Positions 1 to 36,274 of a DNA stretch of 36,274 nt are shown one piece after another. The number at the start of each line of letters is the position of its first letter. Positions within the stretch are counted from its first letter, which is position 1. The notes under the pieces are model-generated. The model was not told the origin of the DNA. It was given only the letters and a program-made list of their open reading frames with translations, and did no database searches. Origin of the DNA: a virus; the IMG/VR virus record IMGVR_UViG_3300036826_000250, positions 1 through 36,274 of that record; one strand, written 5' to 3'. Both the position numbers and the translations under genes were made by a program.

Positions 1-484
1 TTACGGTCGCCTCGTCGACGGGATCGAACGTGTCGATCCGCCCGATGTAGAGGGTCACGTCGTCGACGTCGAGCACGCCCCCGGGCGGCAGCCACGCGAT
101 GCGCACCTCGCCGCCGCCCGTGTCGAAGCCGAGGACATTCGCCCCCTCGCGGAGGAACGCCGTCAGGCGTGGGGCCGTCAGGCCGCCCGCGGCGATGGGC
201 ACCTGGTCCGAGCAGAGCAGGTCGAGGCTCGCCGGCGCGGTCGTGGGGTCCAGCGCCTCGAGCGAATCGCCGACCGGCCCCCAGGATCGGACGAGCGGGA
301 GGTATTCGCGGACGCCGCCCGCCGCGACCGGCAGATAACGCGTCGCGTCCGAGGCGTAGAGCGTGAGGCTCGCGGCCCCGGGCCCGTACCGGTCTCGCCA
401 GAGCGTCAGCGTCGCCAGCCGGAGCCACGCGACGTCGGCTCGCTGGCGATGCGCGTCCGTGAGCGACGAGAACGCGCGCGGCAT
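1..484 (-). CDS. Partial tail protein (N-terminal 161 codons)
   Basis: The frame runs from ATG 484 to the window edge without a stop, so the C-terminus is missing. The start lies 2 bases after the TAA of the 243-aa distal tail gene, with GAGGTG about 12 bases upstream as a possible ribosome site. Third positions are almost all G or C, which supports coding. The visible protein is beta-rich, with LTLYASDATRYLP near residue 43 and WLPPGGVLDVDDVTLYIG near residue 130. No signal peptide or membrane segment is seen. Standing second after the tape measure, it sits where siphophages keep distal tail, hub or fibre-attachment proteins. A likeness to DUF2163-type tail proteins is only an impression. 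Confidence 0.8.
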   Translation of the reverse strand, partial: MPRAFSSLTDAHRQRADVAWLRLATLTLWRDRYGPGAASLTLYASDATRYLPVAAGGVREYLPLVRSWGPVGDSLEALDPTTAPASLDLLCSDQVPIAAGGLTAPRLTAFLREGANVLGFDTGGGEVRIAWLPPGGVLDVDDVTLYIGRIDTFDPVDEATV

Positions 485-486
485 CG

Positions 487-1218
487 TTACGCGCCCACCT
501 CGCGCAACTGCATGTGCGTCTGATACTGCTTCGGCAGGAGGCCGGTGAACGTCGTCTCGGCGTTCACCCAGCGCGCGAATCGGAGGACGCCCTCGTCGTC
601 GACGACGAAGAACGGGCGCCCGCCCTGGATCGCCTGGAACAGCGCGAGGAACGCGTCCCGGGCGGGGCGATCGAAGCCGACGAGATCCCAGTCCGCCTGC
701 CAGCGCGGGGCGCTCTTGACGTAGACCATCCAGACGCCGGCCTCGGATTCCTCGCCCGTGTAATTGCTGAGGGCGTTCGGGCTCGTGCCGAACAGGGGCG
801 GCTCCGGGGTCGCGACGCCGACCGACGCCCAGAGCTCGCCCATCGCGACCGGCGACGGCCCCCCCGCGATGACGAGGCGGCTGTACCGGGCGACGGTCCC
901 CGTGCAGGGGATCCGCAAGGCGTCCGCGCTCGCGGGCGTGGCCGTCCCCAGCACGGTCGGCGCGGAGAAGGCCGCATCGGGGGCCGTCTCGACCGTGAGC
1001 GTCGCGCCCTGAAGGGTGTGGCCCGCCCCCACGAGCACCGCATCGAACGGCCCGGGCGTCCCCGCGCCCTGATCCCACACGACGGGGCCGGTGCCCTGCC
1101 AGAGCGGGCCGAGGAATCGGTCCGAGAGGCGCGTCACCGGGCGATCCGCCAGCGTCGTCGCGGCCGTCACCGTCGACGTCTCCAGGCGATTCACCCCGTA
1201 GAAAATCGGCGCCGGCAT
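487..1218 (-). CDS. Distal tail-like structural protein (243 aa)
   Basis: It starts at ATG 1218, three bases after the tape-measure stop, and ends in TAA. The first half is a beta-rich stretch with repeated TLTVETAPDAAF-like strands. The second half, from about residue 155, has the look of phage distal tail proteins: WMVYVKSAPRWQADWDLVGF, then QGGRPFFVVDDEG and a C-terminal WVNAETTF segment. Such proteins form the ring joining the tail tube to the tip or fibres. Assignment rests on this pattern and on the position just after the tape measure. No catalytic motif is seen. Confidence 0.88.
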   Translation of the reverse strand: MPAPIFYGVNRLETSTVTAATTLADRPVTRLSDRFLGPLWQGTGPVVWDQGAGTPGPFDAVLVGAGHTLQGATLTVETAPDAAFSAPTVLGTATPASADALRIPCTGTVARYSRLVIAGGPSPVAMGELWASVGVATPEPPLFGTSPNALSNYTGEESEAGVWMVYVKSAPRWQADWDLVGFDRPARDAFLALFQAIQGGRPFFVVDDEGVLRFARWVNAETTFTGLLPKQYQTHMQLREVGA

Positions 1219-1221
1219 CCG

Positions 1222-3861
1222 TCAGATCGTCCCGCGCGCCGCTTCCGTGCGCGCTGTCTGCGCGATGGTCCGCGCGATCGTGCGTCCGTCGCTGCCGGCG
1301 TCGCCCGTCGCCGCGCCCATGTTCACGGTGATGTTGGTCGTCCCCATGCCGGCCGCCGCCCCCCCGGGATGGACGAGCCGATCCGCCCATGCGTTCAGCC
1401 GCGCGGTCGTGGCCTCCTGCGCGCGCTGTTGCGCGACCAGCTGGCCCAGCATCGCCAGCAAATTGACCGAGAAGCCGGCCCCGCCCAGCGGCACGGCCGT
1501 CGGGTTCATGCCGCGCCGCCCCGCCTCCTCCAGCATCGCGAGCACGCCGGGGAGATCGTACGAGCCGAGCGAGATGTTCGCGCCCGACCCGACGGGGCCG
1601 CCGCCCGCGCCGCGAAAGGCGTCCGACGCCGGCCCCTGCGAGGCCCACGCCGTCGTCGCGCTCTCGGCGGCGGACGCCGCGACGGTGCCGAATTGCTGGA
1701 TCGAGGCGATCATGTCGTCGAGATATTTCTTGTAATTCGCGATGTCCTGCGTCACGTTCTGCGCGGCGACGCCGACCGTCTGCATCGACGTATCGAGCGA
1801 ATGGGTGGTCTGCACGTCTTCCAGGTCTTTCGCCGATTTCGCCGCGCGATCGTAGGCGTCGGCGAGCGCCTGCACCTGGATCACCGTGGAGGCGATCTCC
1901 GACCGGGTCGAGGCGAGCGATTCGCCCATCGTCGATTGGGACGACGCCATGCGGTCGAGCGCCGGGGCGAGCTGCTGAGCGCCCTCGATCATCTGGCGCA
2001 TCGACGTCGCGGTGGTGGCGTACGCCTGGCTGACGAGCTCCTGTTGCGTGGCCTGGGATTGGAACGCCTGCGTCACCTGATCGGAGCCCGAGACGACGCG
2101 CTCGATGGAATCGGCGTACGTCTTGGTCGCCCCGGTCAGGTTCGTGTAGACGCCGTCGATCTCGGCGACGGAATCCTTCGTGGCGGCGTTCGCCTTGAGG
2201 ATCCCGGCCGATTCTTGGTCGACGGCGTTCGCCACCTCGGTCCAGGACGCCCCCTGCGCGTGGAGCGACGTGCCGAGGGCGTCCACGCCGTCGGCGAACT
2301 GGGATTGGTCGATCTTTCCGGCCTTGTACGCCTCGCGGAGGATCTGGACCTTGTCGGTCGTCTGGTCGATGGCCCCGGACAGGTCGAGTTTCTTCGTCAC
2401 CTGTTCGAACCCCGCGCCCATTTCGCGGAAAATGTCCGCCGACGCCGCGGTGATGCTGCGGAGGGCCTGCTTCTGCTTCTCGGCGGATTCGGTCGCGATC
2501 TGATCGCGCGCCGCCGCCGCCGCCCGCTGAATGTCGGTGATCGCCTGCTCGCGCTGCGCGGCGTCCTCGGGGGTCGCCCCGCCGAACTGGATCTTGGCCG
2601 CGCGCGTCTGCGCCGCCGCGCGCTCGTCGATCAGGCGGAGGGCTTCCGTCTGATCGGCGCGGAGTTTGTCCATCACGTCCTTGTTCGCCGCCAGCCGGGC
2701 GGAGGCCGCCGCCGCCTCGGCGTGCGTCGCCTCATTGGCGAGCGCGGTCGCGTTCTCCGCGCGCTCGCGGTCGAGCGCTTCGAGGGCGAGGTGGTCTTTC
2801 TCCTGCTGCGCGACGCGTCGCCGCGCGGCGTCCATGTCGGCCTGGGCGATCTCGTTCAGCATCTTGGTGTGCTGCTCGATCAGGCGCGGGGTGACGGCGC
2901 CGTATTCCGAGACCGTCGTGGCGAGCCCGCCGCTGACCGCCGCCGTGATGTCGTTCACCATGATCGCCGCCGCCCCGGCGACTTCTTTGATGGACGGGAG
3001 CATGTTGGAGAACGACGCCGCCTCGACCTCGTGGGCGTGCTCGGCCGCGCGCACGCGGGCGTCGCGCACCTCCTCGGCCTTGGCGATTTCGAGCGCGCTG
3101 CCGGCCTCGATCTCCGCGCGTTGATCGTGGGCCGCCCGCGCGCGAAACTGGCTCACTTCCAAGACCGATTGCTGCGCCGTCGAGGCGAACGTCCGGCTCG
3201 TCTCCGTCCACTCCTGGCGGGCCTTGATCCCCTCGGTGGCCCACTCGTCGGCGGACTCGATGGCTTTCTCCAGGACCATCGAGCCCGCTTCGATGCCGCC
3301 CACGACGGCGAGCGCGCCCACCGCGGACGTCGGCAGCAGCTTGGCGAGGGACGCCAGCTGCCGATTCGCCCCGAGGGCGTGCGCCCCGACGTGGGCGAGC
3401 CGGTCCGACACCATCTCGGACGTGTCCGCCGCCTCGCGCCCGGCCTTGGCCGTGTAGCCGAGCGCGAACCCGTAGTCGGATTCGGCTTTCGCCGCCGTCG
3501 CCGCGGCGGTCGCCGCCTTGCCGACGCCCACGGTCGTCTGATAGACGCCCTGCGCCTGCTGCTGCATCGCGCTGTTGAGGCGATCGACCTTGGCGACTTG
3601 CTGGTCGAACCATTGATTCGCCGTCGCCAGGTCCTTCGCCAGCTGCGCCTCGCCCGTGGCGGCGGCCTGGGCCGATTTCGCCGTCGCGTCGAGCGTCCCC
3701 GGGAGCGCGGTCAGCTTCGACGAGGCGACGGACGCCGCCTCGCCGACGGCGGTGAGCGAGGTGTCGAGGGCTTTCAGCTGGGTCTCGGCCCCCGCCGCCG
3801 CCTGATCGAACTTGGCGACGTTGAGCTCGAGCGTGCCGGTGACGGTCCCGATGTCAGCCAT
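1222..3861 (-). CDS. Tail tape measure protein (879 aa)
   Basis: The longest gene here, starting at ATG 3861 inside the last 8 bases of the upstream gene. The protein is rich in Ala, Gln, Glu and Lys, with long predicted helices and heptad-like stretches through residues 1-160 and 205-600. Two hydrophobic stretches occur near residues 172-198 (LLPTSAVGALAVVGGIEAG) and 291-316, and a Gly/Ser-rich region lies near residue 760. This composition is typical of tape measures, which set tail length and are ejected with the DNA. At about 0.15 nm per residue the tail would be near 130 nm. It follows the two chaperone-position genes, the usual order. Confidence 0.95.
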   Translation of the reverse strand: MADIGTVTGTLELNVAKFDQAAAGAETQLKALDTSLTAVGEAASVASSKLTALPGTLDATAKSAQAAATGEAQLAKDLATANQWFDQQVAKVDRLNSAMQQQAQGVYQTTVGVGKAATAAATAAKAESDYGFALGYTAKAGREAADTSEMVSDRLAHVGAHALGANRQLASLAKLLPTSAVGALAVVGGIEAGSMVLEKAIESADEWATEGIKARQEWTETSRTFASTAQQSVLEVSQFRARAAHDQRAEIEAGSALEIAKAEEVRDARVRAAEHAHEVEAASFSNMLPSIKEVAGAAAIMVNDITAAVSGGLATTVSEYGAVTPRLIEQHTKMLNEIAQADMDAARRRVAQQEKDHLALEALDRERAENATALANEATHAEAAAASARLAANKDVMDKLRADQTEALRLIDERAAAQTRAAKIQFGGATPEDAAQREQAITDIQRAAAAARDQIATESAEKQKQALRSITAASADIFREMGAGFEQVTKKLDLSGAIDQTTDKVQILREAYKAGKIDQSQFADGVDALGTSLHAQGASWTEVANAVDQESAGILKANAATKDSVAEIDGVYTNLTGATKTYADSIERVVSGSDQVTQAFQSQATQQELVSQAYATTATSMRQMIEGAQQLAPALDRMASSQSTMGESLASTRSEIASTVIQVQALADAYDRAAKSAKDLEDVQTTHSLDTSMQTVGVAAQNVTQDIANYKKYLDDMIASIQQFGTVAASAAESATTAWASQGPASDAFRGAGGGPVGSGANISLGSYDLPGVLAMLEEAGRRGMNPTAVPLGGAGFSVNLLAMLGQLVAQQRAQEATTARLNAWADRLVHPGGAAAGMGTTNITVNMGAATGDAGSDGRTIARTIAQTARTEAARGTI

Positions 3862-4216
3862 GCGTGCGCACCCGCGCGCCGGCGACGCGCGTCTTCGCGG
3901 CGGCGACGAACGCCCGCATCCAGGCCACGGCCTGATCGGGCGCGAGCGCGCCGGGCGGCTCCGGGTCGGGCGCGCGCGGCGCGTCGCCCGCGCCGGTGCC
4001 GGGCGCGCGCCCGAGGAGCATCGTCAGGAGTCGATCGAACGGCAGCCCGCGCGGCGCGGCCCCGAACGCCCGGAGCAGATGCGCGACGGTCCACGCGCGA
4101 TCCTCGGCGGCGCGCGATTGGGCGCGGAGCCACGCGGCGACCATCGCGTGGAGCTCGCCCGGCGTGGCCGTGCGCCACTCGGACGGGCGGAGGCCCGCGT
4201 CGCAGAGGAGCGGCAT
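3854..4216 (-). CDS. Second tail-assembly protein, chaperone position (120 aa)
   Basis: Starts at ATG 4216, which shares its A with the TGA of the 136-aa gene (TGATG), and ends 8 bases into the tape-measure gene. It is helical (HAMVAAWLRAQSRAAEDRAW), with a Pro/Ala/Asp linker near residues 75-90. Two small genes just before a tape measure correspond to the G and GT tail-assembly chaperones of lambda-like phages, which hold the tape measure during tail assembly. Here the second frame has its own ATG, so ordinary reinitiation explains it. I see no canonical -1 slippery heptamer in the overlap. Function is inferred from position. Confidence 0.85.
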   Translation of the reverse strand: MPLLCDAGLRPSEWRTATPGELHAMVAAWLRAQSRAAEDRAWTVAHLLRAFGAAPRGLPFDRLLTMLLGRAPGTGAGDAPRAPDPEPPGALAPDQAVAWMRAFVAAAKTRVAGARVRTHG

Positions 4217-4626
4217 CACGGCCCGGAGCTCGGCGCGATAGCCGCCGTCGCCTCGGGCGGGGTCGACGACGGCCCCGCCGTCGCCCCGTTCGAAGGGCGG
4301 GCGGGGTCCGCCGGCATCGCGGGGATCAAAATGCCCGATTCGACGAGCGCGTCGATGACGGCGTTCTCCAGGTGGAGCAGCGAGCCCGTCCCCTGGGGCG
4401 GGCAATAGGCGCGCACCCAGCCGCGCACGGTGTCGCGCGTGAGCGCGGGCTCCTGGGCGCGCCACGTCGCCCAGGCGAGCGTGATGATCTGCGTCGCCGT
4501 CAACGCGCGGTTCCGCGTGATGAGCGGGCGGATCGGGTGCTCGAGCGTGTCCTCGGCGAGGACGATCGCGTCCAGGTCGAAGCGCAGCGGCCGTTCCCGG
4601 CCTCCGATCACGAGCGGCGCGGCCAT
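4216..4626 (-). CDS. Tail-assembly chaperone-like protein (136 aa)
   Basis: ATG 4626 is preceded by AAGGAG at 7 bases spacing, one of the strongest ribosome sites here. The body (IGGRERPLRFDLDAIVLAE, then AWATWRAQEPALTRDTV) matches the usual pattern of gpG-like chaperones, where a short beta start followed by LxFDxxA leads into a helical bundle. The last 30 residues are a low-complexity Ala/Pro/Ser/Thr tail. It is translationally coupled to the 120-aa gene through TGATG. In the cell it would bind the tape measure before tail-tube polymerisation. The role is supported by position and pattern. Confidence 0.88.
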   Translation of the reverse strand: MAAPLVIGGRERPLRFDLDAIVLAEDTLEHPIRPLITRNRALTATQIITLAWATWRAQEPALTRDTVRGWVRAYCPPQGTGSLLHLENAVIDALVESGILIPAMPADPARPSNGATAGPSSTPPEATAAIAPSSGP

Positions 4627-4639
4627 GTCTCCACTCCTT

Positions 4640-4670
4640 CGCGGCGGGCCCGATGCGGGCCGTCGCCGCG
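4640..4670 (-). terminator. Hairpin before the tail-chaperone gene (no U tract)
   Basis: Arms at 4640-4651 and 4657-4670 are complementary apart from a two-base bulge, with a GATGC loop. On the minus strand the stem is followed at once by AAGGAG of the 136-aa gene. There is no run of U, so it may slow or process the transcript, or shape ribosome access, rather than terminate it. Confidence 0.45.
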
Positions 4671-4681
4671 AGTGACGAGCC

Positions 4682-7231
4682 TCAATGCACGCCCACGACG
4701 TCCGCGACCGCGCGGCCCCGGACGACCGCCGGCTGGCGCCCGGCGATCGAGGTCGCTCGCCCGAGCCCGCCGACGACGGGGACGCCGCGTCCCGGAATGC
4801 CCGGGAGCCCGCGCCCCGGGATGGGCGTGCGCGACGGCGCCAACGGCGGCCCCGTGCGGAGCGCCCCCTGGAGCGTGGCCGTCCCGTCGACGTCGCCCGC
4901 GAGCGCGATCCCCGCGACCGTTGTCAGGTCGCCCGCGACGGCCGCCGCGCCCGTCAGGGCTCCCCCGAGCCACGAGTCCGTCTGGAGCGCCCCCGTCGTC
5001 GCCCCGAGGCCCGCACACGCCCCGGCGAGCCACGCCCCCGTCTGGAGCCCCGCCTGGACGGTGGCGACGCCGGCCCCGGCCCCTTGCAGGAACGTGCCCG
5101 TCCCCGAGAGCGCCCCGAACACGCTCGCCGTCCCCGTCACGCCGGCCGCGCATCGGACGTCCGTCGTCAGCGCCGCCGCGCCCGTCGCCGCGCCCGCGAC
5201 GCTCGCGGCGCAGGTCACGCCCGTCGTCAGCCCGCCCGCGAGCTGGGCCGTGCCGAGGACGATTTGCGGACCGACGACGGCGACCGTCGACGTCCACCAC
5301 GTCCCGGCATCGCACGTCGCCGGCGGCGGGTTCTCCGAGACGGTCTCGACTTCGCGCCCCGCGCGTTGGAGGTTGATCCCGTCGATGAGCCCCTGGTTGA
5401 TCGTCCCCTGATAGAGCGGGTAGGGCGGCGGCGTCGGATACGCCGTCAGGTTCGCGAGCGCGTCGGTCGTGATGAGCGTGAGCGTCGTGAATTTCGTGGC
5501 GAGCGGCGTCCACGGGGCGAGCGACGACGGGTTCGGCGCGGTGCCCGAGCCTTGCGAGCCGCCGCCCAGCGGGAAGCCGCTCCACGTGCCTTTCGGGATG
5601 CGATACGCGACGGCGATGGTCTTCTCGGCGGTCGACGTCGTGACGGTGAGCGACGCGCCCTCGGTGCCGGTCGCGACGCGGTATTTCGTCTGGTGCCCGC
5701 CCTCGCCGTTCCGGTTATTGAGCGTCGGCCAGCCACCGGGCCACGTGAACGTGGGCGTCCCGTCCGAGCCCAGGCAGACGACGAGGAGGTCCCCGGCTTG
5801 GGGCGGTTGATCGAACGGGATGACGTGCGCCGTTCGATCCACGGGGTCGTTCGTGTCCTGGACGAACACGACGGGCCACGTCGGCGGGTAGAGCGCGAGG
5901 TCGATGTCCGTGGCGAGCGAGCCGACGACGAGGGCGGTGCCGGACACGGTCCCCTGGAGCCACGTCGCCGTCTGGAGCGTGCCGGTGACGAGCGCGAGGC
6001 CGGCCATCGCGCCCTCGAGCATCGCGCCCGCGCTCGCGGCGCTGAGGTCGCCGGCGCCCGCCGCCGTGCCCGTGATCGCACTGACGAGCGTGATCGTCGT
6101 CGTGCAGGCGCCCGTCAGCAGGGCGGCGCCCGTGATCGAGCTCGCCGCGGTGACGTCGGTCGTGAGCGCGCCCACGACGAGCCCGGTGCCGGGGACGCCC
6201 GCCGCGAGCCACACGCCGGTCGCGAGCGCCCCGGCGACCGCCCCGGCGCCTGTCGGGGCGCCCGCCAGGATCACGCTGGGCGTCAGCCCGCCCGCGACCC
6301 CGCCCGCGCCCGCCAGCGCGCCGCCCAGCGTCACCTCGGCGCTCAGGGCGCCGCTCGCCGCCGCCGTCCCGGTGACCCCGGCGGCGAGGGTGAGCGTCGT
6401 CGTGAGCGTCCCGGTCGTCTGTCCCGTGCCGGAGAGGGCGCCCGCGAGCAGGGTGGCCGGGTAGTTGGGATGAATCGCGATGGTCCACGCGGACGTCCCC
6501 GTGGCCGGGGTGCTCGTCAGCGTGAGCGCCGGCGGGTCTTCCGTCGACACCCAGGCTTGCCGCGAATAGCCAAAGACGTAGCCGTTCGGCGCGCCGACGT
6601 CGCCGACGTCGCCGACCACGAGCCCGCCATACCCGGGCGGCGGGACGACCGGCGGGACGCCGACCGCGCCGTCGCTCGCGCCGACGTAGAGGAACAGGTA
6701 TTCCTTGGAGCCGCCCGTCGGGGCGAGGCTCGGCGGGTCCAGCGTCGGCGTCGTGCCGACGGCGACGTTCGACACCTCGGGCGGGGTGCCCGACGCCGCG
6801 GGCGCGGCGCCCGTGATCGCGTAGGCGAGGCCCGCGAACGTCGTCGCCGTGCTCGTCGTGACGGTGACGAGCGCGCCCTCGGTCCCGTCCGCGTATTTGT
6901 ACCAGATCGACGTGACGTCATCCGATGCGTCGCTTCCGTCGTTGAGCACGAGCGCCGTCCACCCGGACGGCGTCGTGTGCATGTCCGGCCCGGTGCTGCG
7001 AAGGACGACGAGCAGGAGGGCGCCGACGCTGTAGGCCGGGAGATTGAGCGTCTTGTCCGTGGTCGGCGCCGCATAGGCGCTCTCGATGTGCGCGCGGTCG
7101 GCGGGATAGCCCGGCTCCCCGATGGGGAGCGGCGGGTTCGGGTCGTGGACATTCAGCCCCGGCGCGTACTGGAAGACCGGGCGGAAGGCGTACCGCCCGG
7201 ACACCACCATGACCGTGCCGGTGCTGGCCAT
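4682..7231 (-). CDS. Large repeat-bearing tail or fibre protein (849 aa)
   Basis: ATG 7231 directly abuts the TAG of the 372-aa gene. The layout is bimodular. Residues about 40-255 and 450-650 look like two copies of one beta-sandwich domain (ALLLVVLRSTGPDM with GWTALVLNDGS, against DLLVVCLGSDGTPTF with GWPTLNNRNGE; both contain an ATGTEGASLTVTTST-type strand). Each copy is followed by 20-residue repeats of the form LxGxhxGxxxxxGxLxTxhx, about nine in residues 259-446 and seven in 655-794. The C-terminus is rich in Gly, Arg and Pro. The repeats suggest a beta-solenoid or collagen-like shaft exposed on the virion. Receptor binding is an inference. No enzyme motif is seen. Confidence 0.9.
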   Translation of the reverse strand: MASTGTVMVVSGRYAFRPVFQYAPGLNVHDPNPPLPIGEPGYPADRAHIESAYAAPTTDKTLNLPAYSVGALLLVVLRSTGPDMHTTPSGWTALVLNDGSDASDDVTSIWYKYADGTEGALVTVTTSTATTFAGLAYAITGAAPAASGTPPEVSNVAVGTTPTLDPPSLAPTGGSKEYLFLYVGASDGAVGVPPVVPPPGYGGLVVGDVGDVGAPNGYVFGYSRQAWVSTEDPPALTLTSTPATGTSAWTIAIHPNYPATLLAGALSGTGQTTGTLTTTLTLAAGVTGTAAASGALSAEVTLGGALAGAGGVAGGLTPSVILAGAPTGAGAVAGALATGVWLAAGVPGTGLVVGALTTDVTAASSITGAALLTGACTTTITLVSAITGTAAGAGDLSAASAGAMLEGAMAGLALVTGTLQTATWLQGTVSGTALVVGSLATDIDLALYPPTWPVVFVQDTNDPVDRTAHVIPFDQPPQAGDLLVVCLGSDGTPTFTWPGGWPTLNNRNGEGGHQTKYRVATGTEGASLTVTTSTAEKTIAVAYRIPKGTWSGFPLGGGSQGSGTAPNPSSLAPWTPLATKFTTLTLITTDALANLTAYPTPPPYPLYQGTINQGLIDGINLQRAGREVETVSENPPPATCDAGTWWTSTVAVVGPQIVLGTAQLAGGLTTGVTCAASVAGAATGAAALTTDVRCAAGVTGTASVFGALSGTGTFLQGAGAGVATVQAGLQTGAWLAGACAGLGATTGALQTDSWLGGALTGAAAVAGDLTTVAGIALAGDVDGTATLQGALRTGPPLAPSRTPIPGRGLPGIPGRGVPVVGGLGRATSIAGRQPAVVRGRAVADVVGVH
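4850..5269 (-). repeat. Second block of about seven 60-bp coding repeats
   Basis: Encodes residues 655-794 of the 849-aa protein. The period is 20 codons, with conserved Gly at positions 3, 7 and 13 and Leu at 15 (for example LAGACAGLGATTGALQTDSW). Copies have diverged at the DNA level, so they are not identical tandem repeats. Confidence 0.8.
5894..6457 (-). repeat. First block of about nine 60-bp coding repeats
   Basis: Encodes residues 259-446 of the 849-aa protein. Typical units are LGGALAGAGGVAGGLTPSVI and LAGAPTGAGAVAGALATGVW. One unit near residues 383-404 is longer than 20 residues. The period and conserved Gly/Leu positions match those of the second block. Confidence 0.85.
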
Positions 7232-8350
7232 CTACCCCGCGACGGTGGTGATCGAGCCCGTGTAGGTGGTCGCGCTCGTCGCCGGCTTCGTCACGTCGAG
7301 GAACGCGAGGCACGCGTCGTCGAAGATGCGCGCCAGGTTCATCGACGTGTTGATGCCGTCGACGAAGCACGCGAGGTTGACGAGCGGCACCGGCATCCAG
7401 GCGATGGGGTGCCCGAGCATCGCCCACCCGATGCCGGTCCCCACCGATGCCGAGAGCTGGATTTGCGTGAGTTTCTGGATCCCGACGTCGCCCGATTCCA
7501 GCGGCGCGAACCACTGTTGCGCCGGATGATCGAGCCGATCCACGATGGCCGATGCGTTCCCCGTCAACGACGGCAGCGTGCTCGCCGCCGCCGCCTGATC
7601 CGTGTACGTACAGACGTTCCAGTTGTGGGCGGTCGCCGCCATCGCGGTGCCGCCGACCTGGAAGAAGAGGAAATTACCGCCGATGTAATCGGGATTCGTG
7701 GCCGTCGTCGATTGGTAGCGCGTCGGGACGCCCGTGACCGCCTGGGTTCCAATGGACCCGATGTTGGGCGCGCAGCCGAACAGGAGGTCGTAGAGCAGGA
7801 GCGTGCCGACGAAATTGGCGGCCACCGCCGCCATCACGAAATGCTGGGTGTCGCCCGAGGCCGGGTTCGTGAACGGGAACGCGCCGGTCGCGGCGTCGTC
7901 GAACACGGTCCCCCCGGGCACCGCAGCCGGCGCCGCGCCCGACGCCGGCTGCGGCCCGACGCGCCAGAGACTCGACGTGACGCCGACGACGCCGGTCGGG
8001 CCGACCTTGTTGAAGAAATACTCGCGCCGTTTCCCGCCCGTCGCTTCCAGGATCAGATCGGAGAGCGACGAGAAGCCCGCGCCGAAAATCCGCGCCTGGC
8101 GCTCCGCGGACGTCGCCCGCTTCCACCGCCGGCGCAACGCGGCCACGGCAAACTCCGTCGCGTTGAGGAACCCGCCCTCGCGGGCCGTCCCCCGGAAGTC
8201 GCCGCCCCGATGCGCCCAGACGTTCCCGGGCACGCCGGCGACCGGGATCGGCGGGCCGTACCAATCGCGCATCGCGCGCGACAGGTGTTCAGTCTTGTCG
8301 GCCCCGAGGAACCGATCGAGCCGCGCGGCGTGCGTCCCGAGCTGGATCAC
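7232..8350 (-). CDS. Tail structural protein, family not recognised (372 aa)
   Basis: GTG 8350 overlaps the TGA of the 144-aa gene by GTGA, and the gene ends in TAG abutting the 849-aa gene. The N-terminal 90 residues are charged and helical (RLDRFLGADKTEHLSRAMRD, ALRRRWKRATSAERQ). From about residue 100 it is a beta-rich, Gly/Ala/Thr-rich structural protein (EYFFNKVGPTGVVGV, NWNVCTYTDQAAAAS, GIGWAMLGHPIAWMPVPLV). It carries no signal peptide. It lies between the tail tube and the repeat protein in a run of virion genes, so a tail surface or minor tail role is likely. I do not recognise a named family. Confidence 0.9.
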   Translation of the reverse strand: MIQLGTHAARLDRFLGADKTEHLSRAMRDWYGPPIPVAGVPGNVWAHRGGDFRGTAREGGFLNATEFAVAALRRRWKRATSAERQARIFGAGFSSLSDLILEATGGKRREYFFNKVGPTGVVGVTSSLWRVGPQPASGAAPAAVPGGTVFDDAATGAFPFTNPASGDTQHFVMAAVAANFVGTLLLYDLLFGCAPNIGSIGTQAVTGVPTRYQSTTATNPDYIGGNFLFFQVGGTAMAATAHNWNVCTYTDQAAAASTLPSLTGNASAIVDRLDHPAQQWFAPLESGDVGIQKLTQIQLSASVGTGIGWAMLGHPIAWMPVPLVNLACFVDGINTSMNLARIFDDACLAFLDVTKPATSATTYTGSITTVAG

Positions 8351-8781
8351 GCGAGGGTGACCGTCAAGGCCCCCGCCAGGAATTTCGGGGCGGCGTCCCC
8401 GTTGTTGATCGTCTTCGACGCGGCGAGCGCGCCCCAGAGGAGCATGTTCCCGCCCGAGGCCGCGTCCATGATGGCGAAATGCGTCACCACGCCCCAGTTC
8501 GCGGTCGGGGCCGGGAACACCGCGTCGGCGGCGTTGGCGGATTGCCCGCCCGTGCCCGAGGAGGCGCCCGCCGTCCCGCCCTGGGTCGCGGTCCACGCGG
8601 AGGTGGAGGGGCCGACCTGGACGCGCGCGTAGCTGCCGCCCGTCACTTCCGTCCCGCCGCCGGCGTCCGACGGCGCGGCGGTGAACAACGCCAGATGAAT
8701 GCCCGTCGGCACCGAGAACGCCGTATTGCGCAAGATGTGGTCGATCAGTTTGTTTTCCAAATAATCCGTCATGGCCGACAT
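8347..8781 (-). CDS. Tail fibre-like structural protein (144 aa)
   Basis: ATG 8781 follows GGAGG by about 10 bases; a second ATG at 8772 is also possible. The protein opens with SDYLENKL-like text (TDYLENKLIDHILRNTAFS) followed by TGIHLALFTAAPSDAGGGTE and VTGGSYARVQV. This pattern recurs in small phage tail or capsid-decoration proteins that start with YLxNxLLDHVLxxTxY and then an ALFT strand. The rest is Gly/Ala/Thr-rich beta structure. It overlaps the 372-aa gene by GTGA, so the two are probably made together. Confidence 0.9.
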   Translation of the reverse strand: MSAMTDYLENKLIDHILRNTAFSVPTGIHLALFTAAPSDAGGGTEVTGGSYARVQVGPSTSAWTATQGGTAGASSGTGGQSANAADAVFPAPTANWGVVTHFAIMDAASGGNMLLWGALAASKTINNGDAAPKFLAGALTVTLA

Positions 8782-8920
8782 GGCTCAGACTCCTCCCGAG
8801 GGCGTGAGGGCGTGGGGTCGAGACCGCGGCGCGCGCCACGCCCGGATGCGGGGTGGCGGCGCATCGGTCACGCGGGTCCGCGATCGGTCCAATGCGTGTC
8901 GCCGCGCGAGGGTCGGGCGA

Positions 8921-9361
8921 TTACCCGAGCGTCGGCTCCGGGTTGCCGAGGATCGTGACTTCCAGGTCCGACACCAGCACGTTGTCGATGGGCGCGGACG
9001 GCGCGAAATTGTTCACGAACGCCTTGAACTGGAACGTGGTCGACGCCGTGTCGGGGAACACGATCTGCCAGTAGCGCTCGACGCCGACGCCGGCGACGCC
9101 CTTCATGTCGTCGAAGATCTGCTGATGGATCGGGTCCGTCGGCACGTAATTGACCTGCGCCTGGACGGTGCCCCAATCCTTCAAGCCCTGCTTCTTGTCG
9201 CGGAACCCGCCCGGCGTGTCGTGCGAGGTGACGTCGATCACTTCCGCCGAGAAGCCGGCGATCTTGATGGACTTCACCTCGGGGACCGTCACGAAGCCGG
9301 TGGGCGTGGCGACGTCGCCCGCCTGGAGCAGCGTGCCCTTCCCGAAGACGGCCTGGCTCAT
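8921..9361 (-). CDS. Major tail tube protein (146 aa)
   Basis: ATG 9361 overlaps the preceding TGA by ATGA. The protein matches the siphophage tail-tube pattern: VPEVKSIKIAGFSAEVIDVT, SHDTPGGFRDKKQGLKDWG, a QAQVNYVPTDPIHQQIF helix-strand section and VFPDTASTTFQFKAFVNNF. These form the stacked hexameric rings of the tail tube. The length is usual for the family. The C-terminal strand SDLEVTILGNPEPTLG resembles the end of such subunits. About 139 bases without a gene separate it from the next gene. Confidence 0.93.
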   Translation of the reverse strand: MSQAVFGKGTLLQAGDVATPTGFVTVPEVKSIKIAGFSAEVIDVTSHDTPGGFRDKKQGLKDWGTVQAQVNYVPTDPIHQQIFDDMKGVAGVGVERYWQIVFPDTASTTFQFKAFVNNFAPSAPIDNVLVSDLEVTILGNPEPTLG

Positions 9362-9576
9362 GGCTCACTCTCCTCTCCCTGCGAGAGCGCGCCCAGGAGG
9401 GCTCCGACGTCGGCGCCTCGCAACGTGGTCGGGGTCTTGCAATCGCGGCAGCGGCAGACGATCTCGGCGGCGCCCCCGAGCGCGCGATACCGGAACAATC
9501 GCCGCCCGCAGCCCTGGCAATGCAGCGTGCGGTACGCGGTGTCGCGCGGGCGCGCGGTCAGGAGCGTGCCGGGCAT
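9358..9576 (-). CDS. Com-like zinc-finger protein (72 aa)
   Basis: ATG 9576 through TGA overlapping the tail-tube start (ATGA). Two cysteine pairs, CQGC at residues 20-23 and CRDC at 43-46, with CRC just before, frame the segment GRRLFRYRALGGAAEIV. This resembles the Mu Com zinc-finger family (CxxC, LLxxA, EIKCxRC), RNA-binding regulators of translation. The open question is why it lies among tail genes; translational control of the coupled tail-tube gene is conceivable but is inference. Coding is well supported by overlap and codon use. Confidence 0.88.
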   Translation of the reverse strand: MPGTLLTARPRDTAYRTLHCQGCGRRLFRYRALGGAAEIVCRCRDCKTPTTLRGADVGALLGALSQGEESEP

Positions 9577-9587
9577 CGGCGGGCCGC

Positions 9588-10073
9588 TCAGGCGCTCGCG
9601 CCCACCAGGAGGACGCTGTAATCCTGACCCGCGCCCGCCCCGGCGGCGACGTTCACCTTGTCGGCGGTGCCCACGGTGATCGCGCGCCCCGTCGGCGACG
9701 CGAAGGCGACGAAGCCCCCCGGGGGGACGACGACCCCGCCGCCGGTCCCGACGAACAGCACGGTCCCCGTGATCGTCAGATCGGCCGGCGACCCGGCCGG
9801 GTTCTGGATGACGACCGCTTTCAGCTTCACGAGCTGGAAGGCGTCGCCCAACGCCGTCTTCAGCGTGCCGGCAGACGACACGACCAGGTCCTCGTTCGCG
9901 CCGCCGGCCAGATGCCGGAGCGCGGAGTACGCCCGGTCGACCTTCGTCCCGCCCGTGCCGTCGACGAGCCCGAACGAGGCGGCGAGCGAGACCGGCGCGG
10001 CCGCGGTGCCGAGCCCCGCGGCCTTGGATTCCTTGACGCTGCCCGAGGCGCTGATGGAGCCCGAGACCGACAT
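9588..10073 (-). CDS. Virion protein, beta-rich (161 aa)
   Basis: ATG 10073 follows a GGAGGG ribosome site about 9 bases away. The N-terminus (MSVSGSISASGSVKES) is a low-complexity Ser/Gly run. The remainder alternates beta strands, with LVVSSAGTLKTALGDAFQL, VLFVGTGGGVVVPPGGFVAF and a C-terminal YSVLLVGASA. Small phage tail proteins with a jelly-roll or Ig-like fold look like this. It lies between the tail terminator and the Com-like gene. Family not recognised; decoration or minor tail protein is the best guess. Confidence 0.88.
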   Translation of the reverse strand: MSVSGSISASGSVKESKAAGLGTAAAPVSLAASFGLVDGTGGTKVDRAYSALRHLAGGANEDLVVSSAGTLKTALGDAFQLVKLKAVVIQNPAGSPADLTITGTVLFVGTGGGVVVPPGGFVAFASPTGRAITVGTADKVNVAAGAGAGQDYSVLLVGASA

Positions 10074-10088
10074 GGCGTGGATCCCTCC

Positions 10089-10496
10089 TCAGTCCGCGCG
10101 GAGCACGGCGACGTTGAACGCGACGCGGGTGCCGCCCGCGCCATCGGGGCCGAGATCGAACGGCGTCTGGATCGGTCGCACGGCGAGGAACCGGACCCCG
10201 CCCACCACGGCGTCGCGCACGGCGGCGAGCGCCCACGCCTGGGCCTGGGCCTGGGCGTCGGCCAGGGCGTAGGTCGCCGCGTGCACCGTGATCTGACAGC
10301 GCGGGCGCCCGAGCGCCCAGCCGGGATCGTCCTGCGTCGCGTCCGGGGGCTCGGCGGCGTACTCGACGACGCGCGTGATCGGGGCCGGCCAGGGCCCGGG
10401 CGGCAGATGCGCGGCGAGCCCGGCGAAACACGTCACGCCGGGGCTCCCGAGCCCGGCGGCGGCGAGCATCGCCACGAGGGCCTCGGCGGTCGTCAT
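10089..10496 (-). CDS. Tail terminator-like protein (135 aa)
   Basis: ATG 10496 overlaps the upstream TGA by ATGA; an upstream in-frame ATG at 10511 would add five residues. The order helix (TTAEALVAMLAAAGLG), ITRVVEYAAEPPDAT strand, RCQITVHAATYALADAQAQA and a C-terminal FNVAVLRAD strand follows the pattern of phage tail terminator or minor capsid proteins that cap the tail tube. It lies between the gp10-like completion protein and the tail tube, as expected. The residue-level match is moderate, so the name is from pattern plus position. Confidence 0.87.
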   Translation of the reverse strand: MTTAEALVAMLAAAGLGSPGVTCFAGLAAHLPPGPWPAPITRVVEYAAEPPDATQDDPGWALGRPRCQITVHAATYALADAQAQAQAWALAAVRDAVVGGVRFLAVRPIQTPFDLGPDGAGGTRVAFNVAVLRAD

Positions 10497-10729
10497 GTCC
10501 GCGCGCCGCATTCCCGACAGAGCGTGATCGTCTCGTCGAGCGTCGACACGTCGAGCCCCGCCGTCTCGGGGTGCCCGCAGGCGAGTCGGGGCTCGACGGG
10601 CGGGCCCGGCGGCGGCGGCGGCGAGTCGAGCCAGAGTCGCAACTCGGCGAGCTCCGCGCGCAGCACGCGGAGCTGCGCGTCCATCAGGTCGAGCTGGGCG
10701 CGGAGCCGGCGCGGGTCCATGGCGGTCAA
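10493..10729 (-). CDS. Coiled-coil zinc-knuckle protein (78 aa)
   Basis: The first 35 residues form a strong helix (RAQLDLMDAQLRVLRAELAE), then a proline run and a cysteine motif CGHP ... CREC near residues 51 and 72-75. The TTG at 10729 overlaps the upstream TGA (TTGA); ATG 10720 three codons later is an alternative start. It ends in TGA overlapping the tail terminator gene. Function unknown. Small helix-plus-zinc proteins of this kind are common as accessory genes in phage head-tail clusters. Confidence 0.82.
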   Translation of the reverse strand: MTAMDPRRLRAQLDLMDAQLRVLRAELAELRLWLDSPPPPPGPPVEPRLACGHPETAGLDVSTLDETITLCRECGART

Positions 10730-11031
10730 TTCACCGGGGCCAGTTCGACGACGGCGGCGATCTCGTGGACCTGCCCGTCGGACGCGGGGCAGACGACGGA
10801 GACCAGCCCCCAGGCGCCCATCTGGCCGCCCGTCACCTGGACGGAGACCGCCGTCCCGGCGGGGACGATCTCGCCCGTGCCGGCCTCCGGCCCCTGGCCG
10901 TCCTCGACCGTCACGACGGGCGGCCCGACGAGGGTCGTGCCGGGGGCGAGCTCCGGGGCGAAATCGAACGTCAGGGTCTTCGCCTCGGCGGGGGTCTTGT
11001 CGATCACGGGATAGCTCGGCACCGGGTCCAC
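10726..11031 (-). CDS. Ig-like or fibre-tail adaptor-like protein (101 aa)
   Basis: GTG 11031 starts two bases after the gp10-like stop. The protein is nearly all beta strand: AKTLTFDFAPELAPGTTLVG, VVTVEDGQG, AVSVQVTGGQMGAWGLVSVV and a final EIAAVVELAPVN. This resembles the short phage proteins with a DYTxDxxxLAxGETI opening and a final GxxYxVxxxVxT strand that join fibres or decorate the head-tail region. Without a search I would call it an Ig-like virion protein. No cysteine or catalytic motif is notable. Confidence 0.85.
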   Translation of the reverse strand: MDPVPSYPVIDKTPAEAKTLTFDFAPELAPGTTLVGPPVVTVEDGQGPEAGTGEIVPAGTAVSVQVTGGQMGAWGLVSVVCPASDGQVHEIAAVVELAPVN

Positions 11032-11033
11032 GA

Positions 11034-11429
11034 TCAGCCGCTCGCGCGCCCCGCCTGGGCGCGGATCGTCGCCGCCAGCCGCTCGGCCATGCCGCGCGTC
11101 GCCTCGACGAGCGGGATTTCGTAGAACTTCGCCTGCCCGACCCGATGGAGGGCCGTCAGGTCTTCGTGGACATACACGGCGTAGTCGAGCGCGGGCCCGC
11201 CGAAGCCGCCCGCTGATCGGAGCACGCCCCCCGCGTCGAGGGTCTCGTTGACGTGCCCCGAGGCGCGGAGCGCCCCCGTGTCGACGGGCGTCAGGCTCTT
11301 GGCCGTCGTCATGACGAGCTCGTGCTCGGTGCGGAGCGCCGTCGCCGCCGCGTCGCGGATCGCGCGGGCCGTCCCCTGGAGACGGCGCGCCATCTCCGGG
11401 AACCCGCTGGCGCGGACGATCAGGTCCAT
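11034..11429 (-). CDS. HK97 gp10-like head-tail completion protein (131 aa)
   Basis: ATG 11429 through TGA. It has the diagnostic gp10-like features: an N-terminal helix AIRDAAATALRTEHELVM, the motif TPVDTGALRASGHV at residues 47-60, then YAVYVHEDL and a KFYEIPLVEATRGM C-terminal helix. HK97 gp10 and lambda Z-type proteins complete the tail before head joining. The order connector, gp10-like, tail terminator, tail tube is conserved among siphophages and is seen here. Confidence 0.93.
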   Translation of the reverse strand: MDLIVRASGFPEMARRLQGTARAIRDAAATALRTEHELVMTTAKSLTPVDTGALRASGHVNETLDAGGVLRSAGGFGGPALDYAVYVHEDLTALHRVGQAKFYEIPLVEATRGMAERLAATIRAQAGRASG

Positions 11430-11433
11430 GCCC

Positions 11434-11796
11434 TCAGGCCGCCCCGAGGAAGACGTCCCAGCAGAGGGCCTGGGCGTCGGCGTCGAGCGGCGGCGCCGTC
11501 ACCGACAGGATCGGCGGCTGCCGCCCGTCGGGGAACGTGAGGCGGTCCTGCGGCGACACCGGCGGGGCGTCGAAGAACAACAGATGCGCCGTCGCGATCA
11601 CCTCGCGCCCGTCGAGGGTGACGACCCGACGCGTGGACGGCTCCACGAGCGCCCGACGCGTGACGGGGGCCGCGTAGACGGACGCGCCCAGGGCGTCCTG
11701 GCCGGCCCAGGCTTCGTGCGCCACGTCGATGCGGAGAGAATCCACGACCGCGCCCGCCAGGGCGACCCCCGCGCGGAGGACCGTCGCGAGGCTCAT
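11434..11796 (-). CDS. Head closure or connector-like protein (120 aa)
   Basis: ATG 11796 overlaps the upstream TGA by ATGA. The first 20 residues are an Ala/Val-rich helix (SLATVLRAGVALAGAVVDS). After that come strands (VYAAPVTRRALVEP, VIATAHLLFFDAPPVSPQD, GRQPPILSVTAP). The VDGREV-like turn followed by LLFFDAPPVSPQDRL resembles head-closure proteins of HK97/SPP1-type phages, which contain a VxxxTxVLLxPxxxVxxGD pattern. It sits between the DnaT-like connector and the gp10-like protein, the normal place for such a factor. Confidence 0.87.
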   Translation of the reverse strand: MSLATVLRAGVALAGAVVDSLRIDVAHEAWAGQDALGASVYAAPVTRRALVEPSTRRVVTLDGREVIATAHLLFFDAPPVSPQDRLTFPDGRQPPILSVTAPPLDADAQALCWDVFLGAA

Positions 11797-12344
11797 ACGC
11801 GCACCAAGGGGATCTCGACGCCCCCGGAGCCGCCCGCCGCGGGCGTGAGGCCGTTCGCCCACCGGGCGATCAGGCTCCACACGTTCGGGGGGATGACCTT
11901 CTGCGCGGTGGGCGTCGCGGCGAGGAGGCCCGCACCCGTGAATTCGACCTCGACGCTGGACGCCTTGACGCGCTTCACGCCCTGCGCCATCGCGTCCAAC
12001 GGCGCCTGCGGGTCGTCGAGCATCAGGTTCCGGGCGAGCTCGGCAGTGGCCGCTTTCAGGGCCCACGGCAGTTCCGTCGGCTGAATCGGCTGCCCGTTCA
12101 ACGCCCACACGCCCCACCGGGGCCACGCGAGGCGCTGCGTGGACGAGGCGGGCACCCCCGCCCAGTCCACGTAATCGTCGAGCAGCTGCGTCGCCTGCTG
12201 GAGGGCGCGGCACTTCGTATCGGCCGCGCGGTTCACCCACTGATCGGGGCGGAGTCGCGATGACCAGTAGGCGTCGGCCTCGGCCTGCGTGACGTAGGTG
12301 TTCGCCTCCGGGCCGCCGACCGTCGCGTCGAGCGCGCACGTCAT
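11793..12344 (-). CDS. Head-tail connector, DnaT-like (183 aa)
   Basis: ATG 12344 overlaps the upstream stop by ATGA. The protein has the pattern of the phage gp6-like connector or DnaT-like family: ANTYVTQAEADAYWSSRL at residues 14-31, then KCRALQQATQLLDDYVDWAG and the short motif QRLAWPRWGVW, followed by PWALKAATAELARNLML. YVTxxEADxYxxxR followed by ALxxAtxxLDxxxWxG is the family signature as I know it. These proteins extend the portal towards the tail. The name DnaT-like comes from a database label and does not imply a DNA-replication role. Confidence 0.9.
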   Translation of the reverse strand: MTCALDATVGGPEANTYVTQAEADAYWSSRLRPDQWVNRAADTKCRALQQATQLLDDYVDWAGVPASSTQRLAWPRWGVWALNGQPIQPTELPWALKAATAELARNLMLDDPQAPLDAMAQGVKRVKASSVEVEFTGAGLLAATPTAQKVIPPNVWSLIARWANGLTPAAGGSGGVEIPLVRV

Positions 12345-12688
12345 CGGCGCTTCTTCTTCCCCGTCGGAGGCGGCGGCGGCGGCGTGACGCGGGGAGACGG
12401 CGACGTGGGGGCGGGCGTCACCGGGCGGGCCCACGTCCGGGGATCGGGCGTCTCGGAATGCGGCGTGATTGGCGAGGCCGGTGCGGAAGGCATGGCCGGA
12501 TTCGGTCCCGTCCCGGCCACCACCGACCCCGCCAAGGCGAGGCCGCCCGGGGGCGCCGGTGCGGGGGTGGGAGCCGTGAGCGGCGGCTCGTCCCATCGGA
12601 CGTGCGTCCCCGGGCGGAAATCTTCGACGTTGATGATGACCGGGTGCCCGTCCTGGCCCCGGATCTTCATCGTCTGCGGGTCCGACAC
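12341..12688 (-). CDS. Proline-rich protein with short beta N-terminus (115 aa)
   Basis: Starts at GTG 12688, with ATG 12670 (MKIRGQDGHPVI) as a good alternative, and ends in TGA overlapping the connector gene. The first 40 residues (MKIRGQDGHPVIIN, VEDFRPGTHVRWDEPP) are ordered. The rest is a Pro/Ala/Ser-rich linker ending in a lysine/arginine tip (PPPPPPTGKKKRR). Function unknown. It lies between a 91-aa head protein and the connector. High third-position G+C and the ATGA overlap support coding. Confidence 0.82.
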   Translation of the reverse strand: MSDPQTMKIRGQDGHPVIINVEDFRPGTHVRWDEPPLTAPTPAPAPPGGLALAGSVVAGTGPNPAMPSAPASPITPHSETPDPRTWARPVTPAPTSPSPRVTPPPPPPTGKKKRR

Positions 12689-12698
12689 GCGGCCCGCC

Positions 12699-12974
12699 TC
12701 AATACCCGACCGCGATGTACCCGAACGTCTCCGTCCCGGCGGACGCCGTGCCCGCCGCCACCCAGGCGTAGACGTTCACGACGCCCCCCGACACGGCGTA
12801 GGTCAGGTGGAGCGAGCCCGACCCGACCGACACCTTGGGGGTGAGGAACAGGGCCGCCAGATTCGCCGCCGGGAACGGCAGCGCCAACGGCGTCGGGTTC
12901 GCGCCGTCGAGCTGGCCCTCGCCGGCGGCGATCTTCCACTCGTTCATGAGGGTCGGCGTGATGATCTGATTCAT
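12699..12974 (-). CDS. Head decoration-like protein (91 aa)
   Basis: ATG 12974 follows GGAGGG at about 9 bases and begins 16 bases after the coat gene. The opening MNQIITPTLMNEWKIAAGEG is helical, and residues 45-91 are beta strands (SGSLHLTYAVSGGVVNVYAW, TETFGYIAVGY). A small beta protein encoded straight after a coat protein is commonly a decoration or cement protein. That role is inferred from size and place only. Confidence 0.88.
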   Translation of the reverse strand: MNQIITPTLMNEWKIAAGEGQLDGANPTPLALPFPAANLAALFLTPKVSVGSGSLHLTYAVSGGVVNVYAWVAAGTASAGTETFGYIAVGY

Positions 12975-12990
12975 CGCCGGGGGCCCTCCG

Positions 12991-14130
12991 TCAACCCGCC
13001 ATGATGCAGCCGAGTTCCGGCCGCACGCACTGGGCGCCCCACAGAATGTCGTACGAGAAGCGCGTCTGCTTGTGCTGGCGGCTGATCTCGACGCGGAGCA
13101 CGAGCCCGCTGATCGGGTCCACCGCCGAGCGGAAATTGCCGAGCCCGAACATGTCCTGCGTCTCGAGCGGGCGCGAGGCGAGCGCGAAGCAATCGCGATG
13201 GAACACGAGATTGTTGACGCGCGTCTGCCCGGACCCCTGGACGCTGATGGCCGTCGCCGACGCCGGGATCGCCTTCTGGAGACCGGGCGCGATCACGATG
13301 GACCCGCCGTTCGAGACGTCCGTGTCGCCGGTCACGATGGCGTACGTCTGATTGTCGCCGGCGAATTTCACGATGTCGCCGACGACGAGCGTCCCGGTCC
13401 CCGCCGACGCGAGCGTGATGGTCGTCGCGCCGAGCGCGTAGCCGGCGGCGTTCGTGGTCGAGCCCGAGGCGGTCCCCGGGGTGAACGACGCCACGTTCTG
13501 ATCGAGCACCCAGGTCGCCCCGAGCTTGTAGCCGATCTGGCCCTGGATGATGCCCTGCGTGTCGCCCCGGAACGAGGCGTCCTGGAACGCCCGGAGCCCG
13601 ATGGCGTTGGCCTCGGCGTCGACGTCCATCACCACCGCGCGATTGTCCATCGGGGCGAGCTGTCGGTTCAGCACCTTGCGGGCGTCCAGATACGCCTTCA
13701 GATCGGTGGCGAACGGAGTCGTGCCCGGCGTCCCGGCGAGCCCGTAGACCTTGGCGGCGAGCGAGAGGATGTGGGTGTCGACCTTGTTGGCGAGGGACTT
13801 GATCGCCTCGCCCGCCTGCATGGGGACGAAGCCCTCGATGACTTCCATGACTTCCTTGTCCGTCAGGTAGAACGGGGCCTCCCACCATTGATCGAGCGGA
13901 ATGTTCACGCTCGTGGGCGCGGAGTCCGTATTCGCGGGCGGCACCGTCGCGGGGGCGACCTGCTGCGCGGCGATCGCCGAGGGGATCGGCACGTCGATGG
14001 ACGAGCCCTTCCGGCCGGCGAGGACTTCGTATTGGCGATTGACGAGCCGGGGCATCACGGCCTGCTGGCGCAGCGTGACGAGGCCCTGGGCGAGGAGCTT
14101 GTCGGTGACGGCGGTGAGGACGTTCGGCAT
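12991..14130 (-). CDS. Major capsid protein, P22 coat-like (379 aa)
   Basis: ATG 14130 follows GGGAGG at 8 bases. The N-terminal part (MPNVLTAVTDKLLAQGLVTL) and the run IDVPIPSAIAA, IPLDQWWEAPFYLTDKE, then GEAIKSLANKVDTHILSLA are typical of the P22 gp5-like coat family. Residues about 216-298 form an inserted beta domain (ALGATTITLASAGTGTLVV, DIVKFAGDNQTYAIVTG), matching the insertion domain of this family. The C-terminus returns to the fold (NLVFHRDCFALASRPLE, SGLVLRVEISRQHKQT). Many copies form the icosahedral shell together with the scaffold encoded upstream. Confidence 0.94.
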   Translation of the reverse strand: MPNVLTAVTDKLLAQGLVTLRQQAVMPRLVNRQYEVLAGRKGSSIDVPIPSAIAAQQVAPATVPPANTDSAPTSVNIPLDQWWEAPFYLTDKEVMEVIEGFVPMQAGEAIKSLANKVDTHILSLAAKVYGLAGTPGTTPFATDLKAYLDARKVLNRQLAPMDNRAVVMDVDAEANAIGLRAFQDASFRGDTQGIIQGQIGYKLGATWVLDQNVASFTPGTASGSTTNAAGYALGATTITLASAGTGTLVVGDIVKFAGDNQTYAIVTGDTDVSNGGSIVIAPGLQKAIPASATAISVQGSGQTRVNNLVFHRDCFALASRPLETQDMFGLGNFRSAVDPISGLVLRVEISRQHKQTRFSYDILWGAQCVRPELGCIMAG

Positions 14131-14260
14131 CGGCGGGGCCTCCCCATGACTGCGGAGTGAGACCCCACCGGGGGGTACTGCCGACGCGTCCGAGGCCGGC
14201 CAGCGGGCCGGGCCGCCGATCCGTCGCGCGGCGACCGATCGGGGGCAAGCGTCGTGAGTC

Positions 14261-14277
14261 GTCGCCGTCTAGGCGAC
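14261..14277 (-). other. Small perfect hairpin after the scaffold gene
   Basis: GTCGCC and GGCGAC flank a five-base loop, starting about 8 bases after the scaffold stop in the minus direction. There is no U tract. A second imperfect hairpin lies at about 14217-14239. The 154 bases between scaffold and coat genes hold nothing else I can name. They may tune the relative amounts of scaffold and coat transcript. Confidence 0.4.
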
Positions 14278-14284
14278 GCGGGGG

Positions 14285-15013
14285 TTACGGGCGAATGACT
14301 TGCACGTCTCCTTTGGCGATCTGCTCGGCATGCCGGCCGAACGCCAGCGGGTCGGGATCGTAGAGCGCCCCCGTCTTCACGGTCTGCCCGGGGGCGAGCG
14401 TCTGCCGGCCGGGGCCCGAGCCCTGCGTGCGCCCGTAGAACGCCGCGGGCAAGGTCTTGAGGAACCCGTCGAGCGTGAGCTCATGGCCGTCCTTGTCGAG
14501 CACCGGCTCGTCGCCCGTGTCGCCACCCATCGCGCGGATCGTGTCACCCACCACGCGGAACCCGGCGCCCTGGGCGCGGCTGCGGACGTCGACCAGGTAA
14601 TCCGCCTGGACGCCGGCGCGTTGCGCCGCCTCATTCACGGTCGTGTCGAACGTCTGGCGCTCGGTCTTCGCCCGGAGCGCGTTCCGTTCCGTTTCCATCG
14701 CGGTCAGCCGCGTCTGGAGCGGCTTCGTCGCCGCCTCGATGCGTTGGGCCAATTCGTCGTCGTTCGGGGGCTTCGCACGCTTGCCGAGCTCCTCGAGCGC
14801 GGCGCGCGCCGCGACGGGATCGAGATCGCCGTACTTGTCCTTCAAGCCGGCGAGTTCGCCCGTCAAACGGCGGTTCGTCGTGCGGAATTCGTTCAGCTGC
14901 TCGACGGGGGCGAAGCCCTCCAAGACGAACGCGCCGTCGACGTCTTTGTAATGCTCGCGCAGGGGCTCGGCGAGCGCGGCGTGCTCGTCCCGGGTGAGCT
15001 TGTGTTTCAACAT
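14285..15013 (-). CDS. Capsid scaffolding protein (242 aa)
   Basis: I place the start at ATG 15013 (MLKHKLTRDEHAAL). A GTG four codons upstream at 15025 is possible. The protein is acidic and helical, with a coiled-coil stretch at about residues 40-140 (EQLNEFRTTNRRLTGELAGL, LQTRLTAMETERNALRAKT), then a Gly-rich tail near residues 195-215. Size, charge and place between minor head protein and coat protein are those of a phage scaffold, which guides procapsid assembly and then leaves. No protease domain is seen. Confidence 0.92.
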   Translation of the reverse strand: MLKHKLTRDEHAALAEPLREHYKDVDGAFVLEGFAPVEQLNEFRTTNRRLTGELAGLKDKYGDLDPVAARAALEELGKRAKPPNDDELAQRIEAATKPLQTRLTAMETERNALRAKTERQTFDTTVNEAAQRAGVQADYLVDVRSRAQGAGFRVVGDTIRAMGGDTGDEPVLDKDGHELTLDGFLKTLPAAFYGRTQGSGPGRQTLAPGQTVKTGALYDPDPLAFGRHAEQIAKGDVQVIRP

Positions 15014-15029
15014 CGCGTGATCCACCGGC

Positions 15030-15072
15030 CCCGACGAGCGGGACGGAGCCCCCGCCCTGTCCCGTCGTCGGG
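15030..15072 (-). other. Strong hairpin upstream of scaffold gene
   Basis: Arms 15030-15044 and 15059-15072 pair almost completely, with one bulged base. It lies in the 157-base gap before the scaffold start. There is no U run in the minus direction, so a transcript-processing or attenuation role is more likely than clean termination. The remaining gap (15073-15170) shows nothing recognisable. Confidence 0.5.
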
Positions 15073-15170
15073 CACCGGCTGTGCTGCTCCCGCAACACCC
15101 ATCGCGGCGGACGCTAGCACCGCGCGATCGGACCTGTCAAGCCTCGGCATCGGCCCGCGTTCGCTCCTGG

Positions 15171-16793
15171 CTAGTCGGCGATCCGCTGGAGCCCCTCGGT
15201 GCACCGGCAGTTCGAGACGACGAATCCGTCCGCACAATACAGGCTCGCCTGGGTGGATGCGTCGTATGCCCAGCCCTCGAACCAGGTGCGGCTCACGCGC
15301 TCCACGGTGAGCCAGGAGGCCGGTCGATGATCGTCAGTCGCAATCCGCGTGTCCGCGCCGCCCACGTCGCTCGACGCGGCCAGCGCGACTCGCTCGAAAC
15401 TCGTCAGCGACGCGCGGCCACGCGCGAGCAGCAGCGTCTCGGCATAGGTCGCCATGAGCACGCTTTCGCGCGCCTGCTCGACGCCGCGCAGATCCCATAC
15501 CGGCAGCAAGTAACGTGCGGGCCGTACAATCTCGACTTCGCCCTCGCAGAAGACCCGATCGCCGTGGAGATCGTGACCGGCTCCGGCAACGAGCGCGTGC
15601 GCGCCGCCCGATCGCGCCGCCTCGAACGCCTGCTCCAGGCATGGAATCTGTTCGAGGTGCGCTTCGTCTCCCCGCGTCATCGCACCATTCTGCCGGTGGT
15701 CGTACAGCACTTGATCGCCTATGCGCACCTCTGCCGCCGCGAGAAAGCCGCGGCGGGTCAGCATTGGGTGATTCGGCCCGATGGTCGTCGCATAGTGCCC
15801 GGCGCGCACGTGAATCGCTGGTCCGCGATACCGCGCGCGGACGAACTCTAGCAGCCCGCCGTAGGGCACGAACGTCGCCGCGCCCAGCACGGCGTTCGGG
15901 TGGAGCGGCGGGCCCTCGCCGCCCTCGCCGGGGAACTTGCCGCCGAGCGGGGCCGTCTCGCCGTCGAGGGCGTCACACTCGTCACAGAGCCGTTCGTCGT
16001 CGGTGACGATCCAGACGCGTTCGACCTCGGTGCCGCGCACCGACCCCCGGACGACGGCCTGATCCCACGCCTGTCGCTGCCCGGCGTTGACCGCCGCCAG
16101 GGTCTCCGTCCGCGCGATCATCTCCGCGCGCTGCGCGATCAATCGCGCCCGGTAGCGTTCGACCAGCCGCTCGACTCGGGCGGGGTCGAGCCCGCGATTC
16201 GACACGCGCGCCAGATTCGTGTCGACGGACGTCCCGGGCGGGGCGGCCTGGAGGCGCGTCAACGCGTCGCGGAAGTTCCGCACCGCCGCCCCGCCGCGCG
16301 GCGTGAGTCCGATCAGGCCGCGGAGCTCGGTGGCGAGCGCGCGCGGGGCCACGCCCTCGCGGATCGCCGTCGCCACGCGCGCCTGGATCGCCGCCCGGGT
16401 CTCGGCGGTGACGCGCGTCACGAGCTGGGCGGACCGCTCGGCGGCCCACGCGACGGCGGCGGGATGCGTGACGTCGAACGCGCCGGCCAGGACGGGGGGA
16501 TTCTGGAGCACCGCCTGCGCCCCGGCTTCGAGCGTGTCGCGGAGCTGTTGCGCCAGCGTCGTGCGCCACGCGGCGGTCGCCGTCGTCCAGGCCTGATCGG
16601 CCACGCGGAGCGCGTCCGCGATCCGGTTCTCGGCGATCAACCGCTCCAGACGTTGGCGGGGCGCGCCGTCGAGCGCGCGCGCGACGGTCTCGACGAACGC
16701 CCGCGCGACGGCGGGATCGGTGCGCCGGGCGGCGGCGAGGGCCGCGTTCGCGGCCCGCTGGCGCTGGGCGGGCGTGAACGTGACGGGCGGCAC
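15171..16793 (-). CDS. Minor head protein (Mu gpF-like) interrupted by an intein (540 aa precursor)
   Basis: Starts at GTG 16793 and ends in TAG. Residues 1-300 are a head-morphogenesis domain of the SPP1 gp7/Mu gpF type: long helices, EMIARTETLAAVNAGQRQAW at 224-243, VWIVTDDERLCDECDALDGE at 260-279 and GPPLHPN at 294-300. In the family the motif continues as HPNCRC. Here HPN is split from CRCTEGLQRIAD (529-540) by 228 foreign residues with intein motifs. Splicing would restore HPNCRC and give a 312-residue protein. The product normally sits at the portal vertex and helps packaging or ejection. It is followed by the scaffold and coat genes. Confidence 0.93.
   Translation of the reverse strand: MPPVTFTPAQRQRAANAALAAARRTDPAVARAFVETVARALDGAPRQRLERLIAENRIADALRVADQAWTTATAAWRTTLAQQLRDTLEAGAQAVLQNPPVLAGAFDVTHPAAVAWAAERSAQLVTRVTAETRAAIQARVATAIREGVAPRALATELRGLIGLTPRGGAAVRNFRDALTRLQAAPPGTSVDTNLARVSNRGLDPARVERLVERYRARLIAQRAEMIARTETLAAVNAGQRQAWDQAVVRGSVRGTEVERVWIVTDDERLCDECDALDGETAPLGGKFPGEGGEGPPLHPNAVLGAATFVPYGGLLEFVRARYRGPAIHVRAGHYATTIGPNHPMLTRRGFLAAAEVRIGDQVLYDHRQNGAMTRGDEAHLEQIPCLEQAFEAARSGGAHALVAGAGHDLHGDRVFCEGEVEIVRPARYLLPVWDLRGVEQARESVLMATYAETLLLARGRASLTSFERVALAASSDVGGADTRIATDDHRPASWLTVERVSRTWFEGWAYDASTQASLYCADGFVVSNCRCTEGLQRIAD
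15210..15893 (-). other. Intein (228 aa, Ala1 type) inside the minor head protein
   Basis: Encodes residues 301-528 of the precursor. It begins AVLGAATFVPYGG, with Ala instead of Cys or Ser as first residue. The Hint block-B-like motif is TTIGPNHPMLTRRGF at 336-350, followed by AAAEVRIGDQVL. The C-terminal block is WAYDASTQASLYCADGF leading to VVSN, with Cys529 as the downstream nucleophile. The usual penultimate His is Ser. Ala1 inteins are known to splice by direct attack of Cys+1. The middle (about 365-500) contains DLHGDRVF and EGEVEIVRP, as in other phage Hint domains. No LAGLIDADG or HNH endonuclease motif was recognised. Confidence 0.9.
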
Positions 16794-16797
16794 CGAA

Positions 16798-17013
16798 TCA
16801 GAGCCGCCCGCGGGTCTCGGCCTCGTCGACGAGATCGAGGAACCCGTCGAGGGCCGTCGCCAATTCGCGCATGGCCTCCAGCGTCAAATGGGCCGACGCC
16901 ACGCCGAGCCCCCGCGTGACGAGCACGACGCCGAGACTCGACGCGATGGGATCGCCGTCGAGCTCCCACACGGGATACCCCTCGCCGGTCAGGACGGACG
17001 TCATGACGCGCAT
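16798..17013 (-). CDS. Small helical protein after portal (71 aa)
   Basis: ATG 17013 begins 7 bases after the portal stop; ATG 17004 (MTSVLTGEGY) is an alternative. The first half is beta (EGYPVWELDGDPIASSLGVV) and the second an amphipathic helix (HLTLEAMRELATALDGFLDL) with an acidic end. Third-position G+C is high. It lies between portal and minor head genes and ends 4 bases before the next start. Function unknown; no family recognised. Confidence 0.85.
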   Translation of the reverse strand: MRVMTSVLTGEGYPVWELDGDPIASSLGVVLVTRGLGVASAHLTLEAMRELATALDGFLDLVDEAETRGRL

Positions 17014-17020
17014 GGGGCGC

Positions 17021-18496
17021 TCAGCCGCCGTCCGCGCTCGTGCCCGCGTCCGGGACCGACGCCGCGGCCGGGGTCGCGGGCGGGAGCGCCCCCGACGTGC
17101 CCGCCTCGCGGGCGATCAACGCGCGTTCGTCGTCGGCCTCGGCGGACGGGCGCATCCACTCGCCGCGCTGGAGCAAATAGAAATACGTCTCCCAGCTGAT
17201 GCCGCTCGCCTGCCACATGGTCAAGAGCGTCTGCGCCATCGTGGGATCCATCGGCGGCTCGAAGAAATCCTGGTTCAATGCGATGTCCACGAGCGCGCCG
17301 TCCGTGAAGGCGGCCTCCTCGCCGAGCCACCACGCGTGCCATCGGGCGGCGAGCGTCAGCCCCTCGTTGACGGTGCAGACCAGCGACGCGAGCGTCGCCG
17401 AATCGCCGGCCTGCTTCAATCGGACCGCGGTCGCCGTCTCGTTCGGCCCGATGTTCTGCTGGAGCATGCGCGCCCCGAGATTCGCCATCAGCTTTTCTTT
17501 GTGTTCGAGCGCCTTCTCGAGCGCGGCGAGCCCCTGGCCGGTGAATTCCAGCATGCCGACCTTACTGTTCACGTCCGGCAGCGCCCACGCCGTCGACGAG
17601 CCGATGCGGAGCGTCGATTGCGTCTGCATGCCGGTGACCCACGGCGTCGGGAGCGCCGTCCAATGACGCCCGTGCTCGAGGTCCGCCGAGTTCCGGTAAT
17701 GCGAGAGGTTCACGTCCACCATGTCCAGGAGCGGCGGCTTGTCGGGAGCGGGTCGCGCGTGGCGGGCCCCGATGAAGACGAACGGGATCGCCGTCAAGGG
17801 CTTCTCGCGGCGGACCGGCGTCGTCTCGGCGACCTGGGTCCATGGGCCGCCCTCGACGCCGACCGTGCGGGTGGCCGCCTCGGGCTTCCGCCAGACGGAG
17901 ACGGTGTAGACGCCCTGGACGAGGGCGAGCACGCGATACTGGGGCGACGTCGCCTGCGCGAACGAGTCCACGCCCGAGGGGCGCACCCACGGGTCGGCGA
18001 GCACCACGCGCGTCACGCCCTGGCGCTCGACGCCATCGGGGCCCACGACCAGGCCCGTCTGCCAGTTCACGATCTGCTCGGCGCGATAGACCGTCCAGTA
18101 CGGGCGCGTGCCGTTCGTCTCGGGATATTCGATCAGGAGGCCGAGCCGCCCCACCGTCAGCGCCTCGTCCAGCACTTCGAGGAGCAGGGATTCCCACGAT
18201 TGCCCCGTCAGCGTCAGGTCGGCCATGTCCGCCTCGACGTCCGCCGGCAGCACGATCTCGGCGGGCTTGCGGAGGACGAGCCCCGTCAGGCCCTCCACCG
18301 TGCGCTCGGTGGCGGGGTAGAACATGGCGCGCTTCACGTACGCCGCGTAATCGCTCCAATCCTGCCCCGAGAGCATCGGCAGGTATTCGACGCCCTTCGC
18401 CTTGACGGCATCGGTGCCGGCCTTGGCGTCGCGGCAGCGGGTCCATTGCGGGACGCGCTGCGTGTAGAGCGGGTGCGGGGTATCAACCGGCATCAT
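17021..18496 (-). CDS. Portal protein, DUF4055 family (491 aa)
   Basis: Two ATG codons stand in tandem at 18496 and 18493, and GGGAG upstream fits the second one better. DUF4055 features are clear: HPLYTQRVPQWTRCRDAKAG near residue 8, VEYLPMLSGQDWSDYAAYVK near 36-55, and the crown-helix region ALEKALEHKEKLMANLGARM near 330-350 followed by GPNETATAVRLKQAGD. The C-terminal 40 residues are a low-complexity Ala/Pro/Ser tail. A dodecamer at one capsid vertex would form the DNA channel and bind the terminase. Length is normal for the family. Confidence 0.94.
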   Translation of the reverse strand: MMPVDTPHPLYTQRVPQWTRCRDAKAGTDAVKAKGVEYLPMLSGQDWSDYAAYVKRAMFYPATERTVEGLTGLVLRKPAEIVLPADVEADMADLTLTGQSWESLLLEVLDEALTVGRLGLLIEYPETNGTRPYWTVYRAEQIVNWQTGLVVGPDGVERQGVTRVVLADPWVRPSGVDSFAQATSPQYRVLALVQGVYTVSVWRKPEAATRTVGVEGGPWTQVAETTPVRREKPLTAIPFVFIGARHARPAPDKPPLLDMVDVNLSHYRNSADLEHGRHWTALPTPWVTGMQTQSTLRIGSSTAWALPDVNSKVGMLEFTGQGLAALEKALEHKEKLMANLGARMLQQNIGPNETATAVRLKQAGDSATLASLVCTVNEGLTLAARWHAWWLGEEAAFTDGALVDIALNQDFFEPPMDPTMAQTLLTMWQASGISWETYFYLLQRGEWMRPSAEADDERALIAREAGTSGALPPATPAAASVPDAGTSADGG

Positions 18497-18539
18497 CGTC
18501 TCCCGGCGTCGGCGGGCCGATCACGGCCCAACGGACGAA

Positions 18540-18731
18540 TCACGGCATCACCTGATCGCCGTCGGCGCAGCCGGTCGTCGAGGCGCCGGGGTATCGCGCC
18601 ACCCATTGGGCGCGCGCCGCCTCGCATCGCGCCTGGGTTCGGAACGGGCCCACCGCGCGGACGTCGCCCGCGCCCACGCCCCACGTCAGGAAGAACCACG
18701 CCACGACGATCCGCCGCCCCGTCCGCGTCAC
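18540..18731 (-). CDS. Small exported protein with two cysteines (63 aa)
   Basis: GTG 18731 overlaps the previous TGA by GTGA. The N-terminus TRTGRRIVVAWFFLTWGVGA is basic then hydrophobic, a Sec-type signal peptide or anchor, with a possible cleavage after VRA near residue 26. The mature part holds RCEAARAQW and a second Cys near residue 55, suitable for one disulfide outside the cytoplasm. An envelope-directed protein between terminase and portal is unusual for a virion operon. Holin-accessory, superinfection exclusion and passenger roles are all open. Confidence 0.82.
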   Translation of the reverse strand: MTRTGRRIVVAWFFLTWGVGAGDVRAVGPFRTQARCEAARAQWVARYPGASTTGCADGDQVMP

Positions 18732-18868
18732 CGCCCGGCTTTCCGGTGTTTGAACATCTCGATCTCGGCGAGCCGCCGCTTCGCCGCCGCGCGCGTCTTG
18801 TACGGGCGCGAGAGCCGCTTGCCCGTCGCCGAATAGACGACGAACCCGCGCGGCGTGGCGCGGATCAC
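18728..18868 (-). CDS. Very small basic protein (46 aa)
   Basis: GTG 18868 overlaps the stop of the 65-aa gene by GTGA, and its own TGA overlaps the next start the same way, which supports a translated chain of three. The sequence is IRATPRGFVVYSATGKRLSR, then PYKTRAAAKRRLAEIEMF and a basic end. A short beta hairpin followed by a basic helix could bind nucleic acid. This pattern (GFxVxSxxGKxLSxPYxTRAxAxxRL) recurs in small phage proteins of unknown role. Confidence 0.85.
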   Translation of the reverse strand: MIRATPRGFVVYSATGKRLSRPYKTRAAAKRRLAEIEMFKHRKAGR

Positions 18869-19062
18869 GGCGCCGTCGCGGGCTCGGGCTGGAGGGCGGC
18901 CTTCGCGTCGCTCTCGTCGAGGGCGCGGATCGCCGCCGTCGTGATCGCCATGGCGCGCTCGACGATCACGTCGGGCGCGACGCCCGCCGCCCCGATGGCG
19001 CTGACGGCCCCGGCCAACACGCCCTTGAAAATGTCCTCGATGCGCGGATCCGGCTGTGCCAT
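18865..19062 (-). CDS. Small helical protein after large terminase (65 aa)
   Basis: ATG 19062 follows GGGAG at about 8 bases. The protein is a helical pair (DPRIEDIFKGVLAGAVSAIG, VIVERAMAITTAAIRALDES) ending in a Pro/Ala tail. It contains no cysteine and no signal peptide; the Ala/Gly-rich first helix is not long enough to be a clear membrane span. It is coupled to the 46-aa gene. No family recognised. Confidence 0.86.
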   Translation of the reverse strand: MAQPDPRIEDIFKGVLAGAVSAIGAAGVAPDVIVERAMAITTAAIRALDESDAKAALQPEPATAP

Positions 19063-19089
19063 GTCCCGGGCTCCCTGTGCGATGCGGGG

Positions 19090-20511
19090 TCAGAGCCCCA
19101 CGATGTGCAGCATCCCGGCCTCGCGGGTGCGAAGCGCGAGTTTGACGAACGCGCCGGCGGCGGCGTCGATCTGATCGCAGACTTCGTCGGATCGGCCCGA
19201 CCAGTTGTGGCATTCGCGGAGGAATTCCTCGTTCCACGCCCCGGCGAGGCATTTGACGGCGCGCGCCTCGGCCTGACTCCGCAGCGGGCCCGCTCGGGTG
19301 AGCTTGTCGCCCGTCACGCGGTCGGCATGGACCTCGTAGCCGGCGAGGCGCCGGATGGTGAGGCCCGCCGATTCCTTGCCGCCGGAGCCGGGCTCCTGCT
19401 CGACCCAGACGACGGTCCCCGGCGGGTCCAGCATCGCGCACTGGACGATGGCGCGCTCGCGATTGTCGGGCGACCATTGCCCGCGCACGACGTCCTCGAC
19501 GAGGAAGACGCCGTCGGTCGTGCGCGCCATGCGGACGCCGGCCGAATATTTGCCGCCGCCCTCGGTGGCGGCCTTGTCCCAATACCGGATGCGCGCGCTG
19601 ACGCCGACCGGGTGCCCGTTCGCGTCGGCGGGCCACGCGCGGAGGACGTCGAACCACGTCCGGTCGAAGACGAGCCCCGCCGCCTCCGTCACGTTCCAGT
19701 TGCCGCCCAAGAGGCGTTCGCGCTCGACGCGCGGCAACGCGTGGAGCTTGGCCTCGTAATCGGGATCTTTCCGGCGGAGGGCCGGATTGTCGGCGAGCGT
19801 CATCCGGATGAACGTCAGCGAGATCGGGGGCCGCCCGTAATGGGCGGCGAGCTCCGCCCGATCGCCCCACACGAGGGCGTCCACGTCGCGCACGAACCAG
19901 CGGAGCACGCCCGAGCGTTCCGGGATCGCCAAGCCCGTCACCGGGTCGATCCACCATTGCAGCAGGCGATGGACCCAGCCGCCGAGCGGGTCCGTCGCGG
20001 GAATCGGGTTCGCGCTGGCGCGCACGTACGGGCGGACGCCCGACGTCGAGCGGGCGCGCCCCCACAGGTACCAGAACTGCCCCTCGGTGAATTCTTCCAG
20101 CTGATCGAACGCCTGGAGGGCGATCTGCCCGCCGGCCTTGTTGAGCTTGTCGGATTCGTGCTGCAGATGCGCGAACGTGATCTTGGCCCCGGAGGGAAAC
20201 CGCCACTGGCGCGCCGGCACCGTGCGCGGGATCCCGCGCAGCGGCGGGTACAAGCCGAACGATTCGTCCCACATGCCGCCCTCTTGGGTGATGCGCGTGA
20301 TCTCCCGGCGGAAGAGGACGGCGCCGAACGTCGGTTTCCGCAAATGTCGGATCGGCTCCAGCATGAGGGCCCGCGTCTTGCCGCCGCCGGCCGAGCCGCC
20401 GGCGACCAGAATGTCGGCGGGCGACGCGAGCACGGCGGCCTGGGGGCCGGGCTGCGGGCCCACGTCGACGACGACGGGCGCGGGGAGCCCACGCGCCGCC
20501 GAGCGCCCCAT
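19090..20511 (-). CDS. terL: Terminase large subunit (473 aa)
   Basis: ATG 20511, 9 bases after the preceding stop. ATPase domain: Walker A GGSAGGGKT at 38-46, hydrophobic strand plus acidic residues ALQAFDQLEEF at 131-141, and the ASANP coupling motif at 165-169. RNase H-like nuclease domain: YWDKAATEGGGKYSAGV from 310 (catalytic Asp312), VWVEQEPGSGGK at 368-379 and DEVCDQIDAAAGAF at 442-455. The motor pumps DNA into the procapsid through the portal and cuts the concatemer. The layout and length fit the terminase_6C-type families. Both domains appear intact. Confidence 0.96.
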   Translation of the reverse strand: MGRSAARGLPAPVVVDVGPQPGPQAAVLASPADILVAGGSAGGGKTRALMLEPIRHLRKPTFGAVLFRREITRITQEGGMWDESFGLYPPLRGIPRTVPARQWRFPSGAKITFAHLQHESDKLNKAGGQIALQAFDQLEEFTEGQFWYLWGRARSTSGVRPYVRASANPIPATDPLGGWVHRLLQWWIDPVTGLAIPERSGVLRWFVRDVDALVWGDRAELAAHYGRPPISLTFIRMTLADNPALRRKDPDYEAKLHALPRVERERLLGGNWNVTEAAGLVFDRTWFDVLRAWPADANGHPVGVSARIRYWDKAATEGGGKYSAGVRMARTTDGVFLVEDVVRGQWSPDNRERAIVQCAMLDPPGTVVWVEQEPGSGGKESAGLTIRRLAGYEVHADRVTGDKLTRAGPLRSQAEARAVKCLAGAWNEEFLRECHNWSGRSDEVCDQIDAAAGAFVKLALRTREAGMLHIVGL

Positions 20512-20520
20512 CGGGTCACG

Positions 20521-20760
20521 TCAGCCGGCGGCGGGCGTCTCGAACACGGGCTCGACCAGGAGCAGCTCGCTGAGCAACGTGTCGAGCCGCGTTTCCAGCG
20601 TCTTCGACTCGATCAGGTCCTCCCGCCGGCGATGGCGGTAGTAGTGCCGTTGCGCCGTCCGCATGGCGCGGGCGACGCGGGCGACTTCATCGAGGCGCTC
20701 GACGCGGGTCATCGTCCGCACGGGGGCCACGATCCCGGGGAGCGTCGGGGCGTCGAGCAT
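20521..20760 (-). CDS. Small helical protein between terminase genes (79 aa)
   Basis: ATG 20760 is immediately adjacent to the TGA of the 88-aa gene. The centre is a strongly basic helix (AMRTAQRHYYRHRRREDLIE) followed by KTLETRLDTLLSELLL. A basic helix leading into an acidic helix, located beside the terminase genes, suggests a DNA- or terminase-binding accessory protein, but that is inference. No family recognised. Confidence 0.85.
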   Translation of the reverse strand: MLDAPTLPGIVAPVRTMTRVERLDEVARVARAMRTAQRHYYRHRRREDLIESKTLETRLDTLLSELLLVEPVFETPAAG

Positions 20761-21027
20761 TCAGGCGCCGAACGCGAGTCGGGACATGCATGGGCTCCGA
20801 CGCGTCCACGGGTCGGCGCCGTATTCGTAGGACGATTCGCTCAGACGAAAACGCCCGAGACGTTGCCCGAAACGCAGCGGGCGCCCGACGACGGCGCTGA
20901 GCCAATCGAGATTCCAGGCGTGGAGATGCAGGTTGAAAGGCGTGGCGGTCGAGCCCGAGACCGTCACCCAGGCACGATGGGCCCGCTGTTCGTCGTCGAC
21001 GAGCTGCTCCAGCGTGGCGTGCGTCAT
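20761..21027 (-). CDS. Unknown protein downstream of small terminase (88 aa)
   Basis: ATG 21027 overlaps the terS stop by ATGA. The sequence has an acidic helix at the start (THATLEQLVDDEQRAHRAW), then strands with FNLHLHAWNLDWLSAVVGR and SESSYEYGADPWT. Aromatic residues are abundant. It lies in the terminase cluster and is transcribed with it. I do not recognise a family. Confidence 0.86.
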   Translation of the reverse strand: MTHATLEQLVDDEQRAHRAWVTVSGSTATPFNLHLHAWNLDWLSAVVGRPLRFGQRLGRFRLSESSYEYGADPWTRRSPCMSRLAFGA

Positions 21028-21602
21028 CCCCGCGCGCCGTTCCCGTTGCCGTTGCCGTTCGCGTAGGCTCGGCGTCGCCCGTTCGTCGTCATCACCGGGG
21101 CATCACCATCGCCGCGCCCGTTGTCGGGCATCCGGTACACGACCACCTCGCCCTGCACCACGACGGGGCCGCCGTCGGGGCCGGTGAGCGCCATGCGATC
21201 TTTCCGCCCCCATTCCGCGTGTTTCCGACGCTCCAGCCACACGAGCGACGCGCGCCAGTCGGGGAGGCGCACCCACTTCCCGGCGTCGTCCTTCTCGCCG
21301 AACGCCGCCGCGTGCAGATTCAACACGTGGCGCTGTTCGGCGTCGAGCTCGGCCGCGCGTACCCGATCCGAAAAAGCCGGGTCGCGGCGCTCCCATACCA
21401 GCAACACGTCCTCGCTGATCCCGGCGCGTCGACACGCCAAGCCCCGATACCCGCTCGACCGCAAATCGGCCAGCAGGCGGTCGATCACCACCGGCTCGAA
21501 CTTGCTCGGACGCCACGGCGGGCGGGATGAGCGCGGTCGGCCGCGCGAGCGAGTCGCCGGCGGCGCGTCGGGCGACGGCGGCGCGTCGGGAACGTCTGCC
21601 AC
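21024..21602 (-). CDS. terS: Terminase small subunit-like DNA-binding protein (192 aa)
   Basis: Starts at GTG 21602; the ribosome site is weak. The N-terminal 30 residues are a disordered Pro/Arg/Ser segment. From residue 32 an HTH-like domain follows: FEPVVIDRLLADLRSSGYRG, then ACRRAGISEDVLLVWERRDP, where GIS begins the recognition turn. Next come DPAFSDRVRAAELDAEQRH and SLVWLERRKHAEWGRKDRM, a pattern common in small terminase subunits. The tail ends in an Asn/Gly repeat (YANGNGNGNGARG). It would recognise the packaging site, possibly the repeat-bearing region immediately upstream. It is the first gene of the packaging cluster. Confidence 0.9.
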   Translation of the reverse strand: MADVPDAPPSPDAPPATRSRGRPRSSRPPWRPSKFEPVVIDRLLADLRSSGYRGLACRRAGISEDVLLVWERRDPAFSDRVRAAELDAEQRHVLNLHAAAFGEKDDAGKWVRLPDWRASLVWLERRKHAEWGRKDRMALTGPDGGPVVVQGEVVVYRMPDNGRGDGDAPVMTTNGRRRAYANGNGNGNGARG

Positions 21603-21995
21603 GGCCCGGAGCGTACCCGGGTCGGGCCGTCCAGGGCAAGACGTTTCCGTGAGTGTCAGGGCCGCGACACCCGTCAGGAACGTCTAGGATGGCCCAGGAC
21701 GCACGCGGCACGACGTCCCGATAGGAGGACGACCCTCCACGCGTGCCGATGCGGGGGACCCGCGTTTCCTCTCGCTGAGCGCGATCTCTGGACGGCCCGC
21801 CCCCCACCTGGACGGGCCCGCGACAGGGTGTCAGGGCCTGGACACGTCCGCCTGCGTGCGGGGGACGTCAGGGGACGGGTCGCTGCGTCGAGGACATGTC
21901 CTTGTGACGGGTCCGGGCGGTGCTGCGCAGGGGACGTCAGGCCCCCATCGGAGACGGACGAGCGGACGGACGGCCCGCGACGTCCTCGGGACGCG
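21603..21995 (-). promoter_or_regulatory. Repeat-bearing intergenic region before terS (possible packaging site or late control region)
   Basis: No gene is supported in these 393 bases. GTCAGG occurs five times on the plus strand (21655, 21673, 21830, 21867, 21936). Two 18-bp copies of the interrupted palindrome GTGTCAGGGCCNNGACAC lie at 21653-21670 and 21828-21845, and GGGGACGTCAGG is repeated exactly at 21861 and 21930. GGACATGTCC at 21892-21901 is a perfect palindrome. Terminase recognition sites often lie beside terS, and late promoters often lie here too; the sequence does not decide between them. No convincing sigma-70 boxes were seen. Confidence 0.5.
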
Positions 21996-22298
21996 TCAGC
22001 CCGCGTGGTCGCGGACGTGCGCGACGCGCGACGGGCGAACGGTGACGATGGCGAGCATGGCGCGGATGATCTGCGCCCGCGCGGCGGGATCGTCCGCGAC
22101 GCGGGCGAGGAGTTCCTCGTAGGACAGCCAGCGCGGGCCCGCGTGGCGGGTGAACTCGAGCGGCGCGGCGCACACGAGACAGAGCCCGAGATTCCCGGGC
22201 TCGGGCTGGACCGCGTCGCCCTCCACGGTGATCCCGGTCGCCGCGTCCACGGGGTACCCGCAGCGCGGGCACCGGCCGGTCAGCACGGCGTCGCTCAT
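21996..22298 (-). CDS. Zn-ribbon protein (100 aa)
   Basis: ATG 22298 follows GGGAG by 8 bases and comes only about 13 bases after the U tract of the intrinsic terminator, so its mRNA must arise by read-through or antitermination. Two cysteine pairs, CPRC at 10-13 and CLVC at 40-43, with CGYPVDAATG and GDAVQPEPGN between them, make a zinc ribbon. The rest is helical (PRWLSYEELLARVADDPAAR). It resembles small zinc-ribbon proteins found near phage replication-structure borders. Function unknown; a transcription-linked role would fit its place but is inference. Confidence 0.87.
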   Translation of the reverse strand: MSDAVLTGRCPRCGYPVDAATGITVEGDAVQPEPGNLGLCLVCAAPLEFTRHAGPRWLSYEELLARVADDPAARAQIIRAMLAIVTVRPSRVAHVRDHAG

Positions 22299-22310
22299 CG
22301 GCGCGTCTCC

Positions 22311-22364
22311 CAACAAAAACGGGGCCGACCCGCGCTCCCTGGAGAGGGAGCGCGAGCCGGCCCC
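22311..22364 (-). terminator. Intrinsic (Rho-independent) terminator
   Basis: In minus-strand RNA a 20-bp stem (arms 22345-22364 and 22321-22340) closes a four-base loop CUCC and is followed by GUUUUUGUU. Two pairs in the stem are G-U wobbles that would be A-C mismatches in plus-strand RNA, so the structure is directional for the minus strand. It separates the small-protein operon from the packaging and structural operon. Confidence 0.93.
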
Positions 22365-22395
22365 GGGTACGGTTCAGGCCGTTGCACGTGGAACA

Positions 22396-22653
22396 TCAGT
22401 CGCGGACGTACTCCCGGGCCGGGTCGCCGTCCGGCCGGCGGCGCCCCGTGGTCGGGTGGCGCATCCAGCCAGCGGGCTCGCCGGTCCCGTCCCACGTCAC
22501 GAGGGCGGCGACCGCCGCCTCGGGCGTGTCGTATCACCACTGGTCGTCGAGCACGGGGAAGCGCTCGGGGGTCCAGACGACGAGGCGGGCCCGCCCGAAC
22601 GTGAGCGGGTCCAGCTCGGCGAGCCGACCATCGGGGAGCGCGCGGCGATACAT
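22396..22653 (-). pseudogene. Small phage gene split by an in-frame TGA (39 + 45 codons)
   Basis: Reading from ATG 22653 (TGATG overlap with the previous gene), 39 codons end ERFPVLDDQW then TGA at 22536-22534. The same frame continues for 45 codons with excellent third-position G+C: YDTPEAAVAALVTWDGTGEP, GWMRHPTTGRRRPDGDP, AREYVRD, then a second TGA. The joined protein matches a small phage family I know, in which YRRxLPDGR, a central W and a WDGxGEPxGWxRHPxxGRRRP motif lie in one chain. So the TGA interrupts one gene. Nonsense mutation, sequencing error and read-through are all possible. TGA is a normal stop elsewhere in the window. Confidence 0.82.
22534..22653 (-). CDS. N-terminal fragment of the TGA-split gene (39 aa)
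   Basis: If the TGA at 22536-22534 stops translation, only this 39-residue product is made. It starts at ATG 22653, sharing bases with the previous stop. It consists of YRRALPDGRLAELDPLTFGR and RLVVWTPERFPVLDDQW, a beta-rich half-domain unlikely to fold alone. See the wider entry covering both halves. Confidence 0.6.
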   Translation of the reverse strand: MYRRALPDGRLAELDPLTFGRARLVVWTPERFPVLDDQW

Positions 22654-22880
22654 CAGCCCGCCTTGACGCGGGCGCGGAGCGCCTCGACCACGAGCGCGCG
22701 GCGGGTGACGCCGAGCTCCACGGCGAGCCGCTGGACGTCCCGCCAGAGGTCGGCGGGCACGGGGACATGACAGAAGACCTCGCCCGTCGCGCGGTCGACC
22801 GCCCGTTGCGCGGCGACGCCGCGGCGGGCGAACTCGCGGAGCGCATCGGGGGCCTTCTTCTTCTTCGGGGGCTTCGGCAT
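22653..22880 (-). CDS. Small basic protein with ribbon-helix-helix-like C-terminus (75 aa)
   Basis: ATG 22880 is preceded by AAAGGA at about 9 bases. The N-terminus is lysine-rich (PKPPKKKKAPDALREFARRG). The C-terminal half reads TGEVFCHVPVPADLWRDVQR followed by LAVELGVTRRALVVEALRAR, a strand followed by two helices as in ribbon-helix-helix (Arc/MetJ-like) proteins. A small DNA-binding regulator is plausible, but the strand is not a textbook match. It is coupled by TGATG to the gene after it. Confidence 0.85.
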   Translation of the reverse strand: MPKPPKKKKAPDALREFARRGVAAQRAVDRATGEVFCHVPVPADLWRDVQRLAVELGVTRRALVVEALRARVKAG

Positions 22881-22903
22881 GGGGGAGATCCTTTCGCGGG
22901 GAG

Positions 22904-23080
22904 TCAGGCGTCGCGCTCGTCCTCGACCGACGCCCCCCACGGGCACGCGTCGACGAGGCGCGAGCCGGGACAGCCCGCGCGGGCGGGCCACGTCTCGCCG
23001 GGAATCCCCGACGTGACGCGCCCGTGCCGCGCGGAGATCGCCCGGCGTTGCGCCCAATATGCGCGTTGCGGGCGGGACAT
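22904..23080 (-). CDS. Small unknown protein (58 aa)
   Basis: ATG 23080 to TGA 22904. Nearly every third position is G or C through 58 codons, stronger than in competing frames, which supports coding despite a weak ribosome site (the gene begins 12 bases after the preceding stop). The protein starts with a basic helix (SRPQRAYWAQRRAISARHGR), has a middle TSGIPGETWPARAGCPGSRL and ends in an acidic segment. Two Cys residues (CPGS and CPWG) could bind metal. No family recognised. Confidence 0.78.
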   Translation of the reverse strand: MSRPQRAYWAQRRAISARHGRVTSGIPGETWPARAGCPGSRLVDACPWGASVEDERDA

Positions 23081-23091
23081 GGCAAGGGGGC

Positions 23092-23295
23092 TCAGGCGAC
23101 GCCGTGGTAGTGGCCGTCACCCCACGCGGCGAGCATCGCGTTCCGGATCGCGTCCATCGCGGCGGTGAATTGCGCCTCGGTGAGATCCTCGGGCAGCCCG
23201 AGTCGCTTCGTCTCGAAGTGGTGCCGGATGTACGCCTGGGCGGCGCGTTGGGCGTCGAGGAGGTTCAGGCGCGGGGGATTCTTCTTCGTGGGCAT
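23092..23295 (-). CDS. Small helical protein (67 aa)
   Basis: ATG 23295 has AAGGAG at 7 bases. The sequence is mainly two helices: RLNLLDAQRAAQAYIRHHFE and DLTEAQFTAAMDAIRNAMLA, ending WGDGHYHGVA. No cysteine, no signal. It is the second gene after the YkgJ-like protein in the run of small genes that ends at the terminator. Function unknown. Confidence 0.88.
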   Translation of the reverse strand: MPTKKNPPRLNLLDAQRAAQAYIRHHFETKRLGLPEDLTEAQFTAAMDAIRNAMLAAWGDGHYHGVA

Positions 23296-23320
23296 CGGGG
23301 GGCTCCTTCGGGTGAGGGGT

Positions 23321-23830
23321 TCACAGCGCGGCGACGCCCGGCAGGATCGGCGCGTCGCGATACGCGTCGGGGATCTGCGGCGGATGGACCGGCCCGCCGC
23401 GTCGCGCGGCGAGTCGGGTCCAGTGGGCGCGGTACGCGGACGATTCCAGGATGCGGCGGAGGCCCCAATCGGCGCGCCGATCGCCGACGGTGGTGGGCAG
23501 ATGCGCGTCGAAGTAGGCGCACCCGAACGGCGCGGCCGCGTGGACCCGGCAGCGGTCGTCGCGGTCGAGGAAGAGACATCGCCCCGAGGGGCGACGGCGC
23601 GGGACGAGGGTCGGGACGCGGGCGAGCGTCCCCTGGTGGGTCATCACCACCGCCCCGCTGGACGGGGCGAGCCACGCGTCGAGGTCGGCGGGCTCCACGA
23701 TCAGGCCCGCGACGGCGGCGGCGTTCGCGAGCGGGGCGAGGTCGCCCGGGATCAGATGCCCGGGCCAGCGGGTGCAGAACGCCACGTCGGTCGGGCACGC
23801 GCAGACGGTCCGGGGGAACGGCGGGATCAT
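23321..23830 (-). CDS. YkgJ-like cysteine-cluster protein (169 aa)
   Basis: ATG 23830 overlaps the previous stop by ATGA. Cysteines come in an order seen in the YkgJ/UPF0153 family: CACPTDVAFC near the start, then GRCLFLDRDDRCRVHAAAPF with GCAYFD after it. These proteins bind Zn or an Fe-S cluster through Cys residues and their role is largely unknown. Between the cysteine groups are a helix (PLANAAAVAGLIVEPADLDA) and VVMTHQGTLARVPTLVPRR. The C-terminal third is basic. A phage copy suggests a metal-binding accessory function, which the context does not specify. Confidence 0.87.
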   Translation of the reverse strand: MIPPFPRTVCACPTDVAFCTRWPGHLIPGDLAPLANAAAVAGLIVEPADLDAWLAPSSGAVVMTHQGTLARVPTLVPRRRPSGRCLFLDRDDRCRVHAAAPFGCAYFDAHLPTTVGDRRADWGLRRILESSAYRAHWTRLAARRGGPVHPPQIPDAYRDAPILPGVAAL

Positions 23831-24192
23831 TCGGTCGCCGCCGTCAGGCGGTCGAGCGCGGCGGTGTATTCCTCGATCTTCGATTGCCAGGACATCTCGA
23901 TTTGGGTGGCGCTCGTCTCGCAGCCGCGCACCATGCTCGGGGTGTAGTACTTGCCCGCGCATTCGGCGCGATCCAGGCGCGCGTGCTCGCGTTGCATCGT
24001 GGCGTAGGCGATGAACCGCGCGATTTCGTCTCGCGTGGCCGGCGTCGACGGGCCGCGTCCGCCGCCGCGGATGATCGGGGCATGGCTCGAGACCGATCGG
24101 GCGCCGAATCCCGAATGGACGTCGGGACCGCCCGCGCGGGCGAGCCCGGGCATGAGGCACAGCGCGAGCGTGAGCGTGAGGATGGGGGTCAT
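23827..24192 (-). CDS. Secreted small protein with signal peptide (121 aa)
   Basis: ATG 24192 follows GGAGG at 8 bases. The start TPILTLTLALCLMPGLARA is a signal peptide with a likely cleavage after ARA (residue 20). The mature part has a Gly-rich linker (SHAPIIRGGGRGPS), then helices TRDEIARFIAYATMQREHAR and QSKIEEYTAALDRLTAATE, with two cysteines near residues 78 and 91. A periplasmic or surface helical protein is likely. It lies between a lipoprotein gene and a cysteine-cluster gene, so two envelope-directed genes are neighbours. No family recognised. Confidence 0.88.
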   Translation of the reverse strand: MTPILTLTLALCLMPGLARAGGPDVHSGFGARSVSSHAPIIRGGGRGPSTPATRDEIARFIAYATMQREHARLDRAECAGKYYTPSMVRGCETSATQIEMSWQSKIEEYTAALDRLTAATE

Positions 24193-24193
24193 G

Positions 24194-24245
24194 GGAGGAT
24201 CCTCCGTGCGCGCGGCGACGCGCCCGAAGAGCGGGCGCGCGTCGC
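24194..24245 (-). promoter_or_regulatory. Hairpin plus self-complementary ribosome site upstream of the secreted-protein gene
   Basis: A GC-rich hairpin (arms 24215-24226 and 24232-24245, loop AAGAG on the plus strand, one 2-base bulge) is followed by GGAGGATCCTCC at 24194-24205. This is a perfect 12-bp palindrome that contains the ribosome-binding site of the 121-aa gene. The palindrome could pair the site in dimers or with itself. There is no U tract after the hairpin. Confidence 0.5.
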
Positions 24246-24269
24246 GCGAATGTGTGTGGGGGGCCCCGA

Positions 24270-24728
24270 TCACCGGACGCCGGCGTCGGTCACCGTGAGC
24301 GTGAGCGCGTCGGTCGCGCCGTGAACGGATTCGGAGACGAACGCGAACGGGAGCCGATTCGAGGGATGCCCCGCGCGGTCGATGACGTAGAGCGTGCCGG
24401 TCACGGCGAGGCCGCGCCCGCGATACGTGGCGATGATGAACACGCGATTGGTCTGGCGGGTCGGGTCGCACCCGGCCGCGCAAATGGTGAGCGCGGTGGA
24501 CACCGGGCCGAGATTCGAGTCGGCGACGATGGTGCCGCCGAACAGATCGGCGTCCGCGTCGAACGAATCGGCTTCGAGCTTCACGATGCCGCAACAACTG
24601 TTCACGGCTTGCTGGACGGTCAAATTGGCGATCACCGGCGCCGGGTTCGGGCCCGACGAGGAGTGATGACTGCACGCCGCGAGCGCGACGACGCCGAGGG
24701 CGAGGACGATCAGACGGAATCGGGACAT
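24270..24728 (-). CDS. Phage-encoded lipoprotein with Ig-like domain (152 aa)
   Basis: ATG 24728 follows AAAGGAGG at about 9 bases. The start SRFRLIVLALGVVALAAC is a signal peptide with an LAAC lipobox, so Cys19 would be lipidated by signal peptidase II processing. After a Ser/His linker the body is beta-rich (PVIANLTVQQAVNS, KLEADSFDADADLFGGTIVA, RGRGLAVTGTLYVIDRAGH), resembling an Ig- or cadherin-like domain with a DADADL turn. Three extra Cys residues (CC near residues 45-46, CAAGC further on) may form disulfides. Superinfection exclusion, lysogenic conversion or cell-surface binding are possible; none is shown. Confidence 0.9.
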   Translation of the reverse strand: MSRFRLIVLALGVVALAACSHHSSSGPNPAPVIANLTVQQAVNSCCGIVKLEADSFDADADLFGGTIVADSNLGPVSTALTICAAGCDPTRQTNRVFIIATYRGRGLAVTGTLYVIDRAGHPSNRLPFAFVSESVHGATDALTLTVTDAGVR

Positions 24729-24798
24729 GAGGCGGCCCCTCCTTTGAGGCCCGACGGATGGGATGCGTGGGTGCATCGGTGCGGACGACGGCGGCGGA

Positions 24799-25176
24799 TT
24801 ACGCGCGGCGTCGCGGGACGCCGGTGCGCATGGACGACAGGACGATCTGCGTGGCGTCGAGCGCGGTGAGCCCGAGTCGGGCGTTCATCTCGTCCGCGAC
24901 GGTCTGGGCGTCGCGGAACGTGCTGAACACCGCGCCCCGGTACGGGCGGTACCCGGGCTCGTCTGCTTCGGCGATGGCGAGCCCCCACGGGAACGCGTCG
25001 TCCTCGGCCGCGTCGTCGCGGAGGACGGCGGTGTAGGCGAAGCGCTCCTTGAGGGTGGTGGTGATGCGCCCCTGCCCCTGGCAGTACGGGCACGTGGACT
25101 GCCCCGGCGGGCGGGACGGGAGCCACCCGTCGCCGCCGCACGCGGTGCAGACGCGAGAGACGCTGGAGGTGTTCAT
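24799..25176 (-). CDS. DnaJ-type zinc-finger protein (125 aa)
   Basis: ATG 25176 overlaps the previous TGA by ATGA; the gene ends in TAA. Two CxxCxGxG-like motifs, CTACGGDGW at residues 10-18 and CPYCQGQGRI near residues 29-38, form one DnaJ-type zinc-binding unit. The rest (KERFAYTAVLRDDAAEDDAF, TFRDAQTVADEMNARLGL, DATQIVLSSM) is alpha/beta. There is no J domain, so it is not a co-chaperone in itself. The zinc unit may serve protein binding. About 70 bases without a gene separate it from the lipoprotein gene. Confidence 0.88.
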   Translation of the reverse strand: MNTSSVSRVCTACGGDGWLPSRPPGQSTCPYCQGQGRITTTLKERFAYTAVLRDDAAEDDAFPWGLAIAEADEPGYRPYRGAVFSTFRDAQTVADEMNARLGLTALDATQIVLSSMRTGVPRRRA

Positions 25177-25304
25177 CGGGATTCCTCCGTCCGGCCGCAA
25201 TCGAAGACGCACGGGCCCCGGTGGCCGACGTCGCAGAGACATCGGCACCGGAAGCCCGCGCGGTGCGTGTGCGGGCAGGGGGCGTTGCACTTGACGGTGG
25301 GCAT
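25173..25304 (-). CDS. Cysteine-rich micro-protein (43 aa)
   Basis: ATG 25304 shares bases with the previous stop (TGATG) and the TGA overlaps the next start (ATGA). Seven of 43 residues are Cys with His nearby: CNAPCPHTH, CRCLCDVGH and CVFDCG. A treble-clef or double zinc knuckle is likely. Small phage proteins with the GFRCRCxCxxGHRGPC pattern are known, with no assigned role. The overlaps on both sides are strong evidence for translation. Confidence 0.86.
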   Translation of the reverse strand: MPTVKCNAPCPHTHRAGFRCRCLCDVGHRGPCVFDCGRTEESR

Positions 25305-26317
25305 CAATCCTCCTCGAGGGCGATGGCGCGCCGCTTCTTCGCCACGAGCATCGGCGCGATCGCCTGCTTGATCTGTTGAAAGCCCGCGCGGGTGCGGGCG
25401 CGGACGTCCGCCTGCTCCCGGATCGACTCCGGGTCGACGCCCGCCATGAGGGCGCGGGCCTTGTCCACGAGCGTGGCGAGTTGCCCGTCGTCGGTCAGGT
25501 TGCGGGCGCGGAACGTGTCGAGGAACTCCTTGACCCGCACGAGCGAGGTGTCGCGGAAGACCTGGGGCTTGCCGTTGGTGCGATCGGTCATCTTCTCGAC
25601 CATCTCGTCCACCACCTCGCCCATCGCGACGCGGAGCGCGATGCGGACGTCCTCGGCGGCGGACGCCATCGAGGCCTCGAACTCGGCGGTGGCCCGCCCG
25701 GCGAGCGCGGTGGAGATCCGGGCGAGCTGCCCGCCCGGCACCCCGAAGGAAATGTACGACCACCGGAAATCGAACAGGCCCGTCAGCGTGTCGACCGACG
25801 GGTATTCGTCCGGGTTGAACAGCGAGCCGAGCCGCGTCCGCGCGTCCTCCACGAGGCGCGGGTAAGCGGCGATGAACGCCTGAATCAGCGGCTTCCGCCG
25901 CGTGACGAACTCGGTCAACGTCGCGTCGACCTCGGCGAGGAGATCGAGCGCGACGAGATAGACGCCGTGACGGAAGAACGTGGCGGGGAGCGCGCGCCGG
26001 TAGATGTACCGCCGGGCGTCGGAATCGAGCCGCCGGATCGCCGTCAGCTCGTCGGATTCGAAAATGATCTTGGCGACGCGGATCATGTCCTTGTCGGCGT
26101 CGACCTCGACGGCCTCGGACGTGAGGCGCCGGCGCGTGCCGATCCGGCGCATGGTGACGGACAGACAGACCGCGCGGTCGAGGAGGTCGAGCCCGCCGCG
26201 CGGAGCCTCGGGCGTGGGCGCGGGCCCGATCGCCGCCTTCCGCCGCAGGACGGCGGCGACCTTCGGGAGCGTCTTCTTCGTGGGCGTCTTGGGCATCGTC
26301 AGGGTGGGCATCGTCAT
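25304..26317 (-). CDS. DUF3150-like protein of the AAA module (337 aa)
   Basis: Starts at ATG 26317 or, with better spacing from GGAG, at ATG 26311. The N-terminal 35 residues are basic and Thr/Pro-rich. The body is helical: LDRAVCLSVTMRRIGTRRRL at about 45-64, YIYRRALPATFFRHGVYLVA near 105, DATLTEFVTRRKPLIQAFIA near 130, then YPSVDTLTGLFDFRWSYISF and VPGGQLARIS. The order of elements resembles DUF3150, whose members often sit near phage AAA ATPases. The match is from memory of the pattern. It is downstream of the DUF2997-like gene in the AAA operon. No catalytic motif is visible. Confidence 0.9.
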   Translation of the reverse strand: MTMPTLTMPKTPTKKTLPKVAAVLRRKAAIGPAPTPEAPRGGLDLLDRAVCLSVTMRRIGTRRRLTSEAVEVDADKDMIRVAKIIFESDELTAIRRLDSDARRYIYRRALPATFFRHGVYLVALDLLAEVDATLTEFVTRRKPLIQAFIAAYPRLVEDARTRLGSLFNPDEYPSVDTLTGLFDFRWSYISFGVPGGQLARISTALAGRATAEFEASMASAAEDVRIALRVAMGEVVDEMVEKMTDRTNGKPQVFRDTSLVRVKEFLDTFRARNLTDDGQLATLVDKARALMAGVDPESIREQADVRARTRAGFQQIKQAIAPMLVAKKRRAIALEED

Positions 26318-26338
26318 GTCTCCGTGAATGCGCGTGCG

Positions 26339-26575
26339 TCACGCGTCGTGGGTGTGGGTGGTGTCGACGTCGTGGGCGTGTTCCCAGCCGTCGTGTGAAT
26401 GGACGTGGGCGTGGCGCCCCTCGGGCCGGGTCTCGGTCGTGGTCGTGCCGCCCTGGAGGCGGCGGATCGTGGCGAGGAACGCGTCCGCGTTCTCGTGATT
26501 GGGCGCGGACACCGCGTCGGTCTCCGTCTTCACGGTGCCGTCGCGGAGGATCGTGATGCGAATGCGGTCAGCCAT
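26339..26575 (-). CDS. DUF2997-like protein with His-rich tail (78 aa)
   Basis: ATG 26575 lies 8 bases inside the end of the preceding gene, after AGGAG. Residues 4-17 (RIRITILRDGTVKT) and the following NADAFLATIRRLQGG match the short DUF2997 family (IxIxIxPDGxVxxE, then CxxATxxLE). The last 28 residues are unusual, with nine His among Asp and Thr (HAHVHSHDGWEHAHD). A His/Asp-rich tail can bind Ni, Zn or Cu. DUF2997 proteins occur next to DUF1257 proteins and Ycf46-type AAA ATPases, as here. Function unknown. Confidence 0.9.
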   Translation of the reverse strand: MADRIRITILRDGTVKTETDAVSAPNHENADAFLATIRRLQGGTTTTETRPEGRHAHVHSHDGWEHAHDVDTTHTHDA

Positions 26576-26858
26576 TGGACTCTCCTGGCGCGGCGAGCCG
26601 CGCGTGTTGGGTGAGGATCGTGCGGGCGGGCTCCGTGACGGCGAGCCCCCAGGTGCCGCCGAGGGTGCAGACCGCCCAGATCGTCGCGTCGAGCTCGCGC
26701 CGGACGGCGACGTGGGACGGCTCGGCCTGATAGCGGAGGGCGAGGTACGAGGCCCGCCGCAGGAGCGAGGACAGGAACTGCCGCTCCTCGGCGGGGAGAT
26801 CGACGTCGGCCCGCGTGGGTGCGGCGACGTGGAGCGTGACCGGGAAGCGGGCGGTCAT
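26568..26858 (-). CDS. Small protein of the AAA module (96 aa)
   Basis: ATG 26858 is fused to the previous stop by TGATG, and the end overlaps the next gene by 8 bases. The sequence starts with strands (TARFPVTLHVAAPTRADVDL), then a long helix PAEERQFLSSLLRRASYLAL and a second VRRELDATIWAVCTLGGTWG. It lies between the DUF1257-like and DUF2997-like genes, so it probably belongs to the same unit. No family recognised. Confidence 0.88.
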   Translation of the reverse strand: MTARFPVTLHVAAPTRADVDLPAEERQFLSSLLRRASYLALRYQAEPSHVAVRRELDATIWAVCTLGGTWGLAVTEPARTILTQHARLAAPGESNG

Positions 26859-27229
26859 CAGTCCGCCCGCGTGAAGACGAGCGCGCGCTCGCCGGTCTGG
26901 GCGTCGACGTCGTCCGCCTCGACGTCCCACCCCATCTGGGCGGCGGCGACGGTGACGACTTCGCGGGCGTAGGCCTGCTTGATCGCGTCGATGAGGACGT
27001 CGGCGCGGTCGCGCCCGACGCCCTGCACGGTGACGACGTCGGGGCCGATCAGGACGGTGGCGCCGTCCGTGACGAAGCGGAGCCCGTTCAGCGGGTCGCC
27101 CGTCCGGTGGCGGTAGAGGGTGAGGGTCTCGGGCTCGACGGCGAAGCGCGTCTGGATGGCGAGGGCGAGGAGCCCCCGGTCGGCGGCTTCGAGTTTCGCG
27201 GTCGTGCGTTGGATCTGCCAACAGGGCAC
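26858..27229 (-). CDS. DUF1257-like protein of the AAA module (123 aa)
   Basis: GTG 27229 has AAGGAG 8 bases before it. The protein has alternating strands and helices: PCWQIQRTTAKLEAADRGLL, LALAIQTRFAVEPETLTLYR, TVLIGPDVVTVQGVGRDRAD and VLIDAIKQAYAREVVTVAAA, ending MGWDVEADDVDAQTGE. This resembles the Ycf35/DUF1257 pattern, where an A-L-A-G-Y-like helix, a VVxxG strand and a YxxxxVxxxAxxxGWxV end are typical. Ycf35-, DUF2997- and Ycf46-like genes occur together in several genomes, and the same trio is seen here. The match is moderate. Confidence 0.88.
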   Translation of the reverse strand: MPCWQIQRTTAKLEAADRGLLALAIQTRFAVEPETLTLYRHRTGDPLNGLRFVTDGATVLIGPDVVTVQGVGRDRADVLIDAIKQAYAREVVTVAAAQMGWDVEADDVDAQTGERALVFTRAD

Positions 27230-27233
27230 TGGA

Positions 27234-27725
27234 CTATCTCCTTTTGCGCGCGATGGCGCAGGTGCGACATGTGATGTAGGTGCCCGAGCGACCGTCACGC
27301 CGGCGGTACCACGCCGTCATGCCGTGTCGAGCGAGAAGGTGTCCGCGCTGACACCGACGACGGACGCCGCGCACGGTGGCCCGCGCGAGTCGCCCGGTCA
27401 TCGGATCACGACCGATCTCGCCGCGCTCCAGATGAAGGCGGCTGTGACAGCCGCGACAGAGGAAGTCGATGTTGCTCGGGTCGTTGTTCAGCGAATTGCC
27501 GTCGCGATGATGCCGAAACGCGGGACGTCCGCACGCGCAGCGTTGCGGAGGGAACGCGCGTTGCGCTCGTTTCCAGCCAGCGGCGCGCGAGGCGCGGTCG
27601 CCCTTTGAAACGGCGGCGCGTTGCCGTTGGCGAGCCTCGGGCGTGAGCCCGAGACGGAGGTGATGATGTTGGACAAAGCGTCGACCGCGCGCGATCCGTG
27701 TGCCACAGCCGCAGGCGCACGTCAT
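27234..27725 (-). CDS. HNH endonuclease with flanking zinc knuckles (163 aa)
   Basis: ATG 27725 is joined to the previous stop by TGATG; ends in TAG. The HNH core is complete: CACGRPAFRHHRDGNSLN at about 63-80, NNDPSNIDFLCRGCHSRLH at 80-98. His72-His73 and Asn86 are candidate catalytic residues, and the CxC...CxxC cysteines hold Zn. Two further Cys groups lie outside: CACGCG at 3-8 and CQRGH...CRTC near 125-155. Free-standing HNH genes in phages are often homing endonucleases that spread by cutting alleles lacking them. It splits the AAA-module genes, which fits a mobile insertion. Some HNH proteins instead assist packaging. Confidence 0.93.
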   Translation of the reverse strand: MTCACGCGTRIARGRRFVQHHHLRLGLTPEARQRQRAAVSKGDRASRAAGWKRAQRAFPPQRCACGRPAFRHHRDGNSLNNDPSNIDFLCRGCHSRLHLERGEIGRDPMTGRLARATVRGVRRRCQRGHLLARHGMTAWYRRRDGRSGTYITCRTCAIARKRR

Positions 27726-27943
27726 CACGACGCATCGAGTTTGGTGAGAGTGAGGGTCACGCCGCGCACCGCCCGCCGGCGACCGGTGGATTGGGCGCGG
27801 AAGTCGCGGACGAGCGCCCGCGCCGCCCGGTTGGCGGCGACGGACGCGGTCGAGGCCGACACGCGGGAGAGCCGCGCGCCGGGTTGCCAATAGCGCCCGT
27901 CGAAGACGGACGCGTTGGTGACGAGCCATTCGATGCGAGGCAT
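27725..27943 (-). CDS. Small protein after the AAA ATPase (72 aa)
   Basis: ATG 27943 follows AAGGAG located in the last codons of the AAA gene. The sequence has an N-terminal PRIEWLVTNASVFDGRYWQP, a basic middle helix (SVAANRAARALVRDFRAQST) and a strand VRGVTLTLTKLDAS. It is coupled by TGATG to the HNH gene. Possibly a dsRBD-like or small regulatory partner of the ATPase, but I recognise no family and the guess is weak. Confidence 0.87.
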   Translation of the reverse strand: MPRIEWLVTNASVFDGRYWQPGARLSRVSASTASVAANRAARALVRDFRAQSTGRRRAVRGVTLTLTKLDAS

Positions 27944-27946
27944 CGG

Positions 27947-29503
27947 CTACTCCTTGCCCACCGCGCGGCGCGACCGCAGGGGCGACGCGGTCACGCCGGG
28001 GGTCGGCGTCTGGGTGTACGTGCCGGGCGTGGACGCGGAGAGGAATCGTCCGGCAGCGAGCCCGCGCAGCCGGTCGATTTTCTCCGGGTCGGACTTGGCG
28101 ATGGGGACGAGGTACGCCGCCGCCTCACGCAACGTGCAGCCGAGGGCGTAGGCGTTGTCGACGCAGTTCCGAATGTCCGCGCCCGTCCAGTCGGTGTCAT
28201 CGGGGCGCGGCTGCGCCGGGTCCACGGTCGGGTAGCGCGCCAGGGTCAAGGTCCAGATCGCGCGCCGCTCCTCGTGAGTCGGCAGATCGAAGTACCAGAG
28301 GCCGCACCGCTCGAACCGGCGGCGCACCTCGGGCTTGAGGCTGGACAGGTCGTTACACGTGGCGACGAACAGCGCCCCGCCCCGACCGGCGAGCGCGCGG
28401 ATCGTCTTGAACAGGGCGCGGATGCGCTGCTCGGAGGAGCCGACGAACCGATCGGCGGTCGCGGCGAAGTCCGCCGTGATGCCGAGCACGTCGAACTCGA
28501 CGTGGAGCGCGGTGGTGAGGAACGTCTTGCCGGTGCCGGGCGGGCCCAACGTCAGGCAGCCGCCGTACTCCTGGTCCTCCATCTCGCGACAGATGACGCC
28601 GAGGCGATCGGTCGAGGTGCCGGAGGAATCGGTGGCCCCGCGGCCGTCGCCGCCGCCGGTGCCGCCCATCATCTTCTCGAACTCGTCGAGCCGCACGACG
28701 ACGCGCGGCCGCCGCGGGCCGGCGAAGTACCGCTGGGCCCAGGTCTTGAACGACTGATTGCCGCCGATCTCGGCGAACCGGACGCCGCCGCGCTCGACGG
28801 CGAGCCCGGGGGTCTGCTCGATCGCCGCGCGGCGGCGCTCGCGGAGATCCTCGAGATCGACGCCAACGCCGCCGGAGGCTTGCGCCCGGACGGCCATCGC
28901 GACGGCTTGCTCGGCCGGGTAGAGCGGGAGCCCGCGCACGGATTCGGCGACGCGGGTGATCGCCTCGGCGGCGAGGTCGTCGCCGACCAGCTCGCCGACC
29001 ATCGTGGTCAGCTGGGCGTCATCGGGCAGAGGTTCATCCAATTGCATGACGTCCGCCGCCAGCTCGGGCGGCCACGTGAAGGACGGCGCGAGCAGGACGA
29101 CGGTGCGCGGGGCGGGCTTGCCGTCCTCGTCGCGGGTGCCCTTCAACGCGTCGCGGAGGTTCCAGAGGGCCTGGGTCGGCCCCGCCGGGTCGGTCGGCCC
29201 GAAGAAGCGATGGGCGTGGACGAGGAACAGGACGGAACGCGGGGGCATTTTCGGCGCGGCGAGGAGGATCTCGGCGAGTTTGGCCCCGACGGGGGGGACG
29301 CCGAGCGCGGCGATCAACGCCTCGCCCGGGCGGTTCAACGGGCGGATCCCGCTCGCGATGTCCCACGCGGCGACGCCGGTCTCGCCGTTGACGGCGGCGG
29401 TGAGCGTCTCCATGGTCGCGGCGGCGTTGGACGTGGTGATGGCGACGAGCGAGGTGTCCGCGCGGCGCGCGTGCTTGAACGTGGTGACGAGATCGGTCGA
29501 CAT
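27947..29503 (-). CDS. Walker-permuted AAA+ ATPase, Ycf46-like (518 aa)
   Basis: ATG 29503 with AAGGAG at 8 bases; ends in TAG. Residues 1-170 form a degenerate N-terminal domain without a P-loop (SVLFLVHAHRFFGPTDP, TVVLLAPSFTWPPELAADV), as in Ycf46-type ATPases. The second domain is permuted. EIGGNQSFKTWAQRYF (245-260) is followed first by RVVVRLDEFEKMMGG (267-281, Walker B), then a Gly/Ser linker and helix, then Walker A GPPGTGKT (320-327), DRFVGSSEQRIRALF (351-365), sensor-1 FVATCND (379-385) and the arginine-finger region PEVRRRFERC (391-400). All active-site elements are present. Related permuted ATPases occur in other phages. Substrate unknown; a remodelling role is likely. Confidence 0.95.
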   Translation of the reverse strand: MSTDLVTTFKHARRADTSLVAITTSNAAATMETLTAAVNGETGVAAWDIASGIRPLNRPGEALIAALGVPPVGAKLAEILLAAPKMPPRSVLFLVHAHRFFGPTDPAGPTQALWNLRDALKGTRDEDGKPAPRTVVLLAPSFTWPPELAADVMQLDEPLPDDAQLTTMVGELVGDDLAAEAITRVAESVRGLPLYPAEQAVAMAVRAQASGGVGVDLEDLRERRRAAIEQTPGLAVERGGVRFAEIGGNQSFKTWAQRYFAGPRRPRVVVRLDEFEKMMGGTGGGDGRGATDSSGTSTDRLGVICREMEDQEYGGCLTLGPPGTGKTFLTTALHVEFDVLGITADFAATADRFVGSSEQRIRALFKTIRALAGRGGALFVATCNDLSSLKPEVRRRFERCGLWYFDLPTHEERRAIWTLTLARYPTVDPAQPRPDDTDWTGADIRNCVDNAYALGCTLREAAAYLVPIAKSDPEKIDRLRGLAAGRFLSASTPGTYTQTPTPGVTASPLRSRRAVGKE

Positions 29504-29527
29504 GATGGGGGCTCCTTGGGGTTGATG

Positions 29528-29543
29528 GACGCCCGAGGGCGTC
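29528..29543 (-). other. Short palindromic hairpin before the AAA gene
   Basis: GACGCCC and GGGCGTC flank two bases, a perfect 16-base inverted repeat in the 49-base gap between the 177-aa and AAA genes. It is followed in the minus direction by CATCAACCCC and then AAGGAG, with no U tract. Confidence 0.45.
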
Positions 29544-29552
29544 GTGTGAGAG

Positions 29553-30086
29553 TTAGGCCGAGACCGCGACGGGCTCGGCGGGGACGTCTGGGTACTGCGC
29601 GGACAGAGTCGCGATGCGCAGCTCGGCGGCGTGGACGTCTTCGACGAGGCGCGTCAGGTCGTCCAGATTCAGGTTGGCGACCATCCAGAGGACGTCGTGT
29701 TGCGCGAGCGACGCCAGCGAGGCGATGGGGGTCTCGGTGTACATCGTCAGACGGTCGAGATTCGCGGCGGCGCCACGGAGGTCTTCGGCGATCTTCGCGA
29801 TCTTCTTCTTCACGTCGGCGACGCGTTCGGGGAGGATTCGCTCGCGGGTCGCGCGGAGCCACTGGCGGTCGAACGCGGCCTGCTCGGCGGCGCGGGCGGC
29901 GTCGTCGATGGCCTGGAATTCGGGGACGTGCGAGGCCGCCGGCTCGCCCTTGCGGCGCTCGCGGGCGCGTTCGCGGCGGACGTGACGCGCGTGGGCCTCG
30001 AGCGCGTACGAATGGCTCTCGACGCGATCGGCGTCGACGAGGCTCCAGCGGTGACAGGAACACTGGGCGCGATACGTGGTCGGCAT
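29553..30086 (-). CDS. Coiled-coil protein with N-terminal cysteine motif (177 aa)
   Basis: ATG 30086 has AAGGAG at 8 bases; ends in TAA. The N-terminus holds CSCHRWSLVDADRVESHSY, with two cysteines and His that may bind Zn. The rest is long helices: HARHVRRERARERRKGEPAA, then AARAAEQAAFDRQWLRATRE, VADVKKKIAKIAEDLRGAAA and DVLWMVANLNLDDLTRLVED. The last part has a clear heptad pattern. It directly precedes the AAA ATPase and could be its adaptor or substrate-binding partner, an inference from order only. Confidence 0.9.
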   Translation of the reverse strand: MPTTYRAQCSCHRWSLVDADRVESHSYALEAHARHVRRERARERRKGEPAASHVPEFQAIDDAARAAEQAAFDRQWLRATRERILPERVADVKKKIAKIAEDLRGAAANLDRLTMYTETPIASLASLAQHDVLWMVANLNLDDLTRLVEDVHAAELRIATLSAQYPDVPAEPVAVSA

Positions 30087-30116
30087 GATCGGTCTCCTTG
30101 ATTGAGTGCGGACGTG

Positions 30117-30150
30117 GGAGCCCGCGCGCCGTCGCCGACACGCGGGCTCC
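30117..30150 (-). other. Hairpin between H1-like and coiled-coil genes
   Basis: Perfect 10-bp arms at 30117-30126 and 30141-30150 with a 14-base loop lie in the 79-base gap. The loop contains GTCGCCGAC, which can pair within itself. No U tract follows. A role in transcript processing between neighbouring genes is possible. Confidence 0.5.
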
Positions 30151-30165
30151 GTCCGGGTGAGTGGG

Positions 30166-30537
30166 TTACGCAGCGGCGGCGGCCCCGGTCTCGGGGGTCG
30201 GCGTCGTCGTCTTCTTCGGCGCGGTCTTCTTCGTGGACGGCTTCGGCGCCGGGCGCGGGCCCGGGTGCGCCGCCTTCTTCGCGGGCGCCGCCTGCTTCGC
30301 CGCCTTCTTCGCGGGCGCCGCCTTCTTCGCCGCCTTCTTCGCCGCCGCCTTCGGCTCCGTCTTCTCGGGCTCGGCGATGGTCGCGCCCAGCTTCTTGAGC
30401 GCGCCGATGAACGCGGCCACGAGGTCTCCGCGCTTGCCGCCGAACTTCGGGCGCATGTAGGCCTGCCCCTTGGTGGTGGCGCCGTTGACGATGGTCCAGT
30501 CGAACGAGGACTTGCCGGGAATCACGGTGATGGTCAT
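30166..30537 (-). CDS. Protein with histone H1-like tail (123 aa)
   Basis: ATG 30537 has AAGGAG at 8 bases. Residues 1-60 are a compact domain (TITVIPGKSSFDWTIVNGAT, AYMRPKFGGKRGDLVAAFIG, ALKKLGATIAE). Residues 65-123 are Lys/Ala/Pro repeats (AAAKKAAKKAAPAKKAAKQA), as in eukaryote-like H1 tails of bacterial Hc1/AlgP proteins. The tail would bind DNA or RNA by charge. The same frame is open 83 codons further upstream to ATG 30786, so a longer 206-aa form is possible. I prefer the short form for its ribosome site. Confidence 0.88.
   Translation of the reverse strand: MTITVIPGKSSFDWTIVNGATTKGQAYMRPKFGGKRGDLVAAFIGALKKLGATIAEPEKTEPKAAAKKAAKKAAPAKKAAKQAAPAKKAAHPGPRPAPKPSTKKTAPKKTTTPTPETGAAAAA
30241..30355 (-). 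repeat. Lys/Ala-rich coding repeats
   Basis: Short tandem repeats around GCCTTCTTCGC on the plus strand encode the AAPAKKAAK-type repeats of the H1-like tail. Repeat number may vary between strains by slippage. Confidence 0.75.
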
Positions 30538-30786
30538 GGTCAGGTCTCCTTGGGTGATGGTGTGGGTTTCGAGTTGAACGCGCGCGCGCACGCGCGCGAC
30601 GCGTCGCGGCTGCCCGTCCGCGTCGTGCGTCGTCACCAGGACGGCGCGGGCGACGTGGGCGGGCGGTTCAGCATGTCGGGTCGGGTCGCAGAACCAGCAC
30701 GAACACGACCAGACGCGGATGAACGGCAACGGCTCGGGCGGTCTCCTTTCTTCGGTCGACACGGCGGGCGTCACGCGGACGCGCAT
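30538..30786 (-). CDS. In-frame upstream reading frame, possible N-terminal extension of the H1-like protein (83 codons)
   Basis: ATG 30786 overlaps the end of the 54-aa gene. No stop separates it from ATG 30537, so it either extends the H1-like protein to 206 aa or is a separate gene that has lost its stop. Third positions are almost all G or C across the stretch, so it is translated at some point in its history. It holds a cysteine group (VWSCSCWFCDPTRHAEP) and a strand AVLVTTHDADGQPRRVARVR. No good ribosome site is seen, but translational coupling to the overlapping gene is possible. Confidence 0.6.
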
Positions 30787-30935
30787 GGGTCGACCTGATC
30801 GCGGACGTGGATCATGCGGCCCCGTTCGGTGCGTCCGCAATCGAGGCAGACGCGCCGGGCGATGGCATCGGTGATGGTGTGAATCACGAACATCGTGCAG
30901 GGATGGGTGCGCGGGTCGGGACGCATGGGGGGCAT
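30771..30935 (-). CDS. Small zinc-knuckle-like protein (54 aa)
   Basis: ATG 30935 follows AGGGAG closely; a second ATG lies at 30926. The protein reads PPMRPDPRTHPCTMFVIHTI, then DAIARRVCLDCGRTERGRM, with Cys-x2-Cys at 30-33, His residues at 11 and 19 and Cys13. A single zinc site is plausible. It lies 15 bases after the TAG of the 70-aa gene, in the same frame. Strong third-position G+C supports coding. Confidence 0.78.
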   Translation of the reverse strand: MPPMRPDPRTHPCTMFVIHTITDAIARRVCLDCGRTERGRMIHVRDQVDPCASA

Positions 30936-30950
30936 CGTCTCCCTCACGGG

Positions 30951-31163
30951 CTAGAGGTTGAAGGCGAGACGGATCGCGGCGGCGGTCGCCGCGTCGACGC
31001 GCTTCCGGGACACGCGCCGCGCCCGGTCGGCGGGGCGTTCGGTCCAGCGGGCGTAGGACCAGCACGAGCCCTCGCCGCCGGATTCGGCGGCGCGCTGGGT
31101 GCGCTCATTGGAGAGGATCGCGGTGCGCGACAGGGCGCGGAACGCGGACGTGGGCACGATCAT
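30951..31163 (-). CDS. Small basic protein (70 aa)
   Basis: ATG 31163 overlaps the TGA of the 34-aa gene by ATGA; an upstream GTG at 31190 in the same frame would add nine residues. The sequence is IVPTSAFRALSRTAILSNER, then SCWSYARWTERPADRARRVS and a C-terminal helix VDAATAAAIRLAFNL. Ends in TAG. No family recognised. Confidence 0.8.
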   Translation of the reverse strand: MIVPTSAFRALSRTAILSNERTQRAAESGGEGSCWSYARWTERPADRARRVSRKRVDAATAAAIRLAFNL

Positions 31164-31264
31164 GACCGGCCCCCCACGAACGCCCGGCACGGGTTCGCGC
31201 GGAGGAGGACGAGGGGCGGGACCGGCGGGGTCAAGACGCGGGTGACGGTGTCGCGGCGGTTCAT
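31160..31264 (-). CDS. Very small protein (34 aa)
   Basis: ATG 31264 is preceded by GGAGGG at about 9 bases. It begins one base after the stop of the zinc-ribbon frame and ends overlapping the next start (ATGA). The product NRRDTVTRVLTPPVPPLVLL RANPCRAFVGGRS is basic at its start with a proline/leucine-rich centre. The coupling on both sides is the main evidence. It could be just a translational relay peptide. Confidence 0.6.
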   Translation of the reverse strand: MNRRDTVTRVLTPPVPPLVLLRANPCRAFVGGRS

Positions 31265-31265
31265 T

Positions 31266-31391
31266 TCAACGGCCCTCCGTCCAGGTCAATTCGTGGCGAT
31301 GGACGCGGACGCGGACGCGCCCGACGATCTCGTAGGTGTCGGGCAGCGTGCGCCGCGCGACGGTCCATCCGTGTCCGCACTCGGGGCACGT
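31266..31391 (-). CDS. Zinc-ribbon-like reading frame lacking ATG/GTG/TTG (41 codons)
   Basis: The frame reads TCPECGHGWTVARRTLPDTY then EIVGRVRVRVHRHELTWTEG R and TGA at 31266. Cys-x2-Cys plus GW, strict third-position G+C and tight linkage to the 34-aa gene argue that it is coding. Upstream in frame no ATG, GTG or TTG occurs before the TAG of the 92-aa gene 45 bases away. The ACG at 31391-31389 stands where ATG would be expected (MCPECG in typical relatives). ACG initiation, loss of the start by mutation, or TAG read-through from the 92-aa gene are the options. Confidence 0.55.
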   Translation of the reverse strand, partial: TCPECGHGWTVARRTLPDTYEIVGRVRVRVHRHELTWTEGR

Positions 31392-31436
31392 GCGGCCGGG
31401 TTCGTCGCGTTGAGGGTGTTGGTGAGGACGCGCGGC

Positions 31437-31715
31437 CTAGCGGATGCGCGTCGGGACGTCGACCGGGTTGCAGATGACCTCGGTGACGGTGAACGTCGGG
31501 AACTTCGTGGCGATGGTCTGGAGCACGCCGCGGGTCGACCCGACCATGACGTAGGCGAGGCTGATTCGCGACCGGCGCGGCGGGATCACCGGGTAGAAGC
31601 CGCGGATCTCGACCAGATAGAAGGTGTCGTCGTCGGCGCAGCCAGGGCCGGTGCCATTCGGCAGCGAGTAGCCGGCGATGGTGACGGTGTCCATGAGGCG
31701 GTTGATGGTGTCCAT
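31437..31715 (-). CDS. Small beta-rich protein, first gene after the non-coding block (92 aa)
   Basis: ATG 31715 follows AAGGAG at about 10 bases; ends in TAG. The sequence alternates strands: DTVTIAGYSLPNGTGPGCAD, DTFYLVEIRGFYPVIPPRRS, RISLAYVMVGSTRGVLQTIA and TKFPTFTVTEVICNPVDVPT. Two cysteines could pair. It heads the long operon of small genes, about 530 bases after the candidate promoter. The frame continues past the TAG into the zinc-ribbon stretch. No family recognised. Confidence 0.88.
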   Translation of the reverse strand: MDTINRLMDTVTIAGYSLPNGTGPGCADDDTFYLVEIRGFYPVIPPRRSRISLAYVMVGSTRGVLQTIATKFPTFTVTEVICNPVDVPTRIR

Positions 31716-31767
31716 GATGTCGAGACTCCTTCGTGCGTTCGGGTTCGTCGCGTGAGGGGTGGGTTTC

Positions 31768-31783
31768 GGCGGTGACTGCCGCC
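31768..31783 (-). other. Small hairpin in the leader of the 92-aa gene
   Basis: GGCGG and CCGCC flank a six-base loop. It lies 53 to 68 bases before the 92-aa start, next to a larger hairpin. Confidence 0.4.
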
Positions 31784-31791
31784 ATCGTCAG

Positions 31792-31810
31792 GAGCCGGTC
31801 ACACCGGCTC
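31792..31810 (-). promoter_or_regulatory. Perfect inverted repeat (operator or hairpin)
   Basis: GAGCCGGT and ACCGGCTC flank CAC, a perfect 8-bp inverted repeat. No U tract follows on either strand, so it suits an operator or an RNA hairpin better than a terminator. Confidence 0.5.
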
Positions 31811-32251
31811 GACCCGTCGTCGCGGTGAAGGTGGAGGACTGAGCTTCACGGCGACTCAGACAGTCGAGACACGGCGCATCGTCCGGGTGGCCGTCGTCTC
31901 GACTCACGGTCCCCTCTCGGGGCCGTCGCGCGGGAATCCGTCCCGTCTGCTCTTCTCGGTGTTCTCTCAGCCGATCAGCCGTGCGGTTGCTGGCCTACCC
32001 ATCCGTCTCCGGGGCTTTGAACGCCGCGAGGGAGTCGAGTGGGGTGGGGCGTTGGGATCGCTGTCCCGTTCCGCGTGTCTCCGTGGGCTTGCGCCGGGAG
32101 ACCGTCACCTCTTGCTGAGCGCGGCGTCCGGGGTGTCTCTCCCGTCTCGCCGTTCGTCGGGTCCGTCCGACTCCCGCTCTGCGCTGCCGCCCCGTCCGGG
32201 TCTAGGGGCCGTCGTATCGGGCGTTTCGTTCGTATCACCCGCTACGCCACT

Positions 32252-32281
32252 AATATTGAGATATGGCACCCACCCGGTCAA
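32252..32281 (-). promoter_or_regulatory. Candidate sigma-70-type promoter reading into the small-gene operon
   Basis: On the minus strand TTGACC (32281-32276, five of six to consensus) is followed after 18 bases by AATATT (32257-32252, four of six). It lies in the most A+T-rich point of the whole window. It would start RNA near 32245, leaving a leader of roughly 530 bases before the 92-aa gene. The host factor is unknown. Confidence 0.45.
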
Positions 32282-32419
32282 CTTCTTTGCCGCCAATGAA
32301 ATCGCGCAGTTAGCCATCACGGGCCCAGGACTGCGTCAGGAATGCGCGAAATCGAGAGATCCCCGGACGCGCGGACGGACGCGGACAGACGGACGCGCGG
32401 ACGTCGCCGCGCGACGGGC

Positions 32420-32632
32420 TCAGCCGCCCGGGAACGTCGTGCGGTCTTCGCCGCACCGGTCGCAGACCCAGGCCGGCATCGGGTCGTACCAGAGATCCTC
32501 GGTGCCGATCAGGACGAGCGTGTGCGGACCCCGCCGCCGACAACCGAAGCACCACGCCTCGCGATGGGTGTGGGTCACGACGCGCTCGCGCGGGCGACAG
32601 ACGACGCCGCCCCGGATCGGCTCGCACGTCAC
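32420..32632 (-). CDS. Zinc-ribbon protein (70 aa)
   Basis: GTG 32632 overlaps the preceding TGA by GTGA. Cys-x2-Cys pairs CFGC at 28-31 and CDRC at 57-60 with HTHREAW before and YDPMPAW between form a zinc ribbon. The N-terminus (TCEPIRGGVVCRPRERVVT) has two more Cys. It is the last gene before the non-coding block. Function unknown; DNA or protein binding is the general expectation. Confidence 0.87.
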   Translation of the reverse strand: MTCEPIRGGVVCRPRERVVTHTHREAWCFGCRRRGPHTLVLIGTEDLWYDPMPAWVCDRCGEDRTTFPGG

Positions 32633-32868
32633 GGGTGGCCGCGCTGCCGGTAGCGCGCCTCGGCGACGTCGTCGCAATCGTGGTGATCGGCGACGGGCAG
32701 GATCCGCCGCCGGGCGAGCCACGTCGTGCCGTCCTCGGCGTAGAGGTCGACGAACGCCTCGGCGCAGTCGCACGCGTCGACGGGCTCGGTGCCGGGCTCG
32801 TAGGTCTTCGCGAGGACGATGCGCGCCAGCTCGGCGGGCGGGAGCCCGCCCAGTTCCTCCTTCGCCAT
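32629..32868 (-). CDS. Small acidic protein (79 aa)
   Basis: ATG 32868 shares bases with the preceding stop (TGATG), and the end overlaps the next gene by GTGA. The sequence AKEELGGLPPAELARIVLAK is helical. DACDCAEAFVDLYAEDGTTW and LARRRILPVADHHDCDDVAE contain three Cys and two His, a possible metal site. No family recognised. Confidence 0.87.
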   Translation of the reverse strand: MAKEELGGLPPAELARIVLAKTYEPGTEPVDACDCAEAFVDLYAEDGTTWLARRRILPVADHHDCDDVAEARYRQRGHP

Positions 32869-33068
32869 CACAAGCCCTCCAGGGACGGCGGCGGCCCGGG
32901 CTCGGCGAGCGAGTCCGGCTCCGTGTGCGTCACGCGGACGGTCGGCCACGCCGCGCGATCATCCGGGAAGCGCATCGCCACCTGGGCGTCGCCCACGGTG
33001 ACGATGACGCTCAGCGCCGCGTCGCGGCGGACGATGTCGAGGGCGACCCGGTCCCACGCAGCAGACAT
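32868..33068 (-). CDS. Small protein overlapping the ABC-GNAT gene (66 aa)
   Basis: ATG 33068 lies 58 bases inside the end of the ABC-GNAT gene in another frame, with GGAG 8 bases before it. The product SAAWDRVALDIVRRDAALSV, IVTVGDAQVAMRFPDDRAAW and TVRVTHTEPDSLAEPGPP looks like a small alpha/beta domain. In the overlap both frames keep plausible codons, so the C-terminus of the fusion protein may be a recent extension. Function unknown. Confidence 0.82.
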   Translation of the reverse strand: MSAAWDRVALDIVRRDAALSVIVTVGDAQVAMRFPDDRAAWPTVRVTHTEPDSLAEPGPPPSLEGL

Positions 33069-34171
33069 GTCACGCGCTCCTCGTCGGGCTCGGCGGGCCC
33101 CGTGTAGGCGAACGTCGCGTTCGGGCGGCCGCCGAAGTACCCGTACATGTTCTTCCGCGGCGTCGTCCAGTTGGGCGTCGACCAGATCCCCGGGCGCTTG
33201 ATGCACGCCCAGTGGGGCGAGCGCTCGAACGACCGAATCAGCGCCGGGTGCGCCGGATAGGTGTGGACGCGGAGCCCGCGCGTCTTGTACGCGGCGCCGA
33301 GCGCCTCGATCAGGATGAGGGCGAGCCCGAGCCCTTGCCAATCGGGGAGCGTCACGAGTCGAGAGCACCCCCACACGTCGGCGACCTTCGGATGGGGGCG
33401 GTACATCATCGCGGCGAAGGACGCGGGCTGCCCGTCGACGGCGAGCACGTAGCATTTCGCCCCGTGATGGAGCGACGCCGTCAGATAGTGAAAGCGACGA
33501 AACAGGTCCCAGGCGGCGTAGGGCACCCGGGCCACTTCGACGCCGAGCCGGGGGCGGGGTTGAACCGCCCTCCGGGTGAACGTCATGGTGGCGGGCTCGA
33601 GGAGCCAGTCGGGCTGGAGCCAGTCGATCACGTCGTAGTGGCACGTCGCCGCCACGAACTGCCGCCCGGGCGTCCGGCGGATCGCCTTCTGCACGGCGTG
33701 AGCGCCGATCTTCGCCACCTGGCGGTCGACGACCGAGGTGAATTCGTCGACGACGATGGGCCGGTCGGCGGGCGTCTCGACCAGCCGCCGCGCCAGCTCC
33801 ACCCGGAAGCGCTCGCCGTTCGACAGGACCCGGTACGGGCGCATCCAGGCGGGAATGGTGTTGAAGCCGACCGCTTGGCAGACCGCGCTGATCTCGTCCA
33901 TCGTGAGCGTCTTGGCGAAATCGTCCACGACCGCGGGCGCGGTCCACGCGTATTCGGTGGGCGCGCCGAAGCATTCGCGGAGGAGCGTCGATTTGCCCGA
34001 CCCGGACGGCCCGACCAGGAGCCCGATCTGCCAGGGCGCGGCCTCCACGGGCGCGTCGCCGTGCCAATCGAGGCGACTCTTGACGACGAGCGGGACATCG
34101 AACATCGCCGACAGTTGCTTGACGCGCGGCGACGTGGACAGATCGGTCTCGACGGCGACGTCGATCTTCAA
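33011..34171 (-). CDS. ABC-type ATPase fused to a GNAT acetyltransferase (386 aa)
   Basis: I place the start at TTG 34171, which overlaps the preceding TGA (TTGA) and follows AAGGA at about 9 bases. Residues 1-200 are an ABC ATPase: Walker A GPSGSGKST at 54-62, signature LSNGERFRVELARRL at 116-130, Walker B PIVVDEFTSVVDR at 138-150 with the catalytic Glu143, and the switch His178 in ATCHYD. No membrane domain is present, so it is not a transporter subunit. Residues about 205-355 are a GNAT fold with motif A RLVTLPDWQGLGLALILIEA at 271-290. Acetyl-CoA-dependent modification powered or gated by the ATPase is possible. The target is unknown. The genes around it are ParB- and RusA-like. Confidence 0.93.
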   Translation of the reverse strand: MKIDVAVETDLSTSPRVKQLSAMFDVPLVVKSRLDWHGDAPVEAAPWQIGLLVGPSGSGKSTLLRECFGAPTEYAWTAPAVVDDFAKTLTMDEISAVCQAVGFNTIPAWMRPYRVLSNGERFRVELARRLVETPADRPIVVDEFTSVVDRQVAKIGAHAVQKAIRRTPGRQFVAATCHYDVIDWLQPDWLLEPATMTFTRRAVQPRPRLGVEVARVPYAAWDLFRRFHYLTASLHHGAKCYVLAVDGQPASFAAMMYRPHPKVADVWGCSRLVTLPDWQGLGLALILIEALGAAYKTRGLRVHTYPAHPALIRSFERSPHWACIKRPGIWSTPNWTTPRKNMYGYFGGRPNATFAYTGPAEPDEERVTCLLRGTGSPSTSSAATRR

Positions 34172-34635
34172 ATCGTCCCGTCCTTGCCGAAGTCCGGCAG
34201 CCCGTCGCCGGCGGGATCGAGGCACGCCCAGAGATGCAGACAGAACTCGTGGAGGTTCACGTGCCGATCGGCGCGCGGGAAGACCTGGACGGCCTGGCGC
34301 TGATCGCCGACGAAGACGCGCTTCACGTCGGCGACGTCGGCGTAGGAGGGAATGTACTTCCGCCGGCTGACCGAGACGTGGAGCCAGAGCCGGCCCTCCG
34401 GGACGCCGTCCATCGCGTGGCGGGCGACGGTGCCGATCACGCGCCGCCCGTCGACGTGCTCGAACGTGCGGAGGCCGTCCAACCCCGCCGCCTGGAGATC
34501 CCCCCGGCGCGTCGCGCGCCACCCGTGCGGGAGCCGGAGGGCGTCCGCCCAGGCGGCGGTCTCGCGGGCCGCCTCGATGTACTCGACCTCGCTGCACAGC
34601 GGAATATGGGCGATCAGATGATGAGCGCCTTGCAT
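34168..34635 (-). CDS. DUF7694-like protein (155 aa)
   Basis: ATG 34635 lies 22 bases inside the ParB-like gene. The C-terminal half is the recognisable part: RLWLHVSVSRRKYIPSYADV at about 83-102, then DVKRVFVGDQRQAVQVFPRA, HVNLHEFCLHLWACLDPAGD and LPDFGKDGTI. The pattern WLHVSxSRxxxxPSxxD, Q-x-hxP, YVNxHxxxxHLW recurs in a phage family that I remember as DUF7694. The N-terminal half has a helix AARETAAWADALRLPHGWRA. Function unknown. It is coupled to the ABC-GNAT gene by TTGA, hinting at joint action. Confidence 0.88.
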   Translation of the reverse strand: MQGAHHLIAHIPLCSEVEYIEAARETAAWADALRLPHGWRATRRGDLQAAGLDGLRTFEHVDGRRVIGTVARHAMDGVPEGRLWLHVSVSRRKYIPSYADVADVKRVFVGDQRQAVQVFPRADRHVNLHEFCLHLWACLDPAGDGLPDFGKDGTI

Positions 34636-35240
34636 GGCAACCCCTCCTGGGCGAACCGCGCGAGGAGTTCGGCTTGGTGCGCCTCGTCGCGGCATTCGAG
34701 AATCACTTGATAGACGCGCGTGATGGACAAATCGGCGGGCGGCCCCGGCCCCGCGAGCCGTTTGAGGAGCGCGTCGACGTCCTCGCCGTCATACCCGACG
34801 CCCTGGAGCGCGTTCGCCTGGGCGAGCTCGCCGAGCATCGTCGCGAGGAGCGCCTCGTCCTGCCAGCCGCCGAGCGTGGTCAGCCGATTGTCGGCAATCA
34901 AAAAGGCTTCGGCTTCCTGCTCGGTGGCGAACGCGACGCCGGTCAGGACCGGCACGAACCATCGGCCCTCGGGGTCCACGCGGATGCGGGCGGGCGCGGG
35001 TTTGCCGGTGGCGCGGCGCTGGAGCAACGCCTCCAGGCGCCCGTGACCCGCCACGAGTCGCTGCGTGGCGTCGTCCAACACGAGCGGCGTCACGAACCCG
35101 AACCGGTCGAGCGACGCGTGGAGCGCCCCGAGATCGTGCCCTTTCGGGTTGCGCGGCCACGCGGCGAGCGTGTCGACGTCCCGGTATTCCAGATGCACGC
35201 CGTCGGGCGCGGGCGCGGCGGGCGGTTTCTTCTTCGCCAT
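34614..35240 (-). CDS. ParB/Srx-domain protein (208 aa)
   Basis: ATG 35240 shares its first base with the stop of the RusA-like gene (TGATG). The ParB N-terminal domain spans residues about 15-120: LEYRDVDTLAAWPRNPKGHD, SLDRFGFVTPLVLDDATQRL and the nucleotide-binding motif VAGHGRLEAL at 63-72, then EAEAFLIADNRLTTLGGW. The C-terminal part ends in VYQVILECRDEAHQAELLAR, an extension common in phage members. In this family the domain binds CTP or ATP. Phage versions occur near DNA methylases, terminases or recombination genes. Partition is unlikely without ParA. Confidence 0.93.
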   Translation of the reverse strand: MAKKKPPAAPAPDGVHLEYRDVDTLAAWPRNPKGHDLGALHASLDRFGFVTPLVLDDATQRLVAGHGRLEALLQRRATGKPAPARIRVDPEGRWFVPVLTGVAFATEQEAEAFLIADNRLTTLGGWQDEALLATMLGELAQANALQGVGYDGEDVDALLKRLAGPGPPADLSITRVYQVILECRDEAHQAELLARFAQEGLPCKALII

Positions 35241-35713
35241 CAGGCGGGCTCCTCCACGAGGGCGACGCGGATGGTCACGCCGCGCCGCCCGTCGACGATT
35301 TGGGTGTAGGTGAACACGTGCCGCTCGACGTCCGCGTCGTCGGCGATCACCCGCGCGTCGATCAGACCGTCGACGATGGGCTTGCACGCCGCGCGGAGGT
35401 TGTCGTGCGAATCGAACCGCCGCATCACGTGGGCGCGGAGATCAATGCGCTTCGCCGCGCGGCGGTTCACGATGCGCCACCGGAGCCCGCGCGGGTCGAG
35501 GCACGCCCCCCAGACGGACACCTTGGTCGCCTCGCGCTGTCGCGCGACGCGCGCCGCCGTCATCGTCCAATGGGCGCGCGTGTTCAACGGGTTGACGAGC
35601 GTGGTGCTGACGAACAGGCAGAAATGCCGATCGGTGACCTCGAGCGGCGGGTCGGGCAGGATCGGCAGGATCCGCCCGCGCCGTCCGGGATGGATCGCCG
35701 CGCGGCGGCTCAC
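35240..35713 (-). CDS. RusA-like Holliday junction resolvase (157 aa)
   Basis: I place the start at GTG 35713; GTG 35749 in the same frame would add 12 residues. The RusA pattern is clear: LFVSTTLVNPLNTRAHWTM at 34-52, then the acidic active-site region RRFDSHDNLRAACKPIVDGL at 99-118 and DARVIADDADVERH at 119-132. Asp101, Asp104, Asp115 and Asp126 are candidate metal ligands. The enzyme cuts four-way junctions, clearing branched DNA before packaging. Beside the ParB-like gene, it belongs to the recombination block. Length is slightly above the usual 120. Confidence 0.92.
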   Translation of the reverse strand: MSRRAAIHPGRRGRILPILPDPPLEVTDRHFCLFVSTTLVNPLNTRAHWTMTAARVARQREATKVSVWGACLDPRGLRWRIVNRRAAKRIDLRAHVMRRFDSHDNLRAACKPIVDGLIDARVIADDADVERHVFTYTQIVDGRRGVTIRVALVEEPA

Positions 35714-35832
35714 GGCCCGGGCCGTCCGTGGGGCTCGTTCGCATGACACGTGCGCGGCATGGCGCGTCTCCCGTCGCGCGCCGCCGACGGGGCGAGACAC
35801 GCCCCGGCGACGACGCGGGTGACGTGGCGGAG
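35714..35832. other. Short gap with no convincing gene
   Basis: An ATG at 35760 with a good GGGAG at 7 bases opens a 16-codon frame whose TGA overlaps the GTG 35713 start (GTGA). It could be a leader that couples translation to the resolvase. Otherwise nothing is visible. Confidence 0.3.
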
Positions 35833-36273
35833 TTATTTCGGGGCGGCGTCGCGCGTCGCCTTGGCCTTCAAGAGTTTCGGAATGTCGACGCCGAGCGTCT
35901 TCTTCGCCTCGGTCGGGAACGTCCGATGCGCTCCGTAGCTTTGCACGGCGCCCATCAGGGCGAGGAACGCCACGTGGCGCACGAGCGCGTCCGATGACGT
36001 CCCGCGCGGGACGAGTTTCCCGGCGAGCGTGGCCAGTTTCGGCTCCATTCGGCCGGCGACGTCGTGGATCACGAGCTCGGCGAGCGTCCGCATCGGGAGT
36101 GTCCGCACGCGGGCCGCGAGCGTCGCCAGGATCGTCGGGCGCGCCTGGTCCCACGCCTGGCGCGCCGCCTCGTCCGCGTGCGCCCGCCGTTCGTATTCCG
36201 CGCGTTCGGCCCCGGCGCGCGCGACGTTCACGCCCGTCGTGGCCGTCGCGCGCGCCTGCGCCGCCTTCTGGGA
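35833..36273 (-). CDS. Partial protein, C-terminal part (unknown)
   Basis: The frame is open to the window edge. A GTG at 36231 could start a 132-aa product, but coding-quality codons continue upstream (QKAAQARATATTGVNVARAG), so this is probably the end of a longer protein. The sequence is helical and charged: RAEYERRAHADEAARQAWDQ, ILATLAARVRTLPMRTLAEL, then HVAFLALMGAVQSYGAHRTF and a basic end. The Ala/Arg/Glu-rich linker followed by a helical bundle resembles the C-terminal region of some ParB-like proteins, but no motif decides it. Confidence 0.75.
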   Translation of the reverse strand, partial: SQKAAQARATATTGVNVARAGAERAEYERRAHADEAARQAWDQARPTILATLAARVRTLPMRTLAELVIHDVAGRMEPKLATLAGKLVPRGTSSDALVRHVAFLALMGAVQSYGAHRTFPTEAKKTLGVDIPKLLKAKATRDAAPK

Positions 36274-36274
36274 T

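Follow-up and report, generated by a model that had tools for sequence, protein, structure and literature searches.

A four-gene AAA+ module of phages, plasmids, and planctomycete chromosomes with two exchanged core segments in its phage-type ATPase

Results

Four gene families form a conserved module

An AAA+ ATPase gene and genes for DUF1257-like, DUF2997-like, and DUF3150-like proteins, in that order in the window (the whole 36,274-nucleotide stretch analyzed, from an IMG/VR virus record), form a module spread over many phages, some plasmids, and planctomycete chromosomes; in its phage-type branch, two adjacent segments of the ATPase core are exchanged. The positions, order, and minus-strand orientation predicted for seven ORFs of the region were borne out: a Ycf46-type AAA+ ATPase of 518 aa with swapped core segments (27947 to 29503), a 72-aa protein (27725 to 27943), an HNH-endonuclease-like gene (27234 to 27725), a DUF1257-like gene of type B with an MPC start (26858 to 27223), a 96-aa protein (26568 to 26858), a DUF2997-like gene of type B, with no Cys, an NH motif, and a His-rich tail (26339 to 26575), and a DUF3150-like, mostly helical protein (25304 to 26317). 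The DUF1257-like gene has a GTG start; the ORF as listed begins further upstream. TGATG overlaps do link the 72-aa gene to the HNH gene and the DUF1257-like gene to the 96-aa gene, and an 8-base overlap links the 96-aa and DUF2997-like genes.

The original prediction of one conserved unit held for the four families. In 93 of 108 loci gathered with the AAA (80 viral loci, kept from 205 relatives reported, 25 genome loci, an excerpt of the window, Tunturi_3, and Firecracker), all four stood together on one strand, beyond chance and in several gene orders, a count that includes near-duplicates and a cut copy of the window (L006). DUF3150 was present in 98 of these loci, DUF2997 in 97, and DUF1257 in 96. 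The order AAA-DUF1257-DUF2997-DUF3150 was found in 58 loci and AAA-DUF3150-DUF1257-DUF2997 in 22, the other 28 being arranged otherwise or incomplete; togetherness has therefore been kept through rearrangement. Incomplete sets with several kilobases of flank on at least one side were seen in Firecracker (AAA only), L098 (a short AAA only), two Nitrospira MAGs (L099 and L103; AAA and DUF3150 only), L067 (AAA and DUF2997 only), L034 (no DUF1257 or DUF2997), and L091 (no DUF3150). SM1 carries the AAA, DUF1257, and DUF2997, and no DUF3150 was detected in the 14 kb fetched.

With DUF1257 as bait in planctomycetes, a Ycf46-type AAA was found in 16 of 17 loci and DUF2997 in 17 of 17 (flanks of ~1.5 kb); with DUF3150 as bait, an AAA was found in all 25 loci fetched (from 32 places, leaving out contig ends, fragments, and one weak match). 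Homologs of the small proteins were not mostly without an AAA neighbor, and the proposed link to the gene group of Ycf46, Ycf35, and DUF2997 was supported. Among phages, the DUF3150 of Tunturi_3 as a query retrieved only itself. It had been suggested that the system might be undescribed, and the literature searched gave no account of the conserved unit, no paper on the module in planctomycetes, and no mention of DUF3150.

Pfam support was weak for the window's own proteins taken directly and strong at the level of the families built from them, whose members were scored against Pfam. The window AAA matched PF00004 (E = 7.3e-10) over residues 317 to 370 only, the DUF3150-like protein matched PF11348 at E = 1.9e-4 and 21.3 bits, below the gathering cutoff of 24.9, and the DUF1257-like protein matched PF06868 at E = 0.033, under the cutoff; a Pfam scan gave no match of the DUF2997-like protein to PF11211. 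Among family members, DUF1257 (PF06868) was matched in 25 of 57 (E ≤ 0.01; best, 1.9e-14), DUF2997 (PF11211) in 31 of 57 (best, 5.4e-18), and DUF3150 (PF11348) in 25 of 67 (best, 2.6e-9).

The HNH, 72-aa, and 96-aa genes had also been counted as members, and this did not hold: with a 177-aa gene, they are local extras. Profile searches of the 108 loci with these four returned the window's own copies, apart from locus L001, which holds the sole homolog of the 96-aa protein, a lineage-specific accessory, and a weak homolog of the 72-aa protein (37% over 43 aa; E = 2e-5 in a two-sequence test). The two genes that flank the HNH-like gene (Pfam E = 0.032; PHROG 1.8e-5) here have none between them in L001, and it is probably an insertion outside the module.

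Two core segments are exchanged in the phage-type ATPase

The AAA had been called permuted, which proved right in the sense of an exchange of two adjacent segments; circular permutation was ruled out, with β4, β5, and the lid staying C-terminal. The N-terminal part comprises residues 1 to 261 (28721 to 29503); when folds were compared, it aligned with D1, the first AAA ring of p97. The displaced β3-α3 with Walker B (D273 and E274) comes next, ahead of Walker A (residues 262 to 313; 28565 to 28720), followed by β1-P-loop-α1-β2-α2 with the Walker A motif GPPGTGKT at 320 to 327 (residues 314 to 375; 28379 to 28564) and by β4 with sensor 1 (ATCND), RRRF at 394 to 397, and a lid with WTGADI (residues 376 to 497; 28013 to 28378), all on the minus strand. 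α2 leads directly into sensor 1, and the chain does not run in the canonical order from Walker A through Walker B to sensor 1.

Of 105 loci that could be judged (L104, L107, and L108 being too short), 102 had the swapped order, on phage contigs and on 20 MAG contigs. Since a swapped AAA served as bait and the search words came from the swapped family, 102 to 3 is no measure of the frequencies of the two orders. Four-block profiles gave swapped A-B-C-D in 101, B-C-D in 1, and canonical A-C-B-D in 3; L053 and L054 were swapped by these profiles. Canonical A-C-B-D was seen in all 16 planctomycete DUF1257-linked AAAs, in 24 of the 25 planctomycete loci with five genes (the remaining one, split over two ORFs, read C-B-D), and in SM1, Firecracker, and a Manganitrophus plasmid. 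The name Ycf46 for the AAA is provisional; the comparison was made with these canonical phage and planctomycete AAAs. Both permuted/canonical trees were quick trees with flagged long rows, built on selected rows that left out near-identical, short, and some other loci; with 72 swapped and 18 canonical rows, one change was needed (support, 100).

The AlphaFold model of the window AAA (pLDDT 92.1, pTM 0.88) places its elements in the swapped order and aligns with p97 D1-D2 (7lmz_C; Z 18.8, rmsd 5.9, 405 aligned) and Vps4 (6bmf_B; Z 17.4, rmsd 2.8, 215 aligned), which points to an AAA fold. D273, E274, G320, G323, K326, T382, N384, and R396 were invariant across 72 sequences; judged by motif, they would include the Walker A, Walker B, sensor 1, and arginine finger residues. 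Most simply, the phage-type core was rearranged once, its predicted fold and catalytic residues being kept. No description of a segment swap inside the AAA+ core ("permuted AAA") was found in the literature searched. In PMC10853773, "circularly permuted" is applied to methylases, and the main text of PMC11924767, on the Tunturi isolates, contains neither "ATPase" nor "DUF." Kept across a large phage-type family, the swap is a natural experiment on rewiring of the P-loop fold.

DUF1257 and DUF2997 are a linked pair

MPC-type DUF1257 was paired with Cys-less DUF2997 in 33 of 33 cases, and DUF1257 with any other start was paired with Cys-containing DUF2997 in 63 of 63, near-duplicates and L006 being included here as well. 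Types A and B are homologous (hhalign; E = 1e-9 for DUF1257 and 2.8e-8 for DUF2997). On the AAA tree, which used 72 selected swapped rows, the pair type switched 13 times, 6 of these being forced by well-supported branches. A test on independent pairs drawn from the 72 rows had the DUF2997 type following the DUF1257 type in all 6 of 6 (P = 0.031). That matched types switched together repeatedly is evidence for an obligate DUF1257/DUF2997 pair. Many type A DUF1257 proteins start with MSK or MSA, and 4 of 63 have no recognized start; the His/Cys start of DUF1257 is no fixed ligand. Sequence searches for solved-structure relatives of DUF1257, DUF2997, and DUF3150 gave none that was convincing, the best row for DUF2997 (E = 4e-4) covering 15 of 64 residues.

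DUF3150 stands beside two kinds of AAA protein

On both Burkholderiales plasmids examined, DUF3150 (E = 1.7e-37 and 2.2e-36) lies between an ATP-binding and a VWA-like protein. One of the two plasmid ATPases was searched and was midasin-like (E = 3.8e-5), a match from which these ATPases may be called MoxR-type. Foldseek gave no PDB fold match for DUF3150 (best E = 0.48), so its role is read from its context; by VIA, the best match (Z 9.9) was to helical bundles, which the tool's own note makes uninformative.

Discussion

A probable protein-remodeling machine

The four core genes probably encode one AAA+ protein-remodeling machine of mobile genetic elements with dedicated cofactors. In the motor, an AAA-like N-terminal part that lacks Walker motifs precedes a p97/Vps4-like ATPase domain; the protein would be expected to assemble into a ring and to spend ATP on pulling or remodeling a target protein. 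The obligate pair of DUF1257 and DUF2997 would probably act as one joint, perhaps metal-binding, adaptor, and DUF3150 may be a helical cofactor between motor and client. The set would work like MoxR-VWA chaperone/cochaperone systems, the Burkholderiales ATPase and VWA-like protein holding the places of the Ycf46-AAA and of DUF1257/DUF2997 around DUF3150. In the phage-type branch, the Walker-B-α3 segment would have moved ahead of the Walker-A segment.

While one conserved unit around a permuted AAA was upheld, host takeover, which had been suggested with it, was not specifically supported: the module also occurs on plasmids and in bacterial chromosomes, without a phage, and is therefore not specific to phage infection. 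Ycf46 and Ycf35 exist in plastids and cyanobacteria too, and a housekeeping role may therefore be the original one. The module joins the uncharacterized DUF1257/Ycf35, DUF2997, and DUF3150 into one testable machine, and its phage and plasmid versions, including the isolates Tunturi_3 and SM1, are compact models for a client search. Papers on ycf35 and ycf46 give no mechanism in the parts consulted.

What the machine might act on

Some AAA proteins remodel replication, recombination, or partition complexes, and the module could serve its element's own DNA in this way, a possibility that we regard as doubtful. Neighbors of the 108 loci, named by eye, included DnaB-like (12 loci), SSB-like (8), ERF-like (9), and exonuclease-like (9) genes; DnaB and DNA polymerase are annotated downstream in SM1, ParB lies on the Manganitrophus plasmid, ParB-like and RusA-like genes lie in the window, and PRTRC_E lies beside the module in L090. 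However, many genes with no relation to one another lie in early phage regions, each of these clusters was found in a minority of loci, and no such common neighbor was seen in the planctomycete trios viewed.

A role in conflict, with the module anti-phage in planctomycete defense islands and a weapon against rivals on phages and plasmids, is tentative to a like degree; the AAA would remodel or unfold an invader's complex, in some hosts with a ThiF/JAB ubiquitin-like set. We found that 133 flank proteins of 22 planctomycete loci (the 25 less three near-copies) matched 155 PADLOC families at E ≤ 1e-15, which are not 155 systems since the families are redundant, compared to 4 families for 125 proteins from random regions of the same genomes (four of 129 dropped for size; control region L211 gave none). 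Defense genes were named singly in 9 of 22 loci, from 15 proteins picked for size or by eye: Gabija GajA and GajB, PglW (twice), DrmD-like (twice), HmaA-like, type I R-M genes (twice), and a weak Lamassu-like match (1.3e-12). An X-JAB-ThiF set was present in 11 of 25 planctomycete loci, and one chromosome holds up to 7 copies of the module. Nevertheless, integrase-like ORFs, named by eye, flank several loci, and the defense genes may be fellow cargo; the control regions too had strong single matches (bSEFIR, 6e-63; mad2, 1.6e-22), ThiF/JAB was absent from the 108 loci, and phage neighbors look by eye like recombination and replication genes. The module proteins themselves, scanned against PADLOC-DB 2.0.0 (AAA and DUF3150 from both the window and L144, and from L144 also DUF1257), matched no PADLOC system: the AAAs of L144 (1e-11) and the window (8e-5) gave generic IetA-AAA matches, the L144 DUF3150 gave one stray match (2.4e-4), and the window DUF3150 and L144 DUF1257 gave none. 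The fuller reading, an undescribed mobile-element conflict system that joins a Ycf46-type AAA+, an obligate DUF1257/DUF2997 adaptor pair, and DUF3150 with planctomycete ThiF/JAB coupling and defense islands and with a non-circularly permuted phage-type core that is a working ATPase, is rather unlikely as a whole; if true, it would mean that the AAA fold can accommodate an exchange of segments inside it.

It is improbable that the module is a virion assembly chaperone. MoxR-vWA pairs have been proposed for this role in jumbo phages and, according to the part of that paper available, a two-tailed archaeal virus depends on them for assembling its tails (PMC7824862). The broad machine type is the same, and DUF3150 elsewhere accompanies a midasin/MoxR-like ATPase and a VWA-like protein, but the module also occurs on plasmids and chromosomes, and in the window the portal, head, and terminase genes form a run that does not include it.

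Finally, canonical AAA segment order is the rule and the residue preceding the Walker A Lys, Gly in the window, is Ala in 60 of 105 loci (Gly in 34), an unusual P-loop, yet a misassembly or frameshift artifact or a dead pseudo-ATPase is very improbable, the artifact reading being already refuted by recurrence of the order across many metagenomes, MAGs, and the isolate phage Tunturi_3, and the nucleotide-site motifs being conserved.

Comparison with known systems

The ParB/ThiF-related PRTRC plasmid cassette touches the module at two points, PRTRC_E in the acidobacterial locus L090 and a PRTRC ThiF upstream of DUF3150 on 2 plasmids, whereas the 108 loci, searched for ThiF and JAB of the planctomycete kind, held neither. 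The predicted fold of the motor is like that of p97/Cdc48 and Vps4, but its segment order differs and its first domain has no Walker motifs. MoxR-VWA systems likewise join an AAA+ motor to a dedicated partner (PMC7824862, as available in part); here, by contrast, the motor is of the Ycf46 type, DUF1257/DUF2997 stands instead of the VWA protein, and no VWA protein was noticed among the neighbor clusters of the 108 loci, which were named by eye.

In Synechocystis, Ycf35 (DUF1257), DUF2997, and fed7 form an operon, which shares with the module the clustering of DUF1257 and DUF2997 but has a ferredoxin; the part of the source available (PMC4284462) names neither an AAA nor DUF3150 as belonging to it. 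In red-algal plastids, ycf35 and ycf46 both go with habitat, according to the available part of PMC5940233.

Further points of comparison are the Ycf46-type AAAs with canonical order in planctomycetes, SM1, and Firecracker, Ycf46 itself being an AAA+ protein of plastids and cyanobacteria. All four blocks match, the N-terminal part partly so in SM1, and DUF1257 and DUF2997 are neighbors in planctomycetes and SM1, as here; the phage-type branch differs in carrying two core segments in swapped order.

A rearranged AAA core in a complete phage record

The window spans the entire IMG/VR record (36,274 bases) and encodes a tailed-phage head module consisting of terminase large subunit, portal, head morphogenesis, scaffold, and major head proteins. 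The original prediction of seven genes at 25304-29503 with tight overlaps among them, including permuted AAA, DUF1257-like, DUF2997-like, and DUF3150-like genes, was confirmed in gene content, order, and overlaps, and its family names held at family level (Pfam matches among members of families built from window proteins). Downstream of the module lies a small Cys-containing ORF (23321-23956; no PHROG match), which we take to be YkgJ-like; similar-looking ORFs were seen by eye in loci L001 and L005. Elsewhere in the window, a 528-aa protein (33011-34597) matched phrog_11143, whose function is unknown, at 5e-92, as well as families of the ABC-transporter type.

The Pfam AAA match of the window's AAA protein, P0001 (27947-29503, minus strand), was confined to residues 317-370, as expected if the core is rearranged. 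Using 72 aligned AAA homologues, we built four block profiles: A (residues 1-261; N-terminal), B (262-313; beta3-alpha3 with Walker B), C (314-375; beta1-alpha1-beta2-alpha2 with Walker A), and D (376-497; beta4 to lid). P0001 and gp103 of Tunturiibacter phage Tunturi_3 read A-B-C-D, the swapped order, with the Walker B segment preceding Walker A. Firecracker gp100, SM1_026 (block A matched partially; block D at 3.5e-10), and the planctomycete AAAs of loci L105 and L106 read A-C-B-D, the canonical order. The AlphaFold model of P0001 (pLDDT 92.1; pTM 0.88) aligned with p97 and Vps4, and its elements ran E268-272, H296-310, E314-319, H326-336, E340-344, H354-372, and E377-383. Catalytic residues were invariant in the alignment, and the residue preceding the catalytic lysine was Ala in 60/105 and Gly in 34/105.

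A search profile from six swapped AAAs reported 205 relatives on viral contigs, of which 80 were kept, and 25 on genome contigs. Across the resulting 108 loci, which included an excerpt of the window, Tunturi_3, and Firecracker, block order was A-B-C-D in 101, B-C-D in 1, and A-C-B-D in 3 (L008, L105, and L106), with 3 too short to call; since the bait was itself swapped, this ratio is no census. Swapped AAAs are not confined to viral contigs: among the 25 loci from genome contigs, whose titles are acidobacterial in 17, there were 20 swapped AAAs, 2 canonical ones, and 3 fragments, and the MAG copies may be prophage, plasmid, or chromosomal. Planctomycete AAAs read A-C-B-D in 16/16 cases adjoining DUF1257 and in 24/25 five-gene loci, the remaining AAA being split over two ORFs, with a piece that reads C-B-D. 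In quick trees with 4 or 18 canonical rows, each with long rows flagged, swapped AAAs fell on one side of a branch with 1 change (support 99 and 100, respectively), for which a single rearrangement is the simplest reading. At a contig end in a planctomycete-phylum genome, L202 (7400-10369) combined a canonical AAA with the phage-like order AAA-1257-2997-3150, without the small RASHVEP-motif gene, and is a possible intermediate.

Conservation of the four-family module

DUF3150, DUF2997, and DUF1257 lay on the AAA's strand in 98, 97, and 96 of the 108 loci, respectively, and all four families shared that strand in 93. The most frequent orders were AAA-1257-2997-3150 (58 loci) and AAA-3150-1257-2997 (22 loci). 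Many of the absences fall at contig ends; Firecracker, L034, L067, L091, L098, L099, and L103 were incomplete despite several kilobases on at least one side. Tunturi_3 gp96 (13699-14658 of that locus) is recorded as an "HNH endonuclease," probably a misannotation, whereas its profile identifies a DUF3150 member.

Nineteen loci, of which 12 are acidobacterial MAGs, had a radical-SAM-like ORF clustering with the module (L033, L048, L066, L070, L084, L086-L088, L090-L096, L100, L102, L107, and L108); the L090 ORF gave E 6e-27 against Fer4_12 and E 3e-8 against Radical_SAM. By eye, such ORFs also lay beside the planctomycete trios L141 and L143. Together with cyanobacterial fed7, these ORFs hint at an iron-sulphur link for the module.

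DUF1257 and DUF2997 are exchanged as one unit

Both small families occurred in two types, whose A and B profiles aligned significantly with each other. DUF1257 type B, including that of the window, starts with MPC; type A starts mostly with MSH or MSK and sometimes MSA (unrecognised in 4/63). DUF2997 type A has a Cys in the middle; type B is Cys-less and carries an NH motif and, in 31/33, a His-rich tail. The types agreed in 96/96 loci (B-B, 33; A-A, 63). The AAA tree required 13 type changes, 6 of them forced by well-supported branches, and in independent pairs DUF2997 followed DUF1257 in 6/6 (P = 0.031). Because the types match and switch together, we conclude that the pair is swapped as one unit, which argues for a direct partnership. 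The Cys/His chemistry of their sequences suggests that the two proteins may bind metal. A RASHVEP motif marks a further small family, the fifth, which accompanied type A only (43/63 versus 0/33 for type B).

The module on plasmids and planctomycete chromosomes

There were four plasmid AAA matches. The one examined lies on a Candidatus Manganitrophus plasmid; this AAA is canonical, and the genes run AAA-DUF1257-DUF2997-DUF3150-RASHVEP, in the order most frequent among phages. A planctomycete DUF3150 query matched 39 plasmids. On the two Burkholderiales plasmids examined, a DUF3150 homologue (E 1.7e-37 and 2.2e-36) lay downstream of a PRTRC ThiF gene, with an ATP-binding protein on one side and a VWA-like protein on the other; the ATP-binding protein searched, one of the two, was midasin-like (E 3.8e-5). 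DUF3150 thus accompanies two kinds of AAA, midasin-like and Ycf46-type.

On chromosomes, DUF1257 occurred in 17/199 planctomycete genomes and, among 14 controls, in Synechococcus elongatus only; DUF2997 occurred in 31/199. The 17 DUF1257 loci had DUF2997 as a neighbour in 17/17 and an AAA in 16/17. The DUF3150 query matched 32 places in 14/294 genomes, seven within one chromosome. The 25 places fetched held an AAA (25), DUF1257 (23), DUF2997 (19), and the RASHVEP gene (21), some absences reflecting contig ends or ORF calling. In two planctomycetes (L138 and L139), a chromosomal AAA-DUF1257-DUF2997 trio was followed, by eye, by zinc-ribbon-like and PilT-like ORFs.

The module may have a role in defence or competition. 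At E ≤ 1e-15, PADLOC families numbered 155 among 133 flank proteins (22 planctomycete loci) versus 4 among 125 control proteins, and single defence matches (Gabija, PglW, DrmD-like, HmaA-like, type I R-M, and Lamassu-like) occurred in 9/22 loci. However, module and defence genes may be shared cargo, since ORFs resembling integrases were seen by eye at some of the loci. An X-JAB-ThiF set (Pfam: ThiF, 6.7e-23; Prok-JAB, 0.0018; X, no match) was present in 11/25 planctomycete loci; the 108 loci yielded no ThiF or JAB match and a single short X match, in L016. The seven DUF3150 loci sharing one planctomycete chromosome (G245; L181-L187), six with X-JAB-ThiF (L182-L187) and L185 with a second DUF1257, are an unusual paralogue burst.

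Alternatively, the module may serve the element's own DNA. Virion assembly, proposed for jumbo-phage MoxR-vWA pairs (PMC7824862), is a less probable role, given that the module is also found on plasmids and in chromosomes.

Relation to known AAA+ machines

We propose that the module is an AAA+ remodeller in which DUF3150 would be a co-factor shared by different AAA motors and DUF1257/DUF2997 would occupy the place of the VWA co-chaperone. Parts of its gene content have been described: in cyanobacteria, DUF2997-ycf35 is reported to be accompanied by a ferredoxin gene (PMC4284462), and in red-algal plastids the presence of ycf35 and ycf46 is reported to be linked to habitat (PMC5940233). A literature search whose coverage excluded most subscription journals returned nothing on DUF3150 or a permuted AAA core. 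AAA+ proteins working with co-factors are a known kind of machine, and the module is of the same kind; what is new here is the swapped AAA core and the four-family module, as variants of that kind.

Follow-up and report, generated by a model that had tools for sequence, protein, structure and literature searches.

Does a protein in which Walker B precedes Walker A still form an AAA+ ATPase, and how did it come by this order? The AAA+ fold is to our knowledge among the most conserved enzyme folds, and the question arose from a gene in the window, the 36,274 nucleotides analysed here (positions 1 to 36,274 of IMG/VR record IMGVR_UViG_3300036826_000250), a virus record that carries terminase and portal genes. 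The original prediction had claimed a 518-aa protein with Walker B (267-281) ahead of Walker A (320-327). The open reading frame is real, the motifs lie at the claimed positions and a motif search agreed with their order; we add that the gene is located on the minus strand, as no strand had been given. The gene and its motifs are listed below.

27947..29503, minus strand: permuted Ycf46-like AAA+ ATPase, 518 aa; an open reading frame with the motif order found in 151 distinct proteins
28784..29503, minus strand: N-terminal module, aa 1-240, common to canonical-order relatives (profile 7-257)
28718..28777, minus strand: GG helix FAEIGGNQSFKTWAQRYFAG, aa 243-262, ahead of the AAA core
28562..28711, minus strand: transposed block B, aa 265-314, with β3, Walker B DEFEK, the Gly-rich loop and α3
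28661..28705, minus strand: Walker B RVVVRLDEFEKMMGG, aa 267-281; D273 and E274 100% conserved in 134 proteins
28382..28561, minus strand: block A, aa 315-374, with β1, Walker A, α1, β2, the pore-loop-1 region and α2
28523..28546, minus strand: Walker A GPPGTGKT, aa 320-327
28349..28375, minus strand: sensor 1 strand ALFVATCND, aa 377-385; N384 100% conserved, coupled in parallel to the Walker B strand
28313..28324, minus strand: putative arginine-finger motif RRRF, aa 394-397, assigned by position; R396 100% conserved
28004..28276, minus strand: C-terminal lid, aa 410-500, with PDDTDWTGADI

Along the chain, the GG helix is followed by Walker B VVVRLDEFEK (from 268), a Gly/Ser-rich loop, α3 STDRLGVICREMED and Walker A (320), after which come VGSSE at 354 within α2 VGSSEQRIRALFKTIRAL, sensor 1 (377) and RRRF (394-397). 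A second, canonical Walker B between residues 340 and 380, which would speak against a moved segment, was absent: no hydrophobic-DE motif was found at 340-385 of the window protein. Pfam AAA (PF00004) matched the native protein with 39.8 bits (cut-off 21.2), with only positions 2-55 of 131 aligned and the match confined to block A. As in Ycf46, the N-terminal module is probably AAA-like but degenerate.

We scanned viral and genome contigs and obtained 151 distinct permuted proteins, the one of the window included, and 20 relatives with canonical order. The motif search placed Walker B 30-60 residues ahead of Walker A in all 151 permuted proteins, and the canonical chain order β1-α1-β2-α2-β3-α3-β4 was broken in every one of them. 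In the first full alignment, which held 134 permuted proteins, D273, E274, G320, G323, K326, G355, N384 and R396 were invariant (100%), and Walker A, Walker B, sensor 1 and the arginine finger were all present and conserved. The commonest form of the P-loop, found in the largest group of the permuted family, was GPPGAAKS. A canonical-order Ycf46-like AAA ATPase on another contig (L131 4623-7136) carries an HNH-bearing intein within Walker A (VHN|TGKS).

The window is a metagenomic virus record, so that the unusual order might have been produced by assembly or sequencing. However, the permuted proteins come from many independent metagenomes and MAGs, and one of them, gp103 of Tunturiibacter phage Tunturi_3, belongs to a cultured phage. 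Since independent records share the order, an assembly artefact is ruled out, and we regard an artefact of either kind as next to inconceivable. The permuted order is far beyond chance and no quirk of the window contig.

To locate the rearrangement, each permuted protein was cut into four pieces, which were searched with a profile built from canonical-order relatives only. In chain order, the pieces mapped to profile positions 7-257, 335-375, 276-333 and 378-518 (medians; 151/151), where the first piece takes in the GG helix. The isolated moved segment matched the canonical Walker B-α3 region with an i-E below 1e-3 in 151/151 proteins, and a linker to β1 of about 18 positions (profile 258-275), found in canonical relatives, was missing from the permuted proteins. 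By this mapping the β3-α3 and β1-α1-β2-α2 blocks are exchanged. Because both flanks are unmoved, this is an internal transposition and no circular permutation. In a BLAST comparison with Corndogvirus gp100, the moved block likewise aligned on its own, 267-311 matching 373-412.

The canonical order was also restored computationally, purely as a homology test. Reordering raised the Pfam AAA score of the window protein from 39.8 bits to 62.0 bits (positions 2-125), compared to 38.4 bits without the moved block and 42.5 bits with the block reversed. Across the 151 proteins, the median best-domain score against the canonical-relative profile was 91 bits for the native and 304 bits for the reordered form, and 154 bits and about 163 bits when the block was left out or shuffled, respectively. 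The reordered form outscored the native form and the shuffles in all 151 proteins.

These results bear on whether the moved segment is merely Walker B-like and the protein a degenerate, non-hydrolysing AAA-like scaffold. Such a scaffold would fit the relaxed P-loop of much of the family, GPPGAAKS being the commonest, and a Pfam AAA match that covers just the first 55 positions in the native protein. Yet D, E and K do not vary across the 134 aligned proteins, and each isolated block matches the canonical Walker B region. Moreover, GxxGxAKS P-loops are known from active MCM and RavA-type ATPases. We therefore consider a degenerate scaffold very improbable.

We next turned to the fold. AlphaFold2, run with 91 aligned sequences, modelled the window protein with a pLDDT of 92.4 and a pTM of 0.88; as its input is the same sequence family, the model may lean on the common AAA+ fold. 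It predicted strands at 268-272, 314-319, 340-344, 377-383 and 402-404 with helices between them, those of block B at 275-280 and 296-310. In Foldseek searches the whole chain aligned to the double-AAA proteins Rix7, p97 and Cdc48, and the top matches among viral models were Ycf46-like proteins. The Ycf46-like layout is thus present, with an N-terminal module, a C-terminal AAA module and Ycf46 models as the nearest viral fold, which bears out the claim that Ycf46 is the nearest relative.

In a normal AAA+ domain the sheet order is 5-1-4-3-2 and Walker B lies beside sensor 1. We looked for this arrangement by coevolution in the 151 sequences (effective number 121), a small set that provides moderate evidence. 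Out of 446 windows, the one that scored highest with the Walker B strand was a parallel pairing with 375-381, the sensor-1 strand, which reached 6.0 compared to 3.4 for the best window elsewhere, while the β3-β4 block alone reached only the top 2.3% of random blocks. Helix α3 coupled to α2 (D299-E358 and E307-R369), and V268-A372 and R267-R374 coupled at the ancestral α2-to-β3 connection, where the chain no longer joins. The β3-β2 signal was weak. The coevolution and the AlphaFold2 secondary structure agree with sheet order 5-1-4-3-2, within the limits of a small set and the weak β3-β2 signal. The pattern provides moderate support for a sheet like that of normal AAA+ domains, in which the Walker B strand lies on the sensor-1 strand. 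The original prediction had the DEFEK strand docking next to the P-loop; here the coupling to the sensor-1 strand stands, and the 151 sequences gave no coevolution signal between the Walker B and Walker A strands.

Profiles and coevolution are blind to whether contacts in a homo-oligomer lie within or between chains. The moved β3-α3 block could hence complete the active site of the neighbouring subunit in a domain-swapped ring instead of its own. Against such a ring, the connecting loops are short, with about 6 residues leading from the GG helix to β3 and 3 from α3 to β1, and AlphaFold2 folds the block within one chain with high confidence. We judge the swapped ring to be very improbable.

To address the history of the order, a maximum-likelihood tree was built from 46 permuted proteins and 17 canonical ones, the latter being phage and MAG relatives only. 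The permuted proteins formed one clade (SH-aLRT 100), and support for a single permuted group was 99 with the swapped segments left out. Its sister was formed by canonical-order Planctomycete-type proteins (L111, L112, L119, L122 and L124). As AAA+ proteins at large have, as far as we know, the canonical order, the simplest reading is that the order changed just once, from canonical to permuted. The long branches inside the clade suggest an old event, and together the data point to one ancient rearrangement. A route through duplication and deletion is plausible, with its intermediates unseen: among the 164 proteins searched, none had a Walker A with a Walker B block on each side. Besides Tunturi_3, the nearest plain BLAST matches among named phages were Corndog gp100 and Javan368, which at first looked like close relatives and which the tree shows to be distant canonical ones.

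The original prediction had supposed that similar phage proteins exist and that the Walker B segment was shifted ahead of the P-loop with the fold kept. The homologue search returned 151 permuted proteins in one clade, and profile mapping, block reordering, AlphaFold2, coevolution and the tree agree on the shift.

Clustering of neighbouring genes showed that the permuted gene belongs to a same-strand cassette, with these members in the window:

26858..27298, minus strand: DUF1257 (Ycf35)-like gene (Pfam weak, E 0.033; family profile E 2.4e-22)
26339..26575, minus strand: DUF2997-like small gene (family profile E 1.8e-26; no Pfam match of its own)
25304..26317, minus strand: DUF3150-like gene for a largely helical protein of 337 aa (21.3 bits in Pfam, under the cut-off)

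In the window, the names DUF1257 and DUF2997 come from family profiles that include these genes and from links between cluster profiles, with no Pfam match above the cut-off. The DUF1257 clusters were joined by a profile-profile link and relatives score above the cut-off for DUF1257; the two DUF2997 clusters were linked by hhalign at 92%, and a relative in the other cluster reached 57 bits for DUF2997. For the DUF3150-like protein a relative scored 33.6 bits, above the Pfam cut-off. The AlphaFold2 model of this protein had a pLDDT of 89, and a fold search with it gave no PDB match at E <= 0.001. Among the 69 loci flanked by 3.5 kb or more on either side, DUF1257 was present in 67, DUF2997 in 68 and the DUF3150-like gene in 67, and 66 had all three. 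The canonical sister group has DUF1257, DUF2997 and DUF3150-like neighbours; DUF1257 and DUF2997 also neighbour the gene in several further canonical phage relatives. As the cassette is common to canonical relatives, the permuted protein fills the same slot. An NrdG-like radical-SAM activase was found within the cassette at 17 of 98 loci (e.g. L092 8120-8692); this neighbour, present in a minority of loci only, hints at redox or Fe-S work.

Two other assignments were rejected. A MoxR/CobS-type ATPase, suggested by the DUF3150 neighbour, did not agree with an AAA_5 score of 12.2 bits (cut-off 22) and best matches to classical AAA. A role in anti-phage defence was based on PADLOC matches restricted to the P-loop of IetA ATPases (E about 1e-4).

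Elsewhere in the window we noted further genes. At 15171-16793 (minus strand) lies a Mu-F-like head protein (PF04233), in which about 228 aa seem to interrupt the C-terminal HPNCRC motif. The insert (15210-15893) starts with AVLGAATF and ends with FVVSN before CRC; from its sequence it is possibly an intein with alanine as first residue, without a family match. An open reading frame antisense to it (15081-15851, plus strand) resembles by eye a VSR/DUF559-type nuclease, with no Pfam support. At 33011-34597 (minus strand) an ABC-type ATPase is fused to a GNAT acetyltransferase (phrog_11143, E 5e-92; PF00583; weak PADLOC match to mad3), and a gene for a DUF7694 protein adjoins one for a ParB-like protein (34168-34695 and 34614-35387, both minus strand).

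Taken together, we favour, with a probability of roughly 0.88 for this structural reading, an intact Ycf46-type AAA+ ATPase in which a single ancestral block transposition has rearranged the core. The support for the swap, the conservation, the single origin, the fold and the cassette consists of sequence, model and coevolution data. In this reading the β3-α3 block with Walker B moved ahead of β1-α1-β2-α2 with Walker A, giving the chain β3-α3-β1-α1-β2-α2-β4-α4-β5-lid. All three new junctions would lie at the N-terminal edges of parallel strands, off the catalytic edge, and therefore sheet order and active site could stay those of a normal AAA+ domain. The active site would keep P-loop K326, Walker B D273/E274, sensor-1 N384 and, in trans, arginine finger R396. 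Such an ATPase might form an ATP-driven ring and remodel a partner within the phage-borne DUF1257/DUF2997/DUF3150-like cassette; the best candidate for a substrate or adaptor would be the helical DUF3150-like protein. We put this function forward tentatively, from ATP hydrolysis and ring assembly to remodelling and the part of the DUF3150-like protein.

AAA+ domains are defined and searched by motif order, and here a large phage family breaks that order. The chain connectivity of the AAA+ fold can thus be rearranged in nature, and automatic annotation detects only half of such a permuted domain. The family offers a natural test of whether the order of the chain matters to AAA+ mechanics, and its close canonical sister family can serve as control. 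It further highlights an uncharacterised phage Ycf46-Ycf35(DUF1257)-DUF2997-DUF3150 cassette, some parts of which also occur in photosynthetic organisms. In the open-licence literature no naturally permuted AAA+ domain came up, and the permuted enzymes met there were methylases; subscription journals were mostly outside this scope and priority is unproven. The same literature held no mention of DUF3150, or of DUF1257 together with phage.

Among known systems, the best viral fold matches were the Ycf46-like AAA ATPases of cyanobacteria and plastids, with phage copies such as BFVD A0A6J5NS46 and A0A0U3CC34 of Pseudomonas phage SM1. The canonical Ycf46-like phage relatives share the N-terminal module, the lid and the DUF1257 and DUF2997 partners with the permuted family. 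However, in those examined Walker A comes first, whereas in the permuted family the blocks are swapped and the linker before β1 is gone. The sister group (Planctomycete MAG L111/L112 and phage contigs L119-L124) has the canonical motif order, and the PDDTDWTGAEI-type lid of L111/L112 is near-identical to the PDDTDWTGADI of the window. PHROGs groups the permuted family with canonical proteins, and public annotation goes no further than 'ATPase'. The profile of phrog_8638, to which the Corndogvirus gp100 'AAA-ATPase' belongs, was matched by 91/91 permuted members scanned. Corndog gp100 matches it end to end in canonical order, the window protein in three separate stretches. For the chain as a whole, the best fold matches in the PDB included Rix7 and p97/Cdc48, and the best PDB sequence matches to the P-loop half included Cdc48/VCP-like proteins and AFG2; unlike the permuted family, Rix7, p97/Cdc48 and AFG2 have the canonical order, and they have other roles. 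Finally, RsgA/YjeQ and YlqF are circularly permuted P-loop GTPases that keep their active site despite a changed motif order. These belong to another P-loop class and are true circular permutations, whereas the permuted AAA+ proteins carry an internal swap between flanks that have not moved.
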